Notes under the pieces: model-generated
What the model was told of the DNA's origin: nothing
Database searches by the model: none
Seen by the model: the letters and a program-made list of their open reading frames with translations, nothing else
NCBI RefSeq assembly: GCF_025152575.1
Contig: NZ_CP102293.1
Coordinates: 1,054,001-1,118,000, forward strand
Direction: 5' to 3'
DNA: 64,000 nt
Source: Subdoligranulum variabile
GTDB taxonomy: Bacteria; Bacillota; Clostridia; Oscillospirales; Ruminococcaceae
Program-made: the position numbers and the translations under genes
Part shown: positions 1 through 64,000 of the stretch, piece by piece
Numbering within the stretch: position 1 is the first letter of the stretch
Layout: the number at the start of each line of letters is the position of its first letter

Positions 1-985
1 TATTCATGAAGAAGGCGAAGATGCAGATGAACATGTAGACGCAGATGCCCACGCCCACCATGCGGCGGGCACCGAACCGGGAGGCCAACTTCATGTAGAG
101 CAGGCAGAAGGGCAGGCCCAGCACCTGCACCAGCAGAAGCGCCAGCAGCATGCCGGCGGAATCCAGGCCCAGGTTGGTGCCGTAGCTGGTGGCCATGCTG
201 ATAATGGTATGGACGCCGTCGATATAGAAGAAATAGGAGATGATGTAGACCAGCATGGGTTTGTCGGCGCCGATCTCCCGGATGGTGGCAAAAACGCCCT
301 TGATGTTGCGGCCGATGTCCCCTTTTTCGTAGGGTTTGCCGGAGGTCTGCTGACAGTTTTTCAGCAGCGGGAGGCTGAAGACCAGCCACCACACGGCGGT
401 GATGGCGAAGATCACGCCCAGGCAGGTGAGCATGGGGATACCCACGGCGTTCATGATGAGGAAGATCAGCAGCGGGATGGTGGAACCGCCGATGTAGCCC
501 AGGCCGTAGCCCATGGTGGACACCGCGTCCATCCGGTCCTCGGTGGTGATGTCGGTGAGGAAGGCGTCGTAGTAGATGCAGGAAGCATCAAAGCCTATGG
601 TGCTGAGGATATACAGCACCAGGACGATGGCCGCCACCCGGCCCGCCGCGTCGGTGGAGGAGGTGAAGTCCATGCCGGGGGTAAAGGCCAGCCCCGCCAC
701 CGACAGCACGCCCAGCGCCAGAAAGGCGGTGAACAGCTTTTTGCGCATGCCGCGGATGTCGCCGAAGACCCCCAGGAAAGGCGCCGACAGCGCCACAATG
801 GCCATGGCGATGCTGGTGGCGTAGCCCCAGGTGGACATGCTGGAAACACTGTCGGCGGTGTATTCGGCCACCGAGTCAAAGAAGATGGGCAGGATCGTCA
901 CCACGATGACCGAGTGGGCGCTGTTGGCCCAGTCGTACATCATCCAGCTCAGTTCCTGCTTGGTAAATTTTTTCAGGAAACCCAT
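1..985 (-). CDS. MFS transporter, UMF1/Atg22-like family (3' end cut by window edge)
   Basis: Read on the minus strand from ATG at 985, the frame stays open to the window edge, giving at least 328 residues; the C-terminal part lies outside. A GGGAGG ribosome binding site sits about 9 bases before the ATG. The N-terminus carries MMYDWANSA (residues 15-23), the hallmark of the UMF1 branch of the major facilitator superfamily (fungal Atg22, Bacillus YxiO relatives). It is followed by several hydrophobic helices and a GDIRGMRKK loop typical of the MFS helix 2-3 loop. Substrates of bacterial members are mostly unknown; amino-acid or small-metabolite export is a family-level guess. It has its own promoter and appears monocistronic at its 5' side. 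Confidence 0.85.
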   Translation of the reverse strand, partial: MGFLKKFTKQELSWMMYDWANSAHSVIVVTILPIFFDSVAEYTADSVSSMSTWGYATSIAMAIVALSAPFLGVFGDIRGMRKKLFTAFLALGVLSVAGLAFTPGMDFTSSTDAAGRVAAIVLVLYILSTIGFDASCIYYDAFLTDITTEDRMDAVSTMGYGLGYIGGSTIPLLIFLIMNAVGIPMLTCLGVIFAITAVWWLVFSLPLLKNCQQTSGKPYEKGDIGRNIKGVFATIREIGADKPMLVYIISYFFYIDGVHTIISMATSYGTNLGLDSAGMLLALLLVQVLGLPFCLLYMKLASRFGARRMVGVGICVYMFICIFAFFMN

Positions 986-1020
986 GAACAAGTTCCTCCC
1001 GTTCTGTCAAACATAAAAAT

Positions 1021-1049
1021 ATTGTACCATCCGGAACGGGGAAAAACAA
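1021..1049 (-). promoter_or_regulatory. promoter of the UMF1-type transporter
   Basis: On the minus strand, TTGTTT (1044-1049) is separated by 17 bases from TACAAT (1021-1026), about 35 bases before the transporter start codon. It sits right after the upstream terminator. Confidence 0.55.
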
Positions 1050-1050
1050 C

Positions 1051-1082
1051 CAAAAACGCCCCGTTTTCTGTCAACGGGGCGT
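1051..1082 (-). terminator. intrinsic terminator of the TrmH-family methyltransferase gene
   Basis: A perfect 10-bp stem (1056-1065 with 1073-1082, ACGCCCCGTT and its complement) around a 7-base loop is followed on the minus strand by a run of T. It lies about 40 bases past the stop codon at 1119. Confidence 0.85.
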
Positions 1083-1118
1083 AAAAAATATGTCATCTTT
1101 TTGGGGCAGATTGTCGGT

Positions 1119-1946
1119 TCACCGCGCCCGCAGCTGCCAGAAGGCCACCGCCGCGGCCGCTCCCACATTGAGGGAATCCACCCCGTGCTGCATGGGGATC
1201 ATGACGGTGGCATCGCACCGGGCGATGGTTTCGGCGGCCAGGCCGTCCCCCTCGGTGCCCAGGACGATGGCCAGTTTCTCCGCCGCCTGCAGGGCGGGGT
1301 CATCCACCGGCAGCGCCCGGTCATCCAAGGCCATGGCGGCAGTGGTGAAGCCCATGGCGTGCAGCCGGGCCAGCCCTGCTTCGGGCCATTGGGTCTTGTC
1401 CTCCCCCAGCCGCGCCCAGGGCACCTGGAACACCGTGCCCATGCTCACCCGGATGGCGCGGCGGCACAGCGGATCGCAGCAGGAGGGCGACAGCAGCACA
1501 GCATCCATCCCCAGCGCCGCCGCCGACCGGAAGATGGCCCCGATGTTGGTGGAATCCACGATCCCCTCCAACACGGCCACCCGCCGGGCGTTCCGGCAGA
1601 CCTCCTCGGCGGTACGGGGCGCCGGGCGGTGCATGGCGCAGAGCACGCCCCGGGTCAGGGCATAGCCGGTAAGACTTTCCAGCACGGCCCGGTCCGCCGT
1701 GTAGACAGTGGCGTCGGGGCAGCGGGCCAGCACCCCCGCCGCCGGGCCCTCGATCTGGCGGCGCTCCATGAGAAAGGAGAGGGGTTTGTACCCGGCGTCC
1801 AGCGCCGTGCCGATAACCTTGGGGCTTTCGGCGATGAATACGCCTTTTTCCGGTTCCAGCTTGTTGCGCAGCTGGGCTTCGGTGAGCCGGGCGTAGACGT
1901 CCAGTTCCGGGGCTGACAGGTCGGTGATTTCCACAATGTTGGGCAT
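1119..1946 (-). CDS. TrmH/SpoU-family RNA 2'-O-methyltransferase
   Basis: 275 residues. It is predicted to transfer a methyl group from S-adenosylmethionine to a ribose 2'-OH of rRNA or tRNA in the cytoplasm. The three SpoU motifs are present in order: NIGAIFRSA (motif 1, with the conserved Asn and Arg), LGTEGDGL (motif 2) and IPMQHGVDSLNVGAAAAV (motif 3), all in the C-terminal SPOUT domain; residues 1-100 form the usual substrate-binding extension. I chose ATG at 1946 because AGAGGA lies about 8 bases upstream; the frame continues further upstream but only into the cysK 3' region. The exact RNA target cannot be told from sequence. It has its own promoter and terminator, so it is probably a single-gene unit. 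Confidence 0.9.
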   Translation of the reverse strand: MPNIVEITDLSAPELDVYARLTEAQLRNKLEPEKGVFIAESPKVIGTALDAGYKPLSFLMERRQIEGPAAGVLARCPDATVYTADRAVLESLTGYALTRGVLCAMHRPAPRTAEEVCRNARRVAVLEGIVDSTNIGAIFRSAAALGMDAVLLSPSCCDPLCRRAIRVSMGTVFQVPWARLGEDKTQWPEAGLARLHAMGFTTAAMALDDRALPVDDPALQAAEKLAIVLGTEGDGLAAETIARCDATVMIPMQHGVDSLNVGAAAAVAFWQLRAR

Positions 1947-1979
1947 AGGTTGTTCCTCTTTCTGTTTCCTCTTGGTTCC

Positions 1980-2008
1980 AGCATACCCCAAAACCGGCCA
2001 AATTGCAA
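1980..2008 (-). promoter_or_regulatory. promoter of the TrmH-family gene
   Basis: TTGCAA (2003-2008), a 17-base spacer and TATGCT (1980-1985) on the minus strand, between the cysK terminator and the methyltransferase start. Confidence 0.6.
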
Positions 2009-2010
2009 AC

Positions 2011-2040
2011 AAAAAGCCGCAGCGGCAGACCGCTGCGGCA
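2011..2040 (-). terminator. cysK intrinsic terminator
   Basis: A 10-bp GC-rich stem (2016-2025 with 2030-2039) with a CAGA loop is followed by TTTTT on the minus strand, 13 bases past the cysK stop. Confidence 0.9.
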
Positions 2041-2052
2041 AAGGAGTTTGGT

Positions 2053-2985
2053 TTATTCGGCAAACATCGGGGTGGACAGATACCGGTCGCCGGTGTCGGG
2101 CAGCAGCACCACAATGGTCTTGCCCTCGTTCTCGGGGCGCTTGGCCTGCTCCAGCGCCGCATAAAGCGCTGCGCCGGAGGAGATGCCCACCAGCACACCC
2201 TCCTTGCGGCCCATCATACGACCGGCGTCATAGGCCTGCTCGGTGGTGATCGTCATGACCTCGTCGTAGACCGAGGTGTCCAGCACCTCAGGCACAAAGC
2301 CGGCGCCGATGCCCTGCAGCTTGTGCGGGCCCGCCTTGCCGCCGCTGAGCACCGCCGAGTCGGCAGGCTCCACCGCCACGATCCTGACGCCGGGCTTCTT
2401 TTCCTTCAGATAACCGCCCACGCCGGTGATGGTACCGCCGGTGCCGGCGCCCGCCACAAAGATGTCCACCTGGCCGTCGGTATCCTCCCAGATCTCGGGG
2501 CCGGTGGTGGCCCGGTGGGCCGCCGGGTTGGCCGGGTTGACAAACTGCCCCGCCACAAAACTGCCCGGCGTCTGGGCCGCCAGCTCGTCCGCCTTGGCGA
2601 TGGCCCCCGCCATGCCCTTGGCACCCTCGGTGAGCACCAGCTCGGCACCGTAGGCCTTCATCAGCAGACGGCGCTCCACACTCATGGTCTCGGGCATGAC
2701 GATGATGACCCGGTAGCCCCGGGCCGCCGCCACCGACGCCAGACCGATGCCGGTGTTGCCGGAGGTGGGCTCGATGATCACCGAACCGGGCTTGAGCTTG
2801 CCGGTTGCCTCGGCGTCATCGATCATCGCCTTGGCCACCCGGTCCTTGACGGAACCGGCGGGGTTGAAGTATTCCAGCTTGGCCAGCACCCGGGCCTTGA
2901 GACCCTCGGCGGCTTCGATATGGGTGAGTTCCAGCAGCGGGGTGTGTCCGATCAGCTGCTCGGCGGAAGTATAGATCTTGCTCAT
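2053..2985 (-). CDS. cysK: cysteine synthase A (O-acetylserine sulfhydrylase)
   Basis: 310 residues, the usual CysK length. It makes L-cysteine from O-acetyl-L-serine and sulfide using pyridoxal phosphate, in the cytoplasm. PxxSVKDR places the PLP lysine at K47; [10 protein letters not shown] (about 74-83) binds the substrate carboxylate; [10 protein letters not shown] holds the PLP phosphate. The ATG at 2985 has AGGAGA 9 bases upstream. It is transcribed alone from a strong promoter at 3111-3139, with a leader of roughly 105 bases and a terminator just after the gene. No cysE (serine acetyltransferase) lies next to it. The leader contains a short open frame and a 6-bp hairpin, but no T-box or S-box features that I can recognise. 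Confidence 0.96.
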
Positions 2986-3001
2986 GGTATTCGTCTCCTG
3001 T

Positions 3002-3088
3002 TCATATAGAAAATGTTGGTAAAATCAGAAACACAGGCCGGGGCAACATCGCCGGCCGGGCAGAGAACGGGTGACCATGTCTATTCAT
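3002..3088 (-). CDS. possible 28-codon leader ORF upstream of cysK
   Basis: Within the cysK leader an ATG at 3088, preceded by AGAAAGG, opens 28 codons ending in TGA at 3002-3004, only a few bases before the cysK ribosome binding site. The peptide starts [12 protein letters not shown] and has no cysteine codon. It could couple translation to cysK or may be fortuitous; low confidence. Confidence 0.2.
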
Positions 3089-3110
3089 ACCTTTCTTGTA
3101 GGATAAAGGC

Positions 3111-3139
3111 ATTGTACACCCTGCCGGGCCGTTTGTCAA
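3111..3139 (-). promoter_or_regulatory. cysK promoter
   Basis: Perfect TTGACA (3134-3139), a 17-base spacer and TACAAT (3111-3116) on the minus strand. It is divergent from the pyrG promoter with about 50 bases between them. Confidence 0.85.
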
Positions 3140-3192
3140 GACGGGGCGGGGCTTTTCCCGCAATTTTTGTGGAACGGCGGGGTGCGGTGCCC

Positions 3193-3222
3193 TTGCAAAA
3201 AGGGGCCGGAGCGGTGTATAAT
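3193..3222 (+). promoter_or_regulatory. pyrG promoter
   Basis: TTGCAA (3193-3198), an 18-base spacer and TATAAT (3217-3222). The transcript would start near 3229, leaving a leader of only about 34 bases. That leaves no room for the GGGC-start reiterative attenuator known for Bacillus pyrG. Confidence 0.75.
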
Positions 3223-3262
3223 ATAAATGTTTTGTTTTTTGCATAGACGTGGAGGGAATTAT

Positions 3263-4909
3263 ATGGCGACGAAGTATATCTTTGTGACCGGCGGCGTGGT
3301 CTCCGGTCTGGGGAAAGGAATCACCGCGGCCAGTCTGGGGCGTCTGCTCAAGACCCGCGGCCTGAAGGTGGCCAGCCAGAAGCTGGACCCCTATATCAAC
3401 GTGGACCCCGGCACGATGAGCCCGCTGCAGCACGGCGAGGTCTTCGTGACCGATGACGGCACCGAGACCGACCTGGATCTGGGCCACTACGAGCGCTTTA
3501 TCGACGAGAACCTGAACAAGTACTCCAACCTGACCACCGGCAAGGTGTACTGGAACGTGCTGAACAAGGAGCGTCAGGGTGCGTATCTGGGCCAGACCGT
3601 GCAGATCATCCCCCATATCACCAACGAGATCAAGAGCTACATTTATAATCTGGCCAAGAGCACCGAGGCCGATGTGGTCATTACCGAGATCGGCGGCACC
3701 ACCGGCGACATCGAGAGCCAGCCTTTCCTGGAGGCCATCCGCCAGGTGGGCATTGAGCAGGGCCCTGAGAACTGCTGCTACATCCACGTGGTGCTGGTGC
3801 CCTACATCTCCGGCTCCGACGAATACAAGTCCAAGCCCGCCCAGCACTCCTGCAAGGAACTGCAGGGCATGGGCATCGCCCCCAACGTCATCGTGCTGCG
3901 CGCCGACGGCCCGGTGGGCAGCGACATCAAGCGCAAGATCAGCATGTTCTGCAATGTGCGCCCCGACTGCGTCATTGAGAACCTGACCATGCCCAGCCTG
4001 TACGAGTGCCCGCTGATGCTGGACGCCGCCGGCCTGACCAACGTGGTGGTGCGTCAGCTGCACCTGACCACGCCCCCCACCGACCTGACCGAGTGGAAGG
4101 AACTGATCAGCCGCATTGCTACCCGCAGCCGCACCTGCACCATCGCCCTGGTGGGCAAGTACGTCAAACTCCACGACGCCTACCTCAGTGTCATGGAGAG
4201 TCTCTACCACGCCGGCTTTGAGACCGAGAGCAAGGTCAACATCAAGTGGGTGGACAGCGAAACCCTGCTGGATCAGGACCGCTGCGCCGAGGAACTGGCC
4301 GAAGTGGACGGCATCATCCTGCCGGGCGGCTTCGGTGACCGCGGCATCGAGGGTATGATCCAGGCCGCCCAGTATGCCCGTGAGCAGCACATCCCCTACT
4401 TCGGCATCTGCCTGGGCATGCAGATCATGGTCATGGAGTACGCCCGCAACGTGCTGGGCTACGCCGATGCCAACTCCAGCGAGTTCACCCCCGACGGCGC
4501 CCACAACGTCATCGCGCTGATGCCCGACCAGCAGGGCAACATCCCCAAGGGCGGCACCATGCGTCTGGGCAAGTATCCCTGCACCATCAAGCCGGACACC
4601 ACCATGGCCCGCTGCTACGGCAAGCAGGAGATTGACGAGCGCCACCGTCATCGCTACGAGTTCAACAACGACTACCGTGCCGAGTTCGAGGAGAAGGGCC
4701 TGACCATCGCCGGCACCAGCCCGGACGGCCGCCTGGTGGAGGCCGTGGAACTCACCGAACGTCCCTTCCATGTGGGCGTGCAGTTCCATCCGGAGTTCAA
4801 GAGTCGTCCCAACCGCGCCCATCCCCTCTTCAAGGGCTTCGTGGCGGCTGCGCTCCAGTACCAGACTGAGCACACCCCCACCAGCCATGAGGTCATGATG
4901 GACCAGTAA
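3263..4909 (+). CDS. pyrG: CTP synthase
   Basis: 548 residues. It aminates UTP to CTP using glutamine-derived ammonia and ATP, the last step of pyrimidine nucleotide synthesis. The N-terminal amidoligase domain (about 1-265) opens with the P-loop-like [17 protein letters not shown]; the C-terminal class I glutamine amidotransferase domain (about 290-535) has the nucleophile C383 in GICLGMQ and the partner pair H509/E511 in [12 protein letters not shown] at 3263 follows GGAGGG at a good distance; an upstream in-frame methionine at 3227 lies at the transcription start and is not used. A strong terminator ends the unit, so the gene is monocistronic. It converges with the citrate synthase gene. 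Confidence 0.97.
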
Positions 4910-4926
4910 TCTTTCCGAAATGATAA

Positions 4927-4969
4927 CCGCCCCGCCGCAGGATCTGCAGCGGGGCGGATTTTTGTTTTT
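4927..4969 (+). terminator. pyrG intrinsic terminator
   Basis: A 9-bp GC stem (4927-4935 with 4949-4957) is followed by ATTTTTGTTTTT. Confidence 0.92.
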
Positions 4970-5036
4970 CAGATTTTTTCCGGGACGGACTGCCTTTATT
5001 TCCCTTTTCCGGCTTGGTCCATGGAAAGTTCTTTGC

Positions 5037-5058
5037 CTACTTTCTTTCAAGAAAGTAG
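5037..5058. repeat. short perfect inverted repeat abutting the citrate synthase stop codon
   Basis: CTACTTTCT (5037-5045), a TTTC-type loop and its exact complement (5050-5058) end one base before the stop codon at 5060. There is no clean T-run on either side, so it is not a classical terminator. It may stabilise mRNA 3' ends or be one copy of a dispersed intergenic repeat; no second copy was seen in this window. Confidence 0.6.
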
Positions 5059-5059
5059 G

Positions 5060-6415
5060 TCAGCGGTCCTGAAGAGGCACATACTCCCGGGGGACCATGA
5101 TGCTCTGGTAGGCCGGGCGGATGATCTTGTCCATGTTGACCAGCTCCTCCATCCGGTGAGCAGACCAGCCCACGATACGGGCCACGGCGAAGATGGGGGT
5201 GTACAGTTCCACCGGAATGCCCAGCATGTCGTAGACGAAACCGGAGTAGAAGTCCACATTGGCGGAAACGCCCTTGTAGATGTGGCGCTTTTCGGCGATG
5301 ACCTGGGGCGCCAGGCGCTCGATGGTGTTGTAATACTCGAAATCACGGTCGCGGCCCTTGGCATCGGCCAGCTGGTGGACGAAGTTCTTGAAGACCACGG
5401 CGCGGGGGTCGCTGAGGGAGTAGACCGCGTGGCCCATGCCGTAGATCAGGCCCTTCTGGTCGAAGGCCTGCCGGTCCACGATCTTGCGCAGGTAGTCCCG
5501 CATGGCGTCCTCGTCGGTGGGATCGGCCACATGGGCGCGGACGTCGTCCATCATGTGCATGACCTTGATGTTGGCACCGCCGTGCTTGGGTCCCTTCAGG
5601 CTGGAAAGGGCTGCCGCAATGACCGAGTAGGTATCGGAACCGGAAGAGGTGACCACGCGGGTGGTAAAGGTGGAGTTGTTGCCGCCGCCATGCTCCATGT
5701 GGAGCAGCAGGGCGATGTCCAGCACGTGGGCTTCCAGGTCGGTGTACTGCCGGTCGGGGCGCAGCATCTGGAGCAGGTTCTCGGCGGTGGAGAGCTCCGG
5801 TCGCGGCCGGTGGATGTACATGCTGCCGTCGCACTCATAGTAATGGTAGGCATGGTAGCCGTAGACCGCCAGCATGGGGAAGACGCTGATGAGCTTGATG
5901 CACTGTTCCAGCTGGGTCTGCAGATCGCTCTTGCCGATGTCGTCGTCATAGCTGGCCAGGGTCAGCACACTGCGGGTCAGCGAGTTCATCAGATCCTTGC
6001 TGGGGGCTTTCATGATGACATCCCGCACAAAGTTGGTGGGCAGATCCCGGCACTTGGCCAGACATTCCTTGAAGGATTCCAGCTGCTGCTCGTTGGGCAG
6101 ATCCCCCAGCAGCAACAGGTAGGCCGCCTCCTCGAAGGCATAGCGCTTGCCCCGCAGGCCGCGGATCAGGTCATAGACGTTGTAGCCGCGGTACCACAGC
6201 TTGCCGTCGCAGGGGACCTGCTTGCCGTCCCGCTCCTCGAAGGCGTCGATGCGGGAGATGTTGGTGATGCCTGCCAGCACACCCTTGCCGTCCTGGTCGC
6301 GCAGACCGCGCTTGATGTTGTACTTGGCAAACAGTGCGGGATCCACCCGGTTGTTGGTGACGCACTCCTCGGTAAAGATGCGCGCTTCCTTTTCAATGGC
6401 TGCGTAATCGCTCAT
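5060..6415 (-). CDS. gltA: citrate synthase
   Basis: 451 residues. It condenses oxaloacetate and acetyl-CoA to citrate, feeding glutamate synthesis through the oxidative TCA arm. The catalytic triad is visible: H278 in GPKHGGAN, H329 in GMGHAVY and D388 in NVDFYSG; H242 in HMEHGGGNNSTF is the substrate-binding histidine. Length is slightly above the 370-430 usual for bacteria, from an N-terminal extension of about 40 residues. ATG at 6415 follows GGGAGGG. The gene is alone between convergent pyrG and the upstream pyrophosphatase gene; no aconitase or isocitrate dehydrogenase is adjacent. Control is likely by a repressor or activator binding the 16-bp palindrome at 6489-6504. 2-methylcitrate synthase activity cannot be excluded, but nothing suggests a propionate operon. 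Confidence 0.93.
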   Translation of the reverse strand: MSDYAAIEKEARIFTEECVTNNRVDPALFAKYNIKRGLRDQDGKGVLAGITNISRIDAFEERDGKQVPCDGKLWYRGYNVYDLIRGLRGKRYAFEEAAYLLLLGDLPNEQQLESFKECLAKCRDLPTNFVRDVIMKAPSKDLMNSLTRSVLTLASYDDDIGKSDLQTQLEQCIKLISVFPMLAVYGYHAYHYYECDGSMYIHRPRPELSTAENLLQMLRPDRQYTDLEAHVLDIALLLHMEHGGGNNSTFTTRVVTSSGSDTYSVIAAALSSLKGPKHGGANIKVMHMMDDVRAHVADPTDEDAMRDYLRKIVDRQAFDQKGLIYGMGHAVYSLSDPRAVVFKNFVHQLADAKGRDRDFEYYNTIERLAPQVIAEKRHIYKGVSANVDFYSGFVYDMLGIPVELYTPIFAVARIVGWSAHRMEELVNMDKIIRPAYQSIMVPREYVPLQDR

Positions 6416-6488
6416 ATGAAGACCCTCCCTTTCCGACGCCTGTGGCGGAACGTTTGAATTTTTTCCCGTTTCTCACACTTTTTTGTAC

Positions 6489-6504
6489 AGTTCGTATACG
6501 AACT
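6489..6504. promoter_or_regulatory. 16-bp perfect palindrome, predicted operator of the citrate synthase gene
   Basis: AGTTCGTATACGAACT begins directly downstream of the -10 box and covers the predicted transcription start. The placement is classical for a repressor site. It is not the Firmicute LexA consensus, where the half-sites have the opposite order. The cognate protein is unknown. Confidence 0.65.
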
Positions 6505-6533
6505 ATTATATCGGTTCTGTTATTTTGTGTCAA
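6505..6533 (-). promoter_or_regulatory. citrate synthase promoter
   Basis: Perfect TTGACA (6528-6533), a 17-base spacer and perfect TATAAT (6505-6510) on the minus strand. Such a consensus promoter usually needs active repression, which fits the adjacent palindrome. Confidence 0.88.
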
Positions 6534-6569
6534 ACAAACATTCTGTGAACAAAGTTCATTTTCCCGCAA

Positions 6570-6614
6570 AACAAAACGCCCGCCGCGTTTTTTCCGCGTG
6601 CAGGCGTTTGTTTT
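6570..6614 (-). terminator. terminator of the CBS-domain pyrophosphatase gene
   Basis: A long imperfect stem, roughly AAACGCC-CGC-CGCG with its complement, has a T-rich tail on the minus strand, about 55 bases past the stop at 6669. Confidence 0.7.
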
Positions 6615-6668
6615 ATCCCAAAACGTAAAATTTTCGCAAAGAGGTTTTCCCCTGGCGATGCCGGGTCC

Positions 6669-8333
6669 TCACTCGCCCTGCCGGGCCTGCAGAGCAGCCA
6701 GCAGCGGCGGCAGCAGCTGCTTCTTGCGGCTGACTACCCCGGGCAGCACCGCCACGCCGTCCTTGGGCTCCACCCCGAAGGCGTCGCGGACGATCTCCTC
6801 GGTGTGGCTGCCCCAGTACATCAGGTCGGTGCTCTGGGTCTTCATGTCGGTGAACATATAGAAGATCATGGGCAGACCTTCCCGGCGCCCCGCCTCGGGC
6901 AGGAAGGGTCCTACCAGCGCTTCGGCGGCTGCACGGGATTTGTCGGTCATATAGATGGACTGCCCGACGCCGAACTTGGCGTCGCCGCGGCTGAAGGCCT
7001 TGAAGTCGGAGCGGAAGACATCCTCCGCATCCCGGCCGGTGAGGTCGGCCCCCGCCTCGAACATCTGCTCGGCGTAGCTGGGGATGTCCTCCCCTGCGAT
7101 CTCGGCCAGCGCCCGGGCGGTGGCTTCATCCTGGGGAGTGGAGGTGGGCGAACGGAACATCAGCGTATCGGAGAGAATGGCCGACAGCAGCAGCCCCGCG
7201 ATCTGTTGGGAGGGGGTCACGCCCTGTTCCTGGTACATCTGATACAAAATGGTGGCCGTGCAGCCCACCGGCACGTTGCGGAAATACACCGGGCCGCTGG
7301 TCTCCAGGGTGCCGATGCGGTGATGATCGATGATCTCCAGGATCTCGGCCTGCTCCAGACCGTCCACCGCCTGGGTGCGCTCGTTGTGGTCCACCAGGAT
7401 CACCCGCTTGCGATGCAGGTTCAACAGGTTCCGGCGGCTGACCACACCGCAGTATTTGCCGTTCTCGTCCAGGATGGGGAAATACCGGTGGCGGACGCTG
7501 GCCATGATCTTGCGGGCGTCCTCGATGGGGGTGTTCACGCTGAACTTCATCAGGTCATGGGTGCGCATGAAATGGCGCACCGGCGCGGCGGTGGTGACCA
7601 GCCGTCCGGCGGCGTAGGTGTCGTAGGGGGTAGCCAGCACCGCACAGCCCTTCTCCTGGGCGCGGGCCACGATGGTGCGGGGCACCGCCGAACCGCAGCA
7701 GACCACAATGGCCGCCGCACCGCAGTCGATGGCGCACATCTGGGTCTCGTACCGGTTGGACACCAGCACCAGATCCCCGGGCTTTACCAGCTCCTCCATG
7801 ATCTCGGGACTGGTGCCGATGCAGATATGCCCCTCGGTGATGCGGGCATCGGCGTCGCCCACGATGAGTTCCGCCTCCAGCGTTTCCAGCAGGTTGTGGT
7901 AGCTGGTGTTGGCCGCCGCCAGCACGCCGGTGTCGAACAGGTCCATGTTGGCATCGGCAATATCCTTGATGGTAATGAGGCCCTGGAGCTCGTCCTCGGC
8001 GTCGGTGATGCACAGGGTGTCGATCTCCACGTCGCGCATCATGTTCCAGGCGGCGCGCACGCTCATCTCGGCGTCGATGCCCGGCTGATGGCGGATGTCG
8101 ATGTCCTTGATCTGGGGGCTCACGTCGGTGCAGAGCCGCGGCGGCTCGATGCCGAAATGCTTGAGCACAAACTGGGTCTCCCGGTTCACATGACCGGCAC
8201 GGCGGGCTTCATACTTGCCCATCAGGCTGCCGCCGTTTTTCAGCCAGGCGTAGGACAGCGCCGAGCAGATGGAGTCGGTATCGGGGTTCTGGTGGCCGAT
8301 AATGTTGATATGGCGCACATTTTCAGTTGACAT
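6669..8333 (-). CDS. ppaC: manganese-dependent inorganic pyrophosphatase with CBS and DRTGG domains
   Basis: 554 residues. It belongs to family II pyrophosphatases, which hydrolyse PPi to phosphate using Mn or Co. The DHH core is split: GHQNPDTDSICSA (13-25, metal ligands H14, D18, D20) at the start, then a regulatory insert, then VDHNERTQ and IIDHHRIG further on, and SRKKQLLP near the C-terminus as the DHHA2 substrate-binding loop. The insert of about 240 residues holds two CBS halves flanking a DRTGG-like domain, the arrangement of clostridial CBS-PPases regulated by adenine nucleotides and diadenosine polyphosphates. ATG at 8333 has GAGAGGAA upstream. It is divergent from typA and followed by a terminator. 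Confidence 0.93.
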   Translation of the reverse strand: MSTENVRHINIIGHQNPDTDSICSALSYAWLKNGGSLMGKYEARRAGHVNRETQFVLKHFGIEPPRLCTDVSPQIKDIDIRHQPGIDAEMSVRAAWNMMRDVEIDTLCITDAEDELQGLITIKDIADANMDLFDTGVLAAANTSYHNLLETLEAELIVGDADARITEGHICIGTSPEIMEELVKPGDLVLVSNRYETQMCAIDCGAAAIVVCCGSAVPRTIVARAQEKGCAVLATPYDTYAAGRLVTTAAPVRHFMRTHDLMKFSVNTPIEDARKIMASVRHRYFPILDENGKYCGVVSRRNLLNLHRKRVILVDHNERTQAVDGLEQAEILEIIDHHRIGTLETSGPVYFRNVPVGCTATILYQMYQEQGVTPSQQIAGLLLSAILSDTLMFRSPTSTPQDEATARALAEIAGEDIPSYAEQMFEAGADLTGRDAEDVFRSDFKAFSRGDAKFGVGQSIYMTDKSRAAAEALVGPFLPEAGRREGLPMIFYMFTDMKTQSTDLMYWGSHTEEIVRDAFGVEPKDGVAVLPGVVSRKKQLLPPLLAALQARQGE

Positions 8334-8430
8334 GACGGATTCCTCTCTTCCCTGGGAAGTGGCGCGGGCGATTCCCTCGGTGCCCGCAAAATGACCAAAA
8401 GTTCTTTCCTTGCACTCTTATACATTTTCT

Positions 8431-8439
8431 ATTATACCA
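8431..8439 (-). promoter_or_regulatory. extended -10 promoter of the pyrophosphatase gene
   Basis: TGGTATAAT on the minus strand is an extended -10 element; no good -35 box is visible at 16-19 bases. Confidence 0.5.
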
Positions 8440-8462
8440 CACTTTTTTACCGTTGGCGATTC

Positions 8463-8491
8463 TTGACAATAACTGCATAACAGCGTAAAAT
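8463..8491 (+). promoter_or_regulatory. typA promoter
   Basis: TTGACA (8463-8468), a 17-base spacer and TAAAAT (8486-8491). The leader of about 60 bases contains GGGGGC-TT-GCCCCC and then CTTGC-AAC-GCAAG hairpins, which share the CTTGC segment and so could be alternatives. Confidence 0.8.
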
Positions 8492-8559
8492 AGATGCTGT
8501 ATGTGGATATTGGGGGCTTGCCCCCTTGCAACGCAAGTTCAAATAGAGAGGGAACGGAT

Positions 8560-10392
8560 ATGATTCAGGAAAATTTACGCAACGTCGCGATCATTGCCCA
8601 CGTTGACCACGGCAAGACGACGCTGGTGGACCAGATGCTCAAGCAGTCTGGTGCCTTCCGCGCCAACCAGCAGGTGGCCGAGCGCGTGATGGACTCCGGC
8701 GACATCGAGCGCGAGCGCGGCATCACCATTCTTGCCAAGAACTGCTCCTGCGTGTACAACGGCGTCAAGATCAACATCGTGGACACCCCGGGCCACGCCG
8801 ACTTCGGCGGCGAGGTGGAACGCGTGCTGAAAATGGTCAACGGCGTGCTGCTGCTGGTGGATGCCGCCGAAGGCTGCATGCCCCAGACCCGCTTCGTTCT
8901 GCAGAAAGCCCTGCAGCAGAACCTGTCGCTGGTGATCGCCGTCAACAAGATCGACCGTCCGGACGCCCGCATCAAGGAAGTCATCGACGAGATCCTGGAA
9001 CTGCTCATGGACCTGGGCGCCACCGACGAGCAGCTGGACAGCCCCATGGTGTTCTGCTCCGGCCGCAACGGCACCGCCAGCTACGACTGGACCCATCCCG
9101 AGAACGGCACCGACCTCAAGCCGCTTTTCGACACCATCCTGAAGTACGTCCAGCCGCCGGAGGGCGAGCCCGACGAGCCCCTGCAGATGCTGGTGTCCAG
9201 CGTGGACTACAACGAGTTCGTGGGCCGCATGGGCGTGGGCCGCGTGCAGAACGGCGTCATCAAGGTGGGTTCTCCGGTGCAGGTCTGCGACTGGCACAAC
9301 CCCGACGTGCATATGACCGGCCGCATCACCAAGCTGTTCGACTTCAAGGCCAACGGCCGTGAGCCCATCGAGCAGGCTTCCGCCGGTGACATCGTCGCCT
9401 TTGCGGGTCTGCCCGACATTTCCATCGGCAACACCCTGTGCGACCCCAGCAAGGTCCAGCCCCTGCCCTTCGTGAAGATCAACGATCCCACGGTGGAGAT
9501 GACCTTCTCGGTCAACGATTCTCCCTTTGCCGGCAAGGAAGGCAAGTACGTCACCTCCCGCCAGATCCGTGACCGCCTGATGCGCGAACTGCTGAAGGAC
9601 GTTGCCCTGAAGGTGGAGGATTCCGCCACCAACGATTCCTTCCGCGTCATGGGCCGCGGTGAGATGCATCTGTCCATCCTCATCGAGACCATGCGCCGGG
9701 AAGGCTACGAGCTGCAGGTTTCTCCCCCGCACGTTCTGACCCACGAGGAGAACGGCAAGACGATGGAACCCATGGAGCGTGTGGTCATCGACGTGCCCGA
9801 GACCTACCAGGGCGCCGTCATGACCGCCCTGGGTGCGCGCAAGGGCATCCTGATGAACATGCAGATGATGAACAGCCGTTCCCGTCTGGAGTTCCGTATG
9901 CCCAGCCGCGGCCTCTTCGGCTACCGCAGCCAGTTCCTCACCGACACCCACGGTGAAGGCATCATGAACACCATCTTCGACGGCTACGAGGAATGGTGCG
10001 GCGACATCCAGACCCGGTCCACCGGTTCTCTCATCAGCTTCGAGACCGGCGACGCCGTGACCTACGGTCTGTTCAACGCGCAGCAGCGCGGCACCCTGCT
10101 GGTCACCGCCGGTGAGAAGGTCTACGCCGGCCAGGTGGTGGGCTACACCCCCACCGGCGAGGACATCACCGTCAACGTCTGCAAGACCAAGCATCTGACC
10201 AACACCCGTGCTTCCGGCAGCGACGACGCCCTGCGTCTGGTGCCGGTGAGCAAGTTCAGCCTGGAGGGCTGCCTGGAATTCCTGGCCCCCGACGAACTGC
10301 TGGAGGTCACCCCCGAGAACCTGCGCATCCGCAAGCGCATCCTGGACCATGATCTGCGCATGAAGGCTGCCAGCAAGAAGAACAAGGGCTGA
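8560..10392 (+). CDS. typA: ribosome-associated translational GTPase TypA/BipA
   Basis: 610 residues, the family's normal length. It is an EF-G-like GTPase that binds 70S ribosomes and helps 50S assembly, most important in cold or stress. The G domain shows AHVDHGKTT (P-loop, near residue 15), RGITI (switch I), DTPGHADF (G3) and NKIDRPDA (G4); domains II, III, V and the TypA-specific C-terminal domain follow. The ATG at 8560 is preceded by GAGAGGGA; the frame is open upstream to 8494, but those residues fall at the promoter and are not expected to be translated. It is monocistronic with a terminator at 10460-10496. Confidence 0.96.
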   Translation: MIQENLRNVAIIAHVDHGKTTLVDQMLKQSGAFRANQQVAERVMDSGDIERERGITILAKNCSCVYNGVKINIVDTPGHADFGGEVERVLKMVNGVLLLVDAAEGCMPQTRFVLQKALQQNLSLVIAVNKIDRPDARIKEVIDEILELLMDLGATDEQLDSPMVFCSGRNGTASYDWTHPENGTDLKPLFDTILKYVQPPEGEPDEPLQMLVSSVDYNEFVGRMGVGRVQNGVIKVGSPVQVCDWHNPDVHMTGRITKLFDFKANGREPIEQASAGDIVAFAGLPDISIGNTLCDPSKVQPLPFVKINDPTVEMTFSVNDSPFAGKEGKYVTSRQIRDRLMRELLKDVALKVEDSATNDSFRVMGRGEMHLSILIETMRREGYELQVSPPHVLTHEENGKTMEPMERVVIDVPETYQGAVMTALGARKGILMNMQMMNSRSRLEFRMPSRGLFGYRSQFLTDTHGEGIMNTIFDGYEEWCGDIQTRSTGSLISFETGDAVTYGLFNAQQRGTLLVTAGEKVYAGQVVGYTPTGEDITVNVCKTKHLTNTRASGSDDALRLVPVSKFSLEGCLEFLAPDELLEVTPENLRIRKRILDHDLRMKAASKKNKG

Positions 10393-10459
10393 TTTTTCCT
10401 CAAAGAGGAGGTTCGGATTCAGCGGCTGCGCCGCCGATGACGATGGATTCGTAATACAG

Positions 10460-10496
10460 CAGCACCCCCGGCCGGATGGCCGGGGGTGCTGTTTTT
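10460..10496 (+). terminator. typA intrinsic terminator
   Basis: A 14-bp stem (10460-10473 with 10478-10491) around GGAT is followed by TTTTT. It also begins directly after the stop codon of the convergent lipoprotein gene, but has no T-run in that direction. Confidence 0.9.
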
Positions 10497-11715
10497 AGTT
10501 TTCCCCGTCGGTGAAAACCGTCCAGTCCCGGGAACCGCCCAGATAGTCGTCGGCGTCCAGGATGGCGTAGGTGCTCTCGCCCCACTGGTTGTAGTGGTCA
10601 TTCACCAGCACCCGGCCGTCCTCGGTCAGCGCCAGGGGCCAACCGGAATCGGTGGGCTGCACCGGAATGTTTTCGTAGGTTTTGCCGTTCTCCACATCAT
10701 AGATGGTGGCTGTGCCGGTGTAGGCGTAATCCATCAGCCAGACCAGGTCGGTCCCACGGCAGACCGGGTAGATGCTGCGGTCCGACTGCAGCTTCGCCAG
10801 CTCGGTCATGCCGCTGCCGTCCAAGGCACAGTGCTCCAGCGTGGTGGACAGGGTGTTGCCTGCCTCATCGATCACCATCCGCCGGAAGTACAGGTCTTCC
10901 CCGCGCATGCCTTCGTAGGACCACTGTTCCGTATGACCGGCGGCATCGCCCCGGTGACTGTCGTAGGGAAAGCTGAGAATCCCCTGCCAGTCCCCGGTGG
11001 CAAGATCCATCCACCCATATTCCATGGTGGCATTCTGCAGTACGGCGTTGAAAAGTTCCATATCCTCCATGGACGGCAGGGGCTGATCGGTGATGCAGCG
11101 GGAAACCAGCACCCGGCTGCCCCGGCTGTCGTGCACCGACAGCAGATTCATGGCGGGCAGTTCCCAGCCGGTCACCGCTCCCGTCTGCAGATCGATGCGC
11201 TTCACCTGCGGCCGGGGCGTATTGTTGAAGACATTGCTTTCCACCAAGTAGCAGGCATTTTCGTCGCTGCACATCCAGTTCAGAGTCTCCTGTGCGGAAA
11301 CGACCTGTTTCTCGCTGCCGTCGGGGGACAGGCAGTAGATTTCCCTGCCCGCGGTACAGTACACCCTGCCACCGCTCACAAAGGGATCGGAAGGGCTCAT
11401 GCCGCCGTCGTACCGGCCGAAGGTCTGCAGCAGCTGCCGCTGCCCGGTGGCATAATCCAGCCGGAAAAGCGCCCACTTTGCCTCCCCCGAGGCCGGATCA
11501 TCCCAGACGCCATCGTAGTAGTAGCAGCCCTCCCCTGACCGGGACCCGCCGTACATCGTCAGATTGCCCACCGCTGACAGGGCGGATTCCGCCGTGGCTT
11601 GTGCCGGAGAGGTTTCGGCGGTAGCCGGGGTCTCGCCGGCCGGTTGGGATTCCGTCGGGGCGCAGGCGGAAAGGCAAATTGCCAGAGCCAACAAAATTGG
11701 CATGGATTTTTTCAT
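10495..11715 (-). CDS. tandem lipoprotein paralogue, last of five
   Basis: 406 residues, unknown function. Residues 1-18 are a lipoprotein signal (Lys-rich start, hydrophobic core, lipobox LSAC with C18), followed by a Pro/Thr/Ala/Glu-rich linker to about residue 45, so the protein should be anchored outside the membrane. The rest is a repeat-rich beta-structure pattern of short blades: RLDYATGQ, YCLSPDGSE, RIDLQTGA, MDLATGDWQ, CALDGSG and YDVENGK turns recall beta-propellers of the DUF5050/WD40-like kind. The C-terminus ends DYLGGSRDWTVF, a signature shared in modified form by all five paralogues. ATG at 11715 follows AAAGGAG. It is the distal gene of a co-directional run beginning at 16633. 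Confidence 0.8.
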   Translation of the reverse strand: MKKSMPILLALAICLSACAPTESQPAGETPATAETSPAQATAESALSAVGNLTMYGGSRSGEGCYYYDGVWDDPASGEAKWALFRLDYATGQRQLLQTFGRYDGGMSPSDPFVSGGRVYCTAGREIYCLSPDGSEKQVVSAQETLNWMCSDENACYLVESNVFNNTPRPQVKRIDLQTGAVTGWELPAMNLLSVHDSRGSRVLVSRCITDQPLPSMEDMELFNAVLQNATMEYGWMDLATGDWQGILSFPYDSHRGDAAGHTEQWSYEGMRGEDLYFRRMVIDEAGNTLSTTLEHCALDGSGMTELAKLQSDRSIYPVCRGTDLVWLMDYAYTGTATIYDVENGKTYENIPVQPTDSGWPLALTEDGRVLVNDHYNQWGESTYAILDADDYLGGSRDWTVFTDGEN

Positions 11716-11733
11716 TGTCAGGCTCCTTTCCCA

Positions 11734-12924
11734 TCAGGTTTCAGGCGCCTCGGCATCTTCGATGGGCGTCCAATCGGTGGAACCGGCCAGGTAGTCCTGC
11801 AGGGAGATCAGTGCATAACCTTCGACGATGTCGGGGTCTCTTCCCCTTGACACCAATACCTGGTTTTGCCCCACCAGCGCTTCCGGCCAGCCGTTTGCCA
11901 CAGTAATATGGGGCAGTTCATACATCTGTCCTGCCGGCAGGTCATAGATCCAAAGGTTGCCCGGCTCACCGCTCATCATCCAGCGCAAGGTGCCGTTCTG
12001 GCTGAAAATCCAGTCCGGGCGCTCCATTTCCAGCCGTCCCGGCATCTGTTGCCAATCACTGCCATCCAGGGCACAGCTCTCCACACCGTTGGCCGAGCCA
12101 TCCTCATTGTACCAACTGAAATACAACCGATCTCCGGCCATTCCCAGGAAGTCGTGACGGCGGCGCTTTCCATCCGGCTGCTCCTCGCCGTAAAAGGGTT
12201 CTGCCATGACTTTTTCCATGGCACCGGTGGCCGGATCATACCAGTCAAATTCCCGTTCTCCACTTTGGAGAAGCGCGCTATACGCTTCCCATTCTTTGTA
12301 GGAAGGAAGCGGTGTCTGGGTGATTGCCCGCGTCATGATAAAGCGGGGGGTGCCTGTCGGGTCAATCCACTCGATCTGACCGGGAAGTTCCAGATCGGTG
12401 ATCTGCCCCGTTTCCAAATCAATCCGTTTGCCTCTGTTGCTGCCCCTGTCCATACGATACTCAAACTCATAGACAGCATACTCATCCACAAATTCGGGAT
12501 TCAGTTCTTTCCCCAAAGGGATCTCCTGCGTGGCGCCGCCCTCCTCGGGCACCTTGTACAGCGTATCCCAGCCAAACAGGCAAATCTGTCCTTGCCAGGG
12601 CAGGACTTGTACGCCGTACAGGTCCGGACTGTCTCCCATATACAAACTGACGCGCTGTGCATCTGTCAGATCAACCTTCAGCAATTGGAACTGCGGTTCC
12701 CCTGCATCGGTCCAAAAATTCACGGTGCTGTACATGGCATCCGCCGTCGACTCATATTCCTGGATTCGCCGCAAGTGCCCCACCGGAAACACTACACTCT
12801 CTTCCGCCGTAGCGGATTCGCCGGTTGCCTCCACGGGGACCGGTTCCGGCACGGTGGACGCCGCCGGGGCGCAGGCGGAAAGGCCGATGGCCAGCGCCAG
12901 CAGATACAAAGCCAATCGTTTCAT
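11734..12924 (-). CDS. tandem lipoprotein paralogue, fourth of five
   Basis: 396 residues, unknown function. It has a lipoprotein signal with lipobox LSAC (C18), a PEPVPVEATGES-type linker, then propeller-like strands with ATGAME, RIDLETGQ, CALDGSDW and YDLPAGQ turns and the C-terminal signature DYLAGSTDWTPI. A family-specific central segment reads TQTPLPSYKEWEAYSALLQ, aligning with PLPSMEDMELFNAVLQ in the next gene and PLPGVEEGEIYAAAIQ in the first. ATG at 12924 uses a GGGGAGG ribosome binding site that overlaps the end of the preceding paralogue, with only a 4-base gap, so the two are co-translated. Its linker closely resembles the one inside the M56-M23 fusion at 32647-34554. Confidence 0.8.
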   Translation of the reverse strand: MKRLALYLLALAIGLSACAPAASTVPEPVPVEATGESATAEESVVFPVGHLRRIQEYESTADAMYSTVNFWTDAGEPQFQLLKVDLTDAQRVSLYMGDSPDLYGVQVLPWQGQICLFGWDTLYKVPEEGGATQEIPLGKELNPEFVDEYAVYEFEYRMDRGSNRGKRIDLETGQITDLELPGQIEWIDPTGTPRFIMTRAITQTPLPSYKEWEAYSALLQSGEREFDWYDPATGAMEKVMAEPFYGEEQPDGKRRRHDFLGMAGDRLYFSWYNEDGSANGVESCALDGSDWQQMPGRLEMERPDWIFSQNGTLRWMMSGEPGNLWIYDLPAGQMYELPHITVANGWPEALVGQNQVLVSRGRDPDIVEGYALISLQDYLAGSTDWTPIEDAEAPET

Positions 12925-12928
12925 CGCG

Positions 12929-14158
12929 TTACGCCTCCCCCGTTTCGTCCGTCACCGGGACCACATCGGTGCCGGTGAAATTGCCCGCCAGGTAGTCCTC
13001 CTGAGAGACCAGGCAGTAGATGGAATCCTCCGGGTGGGCGGCGAAAAAGCTGTACAGCAGCAGCCGGCCGTCGTCGGTCAGCGCCAGGGGCCAGGGCGTA
13101 TCGCCGCCCGAGGCATTTTCCACCTGCCGGGTGCTGCCGTCGGCAGGCTGGTAGACCACCAGTCCGTTGCCGCTGCCCTGGATCAGCCAGCGGATCTCCC
13201 CTTCTGACCGCAACACGCCGGGCAGCCCCTGGCCGTCCTCCATAGTCAGCACCGTCTCGACGCCGCTGCCGTCCGGGGCACAGCGCTCCACCCGGCAGTT
13301 CTCCTGGGAGGTTTCGGTCCACTCCGCCCGATAAAAATAGAACTTTCCGTCCGCCTTGCCCAGGTAGGCCCGCTCCTGGGGCCAGCCGCTCTCCGCCAGT
13401 TCTCCGGTGTAGGGTTCCTGGAAAAGCGGCTCCACCGAGCCGTCGTCGGGATCCCACCAGGCGTATTCCTCGGTGGCGGTCTGCAGCGCCGCGGCCCGCT
13501 GTTCCTCGTCCTGCAGGGAGGACAGCGACACCGCGCCGATCAGCCGGGTGATGAGGAACCGGCCGTCCGCACCGTCGCAGACCCGGATGGTCTGGGCCGG
13601 AAGTTGGACGGTTTCCGCCGTGCAGGTTTCCAGATCCACCCGCTGCATGGCGGTATAGCCCACCGACGTCTGCACAAACAGATAGAGGGCCCGGTCATCC
13701 AGGAATCCCACGCCGTAGCCGTCCACCACCGGCATGGTTTTTTCGGTGCCGTCCGTCCGGTCGATGATGTGCAGGGTGCGGCCGTCTTCCTCAAACGTCG
13801 TGTAATAGATCCTGTCTCCCCGGGCAAAGCAGTTGCCCAGCCGGTAGGAGGGAATCCCGGTATCCAGCACCTGACACTGCCGGGCGGTGGTGTAGTCCAC
13901 TTCCACCAGATTTCCCAGCGTCGGAGCACCGTCCGGCTGGGCTTTTGCCTGCCACTGATAGAAGGCGTTGCCGGTGTTTTCGCAGTCCTCGATGTTGCAC
14001 AAAGTTCCCTGCACCATGGGGGAGTCGGCAGACTCTTCCGTGGCCGCCGCTTCCGCCGTGGCCACGACAGGTGCCTCACTCTGCGGAGCGATAGCCGCCG
14101 GGGCGCAGGCAGTCAGGCCGAACGCCAGCGCCAGCAGTGCAAACAGGGCGTTTTTCAT
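12929..14158 (-). CDS. tandem lipoprotein paralogue, third of five
   Basis: 409 residues, unknown function. Lipobox LTAC with C18, an Ala/Glu/Thr linker to about residue 45, then the same propeller-like fold pattern (RVDLETCT, WWDPDDGS, CAPDGSG, YQPADGS). The C-terminal signature is DYLAGNFTGTDVVP, identical to that of the neighbour starting at 15386, so these two are the closest pair of the array. The central segment SLSSLQDEEQRAAALQ is the paralogous equivalent of PLPS...ALLQ in the others. ATG at 14158 has AAAGGAG upstream. It is probably surface-exposed; a ligand is not predictable. Confidence 0.8.
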   Translation of the reverse strand: MKNALFALLALAFGLTACAPAAIAPQSEAPVVATAEAAATEESADSPMVQGTLCNIEDCENTGNAFYQWQAKAQPDGAPTLGNLVEVDYTTARQCQVLDTGIPSYRLGNCFARGDRIYYTTFEEDGRTLHIIDRTDGTEKTMPVVDGYGVGFLDDRALYLFVQTSVGYTAMQRVDLETCTAETVQLPAQTIRVCDGADGRFLITRLIGAVSLSSLQDEEQRAAALQTATEEYAWWDPDDGSVEPLFQEPYTGELAESGWPQERAYLGKADGKFYFYRAEWTETSQENCRVERCAPDGSGVETVLTMEDGQGLPGVLRSEGEIRWLIQGSGNGLVVYQPADGSTRQVENASGGDTPWPLALTDDGRLLLYSFFAAHPEDSIYCLVSQEDYLAGNFTGTDVVPVTDETGEA

Positions 14159-14177
14159 CGTATGACTCCTTTCCCGC

Positions 14178-15386
14178 TCATTCCTCCGCCGGGACCACGT
14201 CAGTGCCGGTGAAATTGCCCGCCAGGTAGTCCCCTTCGGGAATCAGGCGATAACACACGTCGGATTTTTCTTCCTTTTCCATCAGACTGACCAGTACCTG
14301 CCCGTCCTCCGTGAGCAAGAGGGGCCAGGGGGCCTCTGCGCCGCCGGACACTTCCTGCGACTGACCCGTTGCCGCATCGTAGACGAGGATCCCCTCCTCC
14401 CCGGTAATGACAAGCCAACGAATTTCGCCGCCGCAATTTACCGTGCCGGGAACGCCGAAATCGGCCGGCAGGTCAAACGGTACCTCCTCATTGCCGCTGC
14501 CGTCCAGGGCGCACCGCTCCACACGGTTCTGCGTGCTGCTCTGCCCGGTGATGACACCGCGGTAGAAAAAGAGGGAATCCCCGTTGTGCCCCAGGTAAAT
14601 GCGGGTGATTTCATTGCCGTTTTCGTCCTTTTCGCCATGGAAGGGTTCTTCCAGAACCGTTTCCAGTGCGCCGGTGGCCAGGTCCCACCAGGCATACTGG
14701 ACCGTTGCGTTCTGCATCGCCGCTTCATACTGTTCTTCCTCATCCCACAGGGACTCCAGCGGTATTTCGCTGATCAGCCGGGCGACGAGCAGCCGTTGGC
14801 CGTCGGTGTCATAGATCGTACTGATCAGGTCCGGCGTCTTGATGGGCTGGATGTCACCGGTATTCAGGTCCATCCGTTCCAGGCTCAAAAAGGGATCGGC
14901 ATACCGGTTGAGATAGACATACTGATCGTCCGCAAAACTGGGAGAAAGGTCGCTTTCCAGCGAGATGATCCGCTCCGAGCCGTCCGCCGGCGTATAGATA
15001 TGGAACTCAGCCTCCGACGGGGAAGGCCAGGTCTCATAGCAGAGATTTTCGCCCCAGGCGAAGTAGGTTCCCAGCTGTTCGATGTTGCCCACATCGCAGA
15101 GCTGCGTCATCCGGGCCGTGGCAAAATCCACCTTGCGCAGGATACCGTGATAAGTTTTGTCCGGCTGTTGGATCGTGTCCAGCTGATAATAGCCATCCGC
15201 CGGGTCCTTGGCGCCGAGATTGCGCAGCGTGCCAGCAACCGCATTTTCTGCGGGCTCCGCCGCCGGGGCGGCTTCCGCGGTAGTCGTGACAGCGGCTTCG
15301 CTTTCCGGGGCGGAGGCCGCCGGGGTGCAGGCGGTCAGGCTGACCGCCAGGGCCAGCAGGGCAAAAAATCCGATTTTCTTTTTCAT
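14178..15386 (-). CDS. tandem lipoprotein paralogue, second of five
   Basis: 402 residues, unknown function. I start it at ATG 15386 (MKKKIGFFALLALAVSLTAC, lipobox cysteine C20) rather than the longer open frame, because the extra residues overlap the preceding gene and precede a full signal peptide. A TAEAAPAAEPAE linker follows, then the propeller-like body with WWDLATGA, CALDGSGN and YDAATGQ turns and the C-terminus DYLAGNFTGTDVVPAEE. Its signal-peptide coding DNA shares a perfect 53-base stretch with the first gene of the array, pointing to recent duplication or gene conversion. The gap to the upstream gene is 14 bases. Confidence 0.82.
   Translation of the reverse strand: MKKKIGFFALLALAVSLTACTPAASAPESEAAVTTTAEAAPAAEPAENAVAGTLRNLGAKDPADGYYQLDTIQQPDKTYHGILRKVDFATARMTQLCDVGNIEQLGTYFAWGENLCYETWPSPSEAEFHIYTPADGSERIISLESDLSPSFADDQYVYLNRYADPFLSLERMDLNTGDIQPIKTPDLISTIYDTDGQRLLVARLISEIPLESLWDEEEQYEAAMQNATVQYAWWDLATGALETVLEEPFHGEKDENGNEITRIYLGHNGDSLFFYRGVITGQSSTQNRVERCALDGSGNEEVPFDLPADFGVPGTVNCGGEIRWLVITGEEGILVYDAATGQSQEVSGGAEAPWPLLLTEDGQVLVSLMEKEEKSDVCYRLIPEGDYLAGNFTGTDVVPAEE
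15313..15365. repeat. 53-bp exact repeat, copy 1 (signal-peptide region)
   Basis: Identical over 53 bases to 16566-16618; both encode the hydrophobic core and lipobox of neighbouring lipoprotein paralogues. Identity across synonymous positions argues for recent exchange. Confidence 0.9.
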
Positions 15387-15400
15387 ACTCCGTTCCTTTC

Positions 15401-16633
15401 TCAGATTGTCCCCATCCCGATCTGTTCCCCGCAGAGTTCCAGCGGGATCCAGTCGGTGCTGCCGGCCAGGAAATCCGCCATCTCCTCCATGGCATAGCCG
15501 CCGGGGCATTGATCGCCGTACAGATTGGGGTCCAGGCTGAGCATCACCCGGTCGTTGCCGGTCAGCGCGTAGGCCCAGCCGTCCGGCAGGCTGACCGCAC
15601 CGTCGGTATAGGTCTGCCCGTCCGCCACATCATACACCCAGAGTCCGTCGTTTTCGCTCATGATCCAACGCAGGGCGTCGTTCTGTTCCAGCGTCCACAC
15701 CGCATCGCTGCCCGCGGGCAGATCGGTCGCGGCCTGCCAGTCCGTGCCGTCAAGGGCACAGGATTCAATGCCCGCGCTCCGGGTCACGCTTTCCCCGTCC
15801 ACGATCCGCCAGACAAAATAGAGCCGCCCGTCGGCCAGGCCCTGGAACTCCCGCCGGCGTTTGGTGCCGTCGGACTGCACGACACCGTAGTAGGGTTCTT
15901 CCGCCACCTTCTGGAAGTCCCCGGTCGCCAGGTCATACCAGCCGTATTCACAGACGGCGTTCTGTATGGCGGCGGCATAGATCTCTCCCTCCTCCACGCC
16001 GGGCAGCGGGGCTTCGGTGACCAGGTGGCAGAGAAAGACCCGGGGTTCGTTCACCGCCCGGATCTCCTGAGTCTGGGCCGGCAGATTTACCCGGCTGCAT
16101 TCTCCCGTCTGCAGGTCCAGCCGGGTGCAGAGAAAGTTTTTCACCGAATCGTCATAGGAAAAGCTGTACCCGGCGGTATCGTCCATGCTGGTGGGATAGA
16201 ACGGCGCCGAAAGGGCCACCTTCCGGGCTTCGCCGCCCGCTGTGGGTATCTGATACATCGTCTGGTCGGCAAAGACGTAGACCGTACCGTTCACCACAAA
16301 GGGGTTGCTCACCGTCTGGGCCGGTTCCTCCAGCGTGTACAGACTGGTCTGCTTGCCGGTGGCACAGTCCAGCACCAGCACCCGGAACTTCTGTTCCCCC
16401 TCCGAAGGGTCGGTGTAGCCGATACTGTAGCGCAGCGCACCGTCCTGCTGCAGGTCGCCGTCCCCCCGGATGCCGCCCGCTGCCGCGGGTGTTTCAGCTT
16501 TTTCGGACTCCGCCGCCGGGGCCGCCTCGGCGGTGGCGGCTGTGGGCACCTCCCCCTCCGGGACAGAGGCCGCCGGGGTGCAGGCGGTCAGGCTGACCGC
16601 CAGGGCCAGCAGGGCAAACAGGGTTCGTTTCAT
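15401..16633 (-). CDS. tandem lipoprotein paralogue, first of five
   Basis: 410 residues, unknown function. The start is ATG 16633 with GGAGGAA upstream; the open frame continues further back through the tRNA region but is not coding there. Signal peptide with lipobox LTAC (C18), an Ala/Glu/Pro linker to about residue 50, then propeller-like strands (VLDCATGK, RLDLQTGE, YDLATGDF, CALDGTDW, YDVADGQ) and the C-terminal signature DFLAGSTDWIPLE. The central element is PLPGVEEGEIYAAAIQ. This is the promoter-proximal gene of the array; only a weak extended -10 (TGTCATACT) is visible about 35 bases upstream, after the tRNA terminator. Confidence 0.82.
   Translation of the reverse strand: MKRTLFALLALAVSLTACTPAASVPEGEVPTAATAEAAPAAESEKAETPAAAGGIRGDGDLQQDGALRYSIGYTDPSEGEQKFRVLVLDCATGKQTSLYTLEEPAQTVSNPFVVNGTVYVFADQTMYQIPTAGGEARKVALSAPFYPTSMDDTAGYSFSYDDSVKNFLCTRLDLQTGECSRVNLPAQTQEIRAVNEPRVFLCHLVTEAPLPGVEEGEIYAAAIQNAVCEYGWYDLATGDFQKVAEEPYYGVVQSDGTKRRREFQGLADGRLYFVWRIVDGESVTRSAGIESCALDGTDWQAATDLPAGSDAVWTLEQNDALRWIMSENDGLWVYDVADGQTYTDGAVSLPDGWAYALTGNDRVMLSLDPNLYGDQCPGGYAMEEMADFLAGSTDWIPLELCGEQIGMGTI
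16566..16618. repeat. 53-bp exact repeat, copy 2 (signal-peptide region)
   Basis: Second copy of the stretch at 15313-15365, in the same orientation and the same place within the paralogous gene. Confidence 0.9.
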
Positions 16634-16718
16634 GGGACAGTTCCTCCTTTTCCAATGGTTCCATGCTCCCAGTATGACACCCCTTTGTATCGGAGTTGTA
16701 CCAAAATTCGCCTTTTTC

Positions 16719-16764
16719 CAAAAAAGAAAAGCCGCACAGCAGCACAAAGGCGGCCATGCGGCTT
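16719..16764 (-). terminator. tRNA-Pro terminator
   Basis: AAGCCGCA (minus strand, 16757-16764) pairs with TGCGGCTT (16729-16736) and is followed by TTCTTTTTT. It separates the tRNA from the lipoprotein array. Confidence 0.8.
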
Positions 16765-16771
16765 GTACAAG

Positions 16772-16847
16772 TCCGGGTGACAGGATTCGAACCTGCGAAA
16801 TCTCCTGGTCCCAAACCAGGCGCGATACCAAGCTTCGCCACACCCGG
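16772..16847 (-). tRNA. tRNA-Pro (anticodon UGG)
   Basis: The 76-base cloverleaf folds cleanly: 7-bp acceptor CCGGGTG/CACCCGG, D stem GCGA/TCGC, anticodon stem CCTGG/CCAGG with loop TTTGGGA (anticodon TGG), T stem GCAGG/CCTGT with loop TTCGAAT. The variable loop is 7 bases (AGATTTC), two longer than usual for tRNA-Pro. CCA is not encoded. Confidence 0.95.
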
Positions 16848-16864
16848 GCGGTCTTGACTGCCTT

Positions 16865-16894
16865 ATTATAGTACACCGGACCGGACGGCGTCAA
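16865..16894 (-). promoter_or_regulatory. tRNA-Pro promoter
   Basis: TTGACG (16889-16894), an 18-base spacer and TATAAT (16865-16870) on the minus strand, about 18 bases before the tRNA 5' end. Confidence 0.8.
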
Positions 16895-16984
16895 GGGGAA
16901 AGACCTTTGGTGACCTCATCACAGAAAAGAAGCGTCCATCGGGGTATACTATAGGCACAACGAAACAACAAGGAGGACAAAACA

Positions 16985-17299
16985 ATGTCTGTGCTGCATA
17001 TCACCAAAGAAAATTTCGTCAATGAAGTGGTCAATTCCGATCGTCCGGTGCTGGTGGATTTCTGGGCCAGCTGGTGCGGTCCCTGCCGTATGGTGAGCCC
17101 GCTGGTGGATGAGATCGCCGCCGAGCATCCCGAGATCAAGGTCTGCAAGGTCAATGTGGATGAACAGCCCGAGCTGGCCGGTCAGTTCCAGGTCATGAGC
17201 ATCCCCACCCTGATGGTGGTGAAGAACGGCCAGGTCACCCAGCGCACCGTGGGCGCGCGGCCCAAGAACCAGATCCTGGCGCTGGTCCAGGAGGGCTGA
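16985..17299 (+). CDS. trxA: thioredoxin
   Basis: 104 residues, the canonical thioredoxin size. It is a cytoplasmic disulfide reductant for ribonucleotide reductase, peroxiredoxins and arsenate reductase-type enzymes. The active site WCGPC (C31, C34) follows the strand VLVDFWAS; the cis-proline occurs in [12 protein letters not shown] at 16985 is preceded by AAGGAGG. It is followed after 3 bases by a rhodanese-domain gene, so the two are co-transcribed. TATACT near 16946 may be the -10 box, without a convincing -35. No thioredoxin reductase is nearby. Confidence 0.96.
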
Positions 17300-17302
17300 G
17301 CC

Positions 17303-17623
17303 ATGGGCTTCTTCGATTTCCTGCACGGGCCGGATATAAATGGCGGCGTGGAGCAGTGCCGCCAGACCCCCGGTGCCCTGCTGCTGGATGTGCGTACCCC
17401 CGCCGAGTACGCCGAAGGCCACATTCCCGGCGCCCGGAACCTGCCGCTGCAGTCGCTGGAGGGCATTGACGCGGTGGCTCCCGCCAAGGACACGCCGCTC
17501 TTCCTCTACTGCCGCAGCGGCGCCCGGTCGGGGCAGGCCGCCCGCCTGCTGCAGGGCAGCGGCTACACCCGGGTGACCAACATCGGCGGCATCATAAGCT
17601 ACCACGGCCCAGTGGAACGATAA
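17303..17623 (+). CDS. single-domain rhodanese-like sulfurtransferase
   Basis: 106 residues. Rhodanese domains carry a persulfide on an active-site cysteine and pass sulfur to acceptors. Visible motifs are LLLDVRTPAEYAEGHIPGARN (split CH2A-type motif) and the active loop YCRSGARSG with C70. ATG at 17303 has GAGGGCTGAG just upstream, overlapping the trxA stop region, so translation is coupled. Pairing with thioredoxin fits a role in sulfur or redox handling. A bidirectional terminator follows, shared with the convergent Crp/Fnr gene. Confidence 0.9.
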   Translation: MGFFDFLHGPDINGGVEQCRQTPGALLLDVRTPAEYAEGHIPGARNLPLQSLEGIDAVAPAKDTPLFLYCRSGARSGQAARLLQGSGYTRVTNIGGIISYHGPVER

Positions 17624-17635
17624 CCTTTATTATAG

Positions 17636-17674
17636 AAAGACCGCCGACGGAAAGATTCCGTCGGCGGTCTTTTT
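17636..17674. terminator. bidirectional terminator between rhodanese and Crp/Fnr genes
   Basis: A stem of at least 15 bp (17638-17652 with 17656-17670) is flanked by A on the left and TTTTT on the right. It can serve both converging transcripts. Confidence 0.9.
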
Positions 17675-17681
17675 GCCTTTG

Positions 17682-18341
17682 TCAGTCCTCGGCCAGGGCC
17701 TGCAGACGGTCGGGGTCCAGCAGCGTCACGCTGCCCCGGGACAGTTTCACCAGGCCTTCATCCTGGAAATACCGCAGCATCCGGGTCACCACCTCCCGGG
17801 GGGAGCCCAGGTGGTGGCCGATGGTCTCGTGGGTGGTCTTCAGCGTGGGGCTGCCCTCCAGGGCGCTCTCCTCCAGCAGGAAGGCCGCCAGCCGCTTGTC
17901 GAAACTTTTCCACAGGATCTGCTCGATAAGCCACATCACATCGGAAAAATGGGTGGTCATCACCTCGTTGGTGTAGTTGGCCACCGGCGCCGATTCCTCC
18001 ATCAGCGCCTTGTAGCGCTGGGCCGGGATCTGCCAGAACTCGGTGTCCTTCTCCGCCTCGATGGTCACATCATACTGCAGCCCCCGCAGGATGCAGGAGG
18101 CCGACATCACACAGAGATCCCGGGGGAACAGGCGGTAGAGGGTGACCTCCCGCCCTTCGTCCGAGAGAATGTAGACCCGCAGCTGGCCGGTGCGCACCAG
18201 CAGAAAACCGATGCAGTCCGCCGAACCGTTGTGCACCACCGTCCCTTTGGGCACGGCGCGCAGGGTGGCGTTGTCGGCCAGCATCTGCTGCTGGACCGGG
18301 GTGAGTTTGTCCCATACGGGGAAATATTCAGAAAATTCCAT
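17682..18341 (-). CDS. Crp/Fnr-family transcriptional regulator
   Basis: 219 residues. An N-terminal cyclic-nucleotide-binding-like barrel (about 15-125: VPKGTVVHNGSADCIGFLLVRTGQLRVYI, then GREVTLYRLFPRDLCVMSA) is joined by the long dimer helix (about 125-155) to a C-terminal winged helix (about 150-205, TTHETIGHHLGSPREVVTRMLRYFQDEGLV). The cAMP-contact residues are not conserved, and there is no N-terminal cysteine cluster for an Fe-S centre, although C43, C97 and C103 lie in the sensor barrel. A redox or small-ligand sensor is therefore an inference. It has its own promoter, faces trxA/rhodanese tail to tail, and may be functionally linked to them. Confidence 0.88.
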   Translation of the reverse strand: MEFSEYFPVWDKLTPVQQQMLADNATLRAVPKGTVVHNGSADCIGFLLVRTGQLRVYILSDEGREVTLYRLFPRDLCVMSASCILRGLQYDVTIEAEKDTEFWQIPAQRYKALMEESAPVANYTNEVMTTHFSDVMWLIEQILWKSFDKRLAAFLLEESALEGSPTLKTTHETIGHHLGSPREVVTRMLRYFQDEGLVKLSRGSVTLLDPDRLQALAED

Positions 18342-18361
18342 CGGCGTTTCCTCCTGCCAAC

Positions 18362-18390
18362 AGCATAAACGAAATTGCCCCCGGTGTCAA
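18362..18390 (-). promoter_or_regulatory. promoter of the Crp/Fnr regulator gene
   Basis: TTGACA (18385-18390), a 17-base spacer and TATGCT (18362-18367) on the minus strand. It overlaps the last codons of the upstream araC-type gene. Confidence 0.75.
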
Positions 18391-19271
18391 ACCCCGGCGG
18401 GGGCGTCCTCCTTGCGGATGAAGTGGTTCTGCCGGTAGGTGCGGGGCGCCATGCCGTACACCGACTTGAACGCCCGGGAAAAATGCAGCTGGTTGGCGTA
18501 ACTGACCATGGCGCTGATGGTGCCGATGGGCAGGGCCGTCTCCTTGAGCATCTGGGCCGCCCGGGCCATTCGGTAGTGCAGCAGAAACGCCTGGGGGCTC
18601 TCCCCCATGGAGTCCCGGAACACCTTGCCGAAGTAGCTGCGGTTCAGCCCGCAGAAGGCCGCGATCTCCTCGATGGAGATGTCCCGCTGGTAGTTCTGCT
18701 CGATGAAGGAGAGGGCTTCCTTCATATAGAAATCCCGCAGCCGCCGCTGGCTGGGCAGCCGCCGCGCCGCCGAGGACTGCACCAGCTGGTCCAGGAAGAG
18801 AAAGCCCTCCCCGATCTGGCGCACCGGACTGTCGTCGGGATGGTTGACGATGTAGAGCATCTGGTCTTTCAGCGCCCGGCCTGCCTCCCGGTTCTGGGGG
18901 GTGTAGACCGGCTGGCTCTGGCTCAGCCCCGCCAGGCTGATGCTCTCGCTCACCCGCAGGCCGTCAAACTCGATCCAGGTATATTCCCAGGGGTCCTTGG
19001 CGTCCGCCACATAGGTGGTGGTCTGGTCCGGCAGGATCAGAAAGCCGTGGCCCGCCCCGATATGGTAGACCTGGTCGTTGGTGTACAGCGCGCCCCGCCC
19101 CGAGATCACAAAATGGAACAGGTAATGGTCCCGCTTGTGGGGGCCGTAGGAATGGAGCGGCTCGGTGCGCTCCCAGCCGTACTGATAGAGGGTCAGATCC
19201 ACGAACCGTTCGTCCTGAAATACGTGGAATTTGAGCTTGTTTTCGGTATGTATGTCATTCTGATGAGGCAT
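18387..19271 (-). CDS. AraC-family regulator of the alpha-galactoside operon
   Basis: 294 residues. The N-terminal cupin-like sensing domain (about 20-130, HYLFHFVISGRGALYTNDQVYHIGAG) is followed by two helix-turn-helix motifs (about 190-285: ISIEEIAAFCGLNRSYFGKVFRDSMGESP and LPIGTISAMVSYANQLHFSRAFKSVYGMAPR). This is the layout of MsmR/RafR activators of raffinose and melibiose operons. I prefer ATG 19271, 8 bases after GGGGAGG, over the TTG two codons upstream, which lies too close to it. It is divergent from the ABC importer and alpha-galactosidase genes, which it very likely activates when the sugar is present. Confidence 0.92.
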   Translation of the reverse strand: MPHQNDIHTENKLKFHVFQDERFVDLTLYQYGWERTEPLHSYGPHKRDHYLFHFVISGRGALYTNDQVYHIGAGHGFLILPDQTTTYVADAKDPWEYTWIEFDGLRVSESISLAGLSQSQPVYTPQNREAGRALKDQMLYIVNHPDDSPVRQIGEGFLFLDQLVQSSAARRLPSQRRLRDFYMKEALSFIEQNYQRDISIEEIAAFCGLNRSYFGKVFRDSMGESPQAFLLHYRMARAAQMLKETALPIGTISAMVSYANQLHFSRAFKSVYGMAPRTYRQNHFIRKEDAPAGV

Positions 19272-19300
19272 GGCCAAAACCTCCCCGCCATGTTTTTTCT

Positions 19301-19330
19301 ATTATATACCATAATGCGTCTGTACTTCAA
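19301..19330 (-). promoter_or_regulatory. promoter of the AraC-family regulator gene
   Basis: TTGAAG (19325-19330), an 18-base spacer and TATAAT (19301-19306) on the minus strand. Confidence 0.7.
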
Positions 19331-19382
19331 TAAAAATGATAGAAATCCTACAAATTGAGATATAAAAAGCAGAATCAAGATA

Positions 19383-19411
19383 TTCACGATGGCATGCACA
19401 AATTGTATAAT
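19383..19411 (+). promoter_or_regulatory. promoter of the ABC importer operon
   Basis: TTCACG (19383-19388), 17 bases and TATAAT (19406-19411). The poor -35 box is typical of activator-dependent promoters. GCACAAATT occurs at 19396-19404 and again at 19454-19462, with an inverted near-copy at 19433-19441. The leader is about 160 bases. Confidence 0.65.
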
Positions 19412-19578
19412 AAAGCTGCTGATTCAGGAAAGATTTTGTGCATAGTGCACATTGCACAAATTTTCCCACGAAATTTCATCAAATTGGCGAAACCCCATTC
19501 TCCCACTGCCGCACCGGCCGGGCGGGCAGCGAACCACTGCAGAACCACTGCAAAAGATCAACAGGAGGAAGACATCTT

Positions 19579-20874
19579 ATGAACATCAAACGGAAGTTGG
19601 TTGCCGGGTTGATGGCGACGTGCCTGACGGCTGGTTTAGCCACGGGCCTGACCGCATGCGGATCGGACAGCGCCGATGGCACCGTGAACCTGACGTTCCA
19701 GATCTGGGACGTGGCGCAGCGCGACGGCATGCAGGCGATGTGTGACGCCTACACCGAGCAGCATCCCAACGTCCACATCGAGGTGCAGGTCACCAGCTGG
19801 GACGAGTACTGGACCAAGCTGGAAGCGGCGGCCATCTCCAACCAGATGCCCGACATCTTCTGGATGCACACCAACGAGATCCTGAAGTATGCCGACTACG
19901 GCAAACTGGCCGACTGCTCCGACATTGTGGAGACCGAGCATTTCTCGGACATTTCGCTGGCCAACGCCAGCGGTTCGGACGGCAACCTCTACGCCGTGCC
20001 GAAGGACAAGGACACCGTGGGCCTTGTGTACAACAAGGAAATGTTTGACGCCGCGGGTGTTGCCTACCCCGACGAGACCTGGACCTGGGACGATCTGTGC
20101 GAAGCCTCGCAGAAGATCTACGACGCCACCGGCAAGTACGGCTACATGGCCTACGGCGACGACCAGCTGGGTTACTGGAACTTCGTGTACCAGGCGGGCG
20201 GCAGCATCCTGACCGAGGACAAGACCCGCGCCAACTTCACCGATCCTGCCACCAAGATGGGCATGGAATTCTACATCAACCTGCAGAAGAACGACTGGTG
20301 CCCCGACCAGAACTACTTTGCAGAGACCGCTCCCGGCACGGCTTTCTTCTCCGAGAAGGGCGCCATGTTCTTTGAGGGCGACTGGAACATCCTGAGTGAG
20401 CTGCAGAACTACCCCGAGATGGTGGGCAAGTGGGACGTGGCCGTGCTGCCCAAGTGCCCCAACCCCATGAACGGTGACGGCCGTGCTTCCATCTCCAACG
20501 GTCTGAGCTACGCCACCAGCGCCACCAACAAGCATCTGGACATCGTCAAGGACGTGCTGAAGTTCTTCGGCAGCGAAGAAGGCCAGCGTATCCAGGGTGA
20601 GAGCGGCGCCGCCATTCCCGCCTACGAAGGTCTGGAAGAAACCTGGGTGGGCGTCTTTGATGAGTATCCCATCAATGTGCAGCCCTTCATTGACATGTTC
20701 GACTACTGCGTCCAGAGCGTCAACAACGCCGCCCGTCCCGAGTGGAAGACTCCGGTCAGCGACACGCTGCTGAAGATCTACACCGGCGAGCTGGACATCG
20801 ACACCGGCCTGCAGACCATGCAGGAGATCGTCGATGAGGCCAGTGCCGAATATTACCCGGAGGAGGATGCGTAA
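19579..20874 (+). CDS. ABC transporter substrate-binding lipoprotein (family 1, oligosaccharide)
   Basis: 431 residues. The start is ATG 19579 with AGGAGGAAG upstream; the longer frame lacks a signal peptide. Residues 1-27 are a lipoprotein signal (LTAC, C27). The mature protein is a family 1 extracellular solute-binding protein, as in MalE, MsmE and RafE, with VNLTFQIWDV near the start of the mature chain and many aromatic residues for sugar stacking. It should capture alpha-galactosides such as raffinose, stachyose or melibiose outside the membrane. Its stop codon overlaps the start of the first permease gene (TAATG). No ATPase is encoded in the operon, so a shared MsmK/MsiK-type ATPase elsewhere must energise the importer. 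Confidence 0.94.
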   Translation: MNIKRKLVAGLMATCLTAGLATGLTACGSDSADGTVNLTFQIWDVAQRDGMQAMCDAYTEQHPNVHIEVQVTSWDEYWTKLEAAAISNQMPDIFWMHTNEILKYADYGKLADCSDIVETEHFSDISLANASGSDGNLYAVPKDKDTVGLVYNKEMFDAAGVAYPDETWTWDDLCEASQKIYDATGKYGYMAYGDDQLGYWNFVYQAGGSILTEDKTRANFTDPATKMGMEFYINLQKNDWCPDQNYFAETAPGTAFFSEKGAMFFEGDWNILSELQNYPEMVGKWDVAVLPKCPNPMNGDGRASISNGLSYATSATNKHLDIVKDVLKFFGSEEGQRIQGESGAAIPAYEGLEETWVGVFDEYPINVQPFIDMFDYCVQSVNNAARPEWKTPVSDTLLKIYTGELDIDTGLQTMQEIVDEASAEYYPEEDA

Positions 20875-21758
20875 TGCAAAATACATCGAAACTTGCCCGC
20901 GATGGTGCCAAGTGGGGCCTGCTCATGGTGGCGCCCACCATCATCGGTCTGCTGGTACTGAACATCTATCCTTTCATTGACGCCATCCGGATGAGCTTTT
21001 CCAAGTCGCTGCCCTTCGGCATGTTCGAGTTCGAGGGCATCGACAACTACGTGGAAATGTTCCAGAATGCCGAATTCTGGAAAGCCACCTGGAACACCAT
21101 CCTGTTCTGCATCCTGACGGTGCCGGTGGGCATCTTCCTGGCGCTGCTGGTGGCTGTGCTGCTGAACAGCAAGATCCGCGGCCGCACCACCTTCCGTGCC
21201 ATCTTCTTCCTGCCCATGGTCGTGGCCCCCGCCGCCGTGGCTATGGTCTGGAAGTGGATTTTTAACACCCAATATGGTATTATTAACTCGGTATTCGGCG
21301 TCAACGTCGGTTGGCTCACCGATTCCCGCTTCGTACTCTTCACCTGCGCCGTGGTGCAGATCTGGTCCAACATCGGCTACGACGCCGTGCTGCTGCTGGC
21401 CGGCCTGCAGAATGTTTCGGCCACCCTGTATGAGGCTGCCGACCTGGACGGTGCGTCCAAGGTCAAGCAGTTCTTCTCCATCACCCTGCCGATGGTTTCG
21501 CCCACCCTCTTCGTGGTCATGATCATGCGTCTGATGTCCTCCTTGAAGGTCTTCGACCTGATCTACATGATGGTGGATGACGCCAACCCCGCCCTGAACG
21601 ACGCCCAGAGCCTGATGTCCCTGTTCTATCGTCAGAGCTTCATCGCCGGCGACAAGGGCTATGCGTCCGCCATCGTTGTCTGGACCGTGCTGCTGATCGG
21701 TGTGGTCACCATCTTCCAGTTCTGGGGCCAGAAAAAGTGGGTCAATTACGAGGTGTAA
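20874..21758 (+). CDS. ABC sugar permease, MalF/MsmF type
   Basis: 294 residues with six predicted membrane segments, the first at about 15-40. It carries the inner-membrane permease signature EAADLDGASKVKQFFSITLPMVSPT (EAA loop that docks the ATPase) at about 180-215. The start overlaps the binding-protein stop by one base, and GGAGG precedes it, so translation is coupled. With the next gene it forms the heterodimeric channel of a type I carbohydrate importer (CUT1 class). Confidence 0.94.
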   Translation: MQNTSKLARDGAKWGLLMVAPTIIGLLVLNIYPFIDAIRMSFSKSLPFGMFEFEGIDNYVEMFQNAEFWKATWNTILFCILTVPVGIFLALLVAVLLNSKIRGRTTFRAIFFLPMVVAPAAVAMVWKWIFNTQYGIINSVFGVNVGWLTDSRFVLFTCAVVQIWSNIGYDAVLLLAGLQNVSATLYEAADLDGASKVKQFFSITLPMVSPTLFVVMIMRLMSSLKVFDLIYMMVDDANPALNDAQSLMSLFYRQSFIAGDKGYASAIVVWTVLLIGVVTIFQFWGQKKWVNYEV

Positions 21759-21761
21759 AGT

Positions 21762-22598
21762 ATGAATACCAGTATGAAAAGCAGCAAGCGGCTTACCACC
21801 ACGCTGACCTATGTTGTCCTGGTCCTGGGCAGCATCCTGATGATCTTCCCCTTTGTGTGGATGCTCCTGACCAGCTTCAAGACCCAGGCTGAATCCATGG
21901 CCATTCCGCCGCAGATTCTTCCTTCCCACTGGGCGCTGGACAACTTCACCACCGCGCTGGCGAGCCTTCCCTTCTTCAATCTCTATGTCAACACCGGTCT
22001 TCTGATCGTGTTCCGCGTGGTCTGCGCCGTCCTGTTCAGCTCGATGGCCGGCTACGCCTTCGCCAAACTGCAGTTCCCCTGCAAGAACCTGCTGTTCGGC
22101 ATCGTGCTGGTCCAGATGATGCTGCCCAGCCAGATCTTCATCACCCCGCAGTACCTGATGCTGGCACGTCTGGGCCTGACCAACACCATCTTCGCGCTGG
22201 TCTTCCCCGGCCTGGTCTCCGCCTTCGGCACCTTCTTCCTGCGGCAGACCTACCTGGGCATCCCCAATGAGATCGCCGAGGCCGCCTATCTGGACGGCTG
22301 CAACAAGTGGCAGACCTTCACCAAAGTCATGTTCCCCCTCACCGGTTCCAGCTGCGCGGCCCTGGCTATCTTCACCGCCGTGTTCGCCTACTCCGACCTG
22401 ATGTGGCCCCTGATCTGCAACACCGACCTGAACATGATGACCCTTTCCGCCGGCCTTTCCACCCTGAACGGCCAGTACACCACCAACTTCCCGGTCCTGA
22501 TGGCCGGCAGCTTCCTGGCCATGATCCCCATGGTCATCCTGTATCTGCTGTTCCAGAAACAGTTCATCCAGGGCATTGCGATGACCGGCGGCAAATAA
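21762..22598 (+). CDS. ABC sugar permease, MalG/MsmG type
   Basis: 278 residues with six predicted membrane helices. The cytoplasmic EAA motif is clear (EIAEAAYLDGCNKWQTFTKVMFPLTG, about 165-190). It begins 3 bases after the preceding stop, with GAGGTG as ribosome binding site, and is the partner of the MalF-type subunit. The short C-terminus (QFIQGIAMTGGK) is the usual MalG-type ending. A GC-rich hairpin follows before the alpha-galactosidase gene, and could reduce but not abolish read-through. Confidence 0.94.
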   Translation: MNTSMKSSKRLTTTLTYVVLVLGSILMIFPFVWMLLTSFKTQAESMAIPPQILPSHWALDNFTTALASLPFFNLYVNTGLLIVFRVVCAVLFSSMAGYAFAKLQFPCKNLLFGIVLVQMMLPSQIFITPQYLMLARLGLTNTIFALVFPGLVSAFGTFFLRQTYLGIPNEIAEAAYLDGCNKWQTFTKVMFPLTGSSCAALAIFTAVFAYSDLMWPLICNTDLNMMTLSAGLSTLNGQYTTNFPVLMAGSFLAMIPMVILYLLFQKQFIQGIAMTGGK

Positions 22599-22641
22599 TC
22601 CGCTCCATCGCCTGAAATAGCCTGAAGTCAGGCACACCAGC

Positions 22642-22683
22642 GGCAGGCGGACGACCGGCAGTTCCCGGTCCGCCCGCCTGCTG
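22642..22683 (+). terminator. GC-rich hairpin between importer and alpha-galactosidase genes
   Basis: An imperfect stem (GGCAGGCG...CGCCTGC with inner GACCGG/CCGGTC) is followed by TGCTGTTTC rather than a clean T-run. It probably acts as a partial terminator or mRNA processing/stabilising element. Confidence 0.45.
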
Positions 22684-22771
22684 CTGTTTCTTTGGAAAAC
22701 AGTGTGTCCGGCGCTCCGCGTTTGGGGCCTGCCGGCACTGTCTATATATACTTTTTTCAGGAGGTCCTTTT

Positions 22772-25018
22772 ATGGGTATTCAATTCGACACCGCCACGGG
22801 CGTTTTCGCGCTGGAGACCGCACACACCAGCTACCACATGCAGGTGGATGAGCGCGGCCATCTGCTGCACCTGTACTACGGGCGCAGCATCGGCCAGGGC
22901 AGCCTGAGCGCACTGTATCCCCCCGCCGACCACGGCTTCTCCCCGGACTACTATGCCTGCCGCCGCGAGCGCGGCGTTTCCCCCGATGTGCTCCCCCAGG
23001 AGTACACCGGCTGCAATGTGGGCGATTTCCGGTTATCCTGTGTGGTGGTCCGGGATGAGACCGGTGCGGCCGGTGCGGACTTTGTCTATGTCTCGCACCG
23101 CATCGAGAGCGGCAAATATGCCCTGGAGGGCCTGCCCTGTGCCCACGCGGAGGACGGCGACGCCGAGACCCTGGTCGTCACCCTGCGCGACCTGGTCACC
23201 GGGCTGGAGCTGGACCTGTACTACGGCGTCTTCGCCGATCAGGACATCATCACCCGCGCCGCCAAAATGCGCAACAACGGTACCCACACCCTGCGCCTGG
23301 AAAAGGCTGCTTCGATGTGCCTGGACCTGCCCTTCGGCCGGTGGGATATGATCCACTTCCACGGCCGCCACGCCATGGAACGGCAGATGCAGCGCACCCC
23401 GCTGGCCAACGCCATTCAGACGGTCTCCTCCACCCGCGGTGCCTCCAGCCATCATCACAATCCCTTCGTGATCCTCTGTGACCGCGACACCACCGAATCC
23501 GCCGGGCTGTGCTACGGCGTCATGCTGGTCTATTCCGGCAGCCACCGCACCGACATCGAGGTGGACCAGAACGGTTCCACCCGTGTGGTCACCGGCATCC
23601 ATGACGAGCGGTTCAGCTGGAAGCTGGAACCCGGCGAGGCCTTCACCACCCCCGAGGTGCTGCTGGGCTGCGCTTCGGACGGTCTGACCACCCTGTCCCA
23701 GCATTACCAGCACTTCATCCGGCGCAACATCTGCCGCAGCCCCTTCCGCTATACCCGCCGCCCGGTGCTCATCAACAACTGGGAGGCCACCTACTTCCAG
23801 TTCACCACCGACACCATCTGCAAGATCGCCGAGAAGGCCGCCAGCCTGGGCGTGGAGATGCTGGTGCTGGACGACGGCTGGTTCGGCAAGCGGGATGACG
23901 ACAACAGCGGCCTGGGCGACTGGTTCGTCAACGAGAAAAAACTGCCCGGCGGCCTGGATCCGCTGATCCAGCGGATCAACGCCCTGGGCATGAAGTTCGG
24001 CATCTGGATCGAGCCTGAGATGATCAGCGAGGATTCCGACCTCTACCGTGCCCACCACGACTGGGCACTGACGCTGCCCGGCCGGGACCCCGCCATGGGC
24101 CGCGACCAGCTGGTGCTGGACTTCGGCCGGGACGAGGTGGTGGATTACATCACCGAGGTGCTCAGCGATCTGCTGCGCAACCATCACATCGAATACGTCA
24201 AATGGGACATGAACCGCAACATGTCGGACGTCTACAGCCGCGCCCTGCCCCCCGAACGCCAGGGCGAAGTGGCCCACCGCTACATGCTGGGCGTCTACCG
24301 GCTGCTGGACCGGCTGACCACCGCCTTCCCCGACGTGCTGTTTGAAGGCTGTGCCGGCGGCGGCGGACGCTTTGACGCGGGCATGCTGGCCTACTTCCCC
24401 CAGATCTGGTGCAGCGACGACACCGACGCCATCGAGCGGCTGACCATCCAGCACGGCACCTCCTTCGGGTATCCGGTGTCGGCCATGGGCGCCCATGTTT
24501 CGGCCTGCCCCAACCACCAGACCGGCCGTTCCACCCCGCTGTGGACCCGCGCCGTGGTGGCCATGAGCGGCACCTTCGGCTACGAACTGGACCTGGGCAA
24601 ACTCAGCGACGAGGAATGCGAACAGGTCAAGGAACAGATCGAGACCTTCAAGAAGCTGTACGATGTGCTGCAGAACGGCCGGTACTACCGCCTGAGCAAC
24701 CCCATCGAGGAACACCGGTACACCGCCTGGCAGACTGTCACCGACAAGGAATCTCTGGTCAGTCTGGTGCTGACCCATCCGGAGGCCAACTCCCGCCCGC
24801 TGCACATCTGCCTGCGGGGCCTGGAGGAGGACGCCCTGTACCGGGTGGAGAGCCTGCATCTGTACGGCACCACCTCCACCCCGGAGAGCGGCGCCGCCGC
24901 CACCGACCGCTATGTAGGTGCCGTCTACAGCGGCAGCACCCTGATGTACGCCGGATGCACCCTGACCCAGCTGGTGGGCGACTTCCCCAGCGTGCAGCTG
25001 CATCTGGTGCGTGTGTGA
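22772..25018 (+). CDS. alpha-galactosidase, GH36
   Basis: 748 residues, typical of tetrameric GH36 enzymes (AgaA, RafA, MelA). It hydrolyses terminal alpha-1,6-galactose from melibiose, raffinose and stachyose. An N-terminal beta-sandwich (about 1-330) precedes the TIM barrel (about 330-650) and a C-terminal beta domain. The catalytic nucleophile is D479 in YVKWDMNRN, the acid/base D549 in WCSDDTDA, and the family motif CAGGGGRFD spans 527-535; DDGWFGKRDDD (367-377) binds galactose. AGGAGG precedes the ATG. No signal peptide, so it acts on imported sugar, producing galactose plus sucrose from raffinose, the substrate suited to the next gene. Confidence 0.95.
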   Translation: MGIQFDTATGVFALETAHTSYHMQVDERGHLLHLYYGRSIGQGSLSALYPPADHGFSPDYYACRRERGVSPDVLPQEYTGCNVGDFRLSCVVVRDETGAAGADFVYVSHRIESGKYALEGLPCAHAEDGDAETLVVTLRDLVTGLELDLYYGVFADQDIITRAAKMRNNGTHTLRLEKAASMCLDLPFGRWDMIHFHGRHAMERQMQRTPLANAIQTVSSTRGASSHHHNPFVILCDRDTTESAGLCYGVMLVYSGSHRTDIEVDQNGSTRVVTGIHDERFSWKLEPGEAFTTPEVLLGCASDGLTTLSQHYQHFIRRNICRSPFRYTRRPVLINNWEATYFQFTTDTICKIAEKAASLGVEMLVLDDGWFGKRDDDNSGLGDWFVNEKKLPGGLDPLIQRINALGMKFGIWIEPEMISEDSDLYRAHHDWALTLPGRDPAMGRDQLVLDFGRDEVVDYITEVLSDLLRNHHIEYVKWDMNRNMSDVYSRALPPERQGEVAHRYMLGVYRLLDRLTTAFPDVLFEGCAGGGGRFDAGMLAYFPQIWCSDDTDAIERLTIQHGTSFGYPVSAMGAHVSACPNHQTGRSTPLWTRAVVAMSGTFGYELDLGKLSDEECEQVKEQIETFKKLYDVLQNGRYYRLSNPIEEHRYTAWQTVTDKESLVSLVLTHPEANSRPLHICLRGLEEDALYRVESLHLYGTTSTPESGAAATDRYVGAVYSGSTLMYAGCTLTQLVGDFPSVQLHLVRV

Positions 25019-25039
25019 TACGATAAGGAGGAATCCTGT

Positions 25040-27289
25040 ATGAAATCCGCAAAGAAGAGAAAAGCGGCTGCGGCGAAGGCGGCCGCCGCCCGTGCCAAGG
25101 CCCCCGCGAAACCGGCCGCCCCGGCACCGGCGGAACCCGTAAAGGAAACCACCCCCAAAGCGGAGGCCCCGAAAGCCGAACCGGAAAAGACCGAAGCCCC
25201 CAAGGCCACCCCGGCCGCCGCGGAAGCGCCCAAGGCGGAAGCCCAGCCTGCCCTGAAGGCCGCTCCGGCGCAGGAAAAGCTGAAAGCTGCTCCGAAACAG
25301 GAGCAGCTCCACGCAGCCCCCGCCCAGGAGAAGCTCAAGGCGGCCCCGAAGCAGGAGAAGCTCAAGGCGGCCCCGAAGCAGGAGAAACTCAAAGCCGCCC
25401 CCAAGAAGGAGGCGCTGAAAGCCGCTCCGGCCACGAGCAGCGCCGAGGATGACGCCGCCTTTGAGCGCCGGCTGGCCCGCCATTACGATGAACTGAAATG
25501 GCTGTACTGCGAGCTGTACCACGGCGACATGCAGGCCTTTGACTACTGTGTGGATATGCTGCGCCGGGCCTGGGCAGACCGCAAGCCCGCCCTGCGCGCC
25601 CAGGATGCCGCCCGGGAGGCAAACCCCGACTGGTACCGCCGCCGGGATCTGCTGGGCATGATGATGTATACCAATGCTTTCGCCGGCACCCTGAAAGGGG
25701 TGGAGGAGAAGCTGCCTTACATCCAGGAATGCGGGGTGAACTACCTGCACCTGATGCCGCTGCTGCAGAGCCCCAAGGGCCGCAGCGACGGCGGCTACGC
25801 AGTGGCGGATTTCCGCACCGTGCAGCCGGAACTGGGCACCATGGACGACCTGGAACACCTGGCCGATGCCTGCCGGGAAAAGGGAATGAGCCTCTGCCTG
25901 GACTTCGTCATGAACCACACCAGCGAGGACCACGAATGGGCCCGCAAGGCCCGGGCCAATGAGCCGGGCTACCGGGACCGCTACTTCTTCTACGACAACT
26001 GGGACATCCCCAACGAGTTTGAGAAGACGGTGCCCCAGGTCTTTCCCACCACGGCACCGGGCAGCTTCACCTGGCTGGACGACTGCCAGCAGGTGGTCAT
26101 GACCAACTTCTACCCCTACCAGTGGGATCTGAACTACGCCAACCCCGTGGTCTTCAACGACATGACGGAGAACCTGCTCTACCTGACCAACCGCGGCATC
26201 GACGTCATCCGTCTGGATGCCGTGCCCTACATTTGGAAAGAGCTGGGCACTTCCTGCCGCAACCTGCCCCAGGTCCATACCCTGGTGCGGATGATGCGGA
26301 TGGTCTGCGAGATCGTCTGCCCCAGCGTCCTGCTGCTGGGCGAGGTGGTCATGGAACCCGCCAAGGTGGTGCCCTACTTCGGCACGCCGGAAAAGCCGGA
26401 ATGCCACATGCTCTACAACGTCACCACCATGGCCACCACCTGGAACTCCCTGGCCACGGCGGACGTTTCTCTGCTGCGCCACCAGATGGACACCGTCTGC
26501 GCCCTGCCCCGGGACTTCCTGTTCCTGAACTACCTGCGCTGCCACGACGACATCGGCTGGGGCCTGGATTACCCCTGGCTGGGCGCCCGGTTCGGCACCA
26601 ACGAGGTAGCCCACAAGAAGTACCTTAACGACTGGTTCACCGGCAAATGGCCCGGCAGTGACAGCCGCGGCGAGCTCTACAATGATGACCCCACCCTGGG
26701 CGACGCCCGGCTGTGCGGCACCACCGCCTCGCTGTGCGGTGTGGAGGCCGCCGACTTCGAGAAAGACCCCTTCAAGATGGAGCGGGCCATCTCCTGTGAC
26801 CTGATGCTCCACGCCTGGATGCTGGTCCAGAGCGGTATCCCGGTGCTCTACAGCGGCGACGAGATCGGCCAGCTCAACGACTACACCTACCACGACGATC
26901 CCGAAAAGTGGGACGACAGCCGGTACATCCACCGGGGCAACTTCCAGTGGGATCTGGCCGAACTGCGCCACGACACCACCACCCGCCAGGGCAAACAGTT
27001 CGAGGGTCTGCGCCGGCTGGAGACCATCCGCGCCGAAGAGAAAGCCTTTGACGCCCAGGCGGACGTCTGGACTTTCGACACCGGCAGTAGCCATGTGCTG
27101 GGCGTGGGCCGGTGGTATCAGGGCCACAAGCTCATCGCTTTCTTCAACTTCAGCCCGGAATTTGTGCATGTGTCCTCCTGGGAGAAGGGCCCCTACGACG
27201 AACTGATGTACGGCGGCCACCGGGACGACCTGAACGATGTGGAGCTGTATCCCTACGGCTTCGCCTGGTTCCTGCACACCGAAGATTGA
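25040..27289 (+). CDS. amylosucrase-like GH13 enzyme with a repetitive Ala/Lys/Pro N-terminal extension
   Basis: 749 residues. From about 140 on it is a GH13 enzyme of the amylosucrase type: DFVMNHTS (288-295), the nucleophile D393 in DVIRLDAVPYIWKELGTSC, the acid/base E435 in LLLGEVVMEP, and H502-D503 in CHDDIGWG. Family members act on sucrose, releasing fructose and building alpha-glucan, or hydrolysing it. Following alpha-galactosidase, it would use sucrose left from raffinose. Residues 1-135 are unusual: a low-complexity, strongly basic tail rich in Ala, Lys, Pro and Glu, ending in six and a half copies of a 9-residue repeat (72-130). Amylosucrases are normally about 630-650 residues without such a tail. 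There is no signal peptide. AAGGAGG precedes the ATG. Confidence 0.85.
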   Translation: MKSAKKRKAAAAKAAAARAKAPAKPAAPAPAEPVKETTPKAEAPKAEPEKTEAPKATPAAAEAPKAEAQPALKAAPAQEKLKAAPKQEQLHAAPAQEKLKAAPKQEKLKAAPKQEKLKAAPKKEALKAAPATSSAEDDAAFERRLARHYDELKWLYCELYHGDMQAFDYCVDMLRRAWADRKPALRAQDAAREANPDWYRRRDLLGMMMYTNAFAGTLKGVEEKLPYIQECGVNYLHLMPLLQSPKGRSDGGYAVADFRTVQPELGTMDDLEHLADACREKGMSLCLDFVMNHTSEDHEWARKARANEPGYRDRYFFYDNWDIPNEFEKTVPQVFPTTAPGSFTWLDDCQQVVMTNFYPYQWDLNYANPVVFNDMTENLLYLTNRGIDVIRLDAVPYIWKELGTSCRNLPQVHTLVRMMRMVCEIVCPSVLLLGEVVMEPAKVVPYFGTPEKPECHMLYNVTTMATTWNSLATADVSLLRHQMDTVCALPRDFLFLNYLRCHDDIGWGLDYPWLGARFGTNEVAHKKYLNDWFTGKWPGSDSRGELYNDDPTLGDARLCGTTASLCGVEAADFEKDPFKMERAISCDLMLHAWMLVQSGIPVLYSGDEIGQLNDYTYHDDPEKWDDSRYIHRGNFQWDLAELRHDTTTRQGKQFEGLRRLETIRAEEKAFDAQADVWTFDTGSSHVLGVGRWYQGHKLIAFFNFSPEFVHVSSWEKGPYDELMYGGHRDDLNDVELYPYGFAWFLHTED
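25253..25429 (+). repeat. 27-bp in-frame tandem repeat (6.5 copies)
   Basis: Each unit encodes L-[KH]-A-A-P-[AK]-[QK]-E-x. Copies 4 and 5 are virtually identical in DNA, earlier ones diverge. This lies inside the N-terminal tail of the amylosucrase-like gene. Confidence 0.95.
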
Positions 27290-27314
27290 CACTCCCGTTT
27301 TTTCCCCCATACAG

Positions 27315-27350
27315 AAGGAGCGCACCCGCAAGGGTGCGCTCCTTCTTCTT
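27315..27350. terminator. bidirectional terminator between amylosucrase-like and lacZ genes
   Basis: A 13-bp stem (27315-27327 with 27332-27344), GCAA tetraloop, and T-rich tail on the plus strand. It lies between two convergent stop codons. Confidence 0.85.
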
Positions 27351-27362
27351 TTGTATTCATTT

Positions 27363-30152
27363 TTACCGCAGCAGAATACGGAACTGAACGGTGTATTCCC
27401 GGCTGCCGTCCAGCCGGTAGGCTTCCTCCACGTCGGTGCCCCAGCTGTCGATGCCGCCCACGCCCCGGCTGGCTCCCAGCACCGTCACGGCGGTGCGGCC
27501 GGTGACCGGCAGCTCGCAGGGATGCTGGGCCGCCTCCAGTTCTTCCGCCGTGTTGGGCAGGGCGCTGAAGGCAAAGGGTTCTCCGCAGCTTTGCAGCGTC
27601 AGCGAAGCCGTAGTGCGGCCGCGGGCATCCCGCTGCTGCAGTACCGCCTGCCGGGTCTGCCAGTGCAGCCCGCATTCCTGAGGAACCAGGTGGGGTTCGA
27701 TGTGGGGCACTTCCTCGAAGCAGCCGAAGTCGGCGCCCTTGTACCGGTCGGGGTAGGTCTCCCCCGAAAGACCGGTCCAGCGGGTGGCCGCCACCGGCGC
27801 CGCCGTCTGGAAGCGCACGCCGAAGCAGGGCAGCTCCGGAGCGCCCTCCACGCCGTGGTAGACCGCCTCCACTTCCAGCGCCCCCTGGTCCAGCACTGTG
27901 TAGCGGAGCACGGCCTCGGCCCCCGGCACGCTCACCAGCGGGAACCGGTATTCCACCGTCACCCGGTCGGGCGCTTCCACCACCACTTCCGGTTGACCGG
28001 CCTTGGAGAGAGCGTCCGCCGCCAGCCAGGCGCCGCTGCGCTGGGCAAAGCCGCAGCCCCGGTCATTGTCGGTGGCAGCCCGCCAGACCGCCGGGCGGGG
28101 GGCCCGCCACAGCCATTCGGTGCCGCCGATCCGCAGGGAGGAGGGACCGCCTTCCGTGTAGGAGAAGAGGATCTCAAACCCATCACCTTTGACGCCCAGG
28201 TTGCCGTCCCCCTCGGTGACGGTCAGGGGCTGCCGGGCACGGGCCTCCCAGGACGCAGCCAGCGCCGTGTCTGCCGCTTTGGCCGCCGCATCGTTGCGGG
28301 CATCCTGGGCTGCACGGTCCGCCGCGTCGGCGTACCAGTAGCGGACCTCCTGCATGGCGGGCTTTTCGGCGCCGTCGGCGTAGACGATGCCGTTGCCGCT
28401 GAAGTTGTAGTCGGTGGTGCGCTCGCCGAAGTCGCCGCCGTAGCCCAGCACCCGGCGGCCCAGGGCATCGGTGTGCCACAGCGCCTGGTCCATGTAATCC
28501 CAGATGAACCCGCCCTGGTACTGGGGATATTTCTCCGCCAGGCGGATGTAGCTCTCCATGCCGCCCAGGCTGTTGCCCATATCGTGCATGTACTCGCACA
28601 GGATGAACGGCTTGGCAGGCTTGGATTCCAGATAGTCCCGGATGTTCCAGGGCTTTTCGTACATCCGGCTCTCCATGTCGCTGATGGCGTCGAAATCCCG
28701 GTTGTGGAAGACGCCCTCGTAGTGCACCAGCCGGCCGGGGTCCTGCTGGTGGAAGAATTCCGTCATGGCCAGGATGTCCTCCCCGGCATAGCTCTCGTTG
28801 CCGCAGGACCAGATCAGAACCGCCGTGTGGTTCTTGTCCCGCTCAAACATGCTGCGGGCCCGGTCCACCACGCAGTCTTTCCACTCCGGCAAACTGCCCG
28901 GCACGTTCCAGCTGGGTTCCACAGCCCCCAGCTTCTGCCAGCTGCCGTGGCTTTCCAGGTTGGTCTCGTCGATCATATAGATGCCGTTGCGGTCGCACAG
29001 ATCGTACCACCGGCTCTGGTTGGGATAGTGGCAGGTGCGCACCGCGTTGATGTTGTTGCGGCGGAAAACTTCCATGGCCGCGTCCATATCCTCCGGCCCG
29101 ATGGCGCGGCCCCGCTCAGCGTTCCACTCGTGGCGGTTCACTCCGTTGAAGACCACCCGCTCCCCGTTCAGGCACATGACGCCGTCCACCATCTCGAACC
29201 GGCGGAAGCCGATGTCGTAGGGGACCACCTCCTGCACGGTGCCCTCCCGGTCGGTGACCGTGAGCTCGGCGTGGTAGAGGGTGGGGGTGGCGTGGCTCCA
29301 GGGCTGTACGCCCTGAAGTTCCAGGGTGTCCCCCGTGACCGGGCCTTCGTAGAGGGCATAGCCCTCGCTGTCGGTGAGCCGCAGCGTGACCCGGGCGCCC
29401 TCGGTCTCCCCCTCCAGTTGTACCCGGGGGGTCAGGGTGCCGGTGAGGTTGTCCTGCTCCAGCCCTGCCTGCAGCCAGAGGTCTGCCAGGTGCACCTTGG
29501 GCTTGGCGTAGAGGTAGACCGGCCGGAAGATGCCCGAGAACCGGAAAAAGTCCTGGTCCTCGATCCAGGAGGCACTGCACCGTTTGTGTACCTCCACGCA
29601 GAGGCGGTTGGTCCCCTCCTGCAGGCAGTCGGTGAGGTCAAATTCCGACGGGGTGAAGCTGTCCTCGGCATAGCCCACAAAGACGCCGTTGCACCACAGA
29701 TACATCGCCTGCTCCACGCCCTGGAAACTCACGCAGACCCGCTGGCCCCGCAGTCCCTCGTCCACAGTGAACTCCGTCACATAGCTGCCCACCGGGGCGT
29801 TGTCCCAGTCGATCTGGGGCGGGCGCAGAGCGGCCCGGCCATCCCAGGGATACAGCGTGTTGGTGTACTGCAGTTCGCCGTAGCCCTGCAGTTCGATGTG
29901 CCCCGGCACCTGGATGGTACCAAAGGCCGAAAGATCGGCGTCCGGGCGCCAGAAATCCGCCGGACGGGCAGCAGGGTTGGGGCTCCAGCAGAACCGCCAT
30001 TCGCCGTCCAGGCTCTGGCGCAGGCTGGTGCGGCGGGCGGCAGCTTCCGCCGCCGTGCGGTAGCAGATATGATCGGAATGAGCTGCCAGCCGGTTGACCG
30101 CAAAGACCTGCGGGTCGGTCAGCCAGCTGAGTTCCGGTTTGGTCGTCTTCAT
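27363..30152 (-). CDS. lacZ: beta-galactosidase, GH2
   Basis: 929 residues. It hydrolyses lactose and other beta-galactosides in the cytoplasm. Domain order matches long LacZ proteins: jelly-roll sugar-binding domain (about 45-215), immunoglobulin-like domain (about 220-320), TIM barrel (about 325-600), then linker and beta-galactosidase small-chain domain to the end. The acid/base is E453 in WSCGNES and the nucleophile E520 in ILCEYMHDMGNS. It is somewhat shorter than E. coli LacZ (1,024), mostly in loops. GAAAGGAG precedes ATG 30152. It is a single gene with its own promoter and shares a terminator with the convergent raffinose operon. No lactose permease or repressor is adjacent. Confidence 0.95.
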   Translation of the reverse strand: MKTTKPELSWLTDPQVFAVNRLAAHSDHICYRTAAEAAARRTSLRQSLDGEWRFCWSPNPAARPADFWRPDADLSAFGTIQVPGHIELQGYGELQYTNTLYPWDGRAALRPPQIDWDNAPVGSYVTEFTVDEGLRGQRVCVSFQGVEQAMYLWCNGVFVGYAEDSFTPSEFDLTDCLQEGTNRLCVEVHKRCSASWIEDQDFFRFSGIFRPVYLYAKPKVHLADLWLQAGLEQDNLTGTLTPRVQLEGETEGARVTLRLTDSEGYALYEGPVTGDTLELQGVQPWSHATPTLYHAELTVTDREGTVQEVVPYDIGFRRFEMVDGVMCLNGERVVFNGVNRHEWNAERGRAIGPEDMDAAMEVFRRNNINAVRTCHYPNQSRWYDLCDRNGIYMIDETNLESHGSWQKLGAVEPSWNVPGSLPEWKDCVVDRARSMFERDKNHTAVLIWSCGNESYAGEDILAMTEFFHQQDPGRLVHYEGVFHNRDFDAISDMESRMYEKPWNIRDYLESKPAKPFILCEYMHDMGNSLGGMESYIRLAEKYPQYQGGFIWDYMDQALWHTDALGRRVLGYGGDFGERTTDYNFSGNGIVYADGAEKPAMQEVRYWYADAADRAAQDARNDAAAKAADTALAASWEARARQPLTVTEGDGNLGVKGDGFEILFSYTEGGPSSLRIGGTEWLWRAPRPAVWRAATDNDRGCGFAQRSGAWLAADALSKAGQPEVVVEAPDRVTVEYRFPLVSVPGAEAVLRYTVLDQGALEVEAVYHGVEGAPELPCFGVRFQTAAPVAATRWTGLSGETYPDRYKGADFGCFEEVPHIEPHLVPQECGLHWQTRQAVLQQRDARGRTTASLTLQSCGEPFAFSALPNTAEELEAAQHPCELPVTGRTAVTVLGASRGVGGIDSWGTDVEEAYRLDGSREYTVQFRILLR

Positions 30153-30211
30153 GGGAAAACTCCTTTCGGTTTTGGGGTCCGGGCCGTTGCGGAACGCACC
30201 CTTTTATATTT

Positions 30212-30240
30212 AGTGTACCGCCTGCCGTGCCCCGGCGCAA
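30212..30240 (-). promoter_or_regulatory. lacZ promoter
   Basis: TTGCGC (30235-30240), a 17-base spacer and TACACT (30212-30217) on the minus strand. Confidence 0.6.
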
Positions 30241-30288
30241 CACCCCGCCGAAAATATTTTTGCGGCGGCAGGTTTTCCCAAAACTTCA

Positions 30289-30317
30289 TTGTATTTCACA
30301 ACCTTAGGTAGTAAAAT
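30289..30317 (+). promoter_or_regulatory. possible promoter of the orphan terminase genes
   Basis: TTGTAT (30289-30294), a 17-base spacer and TAAAAT (30312-30317), divergent from the lacZ promoter. Confidence 0.45.
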
Positions 30318-30396
30318 AAAGATTAAACAGGGCATGCGGGAACGGCCGGTACCCCGTCCGCGGCCCCTGTTTTGTCCGGAAGGAGGGATGCCATGC

Positions 30397-30588
30397 GTGC
30401 ATGAGGTAACGCCGGAGCATGTGCTGGGGGAACTGGCGGACATCGCCTTTGCCGAACCCGGTGCCGAGCGCGGCGGGCAGGCCATCAAGGTAGCCGACAA
30501 GCTGCGGGCGCTGGAGCTTTTGTACAAGCATCTGGGCCTGGGCGACGGCCAGACCACAGAGGGGGTGGTCATCGTAGACGAATCGTAA
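30397..30588 (+). CDS. phage terminase small-subunit fragment
   Basis: 63 residues from GTG 30397, chosen because AGGAGG lies 10 bases upstream; an in-frame ATG at 30388 is only 1-2 bases from it. The segment ADIAFAEPG...IKVADKLRALELLYKHLGL is the C-terminal oligomerisation and tail region of PBSX/XtmA-like small terminase subunits. Normal small subunits have 140-270 residues with an N-terminal DNA-binding domain, which is absent here: the upstream frame to 30289 is short and unlike a helix-turn-helix. So this is probably a decayed or trimmed gene. It is followed 12 bases later by the large subunit. Confidence 0.6.
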   Translation: MHEVTPEHVLGELADIAFAEPGAERGGQAIKVADKLRALELLYKHLGLGDGQTTEGVVIVDES

Positions 30589-30600
30589 AGGAGGCGCACT

Positions 30601-31845
30601 GTGCGCGTACAGTTGAAAAAGATCATTCCGGCGGTGTTCTGGCCGGTGCATACGGCCATCCGCAGCGGCACCGTCCAGGAGGTGGTGGCCAAGGGCGGAC
30701 GGGGTTCCGGCAAGTCCAGCTATCTTTCCCTGGAGCTTGTCTACCAGCTGCTGCGTCACCCGAACTGTCACGCCGTGGTGCTGCGCAAGGTGGCAGGCAC
30801 CTTACGCAACAGCGTTTACAGCCAGATCGTCTGGGCCATCGGCGCGCTGGGCTGTTCGGGGTATTTCCGCTGTACCGTCAGCCCCATGGAGTGCACCTAT
30901 CTGCCCACCGGCCAGAAGATCCTCTTCTTCGGCCTGGACGACGCGGGCAAGCTCAAGAGTTTGAAAGTACCCTTTGGTGCGGTAGGACTTTGTTGGTTTG
31001 AGGAGCTTGACCAGTTCGACGGGCCGGAGGAGGTGCGCAGCGTGGAGCAGAGCATCCTGCGGGGCGGCGACTGGACGCTGACGCTGAAAAGTTTCAACCC
31101 GCCGGCCATGGCCCGCAGCTGGGTCAACCGCTATGTGCTGGAACCCCGGCCGGGCAAGCTGGTGCACCATTCCACCTACCGGGATCTGCCCCGGCAGTTT
31201 CTGGGGGAGCGGTTCTGGGCGGATGCAGAGCATCTGCGCAAGACCAACCCCGACGCCTACCGCCACGAGTACGGCGGCGAGGTGGTGGGCAGCGGCGCAG
31301 CGGTGTTTGATAACCTGACGCTGCGGGAGGTCCCCGACGAGGAGATTGCCTCCTTTGACCGGCTGTACCACGGGGTGGACTGGGGCTGGTACCCCGACCC
31401 CTGGGCGTACAACGCGGTCTCCTACGATGCGGCGCGGCGCACCCTGGTGATCTTTGACGAGCTGACCCGCACCCGCACCCCCAACCGGGACACCGCCCGG
31501 CTGCTGGTGGAGCGGGGGGTGGGCGGCGACGACGGCGGCCTGCTCACCGCCGATGCCGCCGAGCCCAAATCCTGCGCCGATTACCGGGCGGCGGGCCTGC
31601 CCTGCCGCGCCGCCGTGAAAGGGCCCGGCAGTGTGCGGGAGAGCATGAAGTGGCTGCAGGGGCTGGCGTCCATCGTCATTGACCCGGCCCGGTGCCCCGC
31701 CACGGCGGCGGAGTTCAGCGAGTACGAGTACGAGCGGGACGACCGCACCGGCGAGGTGCTGCCCGGCTATCCCGACGTGAACAACCACCACATCGACGCC
31801 GTGCGCTATGCGGTGGAATGCATCTGGCGGCGCCGGGGCGTATAA
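30601..31845 (+). CDS. phage terminase large subunit (PBSX/XtmB type), orphan
   Basis: 414 residues from GTG 30601 with AAAGGAGG upstream, full length for the family. The packaging ATPase domain carries Walker A GGRGSGKS (32-39) and a Walker B-like VGLCWFEELD (128-137); the C-terminal RNase H-like nuclease shows HGVDWGWYPDP, VIFDEL and NNHHIDAVRYA acidic positions. In phages it cuts and pumps concatemeric DNA into proheads. No portal, capsid, tail, integrase or lysis gene is near: lacZ lies on one side and a YczE-like gene on the other. The frame and catalytic residues are intact, so it is either a recent remnant or retained for another purpose. A strong terminator follows. Confidence 0.85.
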   Translation: MRVQLKKIIPAVFWPVHTAIRSGTVQEVVAKGGRGSGKSSYLSLELVYQLLRHPNCHAVVLRKVAGTLRNSVYSQIVWAIGALGCSGYFRCTVSPMECTYLPTGQKILFFGLDDAGKLKSLKVPFGAVGLCWFEELDQFDGPEEVRSVEQSILRGGDWTLTLKSFNPPAMARSWVNRYVLEPRPGKLVHHSTYRDLPRQFLGERFWADAEHLRKTNPDAYRHEYGGEVVGSGAAVFDNLTLREVPDEEIASFDRLYHGVDWGWYPDPWAYNAVSYDAARRTLVIFDELTRTRTPNRDTARLLVERGVGGDDGGLLTADAAEPKSCADYRAAGLPCRAAVKGPGSVRESMKWLQGLASIVIDPARCPATAAEFSEYEYERDDRTGEVLPGYPDVNNHHIDAVRYAVECIWRRRGV

Positions 31846-31848
31846 GAA

Positions 31849-31892
31849 AAACCGGGAGACAACCCCTTTGTGGGTTGTCTCCCGGTTTGTTT
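31849..31892. terminator. bidirectional terminator
   Basis: A stem of about 17 bp (31849-31865 with 31872-31888) with A-rich left flank and T-rich right flank. It ends the terminase transcript and the convergent YczE-like transcript. Confidence 0.9.
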
Positions 31893-31901
31893 TGTGTGGG
31901 A

Positions 31902-32561
31902 TCACTGCCGGTCCATGCCGGTGACGCGCAGCAACGGGCGCTTGCACAGGTAGTTGAACCCGGCAATAGCGCGGCCCACCCCCACCATGGAGATGAGGGT
32001 GCCCAGACCCACGCCCAGCAGCAGATTGCCGAAGCAGAGGCCGATGATCAGCGAGATGGTCACGCAGCCGACGTCGAAGCAGTTCTTGCAGAAGCCCAGT
32101 TCCTTGCCGGTCAGCTGGGCGATGGTGCCCACGATGCCGTCGCCGGGGTTGGGGATGAGCTGCATGGCCACCGTCATGGCGGCGCCCACCCCGGTGAAGA
32201 GGATGGCCACGATGAGCAGGGCGATGTCGGCGGGCAGGTTGCCGTTCTTGTAGGGAATCGCCCCCGCGAAGAGGTTCATGAACCGGGTGAAGACGATGCT
32301 CAGCGGAATCTGCAGCACGTCGATCCACTGGCGATTTTTCCCTTTGAGGATAAACTCCGCCACCACAAAAAGGCAGTAGACTACCAGCGTCAGGTCGCCG
32401 AAGTTCCAGCCCGTCGCCTGGCTCACCGTAAAGGGCACCGACACAATGGCCGATGCCCCAAGACCCGTCTTGGTGTTCAGCGTCAGGCCCAGCGCCAGCA
32501 GCACCATGCCCAGCAGATAGAACCCCCAACGGGCGACTGTATGTTGTTTTGTCTGTTGCAT
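31902..32561 (-). CDS. YczE/YitT-like integral membrane protein (DUF6198 type)
   Basis: 219 residues, with five or six hydrophobic helices from residue 12 on. Features of the YczE/YyaS group are the N-terminal LNTKTGLGASAIVSVPFTVSQ and IPNPGDGIVGTIAQLTG, where a G/N-D-G element lies between helices. The function of this group is not established; members often sit near transport or stress genes. AGGAGTGG precedes ATG 32561. It is a single-gene unit with its own promoter and terminator. A more distant protein of the same superfamily is encoded at 51648-52322. Confidence 0.75.
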   Translation of the reverse strand: MQQTKQHTVARWGFYLLGMVLLALGLTLNTKTGLGASAIVSVPFTVSQATGWNFGDLTLVVYCLFVVAEFILKGKNRQWIDVLQIPLSIVFTRFMNLFAGAIPYKNGNLPADIALLIVAILFTGVGAAMTVAMQLIPNPGDGIVGTIAQLTGKELGFCKNCFDVGCVTISLIIGLCFGNLLLGVGLGTLISMVGVGRAIAGFNYLCKRPLLRVTGMDRQ

Positions 32562-32585
32562 TGTTTGCCACTCCTATCCTATACA

Positions 32586-32614
32586 AGGATATACCCGGGC
32601 GGCAAAAATGTCAA
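32586..32614 (-). promoter_or_regulatory. promoter of the YczE-like gene
   Basis: TTGACA (32609-32614), a 17-base spacer and TATCCT (32586-32591) on the minus strand. Confidence 0.6.
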
Positions 32615-32646
32615 CTTTTTGAGGTTTCGGGCAACTTGCTACCGTC

Positions 32647-34554
32647 TCATCCGTTTTGGGCGGAGCCCGTGCCGAGATAGCTGTCCAGCTGGCTCTGGGC
32701 CTGCTCCAGGTTCCGGCGGGCAGCCTCCTCTCCGGCTTGCAGCGCCGGGTCGGTGGTGTTGCCGGCGGACTGGGCGGCTTCGATCTGCTGCTGAAGCTGG
32801 GACTGGGCGGACTGGGCAGACTCCTTGGCTTGTTCCTGCTGGGGCTGCAACATTTCGATTCTTTCCTGCCGCCACTGAATTTCGGCCTCGACGGACTGAA
32901 TCTGTTGTTCCAGCACACTGATCTGATCCCGGTATTGTTGCGCCAGGTCCTGCTCCTGGTCGGTGGTTCCGGCCGCCAGGTCGTCCACCAAAGCCTGTAG
33001 CTCGTCCTGTTTCTTCTGCAACTCTTCCTGCATGGACGGTAGCATTTCAATCCATGCCTGGCTTTCCCGGTCTTCCTGCTCCTGTACCACTTTGGCCGTA
33101 AGTGTCCGGGTATCCACCTCCTGGTAGGCTGTGAAATACCGGGGCTGGGCCGGGATACCGTTGCACAGCAGTTCGAAATGCAGGTGCGGGCCGGTGGAGT
33201 TGCCGGTGTTGCCCACATGGCCGATGAGCTCCCCCGCTTTGACCGTCTGGCCCTCTTCCACCGTGTAGTCGTCCATATGGCCGTACAAAGTGGTCCAGCG
33301 GTTGCCGTCCAGCCCGGTGCCGTGGTCCAGGACCACGCAGTTGCCATAACTGTACTGGTAATCGGCGTAGGTCACCACACCGTCCTGGGCCGCATAGACC
33401 GGGGTACCCTTGTCGGCGATCAGATCATCCCCCCGGTGAATGTTGTCCATGAACCGGCTGATATACGTATACTCCACCGGGCAGAGGAACCGCGGGCTGT
33501 TTTCGGGGTCGTTCAGGTTGGGCAGCCCCGCCGTGTTGGCCGTGAAGGTCACCGCCGTTTCGGGGGTGTCCGGGGTCTCGGCGGTGGCTTCCACCGGGAC
33601 CGGTTCGGCCGTCTCGGGGGTGGCTTCCTCCACCTGGGGCTGCATCATGCAGGCGGTGACGCTGAGCCCCACCGCCGCCGCACAGACCAGCAGCGCTCCC
33701 GCACCGATCCGGCGATAGTGCAGAAGATGCACGATACGTTTTTTGACGCTGCCCTGCCCGAAGGCCAGGGATCCCGGCGCCATCCGGCCCTGCAGGGCGT
33801 ACTGCAGGATGCTCTCGCAGTAGGCGTTGCGGGCGGCGGCATCGCAGCCGCGGACGGCCGCCTCGTCACAGGCGGATTCCATCTCCCGCTCCAACTGGCG
33901 GAAGGCCAGCCAGGCCAGGGGGTTGAACCAGTGCAGACAGACCACCGCATAGTAGAGCGGCTTGGTCTGGGGATCGTGGCGGCGCAGATGGGTGCGCTCG
34001 TGGAGCACCACCGCCTGCCGGGCCGCCCCCGTGAGGGCCGCGGGCAGGTAGATGCGCGGCCGGAAGATGCCCAGCGTAAAGGGCGCGGGCACGCAGCTGC
34101 CGCTGTAACAGCCGTCTTCCGTTTTGCAAGCCAGGGCCACCGTGCGGCGCAGCCGGACATACCCGGCTACCGCCCGCACCGCCAGCACCAGCACCCCCAC
34201 CGCCCAGACGGCGGCCAGCAGATGCCAGACCGTCAGCCGGGTATACCAGGGCGCCACGGCCGCTGCCGTCACCGCCGGGGCCTGCACCGCGGGCAGCACC
34301 ACCGGGGCGGGGCCTTCGGTCAGGGCCTGGACCGTGTCGGCGGCCTGGGCCAGATTTTCGTTCCGGGGCCGGGGCAGCGTCAGCGGGATGCCCCAGGGCA
34401 GGGCAAACCGCAGCCCCACCGCCAGCCACAGCCAGCAGAGCAGCCGGCTGGGGGTGTGCAGACGGCGCAGCACCGTGCTGACCGCCAGTGCTCCCAGCGT
34501 GGCCGCCCCGCCCCACAGGCTGAGCAGCAAAAAGCGGAGTACCAGTTCATCCAT
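32647..34554 (-). CDS. BlaR1-like M56 membrane metallopeptidase fused to M23 peptidase and coiled coil
   Basis: 635 residues. Residues 1-300 are a BlaR1/MecR1-type M56 domain: membrane helices near 5-28, 35-60, 108-132 and 284-301, with the gluzincin motif HERTH (185-189) and downstream EMESACDEA (224-232). After helix four comes LSVTAC (C302), which resembles a lipobox, then a Pro/Glu/Thr linker like that of lipoproteins in this window. Residues 350-480 are an M23/LytM endopeptidase with H373 and D377 (HRGDD), H426 (YGHMD) and H457/H459 (HLHFE). Residues 500-625 form a Gln/Glu-rich coiled coil. In BlaR1 the outer domain is normally a beta-lactam-binding one; here it is a wall hydrolase. It starts 3 bases after the BlaI-type gene. 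Confidence 0.9.
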   Translation of the reverse strand: MDELVLRFLLLSLWGGAATLGALAVSTVLRRLHTPSRLLCWLWLAVGLRFALPWGIPLTLPRPRNENLAQAADTVQALTEGPAPVVLPAVQAPAVTAAAVAPWYTRLTVWHLLAAVWAVGVLVLAVRAVAGYVRLRRTVALACKTEDGCYSGSCVPAPFTLGIFRPRIYLPAALTGAARQAVVLHERTHLRRHDPQTKPLYYAVVCLHWFNPLAWLAFRQLEREMESACDEAAVRGCDAAARNAYCESILQYALQGRMAPGSLAFGQGSVKKRIVHLLHYRRIGAGALLVCAAAVGLSVTACMMQPQVEEATPETAEPVPVEATAETPDTPETAVTFTANTAGLPNLNDPENSPRFLCPVEYTYISRFMDNIHRGDDLIADKGTPVYAAQDGVVTYADYQYSYGNCVVLDHGTGLDGNRWTTLYGHMDDYTVEEGQTVKAGELIGHVGNTGNSTGPHLHFELLCNGIPAQPRYFTAYQEVDTRTLTAKVVQEQEDRESQAWIEMLPSMQEELQKKQDELQALVDDLAAGTTDQEQDLAQQYRDQISVLEQQIQSVEAEIQWRQERIEMLQPQQEQAKESAQSAQSQLQQQIEAAQSAGNTTDPALQAGEEAARRNLEQAQSQLDSYLGTGSAQNG

Positions 34555-34557
34555 GGG

Positions 34558-34935
34558 TCACCCCTCCTTGTCGTGGGCGGCATCCAGCAGGGCACGGATC
34601 TCGGCCGCTTCGGCATCGCTGATGGGCTTGGCGCTCAAAAACGCCGCCACAAACCGCGGCAGACTCCCCCCGAAGGTCTTGTCCACCACGGCGGCACTCT
34701 CGGCACACTGGACGGCCTGCTTGGCCACCCGGCTGGTCACCGTGCCCCCTGCATTCTGCAGCACGCCCCGCTCGCAAAGTTTTTTCAGCACCGTGTAGGT
34801 GGTGCTCTTCTTCCAGCCCAGCGCCTCGGCCGCCAGCTTCACCAGTTCTCCGCTGGGCAGCGGCTCGTGGTCCCACACCAGGCAGGCAAAACGGTATTCC
34901 CCTTCCGCCAGACGCAGCGGTTCCTGTACAGACAT
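34558..34935 (-). CDS. BlaI/MecI/CopY-family repressor
   Basis: 125 residues from ATG 34935, chosen for its AAGGAGG; the frame continues upstream but without a start signal. The N-terminal winged helix (about 8-75) matches the Penicillinase-repressor family: WDHEPLPSGELVKLAAEALGWKKSTTYTVLKKLCERGVL. The C-terminal part (SDAEAAEIRALLDA) is the dimerisation helix. Such repressors are inactivated by proteolysis when the partner M56 protein is triggered from outside. The gene is followed after 3 bases by the M56-M23 fusion, so the pair should form an autoregulated signal unit. A dyad at its promoter fits binding. Confidence 0.92.
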   Translation of the reverse strand: MSVQEPLRLAEGEYRFACLVWDHEPLPSGELVKLAAEALGWKKSTTYTVLKKLCERGVLQNAGGTVTSRVAKQAVQCAESAAVVDKTFGGSLPRFVAAFLSAKPISDAEAAEIRALLDAAHDKEG

Positions 34936-34975
34936 GGTACTTCCTCCTTTCGATGGATGGTCTTTTTTCATTTTT

Positions 34976-35004
34976 AGTCTATCACAATAGACCGACTCTG
35001 TCAA
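34976..35004 (-). promoter_or_regulatory. promoter and predicted BlaI-type operator
   Basis: TTGACA (34999-35004), 17 bases and TAGACT (34976-34981) on the minus strand. The perfect dyad GTCTAT-N4-ATAGAC (34977-34992) overlaps the -10 and spacer, where a repressor would block RNA polymerase. Confidence 0.8.
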
Positions 35005-35036
35005 CAAAAAAACAGGGGCAAGTTCTTGTCCCTGTT
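35004..35036 (-). terminator. terminator of the MFS exporter gene
   Basis: AACAGGG-CAA stem (35011-35036) followed by TTTTTTT on the minus strand, directly past the stop codon at 35044. Confidence 0.85.
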
Positions 35037-35043
35037 GCATCGA

Positions 35044-36189
35044 TTATACCAGGTTGGTTTTCCGCCGCCAGTAGGCAAACAGTCCCAGGGCGCCCAGCCC
35101 CGCCGCGGTCCCGTAGCCGAAGGCCAGCCGCAGGTCCCACTGGGCCAGCGCACCGAAGGTCAGGTTGCTGCCGATGGCCACCGTATCCAGAATCATGGCA
35201 TGGATGCTCAGCGCGGTGGCACGGTTGGCGGTGTGCACCTGGCGGTTCTGCAGCTGGGCCTGGAAGGGCTGGAACAGACTGTCAGACACCCGCAGCAGCC
35301 AGATGCTCCCCACCGAGAGCACCGCCCGGTCGGTAAGAGCCAGCACGATGCAGGCCAGCGCCGGGGCCAGGGTGAAGAGCACCGCCGCCCGGCGGCCCCC
35401 GGTACGGCGGGTCACAGCGGAGGACCAGGTGCCGCAGAGCCCCAGCAGGGTGGCGGCGATGTAGACCCCGCCGATGGCGGTGCTGCCCATGCCGCAGCGC
35501 TCGTACTGCAGCTGGTTGAGAAAGACCGTGACGGTCTGGTGGACTTCGGTGAGCAGCCCCACCGCCAGCAGGAAAGCCAGCAGTCCCGGGGTGGTCAGGG
35601 TCGCCCGCAGGGTGGCGGCAAAGGGTTCCCGGGCCTCCTTCTTTTCGGGGGCGGGGTGGACCTCCACAAGGCCCAGGGAGAGCAGCGCCGCCGTCCCGTA
35701 GCTGAACACCGTGAGCAGGGCGGACAGGCGGTAATTTTCCCCGATGAAGAGGGTGTAAACCGCCGAGGCGGTGAGCAGCCCCGCCATGCCCAGACTGTTG
35801 TAAACGCCGAAGACATGCTGGCTGCGCTCCTGCCCGGCGCAGAGATAGAGGATGCTGGTATCCACCCCGGAGAACCCGGCGATGACCACGCTGAGCAGCA
35901 CCCGCTCGGCCAGGAAACCGCCGAAATCCGACGCCTGCCAGAAGATGATCTTGGACAGAAAATACACCCAGCAGCAGAAAATCATCGTGCGTTTGTAGCC
36001 GATGCGGTCCGCCACCACGCCCCAGGGCACCTCCAGGGCGATGCTCAGCGCAAAGGAGATACTCTCGATGAGGGTGATTTCAAAAATAGACACTCCCTGG
36101 GCCTGCCGGTACAGGGTGGAGATGGCGCCGTAAAACACCATGCCCTGCAGAAAGGTCATGGCATAGAGCAGATAGATATTGCGTTTCAC
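35044..36189 (-). CDS. MFS transporter, probable drug exporter under leader-peptide control
   Basis: 381 residues from GTG 36189, with AAAGGA 10 bases upstream; a TTG seven codons earlier would sit on the ribosome binding site. Twelve hydrophobic segments fit a complete major facilitator. Between helices 2 and 3 lies EVPWGVVADRIGYKRTMIF, the MFS motif A (G-x-x-x-D-R-x-G-x-K/R). The substrate is not predictable by sequence, but the 135-base leader with a five-codon peptide and RBS-sequestering hairpin is the arrangement of ribosome-targeting-antibiotic resistance genes, which suggests antibiotic efflux. It is followed by a terminator and preceded by its own promoter, which overlaps the arsC stop codon. 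Confidence 0.88.
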   Translation of the reverse strand: MKRNIYLLYAMTFLQGMVFYGAISTLYRQAQGVSIFEITLIESISFALSIALEVPWGVVADRIGYKRTMIFCCWVYFLSKIIFWQASDFGGFLAERVLLSVVIAGFSGVDTSILYLCAGQERSQHVFGVYNSLGMAGLLTASAVYTLFIGENYRLSALLTVFSYGTAALLSLGLVEVHPAPEKKEAREPFAATLRATLTTPGLLAFLLAVGLLTEVHQTVTVFLNQLQYERCGMGSTAIGGVYIAATLLGLCGTWSSAVTRRTGGRRAAVLFTLAPALACIVLALTDRAVLSVGSIWLLRVSDSLFQPFQAQLQNRQVHTANRATALSIHAMILDTVAIGSNLTFGALAQWDLRLAFGYGTAAGLGALGLFAYWRRKTNLV

Positions 36190-36195
36190 GAAAAA

Positions 36196-36290
36196 ATCGT
36201 CCTTTCCCAAAGATTCCTTTTCCGCACGGCAAACAGGCGCCGGGCTCCGGCGCCTTGGGTGCGGTATGGAAATCTTTTAGATAGGACGAT
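36196..36290 (-). promoter_or_regulatory. nested leader hairpin sequestering the MFS ribosome binding site (candidate attenuator)
   Basis: Four helices nest exactly: ATCGTCCT (5' side, plus-strand 36283-36290) with AGGACGAT (36196-36203), then AAAGATT/AATCTTT plus GG/CC, then CCGCAC/GTGCGG, then a 9-bp AGGCGCCGG/CCGGCGCCT apical stem with a 3-base loop. The outer 3' strand contains the AAGGA of the MFS gene; the outer 5' strand lies inside the MHRPI leader ORF. The 3' side is followed by TTTTTT, so premature termination is also possible. Confidence 0.8.
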
Positions 36291-36294
36291 GCAT
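36277..36294 (-). CDS. five-codon leader peptide MHRPI
   Basis: ATG CAT CGT CCT ATC TAA on the minus strand, preceded by AAGGCAGG at 8 bases. A ribosome translating or stalled here would cover the strand that otherwise pairs with the downstream ribosome binding site. The size, position and overlap with the hairpin are the evidence; it is too short for homology. Confidence 0.65.
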   Translation of the reverse strand: MHRPI

Positions 36295-36331
36295 TGCAGT
36301 TGCCTGCCTTGTGTTATTCTGGAATGAATCC

Positions 36332-36360
36332 AGTATAACACGCCCCGAGGTTGGCGTCAA
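36332..36360 (-). promoter_or_regulatory. promoter of the leader-controlled MFS gene
   Basis: TTGACG (36355-36360), 17 bases and TATACT (36332-36337) on the minus strand. The start near 36325 gives a 5' UTR of about 135 bases. Confidence 0.8.
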
Positions 36361-36764
36361 TCGGCGGCGCGCAGTTCCGCCCGCAGCCGGAGTACCCGGC
36401 GTTCGATCTCGTCGATGACGGCGGTAAACGCCCCGTCGTCCTGGCCGGTGGGATCGGGCAGGCCCCAATCCTCCCGCCGGGTGCAGGACAGCACGGGACA
36501 CTGCACGTTGCAGCCCATGGTGATGACAATGTCCACCGGCGGCAATTCCTCCAGCAGCTTGCTGCGCTGGGTGGCCGCCATATCCACGCCGTACCGGGCC
36601 TTCACCAGCCGCACGGCGTCAGGGTTGATGGCGGGCTTGGTCTCGGTGCCGGCAGAGTAGCTCTCAAAGGTGTCGGATGCCAGCAGGCGGCCCAGGGCTT
36701 CGGCGATCTGGCTGCGGCAGGAATTGTGCACGCAGACAAAGGCCACTTTCGGTTTGCCGCTCAT
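36357..36764 (-). CDS. arsC: arsenate reductase, thioredoxin-coupled low-molecular-weight phosphatase type
   Basis: 135 residues. It reduces arsenate to arsenite using an intramolecular cysteine relay recycled by thioredoxin. The P-loop is CVHNSCRSQ (C11 to R17), as in low-molecular-weight tyrosine phosphatases and pI258-type ArsC; redox cysteines occur in TMGCNVQCPVLSC (C85, C89, C94), and DWGLPDPTG carries the general-acid aspartate. The start overlaps the stop of the upstream thioredoxin-like gene by 4 bases (ATGA), so they are co-translated. It is the last gene of the ars-type operon that begins after 38100. Confidence 0.92.
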   Translation of the reverse strand: MSGKPKVAFVCVHNSCRSQIAEALGRLLASDTFESYSAGTETKPAINPDAVRLVKARYGVDMAATQRSKLLEELPPVDIVITMGCNVQCPVLSCTRREDWGLPDPTGQDDGAFTAVIDEIERRVLRLRAELRAAD

Positions 36765-37057
36765 GCCTGGTTCCGCGCTTTCTCGATCAGGGCCTTGGCT
36801 TCCTCCTTGGACAGCACCCGGCCGCTGGCCACCACCTTGCCGTCCACCATCAGGGCCGGGGTGTGCAGCACGCCGCAGGCCGCGATCTGGCTGAAATCGG
36901 TGATATGACCCACTTCCTGGGGCAGGCCCAGTTCTGCCAGCGCCGCCTTGGCCGAGGCTTCCAGCGCGCGGCAGTTGGCGCAGCCGCCTCCCAGGACCTT
37001 GACGTCCTCGTTGCCGGTTTCGGTTTGTACGGATTCTTTTTTGCCAAACAGTTTCAT
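36761..37057 (-). CDS. thioredoxin-like small redox protein (redox-active disulfide protein 2 type)
   Basis: 98 residues. The thioredoxin-like fold of about 75 residues starts at VKVLGGGCANCRALEASAKAAL, with a CxxC pair (C26, C29) in place of WCGPC, and contains the cis-proline region HTPALMVDGKVV. Such proteins are common next to YraQ/ArsP permeases and arsenate reductases and probably act as the local electron donor. AGGAGG precedes ATG 37057. It is 18 bases after the permease gene and overlaps arsC by 4 bases. Confidence 0.9.
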   Translation of the reverse strand: MKLFGKKESVQTETGNEDVKVLGGGCANCRALEASAKAALAELGLPQEVGHITDFSQIAACGVLHTPALMVDGKVVASGRVLSKEEAKALIEKARNQA

Positions 37058-37075
37058 GATGTATACCTCCTGAAA

Positions 37076-38077
37076 TCAGATCAGAACAAATTGCAGGGCG
37101 TTGAAAAGATACCCCACGATGACTATACCCACCACGCAGATGGCGATAAACAGCGCCAGCAGCTTGGGTTTGACAACTTTACGCAGCAGAATCAGCGACG
37201 GCAGCGACAGGGTGGTGACCGCCATCATGAAGGAGAGGACGGTGCCCAGCTGGGCGCCCTTGGCCAACAGCGCCTCGGCCACCGGGATGGTGCCGAAGAT
37301 GTCGGCGTACATGGGCACGCCCACGATGACCGCCGCCAGCACGCCGAAGGGATTGCCGGAGCCCAGCACCGTTTCCACCCAGGCCTGGGGGATCCAGTTG
37401 TGGATGACGGCTCCCACACCCACGCCCACCAGCAGATAGGGCAGCACCTTGCGGTAGGTGGACAGCGCCTGGCCCTTGGCATACTGCAGCCGGTCCGCCG
37501 TGGTCAGAGTGGGGGCATCCAGGTCCACACCGCCGCCCGCATGGGCCAGGGGTTCCAGGTATTTTTCCATATGCAGGGATTCGATGAGGGTGCCGCCGGC
37601 CACCGCTACCACCAGACCCAGCACCACATAGGCGGCGGCCACTTTGATGCCGAAAACACCGGTGAGCAGCACCAGGCTGCCCAGATCCACCATGGGGGAG
37701 GAGATCAGGAAGGAGAAGGTGACGCCCAGGGGCAGCCCCGCCCCGGTGAAGCCGATGAAGATGGGGATGGAGGAGCAGGAGCAGAAGGGCGTGACGGTGC
37801 CCAGGAGGGCCGCCACCGTGTTGGCCCCCATCCCGTGGAACCGCCCCATGATGCGGCGGCTGCGCTCCGGCGGGAAGTAGCTCTGCACCCAGGAGATGGC
37901 GAAGATCAGCACCAGCAGCAGGACGGTGATCTTGATGGTGTCATAGAGAAAGAACTGCACGCTGCCGCCCAGCCGGGAGGCGGTGTCCAGTCCCACAGCG
38001 GTGAGCAGTTTGCCCACCAGGGCGTTGAGCCACTGCATGCCCAGCACCTGATTTTGGAAAAACAGCCAGAGATTCAT
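37076..38077 (-). CDS. ArsP/YraQ-family permease (DUF318)
   Basis: 333 residues, eight or more membrane helices. The signature TPFCSCSSIPIFIGFTGAGLPLG contains the conserved cysteine pair of the ArsP/YraQ family, repeated in degenerate form later (GVPMYADIFGTIPVAEALLAKG). ArsP members export trivalent organoarsenicals; others are of unknown substrate. Here it stands in place of ArsB or Acr3 in an arsR-permease-thioredoxin-arsC set, so arsenite or methylarsenite efflux is likely but unproved. The gene has its own ArsR-type box upstream, in addition to the one before arsR. Confidence 0.88.
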   Translation of the reverse strand: MNLWLFFQNQVLGMQWLNALVGKLLTAVGLDTASRLGGSVQFFLYDTIKITVLLLVLIFAISWVQSYFPPERSRRIMGRFHGMGANTVAALLGTVTPFCSCSSIPIFIGFTGAGLPLGVTFSFLISSPMVDLGSLVLLTGVFGIKVAAAYVVLGLVVAVAGGTLIESLHMEKYLEPLAHAGGGVDLDAPTLTTADRLQYAKGQALSTYRKVLPYLLVGVGVGAVIHNWIPQAWVETVLGSGNPFGVLAAVIVGVPMYADIFGTIPVAEALLAKGAQLGTVLSFMMAVTTLSLPSLILLRKVVKPKLLALFIAICVVGIVIVGYLFNALQFVLI

Positions 38078-38094
38078 TGGGAAGTCCCCCTTTT

Positions 38095-38115
38095 ATCATA
38101 TCAAGATTTTTTGAT
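38095..38115 (-). promoter_or_regulatory. second ArsR-type operator with -10 of the permease operon
   Basis: ATCAA-N6-TTGAT at 38100-38115 overlaps a TATGAT -10 (38095-38100) on the minus strand. It matches the site in front of arsR, indicating that the permease-thioredoxin-arsC genes have an internal ArsR-controlled promoter after the arsR terminator. Confidence 0.75.
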
Positions 38116-38126
38116 GTTTCGGCCGC

Positions 38127-38148
38127 AAAAAAATGCCGCAGCGCGGCA
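38127..38148 (-). terminator. arsR terminator
   Basis: TGCCGC-GCT-GCGGCA stem (38134-38148) followed by ATTTTTTT on the minus strand. Confidence 0.8.
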
Positions 38149-38154
38149 AAAAGG

Positions 38155-38466
38155 TCACTGCCCGCAGCAGCCGCAGGCGGGCGCCTCGGCGTTGGGGGTG
38201 GTCAGGGCCAGCAGACGCTGTACGGCGCGGGCCTGGCCGTCGGCGCTCAGGCGGTAGTGGGTCCATTTGCCCTCCTGCCGGGCCAGCACCAGCCCCGATT
38301 CGCAGAGGATCTTCATGTGGTAGGAAAGCCCCGACTGGGTCAGCGCCAGGGGTTCCTGCAATTTGCAGGCGCACTTCTCGCCGCTGCGCAGCTGCTCCAG
38401 GATGGCCAGCCGCCTGGGGTCGCACAGCGCCTTGAAGATTTTGGCGTCCTGCTCGTAGGAATCCAT
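38155..38466 (-). CDS. arsR: ArsR-family metalloid-responsive repressor
   Basis: 103 residues from ATG 38466; GAGG lies 8 bases upstream, whereas the frame's earlier GTG falls on it. Winged-helix domain: IFKALCDPRRLAILEQLRSGEKCACKLQEPLALTQSGLSYHMKILCESGLVLARQEGKWTHYRL. The CAC pair (equivalent to the CVCDL metalloid site) sits in the recognition region and a further CGCC cluster at the C-terminus could bind arsenite. It represses its own promoter and probably that of the following permease gene, both of which carry ATCAA-N6-TTGAT. It is divergent from the choloylglycine-hydrolase-family gene. Confidence 0.93.
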   Translation of the reverse strand: MDSYEQDAKIFKALCDPRRLAILEQLRSGEKCACKLQEPLALTQSGLSYHMKILCESGLVLARQEGKWTHYRLSADGQARAVQRLLALTTPNAEAPACGCCGQ

Positions 38467-38480
38467 GGGTTGCACCTCAC

Positions 38481-38496
38481 ATCAAAATTTCTTGAT
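38481..38496 (-). promoter_or_regulatory. ArsR operator
   Basis: ATCAA-AATTTC-TTGAT, 4 bases downstream of the -10 and covering the transcription start of arsR. Confidence 0.85.
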
Positions 38497-38500
38497 GTAT

Positions 38501-38529
38501 AGTATAGGCCGCTCTGTCCGCCTTGTCAA
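38501..38529 (-). promoter_or_regulatory. arsR promoter
   Basis: TTGACA (38524-38529), 17 bases and TATACT (38501-38506) on the minus strand. Confidence 0.85.
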
Positions 38530-38558
38530 GGGGAAAGTGTAACTTTTTTGTGGGGGGA

Positions 38559-38587
38559 TTGTGGGGCGGACCCGGCGCGGGTATACT
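38559..38587 (+). promoter_or_regulatory. promoter of the choloylglycine-hydrolase-family gene
   Basis: TTGTGG (38559-38564), 17 bases and TATACT (38582-38587). Confidence 0.6.
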
Positions 38588-38617
38588 GTAAGAAAAGCCA
38601 ACAAGGAGGCTATCATC

Positions 38618-39592
38618 ATGTGTACCAGCGTTGCGTTTTGGGATCGCGGGCTGTACGGCCGCAATCTGGATCTGGAGTACCATTTCGGGGAGCAGGTGGT
38701 CATCACGCCCCGGGACCACGAATTCACCTTTCATCACCGGGAGCCGCTGTCCCATCATTACGGGATGATCGGCATGGCCAGCGTAGCCCGGGACACCCCG
38801 CTCTACGCCGAGGCGGTGAATGAGAAGGGACTGTATATGGCGGGGCTGTATTTTCCCGGCAACGCCGTCTATTTTGAGGAGCCCGACCCTGCCCTGCTGA
38901 ACCTGGCGCCCTACGAGCTGATCCCCCTGGTGCTGGGCAGCTGTGCCACAGCGGCCGAGGCCCGAACGCTGCTGGCCACCGTGCGGCTGGCAGCCATTCC
39001 CTTTGCGCCGGGGTTCCCCCTGGCGGCGCTGCACTGGCAGGTGGCGGGCCCCGACGGCGGTTTTGTGATGGAACCCCTGGCGGACGGGCTGCACTTTTAC
39101 GACGACGCCGCGGGCGTGCTGACCAACAATCCGCCTTACCCCCACCAGGTCATGAATCTGAACAACTACCGGCATCTTTCCCCCCGCACGCCGGAGAACA
39201 CCTTTGCCCCCGCCCTGGATCTGGCGGTCTACGGCCAGGGGCTGGGCGCCCTGGGACTGCCGGGGGACGCCTCCCCCATGTCCCGGTTTGTGAAGGCGGC
39301 GTTCCTGCGCCACCATGCAGCGTTCCCCGAGGACCGGGCCGGGCAGGTGAGCCAGTTTTTCCACATTCTGGATGCCGTTTCCATGGTGCGGGGCAGCGTG
39401 GTGACCCCCGAGGGCCGCTGTGATGAGACCACCTACGCCTGCTGCTGTGACGGGCAGGAGGGCGTCTACTACTACCACACCTACGACAGCGGCTGCCTCC
39501 ACGCCGTGCGGATGACCGAGGACGCCCTGACCGGCGACGGTCTGCGGGTGTTCCCCCTGGCGGACAAGCCTCAATTTGTGTGGGACAACTGA
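38618..39592 (+). CDS. choloylglycine hydrolase family enzyme (probable bile salt hydrolase)
   Basis: 324 residues, the usual bile salt hydrolase length. It is an Ntn-hydrolase: after loss of Met1, C2 becomes the catalytic nucleophile (MCTS). Conserved companions are R15 and D18 in GRNLDLEY, N82, the LTNNPPYPHQ loop (168-177), and R223 in SPMSRFVKAAF. It would release glycine or taurine from conjugated bile acids in the cytoplasm; penicillin V acylases have the same core, so activity on other amides is possible. ATG 38618 lies 10 bases after AAGGAGG. No signal peptide. The gene is monocistronic, divergent from arsR, and closed by a bidirectional terminator. Confidence 0.88.
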   Translation: MCTSVAFWDRGLYGRNLDLEYHFGEQVVITPRDHEFTFHHREPLSHHYGMIGMASVARDTPLYAEAVNEKGLYMAGLYFPGNAVYFEEPDPALLNLAPYELIPLVLGSCATAAEARTLLATVRLAAIPFAPGFPLAALHWQVAGPDGGFVMEPLADGLHFYDDAAGVLTNNPPYPHQVMNLNNYRHLSPRTPENTFAPALDLAVYGQGLGALGLPGDASPMSRFVKAAFLRHHAAFPEDRAGQVSQFFHILDAVSMVRGSVVTPEGRCDETTYACCCDGQEGVYYYHTYDSGCLHAVRMTEDALTGDGLRVFPLADKPQFVWDN

Positions 39593-39597
39593 ACGGC

Positions 39598-39632
39598 AAA
39601 AGCGCACATGGTTTTCACCGTGTGCGCTTTTT
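39598..39632. terminator. bidirectional terminator
   Basis: AAAGCGCACA.GGT / ACC.TGTGCGCTTT stem with TTTTT on the right and AAAA on the left, between convergent genes. Confidence 0.88.
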
Positions 39633-39635
39633 GAT

Positions 39636-40397
39636 TTATTCCTCGTGATGGCTGCCCCCGTGGTGGCCGTTCCCCTGTTGGGGGGCAGGATTTTCGCAGC
39701 TTGCCGGGGTTTCGGCCGTGCTCTGGGTGGTCCCATCGCCCGAAAGCGCTGCGATGCGGTCGCGGATCTCCCGCATGGTCATGCCCTGCACCGCTTCCGG
39801 CGTGACGGAGGGGTCCAGCGCCGCCAGCTCCTGATAGGCCCGGTATTTGCCGTAGGAAAGCCCGCAGTCGTGGGCCTGTTCCACCTCCTCAGTACCGGCC
39901 CGGTAGCAGTGGGCGTTCTGCTGCCCGTCGGTGCAGGCCTGCACCCCCGCCAGCAGCCGTTCACAGTGGGTGTCGTCGTCCCCGATGACCCCGATCTCCA
40001 CCACGGCGTCCTGCCCCAGCAGTGTTTCGATGGTGTCGGTGGCGAGGATGGTCTCCACCGCGTCGGTGTAGGAGAGGTTGGTCACCTCCACCGTTTCGGC
40101 CAGGGCGGTGCCGTCGTCGTTCCAGCCCTGCACCGAGATCACCCGGTCGAACCGGTTGACCCCCAGCTCCAGGGAGGGATTGATGTCGATGCTGATGTGG
40201 GCCGTGGGGGTGAAGTAGAGCCACCGGCCGCCCAGCACCACCACCGCCGCACAGGCTGCCGTGGCCAGGGCCAGACCCACCGGCCGGGCCGGGCTGTGAC
40301 GCTGCCGTACCCGCCGGGCCACCGCGGCACGGGCCGCCGCCTTCAGTTCCGGTTCGGCGTGGACGCTGTCAAATGCAGCGCGCAGTTCCTCATGCAT
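39636..40397 (-). CDS. RsgI-like anti-sigma factor membrane protein
   Basis: 253 residues from ATG 40397 (GGGAGG 8 bases upstream). A short cytoplasmic N-terminus (1-38) precedes one membrane helix (about 39-61), then HISIDINPSLELGVNRFDRVISVQGWNDDG (67-96), the hallmark of the RsgI extracellular domain, which in clostridial homologues undergoes self-cleavage between Asn and Pro. The C-terminal tail is rich in Gly and His (GNGHHGGSHHEE), a possible metal-binding end. It overlaps the sigma gene stop by about 8 bases, so they are co-translated. It should bind the sigma factor on the inside and respond to an outside cue. Confidence 0.85.
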   Translation of the reverse strand: MHEELRAAFDSVHAEPELKAAARAAVARRVRQRHSPARPVGLALATAACAAVVVLGGRWLYFTPTAHISIDINPSLELGVNRFDRVISVQGWNDDGTALAETVEVTNLSYTDAVETILATDTIETLLGQDAVVEIGVIGDDDTHCERLLAGVQACTDGQQNAHCYRAGTEEVEQAHDCGLSYGKYRAYQELAALDPSVTPEAVQGMTMREIRDRIAALSGDGTTQSTAETPASCENPAPQQGNGHHGGSHHEE

Positions 40398-40869
40398 CGT
40401 CGTCACCTCCCAGCGCCTGACGCAGCAGCCCGCGGGCGCGGGTCAGCCGTGTGTAGACGGTATTCACGTTCTTGCCCAGGATCTGTGCGATCTCGGGGGC
40501 GGTGTAGCCTTCGTAGTAGTGCAGATACACCACGTCCCGGTAGGCCGCGGGCAGCCCCTGCACCGCCTGCAGCACCGCCCGGTGTTCCTCCGGCGGGGCG
40601 GACAGTTCCGCGGCTTCGTCCAGCGGCACGGTACGCCGCCGGAACACGCTGCGCAAAAGGTCCTTGCACGCGTTGATGGTCACCCGGATGATCCAGGCCT
40701 TCTCATGTTCGGGGGAGGCAAAGGGCGCCGTGTGCAGCAGGTATTTCACGAACACCGTCTGGAAGATGTCCTCGGTGTCCGCGTAGTTTTTCAGGTGCAC
40801 CAGGCAGATGCGCCGCACGGTGTCGGCATACCGCTCCACCGCCCGGTTGACCTCTTGTTCGCTGCGCAT
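40390..40869 (-). CDS. ECF-type RNA polymerase sigma factor
   Basis: 159 residues. Region 2 is visible at about 10-75 (ADTEDIFQTVFVKYLL, then EKAWIIRVTINACKDLLRS) and region 4 at about 100-155 (LPAAYRDVVYLHYYEGYTAPEIAQILGKNVNTVYTRLTRARGLLRQAL). No region 3 or 1.1, so it belongs to the extracytoplasmic-function group. GGGGGAG precedes ATG 40869. It is encoded between a small secreted DxDGDGVCD-repeat protein and the RsgI-like anti-sigma factor, all in one operon from a housekeeping-type promoter at 41309-41337. Its own target promoters are not identifiable here. Confidence 0.93.
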   Translation of the reverse strand: MRSEQEVNRAVERYADTVRRICLVHLKNYADTEDIFQTVFVKYLLHTAPFASPEHEKAWIIRVTINACKDLLRSVFRRRTVPLDEAAELSAPPEEHRAVLQAVQGLPAAYRDVVYLHYYEGYTAPEIAQILGKNVNTVYTRLTRARGLLRQALGGDDDA

Positions 40870-40890
40870 CGTACTCCCCCATTGTCGTCC

Positions 40891-41205
40891 TTACGCCCGG
40901 CAGCCCCAGCCGTTGCCGTGGCAGCCGGTGCCCCGGTTGTCGCAGACGCCGTCGCCGTCCTCATCCACAAAATACCGGCCCTGTCCGGCATGGTCACAGA
41001 CCCCGTCGCCATCGGCGTCATAGCGGCAGGTACCGTCGGCGCGATAATCGCAAACGCCATCGCCGTTTTCATCGGTAAAGAGGCACTGGGCTGTGGTGCA
41101 GGCGCGCTGCATGGCGCTGCGGCCCGGTCCGGCGGCCCACACCCCGGTGGCGCCCACCGTGCAGGCAAGGGCTGTGGCGGCAATCATGATGGCAGTTCGT
41201 TTCAT
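40891..41205 (-). CDS. small secreted protein with three DxDGDGVCD repeats
   Basis: 104 residues. A signal peptide (MKRTAIMIAATALACTVGATGVWA, cut near 24-25) is followed by three spaced copies of D-[EA]-[ND]-G-D-G-V-C-D (near 45, 64 and 82) and Cys-rich ends (ACTTAQC, GTGCHGNGWGC). The DxDGDG pattern is the calcium loop of EF-hands, dockerins and thrombospondin type-3 repeats; the regular cysteines suggest disulfides or metal binding. AAGGAGG precedes ATG 41205. It is the first gene of the sigma/anti-sigma operon, 21 bases upstream of the sigma gene, so it may be the sensor, ligand or product of the envelope response. I know no assigned function for this family. Confidence 0.8.
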   Translation of the reverse strand: MKRTAIMIAATALACTVGATGVWAAGPGRSAMQRACTTAQCLFTDENGDGVCDYRADGTCRYDADGDGVCDHAGQGRYFVDEDGDGVCDNRGTGCHGNGWGCRA

Positions 41206-41308
41206 AGTCGGTTCCTCCTTGTGAAGTCAGGGTCAATTTGCCTTTCACCTGGAATACGAACCGGCGGGGCCGATCCATTCATCGCCGCCCGAATTTTTTT
41301 CTGATTTT

Positions 41309-41337
41309 ATCTTACCCGCCCGGAAATGCCCTGTCAA
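41309..41337 (-). promoter_or_regulatory. promoter of the ECF sigma operon
   Basis: TTGACA (41332-41337), 17 bases and TAAGAT (41309-41314) on the minus strand; a housekeeping-type promoter rather than an ECF one. Confidence 0.75.
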
Positions 41338-41340
41338 TCC

Positions 41341-41366
41341 AAAAAGGCGCCCCGCAGGGCGCCTTT
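41341..41366 (-). terminator. terminator of the PepSY lipoprotein gene
   Basis: An 11-bp stem (41341-41351 with 41356-41366), loop CGCA, directly past the stop at 41377. Confidence 0.75.
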
Positions 41367-41376
41367 TGGCTGTGGT

Positions 41377-42054
41377 TCAGTCCTGTTCCTGGGAGTAGCT
41401 GAGGATGGCGCCGGTGTCGGCGTCGATCTCGTAGTCGTACTCGGTGAAGCCCACCTTCCAGGAGAATTCGTACACCGTGCGGCCGTCATCCCGGTCGGTC
41501 TCCAGCTCCATGGCCCGGGTGTCGCTTTCCGCCACACCGGCGTGGTTCAGAGCGATCTGCTTGGCCTGGTCCGCCGTCACCGGGCTGCCGGTGGTCGTCT
41601 GGGCGGTCAGGTTCTCGGCGTCGTAGTCGTAGGAGAGGATCTCCCCGGTGGTGGCGTCGAGCTCGTAGTCATACTCGGCGGTGTCCTTCAGGAACTCCAC
41701 ATCGTAGACCGCCCGGCCGTCGTCGTAGTCCAGCTTGATACGCACGGCCTGCAGATCAGCTTCGGCCAGCCCCGCGTGCTCCAGCGCCGTGGCCTTGGCG
41801 GCGTCCTCCGAGATGTAGCCGCTGTTGGGATCGGCGCTGCCCGCGATGCCCGCCGTGGGCTCACTGGCCGGGGCAGCCACCGGCGCCTGGGCCGTAGCCT
41901 GGGGCGCCACATCCACGGCGTCCTGGGGGGTGTCGGTGGCGGCGGGGGTGGCCTGCTGGCGCAGACCGTTGAAACCGGCGGCTTCGGCACAGCCGGTGAG
42001 CAGCAGAGCGGAGAGAGCGGCGGTCGCCACGAAGATCAGGGTAGATTTTTTCAT
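41377..42054 (-). CDS. PepSY-domain lipoprotein
   Basis: 225 residues from ATG 42054 with GGAGGAA upstream. Lipoprotein signal with lipobox LTGC (C22), a Pro/Ala/Thr linker to about 75, then two PepSY modules (about 80-145 and 155-223), each with an ISEDAAKATALEHAGL- or VTADQAKQIALNHAGV-type helix followed by YDVEFLKDTAEYDYELDATTGEILSYD-type strands. PepSY proteins sit outside the membrane and are thought to modulate peptidases or signalling. It lies directly downstream of the two-component system and has its own promoter with response-regulator-type repeats, so it is probably a regulon member or feedback partner of that system. Confidence 0.9.
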   Translation of the reverse strand: MKKSTLIFVATAALSALLLTGCAEAAGFNGLRQQATPAATDTPQDAVDVAPQATAQAPVAAPASEPTAGIAGSADPNSGYISEDAAKATALEHAGLAEADLQAVRIKLDYDDGRAVYDVEFLKDTAEYDYELDATTGEILSYDYDAENLTAQTTTGSPVTADQAKQIALNHAGVAESDTRAMELETDRDDGRTVYEFSWKVGFTEYDYEIDADTGAILSYSQEQD

Positions 42055-42102
42055 CTGTATTTCCTCCTTTGCATCAGGTGTGGTTTGTTTTGTTGTGCTT
42101 TC

Positions 42103-42135
42103 AGTATACCCGGGAAAGATTAAAGCCACATTAAA
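42103..42135 (-). promoter_or_regulatory. PepSY gene promoter with OmpR-type tandem repeat
   Basis: TATACT -10 (42103-42108, minus strand) lacks a consensus -35; in its place TTTAAT occurs twice with 11-bp spacing (42119-42124 and 42130-42135), the pattern bound by OmpR/PhoB-family response regulators. Confidence 0.6.
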
Positions 42136-43495
42136 CTTTCTCACTTTTTTCGCAGGGAATGCAAAAGGTGAAAACACTGCCCTTGCCCGGCCGGCTCTGT
42201 ACCGTCACCCGGCCGCCGTGGGCTTCGGCGATCCACCGCACCATGGACAGCCCCAGCCCGGCCCCGCCGCCGCTGCGGGCGGGGTCCGCCTGCCAGAACC
42301 GCTGCCAGATCTTGTCCTGGTCCTCTGCCGCAATGCCGATGCCGTCATCCTCCACCGTGCCCACCGCTTCGCCGTCCTGCCGGCGGAGCGTCAGCCTCAC
42401 GTGGCCGCCGGGGCGGCCATAGTGGATGGCGTTCTCGGTCAGGTTGATGAGCAGCCGCATGAGCAGCGTCTCATCCCCCTGCACCGTCACACCTGGTTCC
42501 AGGTCGGTTTCCACCGTGATGTTCCGGGCCGCCGCCTGTTCCGCCTCGGTCTCGGCCACTATCCCGGCCAGCTCACTCAGGTCCACGTTTTCCTGCTGCA
42601 CCACCTGGCGGCCCTTGTCCGCCCGGGCCAGCATCAGCAGCTGGGACAGCAGGGACGCCATCCGCGCCGCCTGGGCGTGGATGCTCTCCAGCGCCGCGCG
42701 GGTCTCGCCCCGGGGGTCGGTGTTCTCCAGGGCGTACTCACTCTGGGACAGAATCACCGCCGTGGGGGTGCGCAGCTCATGGGAGGCATCGTCGGTGAAC
42801 TGCTTCTCCCGGTCGAAGGCCTCCTCCAGCCGGGCAAACATGGCGTCAAACTCGGCGGCCAGGGTGTAGATCTCATCCCTGCGGCCGGTCAGACCGATGC
42901 GGCGGGACAGATCATTCCCCGCCCCGATCTCCCGGGCAGTCTGGGTGATCTGCCGCACCGGCGCAAAGGCCCGCCGGGTGAGCAGATACCCGCACACCGC
43001 CGCCAGCACCACAAACACCGGCAGCACCAGAAGTGCCGCCCGCCACAGGGTACCCAGGGTGGAATCCACCGCATCGGCCGCTGCGATGCTGCGCACCCAC
43101 ACCGGGCCGTAGTCCTCCACCGTGATCTGCTCGTCGTAGAGATACCAGGTGCGGCCGCCGCTTTCCACCGTGCGCAGGGAGGCGTCGTCGAAAATCACCG
43201 AGTTGTCGAACGCCCGGGGCACAAAGCCGTAGAGGGGCACCCCCGCCGTGTCGTACAGCGAGAGATAGACCCCGTCATCGAAGGCTTCCAGGTCCCGGTC
43301 GATCTCCAGTTCCCCGTCCTTGGCCTCCAGTTCCTTGCGGCTGTCCTCGGCCATGGTCTGCATCCGGTCCAATGTGGCCTGCCGGGCCGACTGCGCTCCC
43401 GCGTGAAACAGAAACCCCAGGGAAAGCCCCGCCAGCAGCACCATGAACACCGCATAGAGCAGCGTGACCCGCAGGGTAATGGATAAACGCTTCAT
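42131..43495 (-). CDS. sensor histidine kinase (HAMP, HisKA, HATPase)
   Basis: 454 residues. Membrane helices at about 8-30 and 150-172 enclose an extracellular sensor of about 120 residues; HAMP follows (173-225); the HisKA domain has H239 in DDASHELRTP; the ATPase domain shows N box LINLTENAIHYG, G1 EDDGIGIA and G2 GGGAGLGLS. It autophosphorylates and passes phosphate to the response regulator whose gene overlaps it by 4 bases. The signal is unknown; similar kinase, regulator and PepSY sets respond to envelope stress in other Firmicutes. Confidence 0.95.
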   Translation of the reverse strand: MKRLSITLRVTLLYAVFMVLLAGLSLGFLFHAGAQSARQATLDRMQTMAEDSRKELEAKDGELEIDRDLEAFDDGVYLSLYDTAGVPLYGFVPRAFDNSVIFDDASLRTVESGGRTWYLYDEQITVEDYGPVWVRSIAAADAVDSTLGTLWRAALLVLPVFVVLAAVCGYLLTRRAFAPVRQITQTAREIGAGNDLSRRIGLTGRRDEIYTLAAEFDAMFARLEEAFDREKQFTDDASHELRTPTAVILSQSEYALENTDPRGETRAALESIHAQAARMASLLSQLLMLARADKGRQVVQQENVDLSELAGIVAETEAEQAAARNITVETDLEPGVTVQGDETLLMRLLINLTENAIHYGRPGGHVRLTLRRQDGEAVGTVEDDGIGIAAEDQDKIWQRFWQADPARSGGGAGLGLSMVRWIAEAHGGRVTVQSRPGKGSVFTFCIPCEKSEKV

Positions 43496-44166
43496 ACTTC
43501 CTCCCGCAGGACGTAACCCACGCTCCGCACCGTGTGGATGAGTTTGGGCTGGCGTCCCTCGTCGATCTTTTTGCGCAGATACCGGATGTAGACATCCACC
43601 ACGTTGGAACCGCCCTCGTAGTCATAGTTCCAGACGCCCTGGCTGATCCGCTCCCGGGAGAGCACCACCCCCGCGTTGCGGGCCAGATATTCCAGCACGG
43701 CGAACTCCTTGGCCGACAGGGCGATCCCCTGCCCGCCCCGGGAGGCCGTGCGGGCGATGCAGTCCACCTGCAGGTCCGCCACCGTGATGACGTCGCTGAC
43801 CTGGTCCGCCCGGCGGCGGATGAGCACCCGCAGCCGCGCCAGCAGCTCCTGCAGGGCAAAGGGTTTGACCAGGTAATCGTCGGCGCCGCTGTCCAGGCCC
43901 CGCACCCGGTCGTCGATGCCGTCCCGGGCCGTGAGCAGCAGCACCGGCGTCTTGTCCCCGGCTGCCCGGCGGCGGCGCAGCACCTCCAGTCCATCCACCC
44001 CCGGCAGCATGATGTCCAGTATCACCGCGTCGTACTCGCCTCCCGCCAGATAATCCAGCGCGTCGGTGCCCGTCAGGCAGCTGTCCACACTGTACTGGGC
44101 CGCCTTCAGCTGTTTGACCAGCAGGGCGTTCATCTCGGGCTGGTCTTCCACCACAAGGATCCGCAT
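43492..44166 (-). CDS. OmpR-family response regulator
   Basis: 224 residues. Receiver domain 1-115 with phospho-acceptor D51 (AVILDIMLPGVDG), acidic E7/D8 and LVKPFAL lysine; a winged-helix DNA-binding domain follows (about 130-222, ALSAKEFAVLEYLARNAGVVLSRERI and SNVVDVYIRYLRKKID). ATG at 44166. The kinase start overlaps its stop by 4 bases. Its promoter has an 11-bp direct repeat and poor -35, compatible with autoregulation. The neighbouring PepSY gene carries a comparable repeat. Confidence 0.95.
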   Translation of the reverse strand: MRILVVEDQPEMNALLVKQLKAAQYSVDSCLTGTDALDYLAGGEYDAVILDIMLPGVDGLEVLRRRRAAGDKTPVLLLTARDGIDDRVRGLDSGADDYLVKPFALQELLARLRVLIRRRADQVSDVITVADLQVDCIARTASRGGQGIALSAKEFAVLEYLARNAGVVLSRERISQGVWNYDYEGGSNVVDVYIRYLRKKIDEGRQPKLIHTVRSVGYVLREEV

Positions 44167-44195
44167 GGCTCCTGTCCCCTTTCGTCTTTTTTACT

Positions 44196-44226
44196 ATGAT
44201 ACCATAAAAAGATGAAAGCAAAATGA
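44196..44226 (-). promoter_or_regulatory. response regulator promoter with 11-bp repeat
   Basis: TATCAT -10 (44196-44201, minus strand); TCAT at 44212-44215 and 44223-44226 in an 11-bp period takes the -35 position. Confidence 0.5.
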
Positions 44227-44254
44227 GAACTGCCGGATTTTGCCGCAGTTTTTT

Positions 44255-44286
44255 ACTTGACCAAGACAAGTTCAAGATGCTATACT
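44255..44286 (+). promoter_or_regulatory. promoter and possible operator of the orphan MarR gene
   Basis: TTGACC (44257-44262), 18 bases and TATACT (44281-44286). The dyad ACTTG-N7-CAAGT (44255-44271) overlaps the -35 box. Confidence 0.65.
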
Positions 44287-44314
44287 GGGGTTCAGCAAGA
44301 AAGGAGTCCCGTCT

Positions 44315-44734
44315 ATGTTCCGCACCTTTTCCTATGCCTGTACGGTGCTCTACCGGCGGTTCAGCCATTATACCTCCGGGCGGCTGAACCAGTGGGGCCT
44401 GAGCTTCGGCACGCTGTTTTTCGTGATCTATGTGGGTAAGCATCCCGGCTGCACCCAGAGCGAGCTCACCGCCGCTTTGCATCTGGACTGGGGGCACAGC
44501 CAGCGCACGGTGCTCAAGCTGGTGGAGAGCGGGTTTCTGCACCGCGAGAAGGACGGCCGGGCCTATCGGCTGACCCTGAGCGAGAAAGGGCAGCAGGCCT
44601 TTGCCGCCAGCCATCAGGTCTTTTTTGACTGGGATGAGCAGGCACTGGCCAACCTGACCCCCGACGAGCGCACCCAACTGGTGAACCTTTTGTACAAGGC
44701 ACTGGGCCGCGGTCCCCGCCCCGGCCCGCTGTAA
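44315..44734 (+). CDS. MarR-family regulator (orphan)
   Basis: 139 residues. The winged helix covers about 35-105: LSFGTLFFVIYVGKHPGCTQSELTAALHLDWGHSQRTVLKLVESGFLHREKDGRAYRLTLSEKGQQAF. N- and C-terminal helices form the dimer interface. AAAGGAG precedes ATG 44315. It stands alone: no co-transcribed effector, with a terminator just after, so targets beyond its own promoter must be elsewhere. Ligand unknown. Confidence 0.88.
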   Translation: MFRTFSYACTVLYRRFSHYTSGRLNQWGLSFGTLFFVIYVGKHPGCTQSELTAALHLDWGHSQRTVLKLVESGFLHREKDGRAYRLTLSEKGQQAFAASHQVFFDWDEQALANLTPDERTQLVNLLYKALGRGPRPGPL

Positions 44735-44743
44735 AAACTGCAC

Positions 44744-44785
44744 GACGCCCCGTACCTTACCGGTACGGGGCGTCATACTTTTTTC
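44744..44785 (+). terminator. terminator of the orphan MarR gene
   Basis: A 13-bp stem (44744-44756 with 44762-44774) is followed by ATACTTTTTT. Confidence 0.9.
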
Positions 44786-44841
44786 AAAAGATGTTCGGGG
44801 TTTGTTCAAAGACCTTTGATGGGTTGCACACAATCATCCGG

Positions 44842-45042
44842 TATACTGTATAACGTCAACAGAACCAACGCGGGCAGCGCCCGCACCATTTTCCACTGTG
44901 CCTTGGACCATGCGAGGGCAACCGCCCGGTCAAGGCCAGACAACCCACAAGGCTTTGTGCCATTTTATAGATCCGGACGGTCCCCCTGCGCGGCACCGCC
45001 CGGGCATCGATCCCCCGGCCGTAGCTTTACCGCCGGGGGATC
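44842..45042 (+). ncRNA. candidate structured RNA in the 314-bp gap before the MATE gene
   Basis: No gene is visible in 44735-45048. TATACT (44842-44847) is followed by a chain of hairpins: GCGGGC-AGC-GCCCGC (44870-44884); GCCTTGGACC..GGTCAAGGC around an inner GGGC-AACC-GCCC (near 44900-44937); CACAA-GGCT-TTGTG (44946-44959); CCGGaCGGT..ACCGcCCGG (near 44973-45004); and an 11-bp GATCCCCCGGC stem (45009-45019 with 45032-45042). There is no good -35 and no T-run. It could be a small RNA on the plus strand or a structured 3' UTR of the MATE transcript. It does not match SRP RNA motifs I know. Confidence 0.3.
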
Positions 45043-45048
45043 GGTGTG

Positions 45049-46377
45049 TCAGTAGTGGTAGGTGGATTGTTTGACCCGCAGAAAGCCCAGCGTGACGCAG
45101 ACCGCCATGGCCTCCGCCGCCACCAGGGATGCCCAGATCCCGTCCACCTGCCATACCAGAGGGAACACCAGGACGCAGAGCACCTGAAACACCAGGGTAC
45201 GCAGGAAGGAGATCGCCGCCGAGACCAGACCATCGTTGAGGGCGGTAAAGAAAGAGGAGCCGAAGATGGCGAATCCCGAGAAGAGGAACCCGAAGGAGAA
45301 AATGGCAAAGGCATGTTGGGTCAGGGCCAGCAGGGCGGCGTCGTAGCCCACAAAAAGGTGGGACAGCGGCGCAGCCAGCAGTCGGGCGGCGGCGAACATC
45401 GCCACCGCAAAGGCCGCCAGGATGGTGCCGCTTTTGCGCAGCAAGCTGTGAAGTTCGGTGCGGTTGCCGGCGCCGAAATGGTAGCTGACCACCGGCGCTG
45501 TGCCCACCGAGTAACCGATAAACATAGCCTGGAAGATCATGCTGACGTACATGAGCACCCCATAGGCGGCGATGCCGTCCTCCCCGGCGTAGCGCAGCAG
45601 CTGGGCGTTGTAGAGCATGCTCACCAGCGACATGGAGATGTTGCTCATCAGTTCCGAGGAACCGTTGGTGCAGGTCTTTCCCAGTGCCCGGCCGTCCCAC
45701 CGGGTGGCGCCCAGGCGGAGGCGTCCGCCCCGGCCGCGGGCAAAATAGGCAAGCGGCAGCAGACCACCCACACACTGGCTCAGGGCAGTGGCCGCCGCAG
45801 CTCCCGGCAGGCCGAAGCCCAGCACCGCCACGAACAGCGCGTCCAGCACCATGTTGGTCAGCCCCGACGCCACCGTGACGCCCAACCCCAGGTTGGGTTT
45901 TTCCGCCGTGACGCAAAGACACTGGAATTCATACTGCAGCACATAGGCGGGAATGGCCGGCAGCAGCACGGTGCCGTAGGTGATGCAGTCCTGCAGCATG
46001 GCGCCTTCCGCCCCCAGAGCCGCCGCCAGAGGACGCAGCAGCAGAAAGCCCAGCCCCGCCAGGATCACGCCGCAGACCACCGAGCTGTAGACGATGAGGG
46101 AGAACAGCTCGTTGGCGCGGCGGTCGTCCCCCTCGCCCATAGTCTTGGCGATGAGGGCCCCGCCGCCGGTGCCGAACATGAAGCCCACCGACCCCAGGAT
46201 CATGAGAAAGGGCAGGATGAAGTTCACCGCCGTGAAGGCCGTCTTGCCCACGAAGTTGGAGACAAAGAACCCGTCCACCACACCGTAGATGGAGGAAAAC
46301 ACCAGCATCACGATGGAGGGCAGCGTAAAACGCAGCAGCCGGGCGTAGCCGAAATGTTCTGAGAGACGGATCTTCAT
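45049..46377 (-). CDS. MATE-family multidrug efflux transporter
   Basis: 442 residues with twelve predicted membrane helices in two homologous halves. Typical elements are FTLPSIVMLVFSSIYGVVDGFFVSNFVG at the N-terminus and GTGGGALIAKTMGEGD in the first half; the closest described group is MepA-like Firmicute MATE exporters, driven by Na+ or H+ gradients. The start overlaps the stop of a MarR-type gene by 4 bases (ATGA), so exporter and repressor form one operon, as in mepRA of Staphylococcus. Expression should be released when the MarR protein binds a drug. Confidence 0.93.
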   Translation of the reverse strand: MKIRLSEHFGYARLLRFTLPSIVMLVFSSIYGVVDGFFVSNFVGKTAFTAVNFILPFLMILGSVGFMFGTGGGALIAKTMGEGDDRRANELFSLIVYSSVVCGVILAGLGFLLLRPLAAALGAEGAMLQDCITYGTVLLPAIPAYVLQYEFQCLCVTAEKPNLGLGVTVASGLTNMVLDALFVAVLGFGLPGAAAATALSQCVGGLLPLAYFARGRGGRLRLGATRWDGRALGKTCTNGSSELMSNISMSLVSMLYNAQLLRYAGEDGIAAYGVLMYVSMIFQAMFIGYSVGTAPVVSYHFGAGNRTELHSLLRKSGTILAAFAVAMFAAARLLAAPLSHLFVGYDAALLALTQHAFAIFSFGFLFSGFAIFGSSFFTALNDGLVSAAISFLRTLVFQVLCVLVFPLVWQVDGIWASLVAAEAMAVCVTLGFLRVKQSTYHY

Positions 46378-46826
46378 GCCAGCGGCCCTCCCGGTGCGGC
46401 GGCGCGCTGCCGCATATCGTTGAGAAACCGCTCGGTCAGGGCCAGGTAGCGCTGCACATCCTCCGCCGACCAGGCCCCGAAGACGTCGTTTTCCATGGCG
46501 ATGACCGGCAGCGCCGTGCGCTCCGCCAGCGCCCGCCCGGCCTCGGTCAGGCGTACCTGCTTGCCCCGGCTGCCCGAGGTTTCCAGAAAGAGGACGCCCT
46601 CCCCTTCCAGTTTACGCAGCGCCGAATTCACCGTCTGCTTGGTCAGGCCGCTGCGCCGCCGGACCTCCTGCAGCGGGCAGGGTTCCCCCGCGTCACAGAC
46701 GGCATACAGGATCTTCATGGCGCTGTCCGAAACGCCGAGGGCGTGGGCCATCTCATGGTAGAGGGCCTCGGTCTCCCCCAGCAGATAGTTGAACCGGTTC
46801 AGCGACGCCCGGGTCTTGCCTTGCAT
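46374..46826 (-). CDS. MarR-family repressor of the MATE exporter
   Basis: 150 residues. The winged helix lies at about 35-110 (VSDSAMKILYAVCDAGEPCPLQEVRRRSGLTKQTVNSALRKLEGEGVLFLETSGSRGKQVRLTEAGRAL). AAGGAGG lies 8 bases before ATG 46826. Its promoter contains two matching 16-bp operator copies, one in the -35/-10 spacer and one between the start of transcription and the ribosome binding site, so tight autorepression is expected. It is co-translated with the MATE gene by a 4-base overlap. Confidence 0.93.
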   Translation of the reverse strand: MQGKTRASLNRFNYLLGETEALYHEMAHALGVSDSAMKILYAVCDAGEPCPLQEVRRRSGLTKQTVNSALRKLEGEGVLFLETSGSRGKQVRLTEAGRALAERTALPVIAMENDVFGAWSAEDVQRYLALTERFLNDMRQRAAAPGGPLA

Positions 46827-46842
46827 ACAGAATGCCTCCTTG

Positions 46843-46858
46843 GGTACGATTTCGTACC
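46843..46858. promoter_or_regulatory. MarR operator 1 (perfect palindrome)
   Basis: GGTACGA-TT-TCGTACC, a perfect 16-bp dyad downstream of the transcription start. Confidence 0.8.
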
Positions 46859-46861
46859 ATG

Positions 46862-46890
46862 AGTATAGTACGATTTCGGACCAAAGTCAA
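46862..46890 (-). promoter_or_regulatory. marR-MATE promoter with operator 2 in the spacer
   Basis: TTGACT (46885-46890), 17 bases and TATACT (46862-46867) on the minus strand. Operator 2 (46867-46882) matches operator 1 at 14 of 16 positions and fills the spacer; the copies are 24 bp apart. Confidence 0.85.
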
Positions 46891-46909
46891 GGCAGGCAGT
46901 TTGCGCACA

Positions 46910-46948
46910 AAAAAAAGCGTGCCGGCCCCGAAGGACCGACACGTTTTT
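46910..46948 (-). terminator. terminator of the pentose operon (after transketolase)
   Basis: An 11-bp stem (46918-46928 with 46933-46943, including G-U pairs) capped by a UUCG tetraloop and followed by TTTTTTTT on the minus strand. Confidence 0.92.
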
Positions 46949-47016
46949 GAATAGGGAGCGACACGCAACCATGGGATTGCGCAGCGCAGGGTCATAGGAT
47001 TGCGGGCACCGGGTGC

Positions 47017-47955
47017 TCAGACCAGCTCCTTCACGGCAGCCACGATGGCATCGCTGCGCAGGCCGAACTGTTCCAGCAGGTCCCAGGCGGGGCCGGAGTG
47101 ACCGAAGACGTCCTTCACGCCCACCCGGCGCATCTTCGTGGGGCACTGCTCGCCCAGCACGGCGGCCACGGCTTCGCCCAGACCACCCAGGATGCTGTGC
47201 TCCTCGCAGGTGACGACGGCACCGCATTCCTTGGCCGCCTTGACGACGATCTCCTCGTCCAGCGGCTTGATGGTGCAGAGGTTGATGACCCGGGCGTGGA
47301 TGCCCTCGTTTTTCAGCTGTTCGGCAGCGGTGAGAGCCTCGCCCACCTCCAGGCCGGTGGCAATAATCGCCACGTCGTTGCCCTCGGTGAGCTGCTCGCC
47401 CTTGCCGATCTCAAATTTGAAGTTGGCTTCGTCATGGAAGACCGGCACAGCCAGACGGCCGAACCGCAGGTAGACAGGGCCCTGGTGCTCGTAGGCTGCC
47501 TTCACGGCGGCCCGGGCTTCCACGTCGTCGGAGGGGCAGAGCACCGTCATGCCGGGGATGGAGCGCATGAGCGCGAAATCCTCGCAGCACTGGTGGGAGG
47601 CACCGTCCTCGCCCACCGAGATGCCGCCGTGGGTGGCACCGATCTTCACGTTCAGGTGGGGGTAGCCGATGGAGTTGCGCACCTGCTCGAAGGCGCGGCC
47701 CGCGGCAAACATGGCAAAGCTGGAGGCAAAGGGCACCAGCCCCATGGCCGCCATGCCGGCGGCGGTGGCCATCATGTTGCTCTCGGCGATGCCGCAGTCA
47801 AAATGACGGTCGGGGTAGGCTTTTTTGAAGACGCCGGTCTTGGTGGCGGCGGCCAGGTCGGCATCCAGCACCACCACGTCGGGATGGTCCTGTGCCAGTT
47901 CCACCAGCGCGGCGCCGTAGCTGTCGCGGGTGGCGATTTTCTTGACCTCACTCAT
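47017..47955 (-). CDS. transketolase, C-terminal (pyrimidine-binding/transketolase C) subunit
   Basis: 312 residues from ATG 47955; the start overlaps the stop of the N-terminal subunit gene by 4 bases, and the longer upstream frame is only a shadow of that gene. It has the pyrimidine-binding domain (about 5-175, DADLAAATKTGVFKKAYPDRHFDCGIAESNMMATAAGMAAMG, with the catalytic glutamate in GIAESNM) and the C-terminal transketolase domain (about 185-305). Together with the next protein it makes one thiamine-diphosphate transketolase, moving two-carbon units between pentose phosphates and aldoses. Two-gene transketolases are common in archaea and clostridia, so this is not a frameshift. Confidence 0.93.
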   Translation of the reverse strand: MSEVKKIATRDSYGAALVELAQDHPDVVVLDADLAAATKTGVFKKAYPDRHFDCGIAESNMMATAAGMAAMGLVPFASSFAMFAAGRAFEQVRNSIGYPHLNVKIGATHGGISVGEDGASHQCCEDFALMRSIPGMTVLCPSDDVEARAAVKAAYEHQGPVYLRFGRLAVPVFHDEANFKFEIGKGEQLTEGNDVAIIATGLEVGEALTAAEQLKNEGIHARVINLCTIKPLDEEIVVKAAKECGAVVTCEEHSILGGLGEAVAAVLGEQCPTKMRRVGVKDVFGHSGPAWDLLEQFGLRSDAIVAAVKELV

Positions 47956-48803
47956 GCCTGCGCCTCCAGTCCCGCCAGCTGGGCGTTCAGTTCGTCCATG
48001 GCGATCTTGTATTCCTCGTCGTTGGGAGCCTTGCCATGCCAGCCCACCTGGTTCTCCATGTAGCTGACGCCCTTGCCCTTGGTGGTGTGCATCAGGATGG
48101 CCGTGGGCGCCCCGGTCTGCCGGTGGAAATACTGGAAGGCGTCCTCCATCTGGACGAAGTCGTGGCCGTCGATGGACACCGTGCGGAACCCGAAGTCCCG
48201 CATCTTGGCATCCACCGGATCGGTGGGCATGACCTCGCTGGTGGGGCCGTCGATCTGCAGCCCGTTCAGGTCGATGATGACACAGAGGTTGTCCAGCTTG
48301 TACTTGGCGGCAAAGAGGAAGGCCTCCCATACTTCACCCTCCTCGATCTCGCCGTCTCCCAGCAGGGCGTAGACCCGCACGTCATCCTTGTGCAGGTACT
48401 TGGCGGCCTTGGCCATGCCTGCGGCGCAGGAAACACCCTGGCCCAGGCTGCCGGTGGACATATCCACGCCGGGCACCGTGTTCATGTTGGGGTGGCCCTG
48501 GAGGTAGCTGTCGATGTGGCGCAGGGTGGGCAGGTCCTCCACCGGGAAGAATCCCCGGTAGGCCAGCGCGCTGTACAGCCCCGGCGCGGTGTGCCCCTTG
48601 GAGAGGACGAACTGGTCCCGGTCCTCCCATTTGGGGTTGGCGGGGTCGATGCGCATCTCTTTGTTGTACAGGTAGGCAAACAGTTCCGCCGCCGACAGGC
48701 TGCCGCCGGGATGCCCGGCCTTGGCGCCGTGGGTGGATTCGATGATGCCCATCCGCACCTTGCAGGCTGCGATCTGCAGCGCCAGACGTTCTTCGTTCGT
48801 CAT
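47952..48803 (-). CDS. transketolase, N-terminal (thiamine-diphosphate-binding) subunit
   Basis: 283 residues from ATG 48803; TTG and GTG codons slightly upstream overlap the preceding gene. ThDP-binding motif LLGDGEIEEGEVWEAFLFAAKYKLDNLCVIIDLNG (GDG-x25-N) at about 150-185; HGAKAGHPGGSLSAAELFAYLY near residue 30 and GHPNMNTVPGVDMSTGSLGQGVS near 110 are transketolase signatures. It pairs with the following gene product. Its start lies 1 base after the fsa stop (TGATATG), so translation is coupled. It is the penultimate gene of the operon. Confidence 0.93.
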   Translation of the reverse strand: MTNEERLALQIAACKVRMGIIESTHGAKAGHPGGSLSAAELFAYLYNKEMRIDPANPKWEDRDQFVLSKGHTAPGLYSALAYRGFFPVEDLPTLRHIDSYLQGHPNMNTVPGVDMSTGSLGQGVSCAAGMAKAAKYLHKDDVRVYALLGDGEIEEGEVWEAFLFAAKYKLDNLCVIIDLNGLQIDGPTSEVMPTDPVDAKMRDFGFRTVSIDGHDFVQMEDAFQYFHRQTGAPTAILMHTTKGKGVSYMENQVGWHGKAPNDEEYKIAMDELNAQLAGLEAQA

Positions 48804-48804
48804 A

Positions 48805-49464
48805 TCATTCACCAAAGACCTTGCAGTAGTCGGCCTTGAACTTCTCGATGCCGGAATCGGTCAGGGGGTGATGGAGCATCTGCTCGATGACCTTGTAGGG
48901 CACCGTGGCGATGTCCGCCCCGGCCAGGGCGCAGTCCGTCACATGGATGGGGTTGCGCACGCTGGCGGCGATGATCTGGGTCTCGATGTCGGGGTAGTTG
49001 AGGAACATGTCGTGGATGGTCTCGATGAGCTCGATGCCCCGCTGGGAGATATCGTCCAGGCGCCCCAGGAAGGGGCTGACGTAGGTGGCACCGGCGCGGG
49101 CGGCCAGCAGCGCCTGGTTGGCGCTGAAGATCAGGGTGCAGTTGGTGGGGATGCCCTTGGCGGACAAGGCTTTGATGGCCTTGAGGCCCTCGGCGGTCAT
49201 GGGGATTTTTACGACCATGTGCTTGGGGTCCAGGGCGTAGATGGCCTCGCCCTCCTTGACCATCGTCTCGGCATCGGTGGTGGTGGCTTTCACCTCACCG
49301 CTGATGGGGCCGTCCACGATGGTGGCGATCTCCGCCAGGGTCTCGGCGTAGTCGCGGCCTTCTTTGGCGATGAGGCTGGGATTGGTGGTGACGCCTGCAA
49401 TGACGCCCATGTCGTTGGCCTTGCGGATCTCCTCCACATTGGCCGTATCAATGAAGAATTTCAC
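48805..49464 (-). CDS. transaldolase / fructose-6-phosphate aldolase (small type)
   Basis: 219 residues, the size of FSA/TalC-type enzymes. Schiff-base lysine K86 in [24 protein letters not shown] (24-38) and [12 protein letters not shown] are family signatures. The reaction is either transfer of dihydroxyacetone between sugar phosphates or aldol cleavage of fructose 6-phosphate; short Firmicute members often serve as the transaldolase. Next to split transketolase it completes the non-oxidative pentose phosphate branch, letting the operon turn pentose 5-phosphates into fructose 6-phosphate and glyceraldehyde 3-phosphate. Confidence 0.93.
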
Positions 49465-49488
49465 AGCAGAAAACTTCCTTTCTGACGA

Positions 49489-50979
<1,491 letters not shown>

Positions 50980-51000
50980 GGGGAAGTACCTCCTTTATTT

Positions 51001-51636
51001 TTACAGCAGGGATGCAATATCAATGTTTTCCCCGGTGAGGGCCTGTACGGCGCCCTGACCGGCTTCGTCGGACTCGGGATGGGCCAGCAGCCATTTGTTG
51101 CAGGCCCACAGGGTCTTGTCCTCGTCGTTCAGCGGGGTAATGTCGGGCTTGGGACCGTTGGTGCCCCGGGGCAATACGACCACCACCTGGAATCCGGCGC
51201 CGGTGGAGGCGGAGCAGGGGGCGTAGTGCAGCGTGGTGGCGTAGACTTCCACCACCACACCGGCGGGTACCCGGAAAGCCTGGACTTTGGCGGTGTCCAG
51301 CTTGCCGTCCACCACGTCGTCCTCCTTGGCCAGCAGCAGGATGAAATCCTGGGCGCCGATGTTCAGCTCGCTGTCCCGGTGGTATTCCAGGCAGTTGAGC
51401 TTGGTGTTGTGTCCGTTGCACCAGCCCAGCTGAACGGGCATGCCGCCGTAGCCGTTGGCGGAGAACTGCGCCGCGATGGGCAGCTGCTCCAGCTCCGGCT
51501 GGGAAGGCACGTACTCCACCCCCGCCGGGACCGGGGTCACAGACTGCAGGGTCTGCACCAGGGCGGCTGTATCATATCCCGCCAGGACCTTGCCGTAGGG
51601 GGCAAAGGCGGCGTCGAATACCGATTGAATTTTCAT
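51001..51636 (-). CDS. DUF4867-like cupin-type protein
   Basis: 211 residues, function unassigned. Small beta-barrel pattern: LNCLEYHRDSELNIGAQDFILLLAKEDDVVDG, then FRVPAGVVVEVYATTLHYAPCSASTGAGFQVVVVLPRGTN, which matches DUF4867 as I remember it, with conserved E, H and HYAPC as possible metal ligands. It is encoded 21 bases upstream of the isomerase gene and 11 bases after the YczE-like gene, so it belongs to the pentose operon. A cupin with this neighbourhood could be a sugar isomerase, mutarotase or lactone-handling enzyme; that is inference. The start at 51636 is ATG with GAGGTGAT upstream. Confidence 0.65.
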   Translation of the reverse strand: MKIQSVFDAAFAPYGKVLAGYDTAALVQTLQSVTPVPAGVEYVPSQPELEQLPIAAQFSANGYGGMPVQLGWCNGHNTKLNCLEYHRDSELNIGAQDFILLLAKEDDVVDGKLDTAKVQAFRVPAGVVVEVYATTLHYAPCSASTGAGFQVVVVLPRGTNGPKPDITPLNDEDKTLWACNKWLLAHPESDEAGQGAVQALTGENIDIASLL

Positions 51637-51647
51637 AACATATCACC

Positions 51648-52322
51648 TCAAGAGCGGGAAGGCATTCCCGCAAATCGTTCCAATGCAAAGGTACAGATCT
51701 TCTGGCTGAGGGGAAAGAACAGCTGCGCGGCCGGTCCCACCAGAAAGGCACAGATGATGGTCCCCACGCCTACCACGCCCCCCAGCAGAAAGCCGATGAG
51801 CACGAAGGCCAGGTCCACCCCGATGCGCACGGGGCCGAAGGGTTTGCCGCTCTTGTCGCTGAGGACCACGGCCACCAGGTCGTTGGGGCCGGTGCCCGCC
51901 TGGGAGCGGATGACGATGGTCATCCCGAAGGCCAGGATGACGCAGCCTACCGCCAGCAGGCCCAGCCGGACCGCCAGCGGCAGCCCTTCATTGAGGAAGG
52001 GCGACAGCCACGCCGTGTAGACATCGATGATCGGGCCGCCCAGTGCCATGCAGAGCACCGTGCCGATGCCCACATAGCTGCGGTCCACCACCAGGAGGAC
52101 CAGCATGATGAGCAGGGACACCAGCAGATGGACCCGACCGTGGGTCATGGGAAATCCCGCAATCTGCGGGAAGGAGCGGAACAGACCCTGCACAAAGACG
52201 TTGAAGGGGTCCGAACCCAGATTGGTCTGAAGGAACAGCGCCACACCCAGATGGGCGATCCACAGCCCCAGGAGCAGCAGCACCACCCGCACGACGAGTT
52301 CCCGTATGGTCTTGCCTTTCAC
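51648..52322 (-). CDS. YczE-family integral membrane protein
   Basis: 224 residues from GTG 52322, with AAGGAGG just upstream and a 4-base overlap with the preceding small gene. Five or six hydrophobic helices. YczE features: LFLQTNLGSDPFNVFVQGL near residue 30, and SQAGTGPNDLVAVVLSDKSGKPFGPVRIGVDLAFVLIGFLLGG at about 145-190. The family has no settled function. Position in the sugar operon, between kinase and DUF4867 genes, suggests a role in pentose or pentitol traffic. It is unlike the DUF6198 protein at 31902-32561 except in general fold. Confidence 0.75.
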   Translation of the reverse strand: MKGKTIRELVVRVVLLLLGLWIAHLGVALFLQTNLGSDPFNVFVQGLFRSFPQIAGFPMTHGRVHLLVSLLIMLVLLVVDRSYVGIGTVLCMALGGPIIDVYTAWLSPFLNEGLPLAVRLGLLAVGCVILAFGMTIVIRSQAGTGPNDLVAVVLSDKSGKPFGPVRIGVDLAFVLIGFLLGGVVGVGTIICAFLVGPAAQLFFPLSQKICTFALERFAGMPSRS

Positions 52323-52555
52323 GGTTCCTCCTTGGTCAGTGCCTCCGACCGGGCGGCGCGCTCCTTGCGGTAGCGCCACAGGGCGTAGCCGCAGAAGGCC
52401 AGGCCGCACAGCCCCAGCACGCCGCCGGCGCCGTAGGCCAGCAGATCATTCATGCCGGTGCCGCCGGACAGCTGCCCGCTGATGATCTGGTAGGCCAGAT
52501 ACACCAGGTAGGCGCCCACTGCCAGGCGCAGGATCATTTGGGTTTGTTCCTTCAT
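52319..52555 (-). CDS. small membrane protein of the pentose operon
   Basis: 78 residues, no family recognised. Two membrane helices (about 8-26 and 36-60: LRLAVGAYLVYLAYQIISG and LLAYGAGGVLGLCGLAFCGYALW) are followed by a basic, highly charged tail (RYRKERAARSEALTKEEP), so both ends probably face the cytoplasm. The stop overlaps the GTG of the YczE gene by 4 bases (GTGA), so the two are translationally coupled and may interact. AAGGAGCGGC precedes ATG 52555. Confidence 0.7.
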   Translation of the reverse strand: MKEQTQMILRLAVGAYLVYLAYQIISGQLSGGTGMNDLLAYGAGGVLGLCGLAFCGYALWRYRKERAARSEALTKEEP

Positions 52556-52573
52556 ACAGGCCGCTCCTTCCGG

Positions 52574-54049
52574 TTACAGCATCTTGGGATAGAGCGCTTT
52601 GAGCGCGGGATAGATCTGAGAGAACTGCCGGTAGCGTTCCTCGTAGCGGGCGGCGATGGCCGGATCGGGATGGACGGTGTCCGCCACCCGGACCAGCTTG
52701 TCACACACCGCCTGGACGCTGGGATAGGCACCGCAGGCCACCATGGCCAGCATGGCGCCGCCCATACCGGGCCCCTGCTCCGAAGCGGGGGTGTCCAGCT
52801 CCACGTTGAGTACGTTGGCGATGATCTTCTTCCACAGCGGGCTCTTGGCGCCGCCGCCGCAGATCATGCTGTGGCGGATGTCTAGTCCCAGGGAACGGGC
52901 CACCTCAAAGCTGTCCCGGATGGCGAAGGCCACGCCTTCCAGCACGGCCTGGGTCAGGTCGGTGCGGGTGGTGTCCATCGTCATGCCCAGGAAGACGCTG
53001 CGGGCGTTGGTATCGTTGATGGGAGAACGCTCGCCCATCAGGTAGGGCAGGAAATACACATGGTTGCGGCCCAGCATATCGTCGGTGATGGCCGCCTGGG
53101 CGCCGCTGTAGTCCTGGGTGCCCAGGATGTCATCCATCCACCACTTGTTGCAGGAGGCGGCGGAGAGCATGCAGCCCATCAGGTGGTAGTGCCCGTCGGC
53201 ATGGGCGAAGGCATGCAGGGCGTTGTGGGGATCCACACCGAAGTGGTCGCTGGAGATGAACAGCGTACCCGAGGTGCCCAGGCTGATGTTGCAGGCGCCC
53301 TCCCCCACCGTGCCGGTGCCCACGGCGGCCGCGGCGTTATCCCCCGCGCCGGCGCAGACCGTGACGGTTTCGGGCAGGCCCAGCTGGGCCGCGATGTCGG
53401 GACGCAGGGTGCCCACAGCCTCGTAGCTTTCAAACAGCTTGGGCATCTGGGCCTCGGTGATGCCGCAGAGATCCAGCATCTCCTTGCTCCAGCACTTGTG
53501 CTCCACGTCCAGCAACAGCATGCCGCTGGCGTCGGAGTAGTCGGTGCAGTGCACCCCCGTGAGGATGTAGTTGATGTAATCCTTGGGAAGCATGATCTTG
53601 CGGATCCGGGCGAAATTCTCCGGCTCGTTCTTCTTCATCCACAGGATCTTGGGGGCGGTGAAGCCCGCAAAGGCGATGTTGGCGGTGAGGGCAGAGAGCT
53701 TCTCCCGGCCGATCTCCTCATTGAGGTACTCCACCTCTTTGGCCGTGCGGCCGTCGTTCCACAGGATGGCCGGACGGATCACCTGATCGTTTTCGTCCAG
53801 CACCACCAGACCATGCATCTGGCCGCCGGCGCCGATGCCGGCCACCTGGGATTTGTCGAAGGAGGCCAGCAGTTCGGGAATGCCGCCCAGCACGGCCTTT
53901 TTCCAGTCCTCGGGGTTCTGCTGACTCCAGCCGGGCTGGGGGAATTCCAGAGGATACTCTTTGGAAATGGTATTTTTGATGTGGCCTTCCTCGTCCATGA
54001 GCAGCAGCTTGACGGCCGAGGTGCCCAGGTCAATTCCTATGTACAGCAT
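52574..54049 (-). CDS. xylB: xylulokinase-like FGGY sugar kinase
   Basis: 491 residues. FGGY family: MLYIGIDLGTSAVKLLLMDEEG (phosphate-1 motif) at the start; GGQMHGLVVLD (75-85) and WNDGRT (97-102) form the sugar-binding site typical of D-xylulokinase; catalytic base D237 in AGAGDNAAAAVGTG; adenosine motif CGGGAKSPLWKKIIANVL further on. It phosphorylates D-xylulose (or a related ketopentose) at C5 with ATP. GGAGGAAA precedes ATG 54049. It follows the three ABC importer genes and precedes isomerase, aldolase and transketolase, so product flows straight into the pentose phosphate steps encoded downstream. Confidence 0.92.
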   Translation of the reverse strand: MLYIGIDLGTSAVKLLLMDEEGHIKNTISKEYPLEFPQPGWSQQNPEDWKKAVLGGIPELLASFDKSQVAGIGAGGQMHGLVVLDENDQVIRPAILWNDGRTAKEVEYLNEEIGREKLSALTANIAFAGFTAPKILWMKKNEPENFARIRKIMLPKDYINYILTGVHCTDYSDASGMLLLDVEHKCWSKEMLDLCGITEAQMPKLFESYEAVGTLRPDIAAQLGLPETVTVCAGAGDNAAAAVGTGTVGEGACNISLGTSGTLFISSDHFGVDPHNALHAFAHADGHYHLMGCMLSAASCNKWWMDDILGTQDYSGAQAAITDDMLGRNHVYFLPYLMGERSPINDTNARSVFLGMTMDTTRTDLTQAVLEGVAFAIRDSFEVARSLGLDIRHSMICGGGAKSPLWKKIIANVLNVELDTPASEQGPGMGGAMLAMVACGAYPSVQAVCDKLVRVADTVHPDPAIAARYEERYRQFSQIYPALKALYPKML

Positions 54050-54082
54050 AGTTTCCTCCCAAAAGTCACCGCCGGGTGAACA

Positions 54083-55255
54083 TTACTTGCCGGACTTGCG
54101 GCTGGTGACCACGTCGAAGATGACCGCGACCAGGAGCACGCCGCCCTTGACCACGTACTGCCAGGAGTCGCCGATGCCCATGATGGACATGCCCATGTTG
54201 ATGACACCCAGCAGCAGAGCGCCGATGACGACGCCGCCCACCGTGCCGCTGCCGCCGTAAGCGGAGGCACCGCCGATGAAGCAGGCACCGATGGCGTCCA
54301 TCTCGAAGGAGGTACCGGTGGAACCGTTGACGGAACCGACGCGGGCCGCGTTGAGCAGGCCGCACAGACCGGCCAGCAGGCCCATGTTGGCGTAGGCGAT
54401 GAAGTAGATCTTATCAGTGTTGATGCCGGAGAGCTTGGTGGCTTTTTCGTTGCCGCCCACGGCATAGAAGTAACGGCCGAACGCGGTCTCGGCAGTGATG
54501 AAGTTGTAGATCAGGCAGACGGCCAGCACCCAGATCAGCATGACCGAGATGCCGTTGTACTGGCTGAGCAGGTAGCAGTAGTAGAGGATGAGCGCGGCGA
54601 TGAGGCCGGTCTTGACATAGTCGCTGGCAGCGCTGTTCTGGCGGTAGCCGTTCTTGGCGCGGTCGCGGCGGCTGCGCACGGTGTTGAGGATGACCAGCAC
54701 GGCGGCCACCACACCGACGATAAGGGCGGAGTAGACGGTGTCACCGTCGTCCAGACCGGGAATCTTGATGTACATGGTGAAGATGTTCAGGAAGGTGGAA
54801 TCCTGGATCGCCACGGTCTTGTTGTCGAGGATCAGGCGGCCGATGCCGCGGAAGACGAACATGCCGCCCAGGGTGGTGATGAAGGGCGGGATGCGGACAT
54901 AACCGATCCAGTAACCCTGCCAGATACCCACCAGCAGGCCGGCCGCCAGGCAGACCAGGATGGTCAGGACGGGGTTGATGGACATGTTGGTGATCATGAC
55001 GGCAGCCAGACCGCCGACCAGGCAGATCACCGAACCGACGGCCAGGTCGATGTTACCGCCGGTGAGGATGCAGAGCAGCATGCCGCAGGCCATGACCAGG
55101 ACGTAGCCGTTCTGGAGCAGCAGGTTGGACATGTTCTGTGCGTAGAGCAGGCGTCCGCCGGTGAGGTAGGCGAACAGGATAAAGACGACTACCAGTGCGA
55201 TGACCATGGCGTACTTGGTCAGGAAACTGGAAACTTTCATTTTGGTTCCATTCAT
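54083..55255 (-). CDS. monosaccharide ABC permease (XylH/GguB type)
   Basis: 390 residues from ATG 55255 (AGGGAG 10 bases upstream; an earlier GTG is too near it). About ten membrane helices with the branched-chain/ribose-type permease signatures CGMLLCILTGGNIDLAVGSV and GRYFYAVGGNEKATKLSGI. The length, with an extra insert near 175-245, matches GguB/XylH rather than RbsC (about 320). It forms the dimeric channel of a CUT2 importer with the ATPase and binding protein encoded upstream. Confidence 0.92.
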   Translation of the reverse strand: MNGTKMKVSSFLTKYAMVIALVVVFILFAYLTGGRLLYAQNMSNLLLQNGYVLVMACGMLLCILTGGNIDLAVGSVICLVGGLAAVMITNMSINPVLTILVCLAAGLLVGIWQGYWIGYVRIPPFITTLGGMFVFRGIGRLILDNKTVAIQDSTFLNIFTMYIKIPGLDDGDTVYSALIVGVVAAVLVILNTVRSRRDRAKNGYRQNSAASDYVKTGLIAALILYYCYLLSQYNGISVMLIWVLAVCLIYNFITAETAFGRYFYAVGGNEKATKLSGINTDKIYFIAYANMGLLAGLCGLLNAARVGSVNGSTGTSFEMDAIGACFIGGASAYGGSGTVGGVVIGALLLGVINMGMSIMGIGDSWQYVVKGGVLLVAVIFDVVTSRKSGK

Positions 55256-55282
55256 GAGTGTCACACTCCCTATTCAACGTGA

Positions 55283-56836
55283 TTAAGCTTTGGCCGTGTC
55301 GCGTACGGTGTCGCGGATGATGTAGCCCATGATGCTCTCCTGGGTGGCGTCGGCGGCATTGACCTCCGCCAGCAGGCGGCCTTCATTCATGACGTAGATG
55401 CGGTCACACATGCCCAGCAGTTCGGGCAGCTCCGACGAGATCATGACCACCGACTTGCCGCGGCTGACCATGTCATTGATCAGGCAGTAGATATCGTACT
55501 TGGCACTGACGTCGATGCCGCGGGTGGGCTCGTCCAGGATCAGCACATCCGGCTCGGTGAACATCCATTTGCCCAGCAGGGCTTTCTGCTGGTTGCCGCC
55601 CGACAGGTTACCGATGTGCTGTTCGATGGTGGGCGTCTTGGTACCCATCTCGGTCTTCATGTCGTCGGCTTCCTTGACTTCCTTGTCCCGGTCGATGATG
55701 CCGCTGTGGCAGACCTTGTCCAGACGGGCCAGGGTGGTGTTGAAGCGGATGGTCTCGCCCAGGATCAGGCCGTTGGTCTTGCGGTCCTCGGTGACGTAGG
55801 CCAGGCCGTGGTGGATGGCCTCCTCGGTGTTCTTGAGGTGGACCTTCTTGCCGTTGAGATAGAGCTCGCCGGTGATCTTGCTGCCGTAGCTGTGGCCGAA
55901 GATGGACATGGCCAGCTCGGTACGGCCGGCGCCCTGCAGGCCGGAGAAGCCTACCACTTCGCCCTTGTGGACCTTGAAGGAGATGTTGTCGTCCACAATG
56001 CGCTCGGGATACAGCGGATGATGGACGGTCCAGTTCTTGACCTCCAGGCTGATCTCGGGCTGGATGTGGCTCTCCCGCTTGGGATAGCGGTCCTCCATGG
56101 GACGGCCGACCATGCCCTTGATGATGCGGTCCTCGCTGAATTCGTCCACGCCCTTGACCAGCGTCTCGATGGTGGAACCGTCGCGGATGATGGTGGCCTT
56201 GTCGGCGCAGTAGATGATCTCGTTGAGCTTGTGGGTGATGATGATGGACGTCAGGCCCTTCTTCTTGAAGTCGATCAAGAGGTCCAGCAGCATCTTGGCG
56301 TCCTCGTCGTTCAGGGAGGAGGTGGGCTCATCCAGGATCAGCAGCTTGACCTTCTTGGAGAAGGCCTTGGCGATTTCCACCAGCTGCTGTTTGCCGGTGC
56401 CGATGTCCTTGACCAGGGTCTGGGCCGATTCGTGCAGGCCCACCTGCTTCATGTGGCGCTCGGCTTCATAGTAGGTCTTGTTCCAGTCGATGGTGCCCAT
56501 CTTGTTGCGGATCTCGTTGCCCAGGAACATGTTCTCGCCGATGGAGAGCAGCGGGATCAGCGCCAGTTCCTGGTGGATGATGACGATACCCACCGCTTCG
56601 CTGTCCTTCTGGGACTTGAACTGGCAGAGCTTTCCGTCGTAGTAGATCTCGCCGGTGTAGCTGCCCGCGGGATAGGTGCCGGAAAGCACATTCATCAGCG
56701 TGGATTTGCCCGCGCCGTTCTCACCGATCAGGGCGTGGATCTCGCCGGGTTCCACCTGCAGATTCACGTTGTCCAGTGCCTTGACGCCGGGAAACTCCTT
56801 GGTGATGTTTTTCATCTCCAAAATATACTTCGACAA
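55283..56836 (-). CDS. monosaccharide ABC importer ATPase with two nucleotide-binding domains
   Basis: 517 residues from TTG 56836, chosen because AAGGAGG lies 9 bases upstream and family proteins begin similarly ([17 protein letters not shown]). Domain 1 has Walker [10 protein letters not shown] (38-46) and Walker [12 protein letters not shown]; domain 2 has a degenerate P-loop ([12 protein letters not shown]) and [14 protein letters not shown] plus [11 protein letters not shown]. This is the XylG/MglA/GguA layout, about 500-515 residues. It powers uptake of a pentose or hexose through the neighbouring permease. The TTG start may limit its translation. Confidence 0.94.
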
Positions 56837-56948
56837 AGGGGATTGCCTCCTTTTCGTCTTGCCTGCCAAAACACAATGGGCAGGGCAGCTGGCCCCGCCC
56901 ATTGCATTAACGGTTCGGCAATTGATTCAGATTGTTACGTACTGCGGA

Positions 56949-58145
56949 TCAGGCGGCCGGATGCAGGTAGCCGTCAGCGTCCTGGGTGTAGTAACCGGTG
57001 TCGACCAGCTTCTCGGTCATGTTGTCCTTGGTGACAACGTCGGGAACCAGCAGGAAGGACGGGCAGTTGTTGCCGTCAGAGGTGAAGTAGGACTCGGTGT
57101 CGTAGCTGCAGTCGAAGTCCCAGCCGGAGTTGGTGATCAGGCTCTCATCGATGGTGTCGCCGTTCAGGATGGCCTTGCCCAGGTCCAGGGTGACAACGGC
57201 TTCGTTGGAAACGGCCTTGTACACGGTCATGGACTGCAGACCGTCGACGATGTTCTTCAGGTTGGCTTCGTCGCCGTCCTGACCGGTGATGATGGGCTGG
57301 TTGGAGCCGGCGTAGTCAGACTGGATGGCCTGGGAAACGCCCAGCGCGGTGGAGTCGTTGGAGCACAGCCAGACATCAACCTGGGTGCCGTCGGCGTAGT
57401 AGGAAGCCAGCACGTTCTGGGCACGCTCCATAGCGGTCTGGGAATCCCACTGGGCGGTGGCTACGGTGTCGAAGTCGGTCTGACCGGAGACGACGACCAG
57501 CTTGCCGGAGTCGATGTAGGGCTGCAGGACGTCCATGGCGCCCTGATAGAAGTAAGTAGCGTTGTTGTCGGCGGGGTCACCGGCGGTGATCTCCATGTTG
57601 AAGGGACCGGCCGCGTTGTCCAGATCCAGGGTGTCCACGATGTACTGGCCCTGCAGCGTACCGACGGTGTAGTTATCGAAGGATACGTAGTAGGAGGCGT
57701 TGTCGTTCATGATCAGACGGTCATAAGCGATAACGGGGATGCCGGCCTCACCGGCTTCGTTCATAACGGTGTTCAGCGCTTCACCGTCGATGGCGGCCAC
57801 GACCAGCAGGTCGACGCCGTCGGCGATCATGTTCTGGATGTCGCTGACCTGGCGGTTGGTATCGTTATCGGAATAGGTGATAACGGTCTCATAACCGGCG
57901 TCCTTGAACTGCTGGTCCAGGTAGGAACCGTCGCGGTTCCAGCGTTCCAGAGACTGGGTGGGCATGGACAGGCCGACCTTCTGGCCGCCGGTGGAACCGC
58001 CCTCAGAACCGGTTTCCGCGGTGGACTCGGTGGTGGCCGCCTCCGAGCTGGACTCGGCGGTGGAACTGGTGCCACCGCTGGAGCAGCCAGCCAGCGAAAC
58101 GATCATCGTTGCAGACAGTGCAGCAGCCAAAATACGCTTTTTCAT
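56949..58145 (-). CDS. ChvE-type sugar-binding lipoprotein
   Basis: 398 residues. Lipoprotein signal with lipobox LAGC (C21), a Ser/Thr/Glu/Gly linker to about 53, then a periplasmic-binding-protein type I fold: VGLSMPTQSLERWNRDGSYLDQQ, IADGVDLLVVAAIDGEAL, GIPVIAYDRLIMN, NDSTALGVSQAI, ITGQDGDEANLKNI. These match ChvE/multiple-monosaccharide-binding and XylF-like proteins, which bind xylose, arabinose, glucose or galactose. It is the first gene of the operon, with a strong promoter and a 100-base leader holding two candidate regulator sites. GGGAG precedes ATG 58145. Confidence 0.94.
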   Translation of the reverse strand: MKKRILAAALSATMIVSLAGCSSGGTSSTAESSSEAATTESTAETGSEGGSTGGQKVGLSMPTQSLERWNRDGSYLDQQFKDAGYETVITYSDNDTNRQVSDIQNMIADGVDLLVVAAIDGEALNTVMNEAGEAGIPVIAYDRLIMNDNASYYVSFDNYTVGTLQGQYIVDTLDLDNAAGPFNMEITAGDPADNNATYFYQGAMDVLQPYIDSGKLVVVSGQTDFDTVATAQWDSQTAMERAQNVLASYYADGTQVDVWLCSNDSTALGVSQAIQSDYAGSNQPIITGQDGDEANLKNIVDGLQSMTVYKAVSNEAVVTLDLGKAILNGDTIDESLITNSGWDFDCSYDTESYFTSDGNNCPSFLLVPDVVTKDNMTEKLVDTGYYTQDADGYLHPAA

Positions 58146-58176
58146 TGTGAATCGCTCCCTTTTTTAATATAATTGT

Positions 58177-58192
58177 GTCGAATGTGTTCGAC
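58177..58192. promoter_or_regulatory. inverted repeat in the leader of the pentose operon
   Basis: GTCGAA-TGTG-TTCGAC, perfect 6-bp half-sites, about 32 bases before the binding-protein start codon. A protein roadblock site or weak RNA hairpin. Confidence 0.5.
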
Positions 58193-58213
58193 TACCTCCG
58201 CAGTTTGAGAAAG

Positions 58214-58225
58214 AACTTTTGTAAA
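58214..58225 (-). promoter_or_regulatory. 12-bp motif shared with the ROK gene promoter (predicted ROK operator)
   Basis: TTTACAAAAGTT on the minus strand, about 16-27 bases after the transcription start; the identical 12-mer lies just after the ROK promoter at 59550-59561. Confidence 0.5.
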
Positions 58226-58247
58226 TATCCTTTCTGTTTGCATTCAT

Positions 58248-58277
58248 AGAATACACCAAAACCATTCAAGATGTCAA
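58248..58277 (-). promoter_or_regulatory. pentose operon promoter
   Basis: Perfect TTGACA (58272-58277), 18 bases and TATTCT (58248-58253) on the minus strand. The rest of 58278-58361 is AT-rich and shows no gene. Confidence 0.8.
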
Positions 58278-58361
58278 TACAATTTTGTGCATTTTCATAA
58301 CTCTGTCATACATTTGGCGGCTTGTACAAAAGCCGATTTTGATTTTATGCAATTTGGACAA

Positions 58362-58392
58362 TAAAAAAAGTCGCCGCCTTGGAGGCAGCGAC
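58362..58392 (-). terminator. ROK gene terminator
   Basis: GTCGC.GCC / GGC.GCGAC stem (58370-58378 with 58384-58392) followed by TTTTTTT on the minus strand. Confidence 0.9.
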
Positions 58393-58401
58393 TGGATATG
58401 T

Positions 58402-59532
58402 TCAAAGCTGTTTGACGAACTCATAGAGCAGCCGGGTGGCGGCGCCGATACAGACCGAATGGCCCGAACTGGGGCAGAAGGTCAGGAAATCCACCCGGTC
58501 GCCCGGGGAGCTCAGCGCCCGGATCAGCGACTGGAGACGGTGCTGGTAGGGCGGCAGATACTGGGAGAGCTGGCCGCCGATCATCAGCGGGCAGTCCAGG
58601 ATGGTATGGATGATGGTGACCGCATGGGCCAGATCCTCCAGATAGGTATCCCACAGTGCCCGGCAGGCGGCATCCCCCTCCTCCACCCGCTGGAAGAAGA
58701 CATCCAGACTGATGTCCAGATCGTCCGAGAGCAGGGCCGTGGAGCAGTAGGCTTCCAGGCAGCCCCGCCGGCCGCATTTGCAGGGCCGTCCGCCGGGATG
58801 CAGGCAGATATGGCCGAACTCGGCGGCCCGGTGTTCCACGCCATCGTAGAGCTTGCCGTCGATGAGGATGGCGCCGCCCACGCCGCGGTTCAGGGACAGA
58901 TAGGCCATGCTGGGCTGGTCGGTGCGTTTCCACCACTCGCCGAAACCGCCGCAGGTGGCGTCGTTGTCCAGCAGGACCTTGTAGGGGATCCGGCTCAGGA
59001 AGCGGGCGGGCGTGGAGGTGTGCACCCCGATGGTGGGGGCATATTCGATGGTCATCTCGGGGCCGATGATGCCGGGCAGCGTCAGCGCCACCCCCAGCAG
59101 CCGGTTCCGGTCCAGATGGTTGCTGTCCAGGAAATGTTCGATGAGGCCGGCCAGTTCCCCGCCGTAGGTCTCGGTGTTGGCAAAGGGCAGCGCGGCCCGC
59201 TGGCTGGCCAGCGTCTCCTTGCGCAGATTGATGGCCACGATGCGCAGATCCCGGCTGGTCAGCTCGATGCCCAGGGCGAAGCGGGCGTCGGGCAGCGGCA
59301 CGATGAGCTGCGGACGCCGGCCGCCGGTGGAATCGGTGGTGACCGAGCGGTCGATGAGGCCCATCTCGGTGAGTTCGTTCAGGTTCTGGGTCAGCGTGGG
59401 CAGACTCATGGACAGCTGGAAAGCCAGCTCCTGTTTGGTAACGGGCTCCCACCGCGCAATGAGATAGCGGTAGACCCGGTTGCGGTTCTGTTTACGCAGC
59501 TCTACTGTGGATAACGGTCTGTGAGCACTCAT
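58402..59532 (-). CDS. ROK-family transcriptional regulator
   Basis: 376 residues. An N-terminal winged helix (about 10-70, NRVYRYLIARWEPVTKQELAFQLSMSLPTLTQNLNELTEMGLI) is joined to a ROK sugar-kinase-like domain with FALGIELTSRDLRIVAINL and the zinc motif HICLHPGGRPCKCGRRGCLEAY (H-x-C..C-x-C..C). It is thus of the XylR/NagC type rather than a glucokinase. It lies directly upstream of the pentose operon in the same direction, separated by terminator and promoter, and both promoters share TTTACAAAAGTT, so it probably represses the operon and itself until a sugar binds. AAGGGGG precedes ATG 59532. Confidence 0.93.
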   Translation of the reverse strand: MSAHRPLSTVELRKQNRNRVYRYLIARWEPVTKQELAFQLSMSLPTLTQNLNELTEMGLIDRSVTTDSTGGRRPQLIVPLPDARFALGIELTSRDLRIVAINLRKETLASQRAALPFANTETYGGELAGLIEHFLDSNHLDRNRLLGVALTLPGIIGPEMTIEYAPTIGVHTSTPARFLSRIPYKVLLDNDATCGGFGEWWKRTDQPSMAYLSLNRGVGGAILIDGKLYDGVEHRAAEFGHICLHPGGRPCKCGRRGCLEAYCSTALLSDDLDISLDVFFQRVEEGDAACRALWDTYLEDLAHAVTIIHTILDCPLMIGGQLSQYLPPYQHRLQSLIRALSSPGDRVDFLTFCPSSGHSVCIGAATRLLYEFVKQL

Positions 59533-59549
59533 AACAGCCCCCTTGCACC

Positions 59550-59599
59550 AACTTTTGTAAAACTGGTTTCATTATACCATGGAACTGTGCAGAATGCAA
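59550..59599 (-). promoter_or_regulatory. ROK gene promoter with shared 12-bp motif
   Basis: TTGCAT (59594-59599), 17 bases and TATAAT (59571-59576) on the minus strand; the motif TTTACAAAAGTT (59550-59561) follows the transcription start by a few bases. Confidence 0.75.
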
Positions 59600-59663
59600 A
59601 CGCTGCAGCCAAAAAAACGGTTGAAATTGTGCAATATTTTTGTATTTTCCGGTGGAGTGGAAC

Positions 59664-59692
59664 AAAAAAGCCACCGGCTCATGCCGGTGGCT
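59664..59692 (-). terminator. terminator of the isomerase-aldolase-kinase operon
   Basis: A perfect 10-bp stem (59669-59678 with 59683-59692), loop TCAT, followed by TTTTT on the minus strand. Confidence 0.92.
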
Positions 59693-59713
59693 CCGGGTGT
59701 ACTTGCCAACCCG

Positions 59714-60775
59714 TTACAGTTTTTCCCAGCCGGAGGCGATTTTTTCGTCCAGCTCGGCGAAGGTGCGCAGCCCGCTGAGGGCATCGTAGGCTTCCACGCA
59801 GCTGGCACCGGTGCCCGCCGCATAGTGCAGGCAGGTCTCCAGGGGACAGCCGTCCAGCCGGGCCTTGAGGAAGGCCGCAATGCTGGTGTCCCCCGCCCCG
59901 GTGCCGGACAGCACCCGCGCCGGTTTGTAGCTGCGCTCGAACCGCTCGGTGGTGCCGTCGGTGTAGTAGAGCCCCGGCGTGCCGCACTTGATGAGCAGCT
60001 CGTGGGCCCCCAGCGCCAGCACCTGCCGGGCCAGGGGGCGGATGTCGGTGTCCAGATCCAGCACGGCGGTGACGTCGCCGCCCTCCGCCCGGCGCAGCCA
60101 GCGCTCATACCGCGGCCGGTCCGCCATGAAGCAGAGTTCCTCCACACTGGGCACAAAGCAGTCCACATAGCGCAGCACCCGCCGCAAAATCAGCGTCCAG
60201 TCCGCCCGGCCGGCGTCGGTGCCGGGGTCCACCGCCGCCATATCCAGCGAGGTGTGCAGCCCCGCCGCCTTGGCACGGCGGAAGATCTCGGCCAGTTCGG
60301 CGCCGTCCTCGGCGTACATATGGCGCATGAGGGGCGGATACCCGAAGTGGAACCAGGCCGCTCCGGTCAGTTTGTCGGAGTCAATGTCGTCAGCCCGGAA
60401 GGTATCGTTGGCGCCGGGATTGTGCAGGAAGATGCGGTCGGTGCCCGGCGGCGCGATGACGATGGAGTAGGAGGTGCTGCTGTCCGGCGAGACGATCATC
60501 CCTTCCGCCGCGTCATACTGCCGCAGCCGTTCCAGGATGAGCCGGCCGAAGTCGTCATCCCCCACCTTGCCCATCAGTTCCACCTCGGCGCCGAGGATCT
60601 TCAGCGCCAGACCGGTGTTGGCCACGGCGCCGCCGGTGTGCAGGTCCACCCCCGCCATCTGCACCAGCTTGCCGGGGGCCAGCAGCCGGTTCAGCGGCTG
60701 GGGACTGCCCGCGGGAAAGACCGGCGTGATGTCCAGGCAGATATGCCCCGCCACGATGATCTTTTTGCCTGCCAC
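59714..60775 (-). CDS. PfkB-family carbohydrate kinase
   Basis: 353 residues from GTG 60775; its ribosome binding site AGGGGGTGA is the end of the preceding aldolase gene, so the two are translationally coupled. PfkB fold: IIVAGHICLDITPVF near the N-terminus, HTGGAVANTGLALKILG (46-62, PfkB motif 1 region), and the anion-hole/catalytic motif GTGAGDTSIAAF (291-302) with base D296. Substrates in the family include fructose, ribose, tagatose 6-phosphate and 5-dehydro-2-deoxygluconate (IolC). With a class II aldolase next door, it presumably phosphorylates the ketose that the aldolase cleaves. Confidence 0.9.
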   Translation of the reverse strand: MAGKKIIVAGHICLDITPVFPAGSPQPLNRLLAPGKLVQMAGVDLHTGGAVANTGLALKILGAEVELMGKVGDDDFGRLILERLRQYDAAEGMIVSPDSSTSYSIVIAPPGTDRIFLHNPGANDTFRADDIDSDKLTGAAWFHFGYPPLMRHMYAEDGAELAEIFRRAKAAGLHTSLDMAAVDPGTDAGRADWTLILRRVLRYVDCFVPSVEELCFMADRPRYERWLRRAEGGDVTAVLDLDTDIRPLARQVLALGAHELLIKCGTPGLYYTDGTTERFERSYKPARVLSGTGAGDTSIAAFLKARLDGCPLETCLHYAAGTGASCVEAYDALSGLRTFAELDEKIASGWEKL

Positions 60776-60782
60776 GGCGCGC

Positions 60783-61613
60783 TCACCCCCTGCCCGCGCT
60801 GCCGAAGATGCGCATCTTCTTCATGGTCTCCTGCTGCACCGCGTCGGCGATGCCGTTCTGCAGGTCGGTGAGGCCGCAGCCCTCCCGGTAGAGGTCGTGG
60901 GCGGCCCGGGCCGCCGCACAGTTGATGTCGGTAAAAATGTTGATCTTGGCGATGCCGTTGGCCACACAGTTCCGGAAATTCTCGTCGGACAGGCCGCTGC
61001 CGCCGTGGAGCACCAGCGGGGTGGACACGGTATGGGCGATCTCGGCCAGGCGGCCGATATCCAGCCTGGGTTTGGATTTGTAGGCGCCGTGAGCTGTGCC
61101 GATGGCCACCGCCAGGGCGTCCACCTCGGTGCGGTTCACAAAGTCCAGGGCCTGGGCGGGCTGGGTGTAGATGCTGCCGTCATCGTCGGCCACATTGTCC
61201 CCCACATGGCCCAGTTCCCCCTCCACCGAGGCGCCGAACAACCGGGCAATGCGCACCATCTGGGCCACCCGGCCGATGTTGTGCTCGTAGGAATCGGTGG
61301 AGCAGTCGTACATGATGGAGGAAAAGCCCAGCCGCAGGGCTTCCAGGATCTTCGGCTCGGTGAGGCCGTGGTCAAAGTGCAGCACCACCGGCACCGTGGC
61401 CTTTTTGGCCATGGGCAGCAGGAAATAGGCCAGTTCCTCCAGGCTGGCGTAGGGCAGAAGCACCTCCGCCGTGCCGATGATCACCGGGCTTCTCAGCGCC
61501 TCGGCGGCCGCCAGCACGCCCTTGGCCATCTCCAGATTCACCGTGTTGAACAGCCCCACACCGTAATGGTTTTTCTGGGCGTCTTTCAGCACTTCCCGCA
61601 GGGTAACAAGCAT
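60783..61613 (-). CDS. class II ketose-bisphosphate aldolase (FbaA/GatY/IolJ family)
   Basis: 276 residues. Zinc-dependent aldolase: HFDHG (79-83, with catalytic D81 and zinc ligand H82), EGELGHVG (about 131-138), and LHGGSGL (third zinc-site histidine), plus the C-terminal INIFTD phosphate-binding element. These enzymes split ketose 1-phosphates or bisphosphates into dihydroxyacetone phosphate and an aldehyde. The general pathway FbaA is usually encoded alone; here operon context with sugar isomerases, PfkB kinase and an oxidoreductase suggests a dedicated substrate such as tagatose 1,6-bisphosphate or the inositol intermediate. GGAGGGAT precedes ATG 61613. Confidence 0.9.
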   Translation of the reverse strand: MLVTLREVLKDAQKNHYGVGLFNTVNLEMAKGVLAAAEALRSPVIIGTAEVLLPYASLEELAYFLLPMAKKATVPVVLHFDHGLTEPKILEALRLGFSSIMYDCSTDSYEHNIGRVAQMVRIARLFGASVEGELGHVGDNVADDDGSIYTQPAQALDFVNRTEVDALAVAIGTAHGAYKSKPRLDIGRLAEIAHTVSTPLVLHGGSGLSDENFRNCVANGIAKINIFTDINCAAARAAHDLYREGCGLTDLQNGIADAVQQETMKKMRIFGSAGRG

Positions 61614-61632
61614 TGGTATCCCTCCGATCCGC

Positions 61633-62667
61633 TCACGCCAAACCCATGAGCAGATTCATCACATACATTTCCAGCGATTCAAAGTCCCGGTTCTCCACGC
61701 ACTTCTTCTGGAAGTCATAGTCGAACCGCTCCACCTTCTCCTCCAGCGCCTTGAAGATGTTCAGGCTGTTCTCCAGGTGCTTGTAGCTGTCCTCGTCCCG
61801 GGTGGTGCGCATGGCCTTCACGTCCAGGCCCACGTACTCTCCGTGGCTGCCGTAGTTGTTCTCCTTCAGCACCTTCACCTGGTTGAATGCCGCCCGCAGA
61901 TTCTCCACGCCGAAGCTCTTGTCCTGGTCGTAGCGGATGCCGTTCTGGTCGTTGAGGTGCACCGTCATCAGCTTGCCCATGGCCAGGGCAAAGCCGATCT
62001 CGTGGGCGGGGTCCAGCCCCGCCAGGATGGCATGGGCGCTCTCCAGGTTGCCGCCTACCCGGGATGGGTCGATGGTGGCCGCCGAGATGGCCATCACATG
62101 GCCGATGGTGCCGCAGATGCTGCGGTCGATGGGCTCATTGGGCTTGGGCTCGATGCAGACGCGGATCTTGGGGTCGTATTCCAGCATCTTGTTGATGGCC
62201 TCGATGAGCATCTTGGTGGCCCAGACGGGAGATTTGCTCTCGGCACAGAGGGTGCCTTCCCGGGCCAGCCACAGCACGATCAGGTCAGTGCCCAGCTCGT
62301 GGGCGATGTCGATGGAGCGGTAGGCCCGCCACATGGCGTAGTCCCGGTCCTCCTGGGAGATGCTCATGAAGCCGCCGTCCTGGGTATGGGGGTCCATCCA
62401 GAGGCGGGGCGCCACGAACTCCGCCTTGAGGCCGTATTTGTCCAGCTTCTGCTTCATCTCCCGGGCTTTTTCCTTGATCTCTTCCTCGGTGTAGTCGTTG
62501 ATGTTGGGCACGGCGTCGTCGTCATGGAACTGCACGGCGGAGAAGCCCAGCTCAGCAAACTTCTTGAATTTTTCCTCGATGGGGATGGTCTTGCGGGTGG
62601 CGGGGCCGTAGGAATCGGCGCCCTCGTGGACATTCCAGGGGCCGACGGAAAACTTGAATTTGGTCAT
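61633..62667 (-). CDS. xylose-isomerase-family sugar isomerase
   Basis: 344 residues. It is an AP-endonuclease-2-like TIM barrel with the complete xylose isomerase active site: H48 (FHDDD), E173 and K175 (IEPKP), E209 and H212 (NLESAH), D240 (HLND), D247 and D249 (YDQD) and D282 (GLDVKAMR), i.e. both metal sites conserved. It is shorter than standard XylA proteins (about 390-440), mainly at the C-terminus. It could isomerise xylose, or another aldose fed by the neighbouring oxidoreductase and epimerase. AAGGAG precedes ATG 62667. It lies in one operon with the genes on both sides (19 and 27 bases). Confidence 0.85.
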   Translation of the reverse strand: MTKFKFSVGPWNVHEGADSYGPATRKTIPIEEKFKKFAELGFSAVQFHDDDAVPNINDYTEEEIKEKAREMKQKLDKYGLKAEFVAPRLWMDPHTQDGGFMSISQEDRDYAMWRAYRSIDIAHELGTDLIVLWLAREGTLCAESKSPVWATKMLIEAINKMLEYDPKIRVCIEPKPNEPIDRSICGTIGHVMAISAATIDPSRVGGNLESAHAILAGLDPAHEIGFALAMGKLMTVHLNDQNGIRYDQDKSFGVENLRAAFNQVKVLKENNYGSHGEYVGLDVKAMRTTRDEDSYKHLENSLNIFKALEEKVERFDYDFQKKCVENRDFESLEMYVMNLLMGLA

Positions 62668-62694
62668 GATGAAACTCCTTTTCTGTATAGCAGG

Positions 62695-63696
62695 TCAATC
62701 GGTCTTGAGGGCGTCGTCAAAGGCCACGTCGGAGGGCATGAAGTTGATCTTCTTGGTGAAGGCGCAGGCCTCGGTGCCGCCGAAGATGCGCTCCATGCCG
62801 CTGTCCTCCCACTCGATGGAGAGGGGGCCGTTGTAGCCGATCTGATTGAGCACCCGGATGATGTTGTCGAAGTCCACGTCGCCGTGGCCCGGGGAGACGA
62901 AGTTCCAGCCCCGGCGCTGGTCGCCGAAGGTGATGTGGGAACCCAGGATGCCGTTGCGGCCGTTGAGGTTCAGCTTGGTGTCCTTGATGTGGACGTGGTA
63001 GATGCGATCGGCGAAGTCATAGAGGAACATGGCCGGATCCAGCCCCTGCCAGATCAGGTGGCTGGGGTCAAAGTTGATGCCCAGGGTGGGACGGTAGTCA
63101 AAGACCTCCAGCAGCTTTTTGGTGCTCCAGTAGTCGTAGGCGATCTCGGTGGGGTGGACTTCCAGCGCCAGCCGGACGCCGTACTGGTCGTAGACATCCA
63201 TGATGGGGGACCACAGTTCCTTGATCCGGGCATAGCCCGCATCGATCTGCTCCTGGGAGGTCTGGGGGAAGGAATACCACATCTTCCAGATGGGCGAACC
63301 CATGAAGAAGGTCACCACCTTCACCCCCAGGTTGTGGGCCGCCTTGGCCGCGCATTCCATCTGATGAATGCCCCAGGCGCGGATCTCCTCCGGCTTGCCC
63401 GCCAGGGAGGAGGGCGCGAAGTTGTCCAGACGGCTGTCGTAGGCGTCGGGGTCGGCGTCTCCCACGCACTGCCCGGGCAGGTGCATGCCGATGGCCCAGC
63501 AGCCCAGGTCGTAGCGGGCCAGGGTGTCCTTCAGTTCCTGCACGTAGGCGGCGTCCTCGGCGGCGCGCTCCACGTCGATCTGCCCCCAGGAGGCGATCTC
63601 CAGGCCCTCATAGCCCATCTGTTTTGCGGTCTTGCACATTTCCTCCAGGGGCAGGTCCGCCCACTGGCCGGTAAAAATCGTAACGGGTCTTGCCAT
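62695..63696 (-). CDS. sugar phosphate isomerase/epimerase, IolE-like TIM barrel
   Basis: 333 residues. Xylose-isomerase-like TIM barrel of the IolE/IolI/hydroxypyruvate isomerase group, with metal ligands E179 (ALEVHPTEIAYDYW), D210 and H213 (INFDPSHLIWQGLD), H236 (HVHIKDTK) and a late glutamate in LSIEWED. Such proteins epimerise or dehydrate keto-inositols and keto-sugars. It starts 17 bases after the oxidoreductase gene, whose family supplies the 3-keto intermediates it would act on. GAAAGGAG precedes ATG 63696. Confidence 0.88.
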   Translation of the reverse strand: MARPVTIFTGQWADLPLEEMCKTAKQMGYEGLEIASWGQIDVERAAEDAAYVQELKDTLARYDLGCWAIGMHLPGQCVGDADPDAYDSRLDNFAPSSLAGKPEEIRAWGIHQMECAAKAAHNLGVKVVTFFMGSPIWKMWYSFPQTSQEQIDAGYARIKELWSPIMDVYDQYGVRLALEVHPTEIAYDYWSTKKLLEVFDYRPTLGINFDPSHLIWQGLDPAMFLYDFADRIYHVHIKDTKLNLNGRNGILGSHITFGDQRRGWNFVSPGHGDVDFDNIIRVLNQIGYNGPLSIEWEDSGMERIFGGTEACAFTKKINFMPSDVAFDDALKTD

Positions 63697-63713
63697 ACGT
63701 CCTTACTCCTTTC

Positions 63714-64000
63714 TCACAGGTTCACCCACACGTTGCCCTTGTCGTTGCTTTCCAGGCAGGCTTCCACAAAGCGGAGCCCTTCCAGACCGGCGTCGGCGGT
63801 GGGATAGTCAATCATACTCTCGGTGAAGGTGCCGTCCTTCTTGGCGGCCACACAGTCGGTAAAGCTGTCGTAGAGGTTGCCCATGGCCTCGATCCAGCCC
63901 TCGGTATGGCCCGCGGGCAGGCGGCCGTACCGGGCGGCGGCGGGCGTCACGGCGCCGTAGCCCCGGCGGATGATCCGCGGCACGCCGTCCTCCCCGATGA
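63714..64000 (-). CDS. Gfo/Idh/MocA-family oxidoreductase, C-terminal end (5' part outside window)
   Basis: The frame is open from the window edge to a stop at 63714, giving the last 95 residues or so. GHTEGWIEAMGNLYDSF and YPTADAGLEGLRFVEACLESNDKGNVWVNL form the typical C-terminal end of Gfo/Idh/MocA dehydrogenases (after the GFO_IDH_MocA_C domain), where the region before the final helix ends in a short hydrophobic strand. The NAD-binding part is missing here because the window ends, not because of mutation. It is the upstream partner of the epimerase gene and likely oxidises a cyclitol or sugar at C2 or C3. Confidence 0.8.
   Translation of the reverse strand, partial: IGEDGVPRIIRRGYGAVTPAAARYGRLPAGHTEGWIEAMGNLYDSFTDCVAAKKDGTFTESMIDYPTADAGLEGLRFVEACLESNDKGNVWVNL

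Follow-up and report, generated by a model that had tools for sequence, protein, structure and literature searches.

The window analysed here, a stretch of 64,000 nucleotides, carries on its minus strand a gene for an MFS transporter that is preceded by a short leader with a five-codon open reading frame. The leader has a promoter-like site of its own, which overlaps the stop codon (36359-36357) of an arsC-like gene at the end of an arsenic-type operon. The features of the locus are as follows.

38475-36357, minus strand: arsenic-type operon encoding ArsR, an ArsP-type permease, an ArsE-like thioredoxin and an ArsC-like LMWPc protein
36360-36332, minus strand: predicted sigma-A promoter, TTGACG-17-TATACT with TG before the -10 (promoter scan, 10/12)
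36310-36303, minus strand: SD-like AAGGCAGG of the leader ORF (sequence)
36294-36277, minus strand: leader ORF ATGCATCGTCCTATCTAA, ATG CAT CGT CCT ATC TAA, peptide MHRPI* (sequence)
36290-36283, minus strand: 5′ arm of the outer helix P1, AUCGUCCU, codons 2-4, predicted anti-SD (fold and covariation)
36281-36279 with 36207-36205 and 36277-36269 with 36217-36209, minus strand: inner helix P2 (fold)
36264-36259 with 36227-36222, minus strand: inner helix P3 (fold)
36257-36247 with 36243-36235 and 36231-36230, minus strand: apical helix (fold)
36255-36235, minus strand: apical G+C-rich hairpin AGGCGCCGG-AGC-CCGGCGCCT (fold)
36236-36226, minus strand: pause-like element CTGTTTGCCGT with G at 36225 as its next base, placed like the NusG motif -11TTNTTT-6
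36205-36200, minus strand: MFS ribosome binding site AAAGGA (sequence)
36203-36196, minus strand: 3′ arm of P1, AGGACGAU, which includes AGGA from this ribosome binding site (fold)
36196-36191, minus strand: U6 run directly after P1, possible terminator tract (sequence)
36189-35044, minus strand: MFS transporter gene with a GTG start at 36189, 381 aa (PF07690, 3e-23)

The window leader is predicted to fold with a minimum free energy of -52.5 kcal/mol (z -5.41; equally stable shuffles 0/200), and MFE and centroid structures agree on one nested hairpin. Its outer helix P1 comprises 8 bp and joins codons 2-4 of MHRPI to the SD arm of the MFS gene, which runs directly into the U6. A first-pass annotation, made from the letters alone, had described the five-codon ORF with codons 2-4 in the 5′ strand of an 8-bp helix, the SD of the exporter gene held by the 3′ strand, and three further helices nested inside; the fold confirms all of this. 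Because of the promoter-like site at 36360-36332, we predict that transcription starts near 36325, giving a leader of about 136 nt with the ORF inside. The predicted promoter lies upstream of the ORF; signs of a start downstream of 36277, which would speak against the annotation, were looked for and not found. Promoter hexamers are also visible by eye in four related loci (L003, L032, L033, L040). An imperfect palindrome of 29 nt over the leader -10, TGTTATaCTGGAttcatTCCAGaATAACA (36340-36312, minus strand), was considered as an operator; it is weaker in L003 and L032 and is not a general part of the arrangement. At gathering score, Rfam returned only one tRNA in the window and no match to the MFS leader, and the four matches in the loci of 10 relatives were all under gathering score.

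We collected relatives of the MFS gene from whole genomes of the family, the order and the genus and from named contigs. With tblastn at E <= 1e-30, 46 loci were obtained, of which 41 were kept, the window included; one gene end piece (L050) and four duplicates (L051, L052, L053, L056) were left out. Ten weaker MFS loci (L022-L031) stand outside the leader counts, and the leader was absent from the six of them that we inspected by eye. A wider set of 11 loci, from two plasmid records and nine genomes, gave nine assignable leaders, with no clear leader at L084 and L088. In total, 50 leaders were assigned at 52 Clostridia MFS loci. The MFS proteins behind them, the window's own excepted, share 32-94% identity with that of the window. 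The gene is patchy: it occurs in 9/35 genomes of the genus and in 12/394 genomes of the order (E <= 1e-40), and 4 of 72,556 plasmid records, one from Roseburia and three from Paraclostridium, have a match.

The leader ORF is strongly conserved in length and at its end. Exactly five codons are found in 34 of the 41 leaders, and the last two residues are PI in 22, PT in 5, PV in 4, LH in 3 and PH in 2, with five other pairs once each. Examples are MNRPI, MYRPI, MHSPI, MCSPI, MHFPI, MNCPI, MSCPI, MGSPI, MNRPH, MKSPT and MDRPV. A fixed pattern of 5-8 codons with penultimate Pro and I, V, T or H as last residue describes 32/41 leaders, compared to a mean of 0.32 and a maximum of 3 in 100 dinucleotide-shuffle sets; no peptides picked by eye enter this test. 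Counted over the main and wider sets, the penultimate residue is Pro in 42/50 and the last is I, V, T or H in 46/50, figures for which atypical peptides (for example L018 with TTG, L020 and L021) were picked by eye from ORF lists, a choice that favours agreement. An SD-like 4-mer precedes the ORF in 35/41. The wider set contributes MNRPI on the Roseburia plasmid, MYCPI, MRKPI, MMYLFIFSNPI, MSVFMSLLNNPT and MNNHSISNLNNPT, together with the divergent peptides MMVDI, MADI and MIYICTP, so the arrangement extends to a Roseburia plasmid and to other Clostridia. Codon 2, the lengths and the inner helices vary while the in-frame ORF persists. The leader is real and conserved, beyond chance. The stop codons of the main set (TAA 16, TGA 25, TAG 0) had suggested RF2-specific stalling, an idea that we dropped: TAG ends three of the nine wider leaders (L085, L090, L101), and the TAG background is 22/134 ORFs. 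This background, used for the T5 runs below as well, consists of 134 ORFs of the same loci with mechanical starts, MFS genes included.

The pairing of the ORF with the SD region is widespread as well. In 38/41 MFE structures, four or more bases of the ORF pair with the 24 nt that precede the MFS start; those of L015, L019 and L049 do not pair the ORF there. RNAalifold on a MAFFT alignment of 25 leaders (A1) did not recover the outer helix, only the apical hairpin, and in a realignment of 22 leaders (A2) the SD was still one column off in one group. Because both alignments were unsatisfactory, we tested the outer helix in fixed register with permutations, in which the SD was set by a fixed rule, the ORF arm by the penultimate codon, and arms were exchanged between species as the null. 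L018 and L048 have no RGG under the fixed SD rule, so that this test and the SD-exposure model cover 39 leaders. For 32 distinct arm pairs we found Watson-Crick pairs at 90/160 positions adjoining the SD, versus 66.1 +/- 4.6 (0/20,000 permutations). With a single leader kept from each 70% MFS cluster, the count is 54/110 versus 41.8 (14/20,000), and with one from each 60% cluster it is 42/70 versus 31.2 (41/20,000). The ORF arm and the SD arm co-vary, more weakly after relatives are thinned; L012 is a weak case within the main set. Lack of conservation of short ORF and outer helix in orthologous leaders, which would have refuted the first-pass annotation, was thus looked for and not found; both are conserved, with covariation. 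In more distant MFS relatives (L086, L087, L089, L090) a GGAGGTG SD is masked, in a variant layout, by TACACC or TATACC situated at or past the end of the leader ORF; the peptides there are MRKPI, MMVDI, MIYICTP and MADI.

We then modelled a ribosome as a mask of 31 nt, placed either at codon 1 or at the last codon. In free RNA the SD has a mean P(unpaired) <0.5 in 36/39 leaders, and the median changes from 0.29 to 0.54 under the codon-1 mask and to 0.49 under the stop mask. For the window leader (L002) the values are 0.15 in free RNA, 0.53 with codon 1 masked and 0.41 with the stop masked. The modelled gain is moderate, being >0.3 in 19/39 leaders (codon 1) and 13/39 (stop), and exposure drops under the stop mask in L006, L010, L014, L019, L054 and L055 and under the codon-1 mask in eight leaders. 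A ribosome-gated opening of the SD or of a U-run terminator, as proposed from the first inspection, is supported by the conserved ORF, the covariation of P1 and the modelled SD exposure.

Looking at the 16 nt upstream of the MFS start, we found a run of T5 in 24/41 leaders, versus 6/134 among the mechanical ORFs described above. That background, which also contains MFS genes, is probably too low owing to its imperfect starts; in the ORF list of the window, T5 precedes the start in 0/43. Leaders such as L035-L039 are without T5. Thus, of the two targets offered in the annotation, SD masking is the general part, and termination would be an addition in a majority of the leaders. A terminator scan with loops restricted to 3-8 did not list the U6 hairpin.

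Between the two arms stands an apical hairpin, usually G+C-rich and often followed by (Y)TGTTTGYYGTG, a conserved pause-like element that was absent from the first reading of the locus. Among 35 thinned leaders, the core TTGYYRTG is present in 17 (0.9 +/- 0.9 in shuffles), YTGTTT in 17 (3.3 in shuffles) and the exact TTNTTT in 12 (5.4 in shuffles); the CTGTTT of the window has 4 of the 5 T of TTNTTT. RNAalifold on A1 gave five pairs only, all at the apical hairpin, three of them with changes on both sides. At the place of N81-T82 in the closest PDB match (counted on the alignment), a chain that we take to be B. subtilis NusG, the NusG of the organism has VRNT; two other listed chains have VRSV there. 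In excerpts of PMC12288461, TTNTTT at -11 to -6 is the NusG pause consensus and N81/T82 of the B. subtilis protein are its readers, where E. coli has S85 and V86. The combination of apical hairpin and YTGTTTGYYGTG-like element is similar to NusG pause sites, and we infer that RNA polymerase may pause after the hairpin.

The conserved mini-ORF, usually with a P-[I/T/V]-stop end, is the 5′ arm of the predicted SD-masking hairpin, and we consider the MFS leader very probably a translated-leader attenuator. RNA polymerase would pause past the apical hairpin and so leave time for a ribosome to load on the mini-ORF. If this ribosome finished and left, the 5′ arm would become free, the long hairpin would close and the SD would be hidden; where a U-run is present, the closed hairpin would also stop transcription. 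If the ribosome lingered, it would cover the 5′ arm and hold the hairpin open, and the MFS mRNA could be completed and translated. The stall would probably be brought about at the moment when the stop codon reaches the A site, by a ribosome-directed compound and the nascent P-I end acting together. The MFS protein would probably remove this compound. Taken as a whole, a ribosome-mediated attenuator that controls the MFS gene, with a ribosome-directed compound as probable inducer, is the best explanation and a likely one. That the inducer is a ribosome-directed compound we hold, as a point of its own, to be reasonably probable. Arrest at the stop codon in a peptide-specific manner is a tentative proposal, possible and somewhat doubtful.

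The last point depends on whether the peptide or the RNA is under selection. It is conceivable, if on the unlikely side, that the mini-ORF is a pairing element and a generic uORF, in which the Pro codon serves as the complement of the SD and the identity of the peptide is irrelevant. Any slow or initiating ribosome, be it through drug, starvation or cold, would then open the hairpin. Indeed, 36 of the 42 Pro leaders have a Pro codon whose pairing with the SD zone (20 nt, -24 to -5) is >0.5, so that RNA pairing alone could conserve most of the Pro, and in the model a ribosome on codon 1 already frees the SD (median 0.54). Excerpts of PMC10201436 additionally describe drug stalling on short uORFs like that of cplR with little context-specificity. 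However, five leaders (L015, L085, L086, L101, L102) retain the penultimate Pro with a pairing of its codon to the SD zone of only 0.00-0.24, and their ORFs still end in P-I or P-T. The restriction of the last residue to I, V, T or H in 46/50 also speaks against pure pairing: its codon begins with a base that is unpaired in most leaders (31/41) and yet is A in 30/41. The Pro leaders range from 5 to 13 residues in total length with a constant C-terminal end. Among the eight leaders without penultimate Pro, six (L018, L019, L048, L049, L087, L090) are also without pairing, and L014 and L089 keep it. The pattern is suggestive of selection on the peptide end, and hence of a ribosome stopped at the last or the stop codon.

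Amino-acid attenuation is very improbable; here a lack of charged tRNA for Pro or Ile would halt the ribosome and so switch on a transporter for amino acids or peptides. One Pro and one Ile, Thr or Val codon do end most leaders, but they are single codons, in contrast to the runs of control codons that classical amino-acid leaders carry; the last residue moreover changes among I, T, V and H, and some leaders have Leu in place of Pro. We give just as little credit to a plain regulatory hairpin (a protein-binding RNA, a riboswitch or a thermosensor) over a fortuitous ORF. Such a hairpin would fit the very stable nested structure, but not the in-frame ORF that is kept although codon 2, the lengths and the inner helices vary, and no Rfam family was found at gathering score in the window or at the 10 loci. 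Least probable of all is that the MFS gene simply belongs to the upstream arsenic operon: genes for ArsR, an ArsP-type permease, an ArsE-like thioredoxin and an ArsC-like protein lie upstream on the same strand, and similar arsC-end sequence is seen by eye upstream of the leader in L003, L032, L033 and L040, but this is absent (by eye) from L034, L054 and L055, the leader occurs elsewhere beside another neighbour, such as an LCP-family gene in Roseburia, and it has its own promoter-like site.

A translated-leader attenuator would join a well-known kind of control. In the attenuators of cat-86, cmlA and ermC, a ribosome binding site that is normally masked becomes accessible once a ribosome stalls on the leader ORF; cmlA itself encodes an MFS exporter. 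These leaders are longer and have other sequences, and those of erm genes form switching hairpins. The logic of erm, cat and ABC-F resistance genes, to which the locus had been assigned at first sight, is supported as far as attenuation is concerned; the layout, however, is one nested hairpin and is closer to the cat type or cplR than to erm with its switching hairpins. The first-pass annotation is correct in its observations and probably so in its logic. The ermC translational attenuator is also found in excerpts of PMC10219788.

The closest known systems are cplR, vmlR and msrDL, which we compare here from excerpts of the respective papers. The ARE-ABCF gene cplR of Clostridioides difficile, for which induction was demonstrated, has a very short uORF (MRI), a terminator stem with poly-U that contains the SD of its main gene, and combined transcriptional and translational attenuation (PMC10201436). 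It differs in its three codons, MR[I/M], in the separate 5′ hairpin that carries the uORF and in its ABCF main gene (PMC10201436). The uORF consensuses MR[I/M], MIN, MK[L/Q] and MAGN given in the same source are unlike M-x-x-P-I (PMC10201436). For vmlR of B. subtilis, the likeness extends to a short uORF (MIN), a pause hairpin with a T-rich motif that is NusG-dependent, an SD-sequestering hairpin and attenuation of both transcription and translation; its anti-antiterminator and antiterminator structures differ from the one nested hairpin predicted here (PMC9226507). The msrDL leader of msrD (MYLIFM) has six residues, is arrested by macrolides at the stop codon and has a noted TTNTTT pause motif (PMC10314930). 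Its peptide is hydrophobic and the macrolide is shown (PMC10314930), unlike the P-[I/T/V]-stop and the MFS gene of our leader. Finally, in Listeria a drug-stalled ribosome on a uORF turns on the resistance gene hflXr; the rli80 uORF is longer, 14 residues with RLR, and the control is transcription attenuation with alternative structures (PMC6310831). The excerpt of PMC11109978 gives eight uORF candidates and does not mention MFS. In the literature searched, with subscription journals mostly outside it, we found no report of the MFS leader.

The AlphaFold2 model of the MFS protein has a mean pLDDT of 86.5, and the nearest PDB folds include VMAT2, MFSD10, NorA and LmrP (ranks 1-6), as well as YajR. 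Since LacY and FucP are also among the matching folds, drug export by the protein is plausible only. A search by sequence for solved relatives gave none at E 0.01, and motif C, the antiporter motif, is not evident by eye.

The overall kind of control is thus already known, whereas the end of the leader peptide was not found described, and the attenuator precedes an uncharacterised transporter family in gut Clostridia. We would go one step further, with slightly more reserve than for peptide-specific arrest itself, and propose that P-[I/T/V]-stop may be a new termination-anchored nascent-chain arrest signal. The length of the N-terminal part (5-13) would be irrelevant, and the signal would sense a ribosome-directed compound and switch on a dedicated MFS pump via pause, terminator and SD-masking hairpin. 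If this is true, the compound sensed would be one that gut Clostridia meet. The attenuator reading predicts, in the gut commensals Gemmiger, other Oscillospirales and Roseburia, an inducible transporter family with its own sensor, and the leader could serve as a probe to find the compound that induces it. With P-[I/T/V]-stop at the C-terminus, the leader peptide also offers a testable candidate for a new kind of ribosome arrest, context-specific and acting at termination.

We searched for the element elsewhere with a covariance model (R1), which was built from the MFS leaders, has 5 base pairs and is mostly a sequence profile. Its reach is limited: at E <= 1 it finds 14 of 21 loci outside the training set and misses L021, L022, L023, L024, L026, L027 and L049. 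In 294 genomes of the family we obtained 25 matches at E <= 0.1; 12 of these, the best ten included, precede this MFS gene. The other 13 have E 0.008-0.09, where chance would give about 29, and 11 of them resemble hairpins or terminators of an unrelated kind. For the order, 295 genomes gave nine matches (E <= 0.02), of which seven lie at this MFS gene and one (L097) at an unrelated gene. In the ninth, L098 (G414), an MNSPT leader precedes an MFS copy that by eye seems broken; relatives have intact copies. Over the 294 and 295 genomes, every match at E below 2e-4 lies at this MFS gene. The two remaining matches of the family search are an exception: at L073 and L074 (G191 and G248, one genus; minus strand, 1615-1501), an MNSPI* mini-ORF follows the stop of the upstream gene and precedes a YabP-family gene (PF07873 in L073). 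A small hairpin in L073, UCC-CAUC/GAUG-A-GGA, spans the yabP SD (z -2.0), and the apical hairpin is missing from this leader. This may be a leader of the same type in front of a sporulation gene, or a chance match.

Several neighbours in the window are worth recording. A promoter-like site of the arsenic-type operon (38529-38501) adjoins the palindrome ATCAAGAAATTTTGAT. On the far side of the MFS gene, a BlaI-type repressor (34558-35040, minus strand) is followed by a 635-aa protein (32647-34554, minus strand), in which a BlaR1-type M56 domain (8-275) is joined to an M23 peptidase domain (372-471). The window also holds a phage terminase large subunit (PF04466; 30601-31845, plus strand), a gene of the choloylglycine hydrolase family (PF02275; 38561-39592, plus strand) and an ECF-type sigma factor (40390-40869) beside an RsgI-like anti-sigma factor (39636-40406), both on the minus strand.
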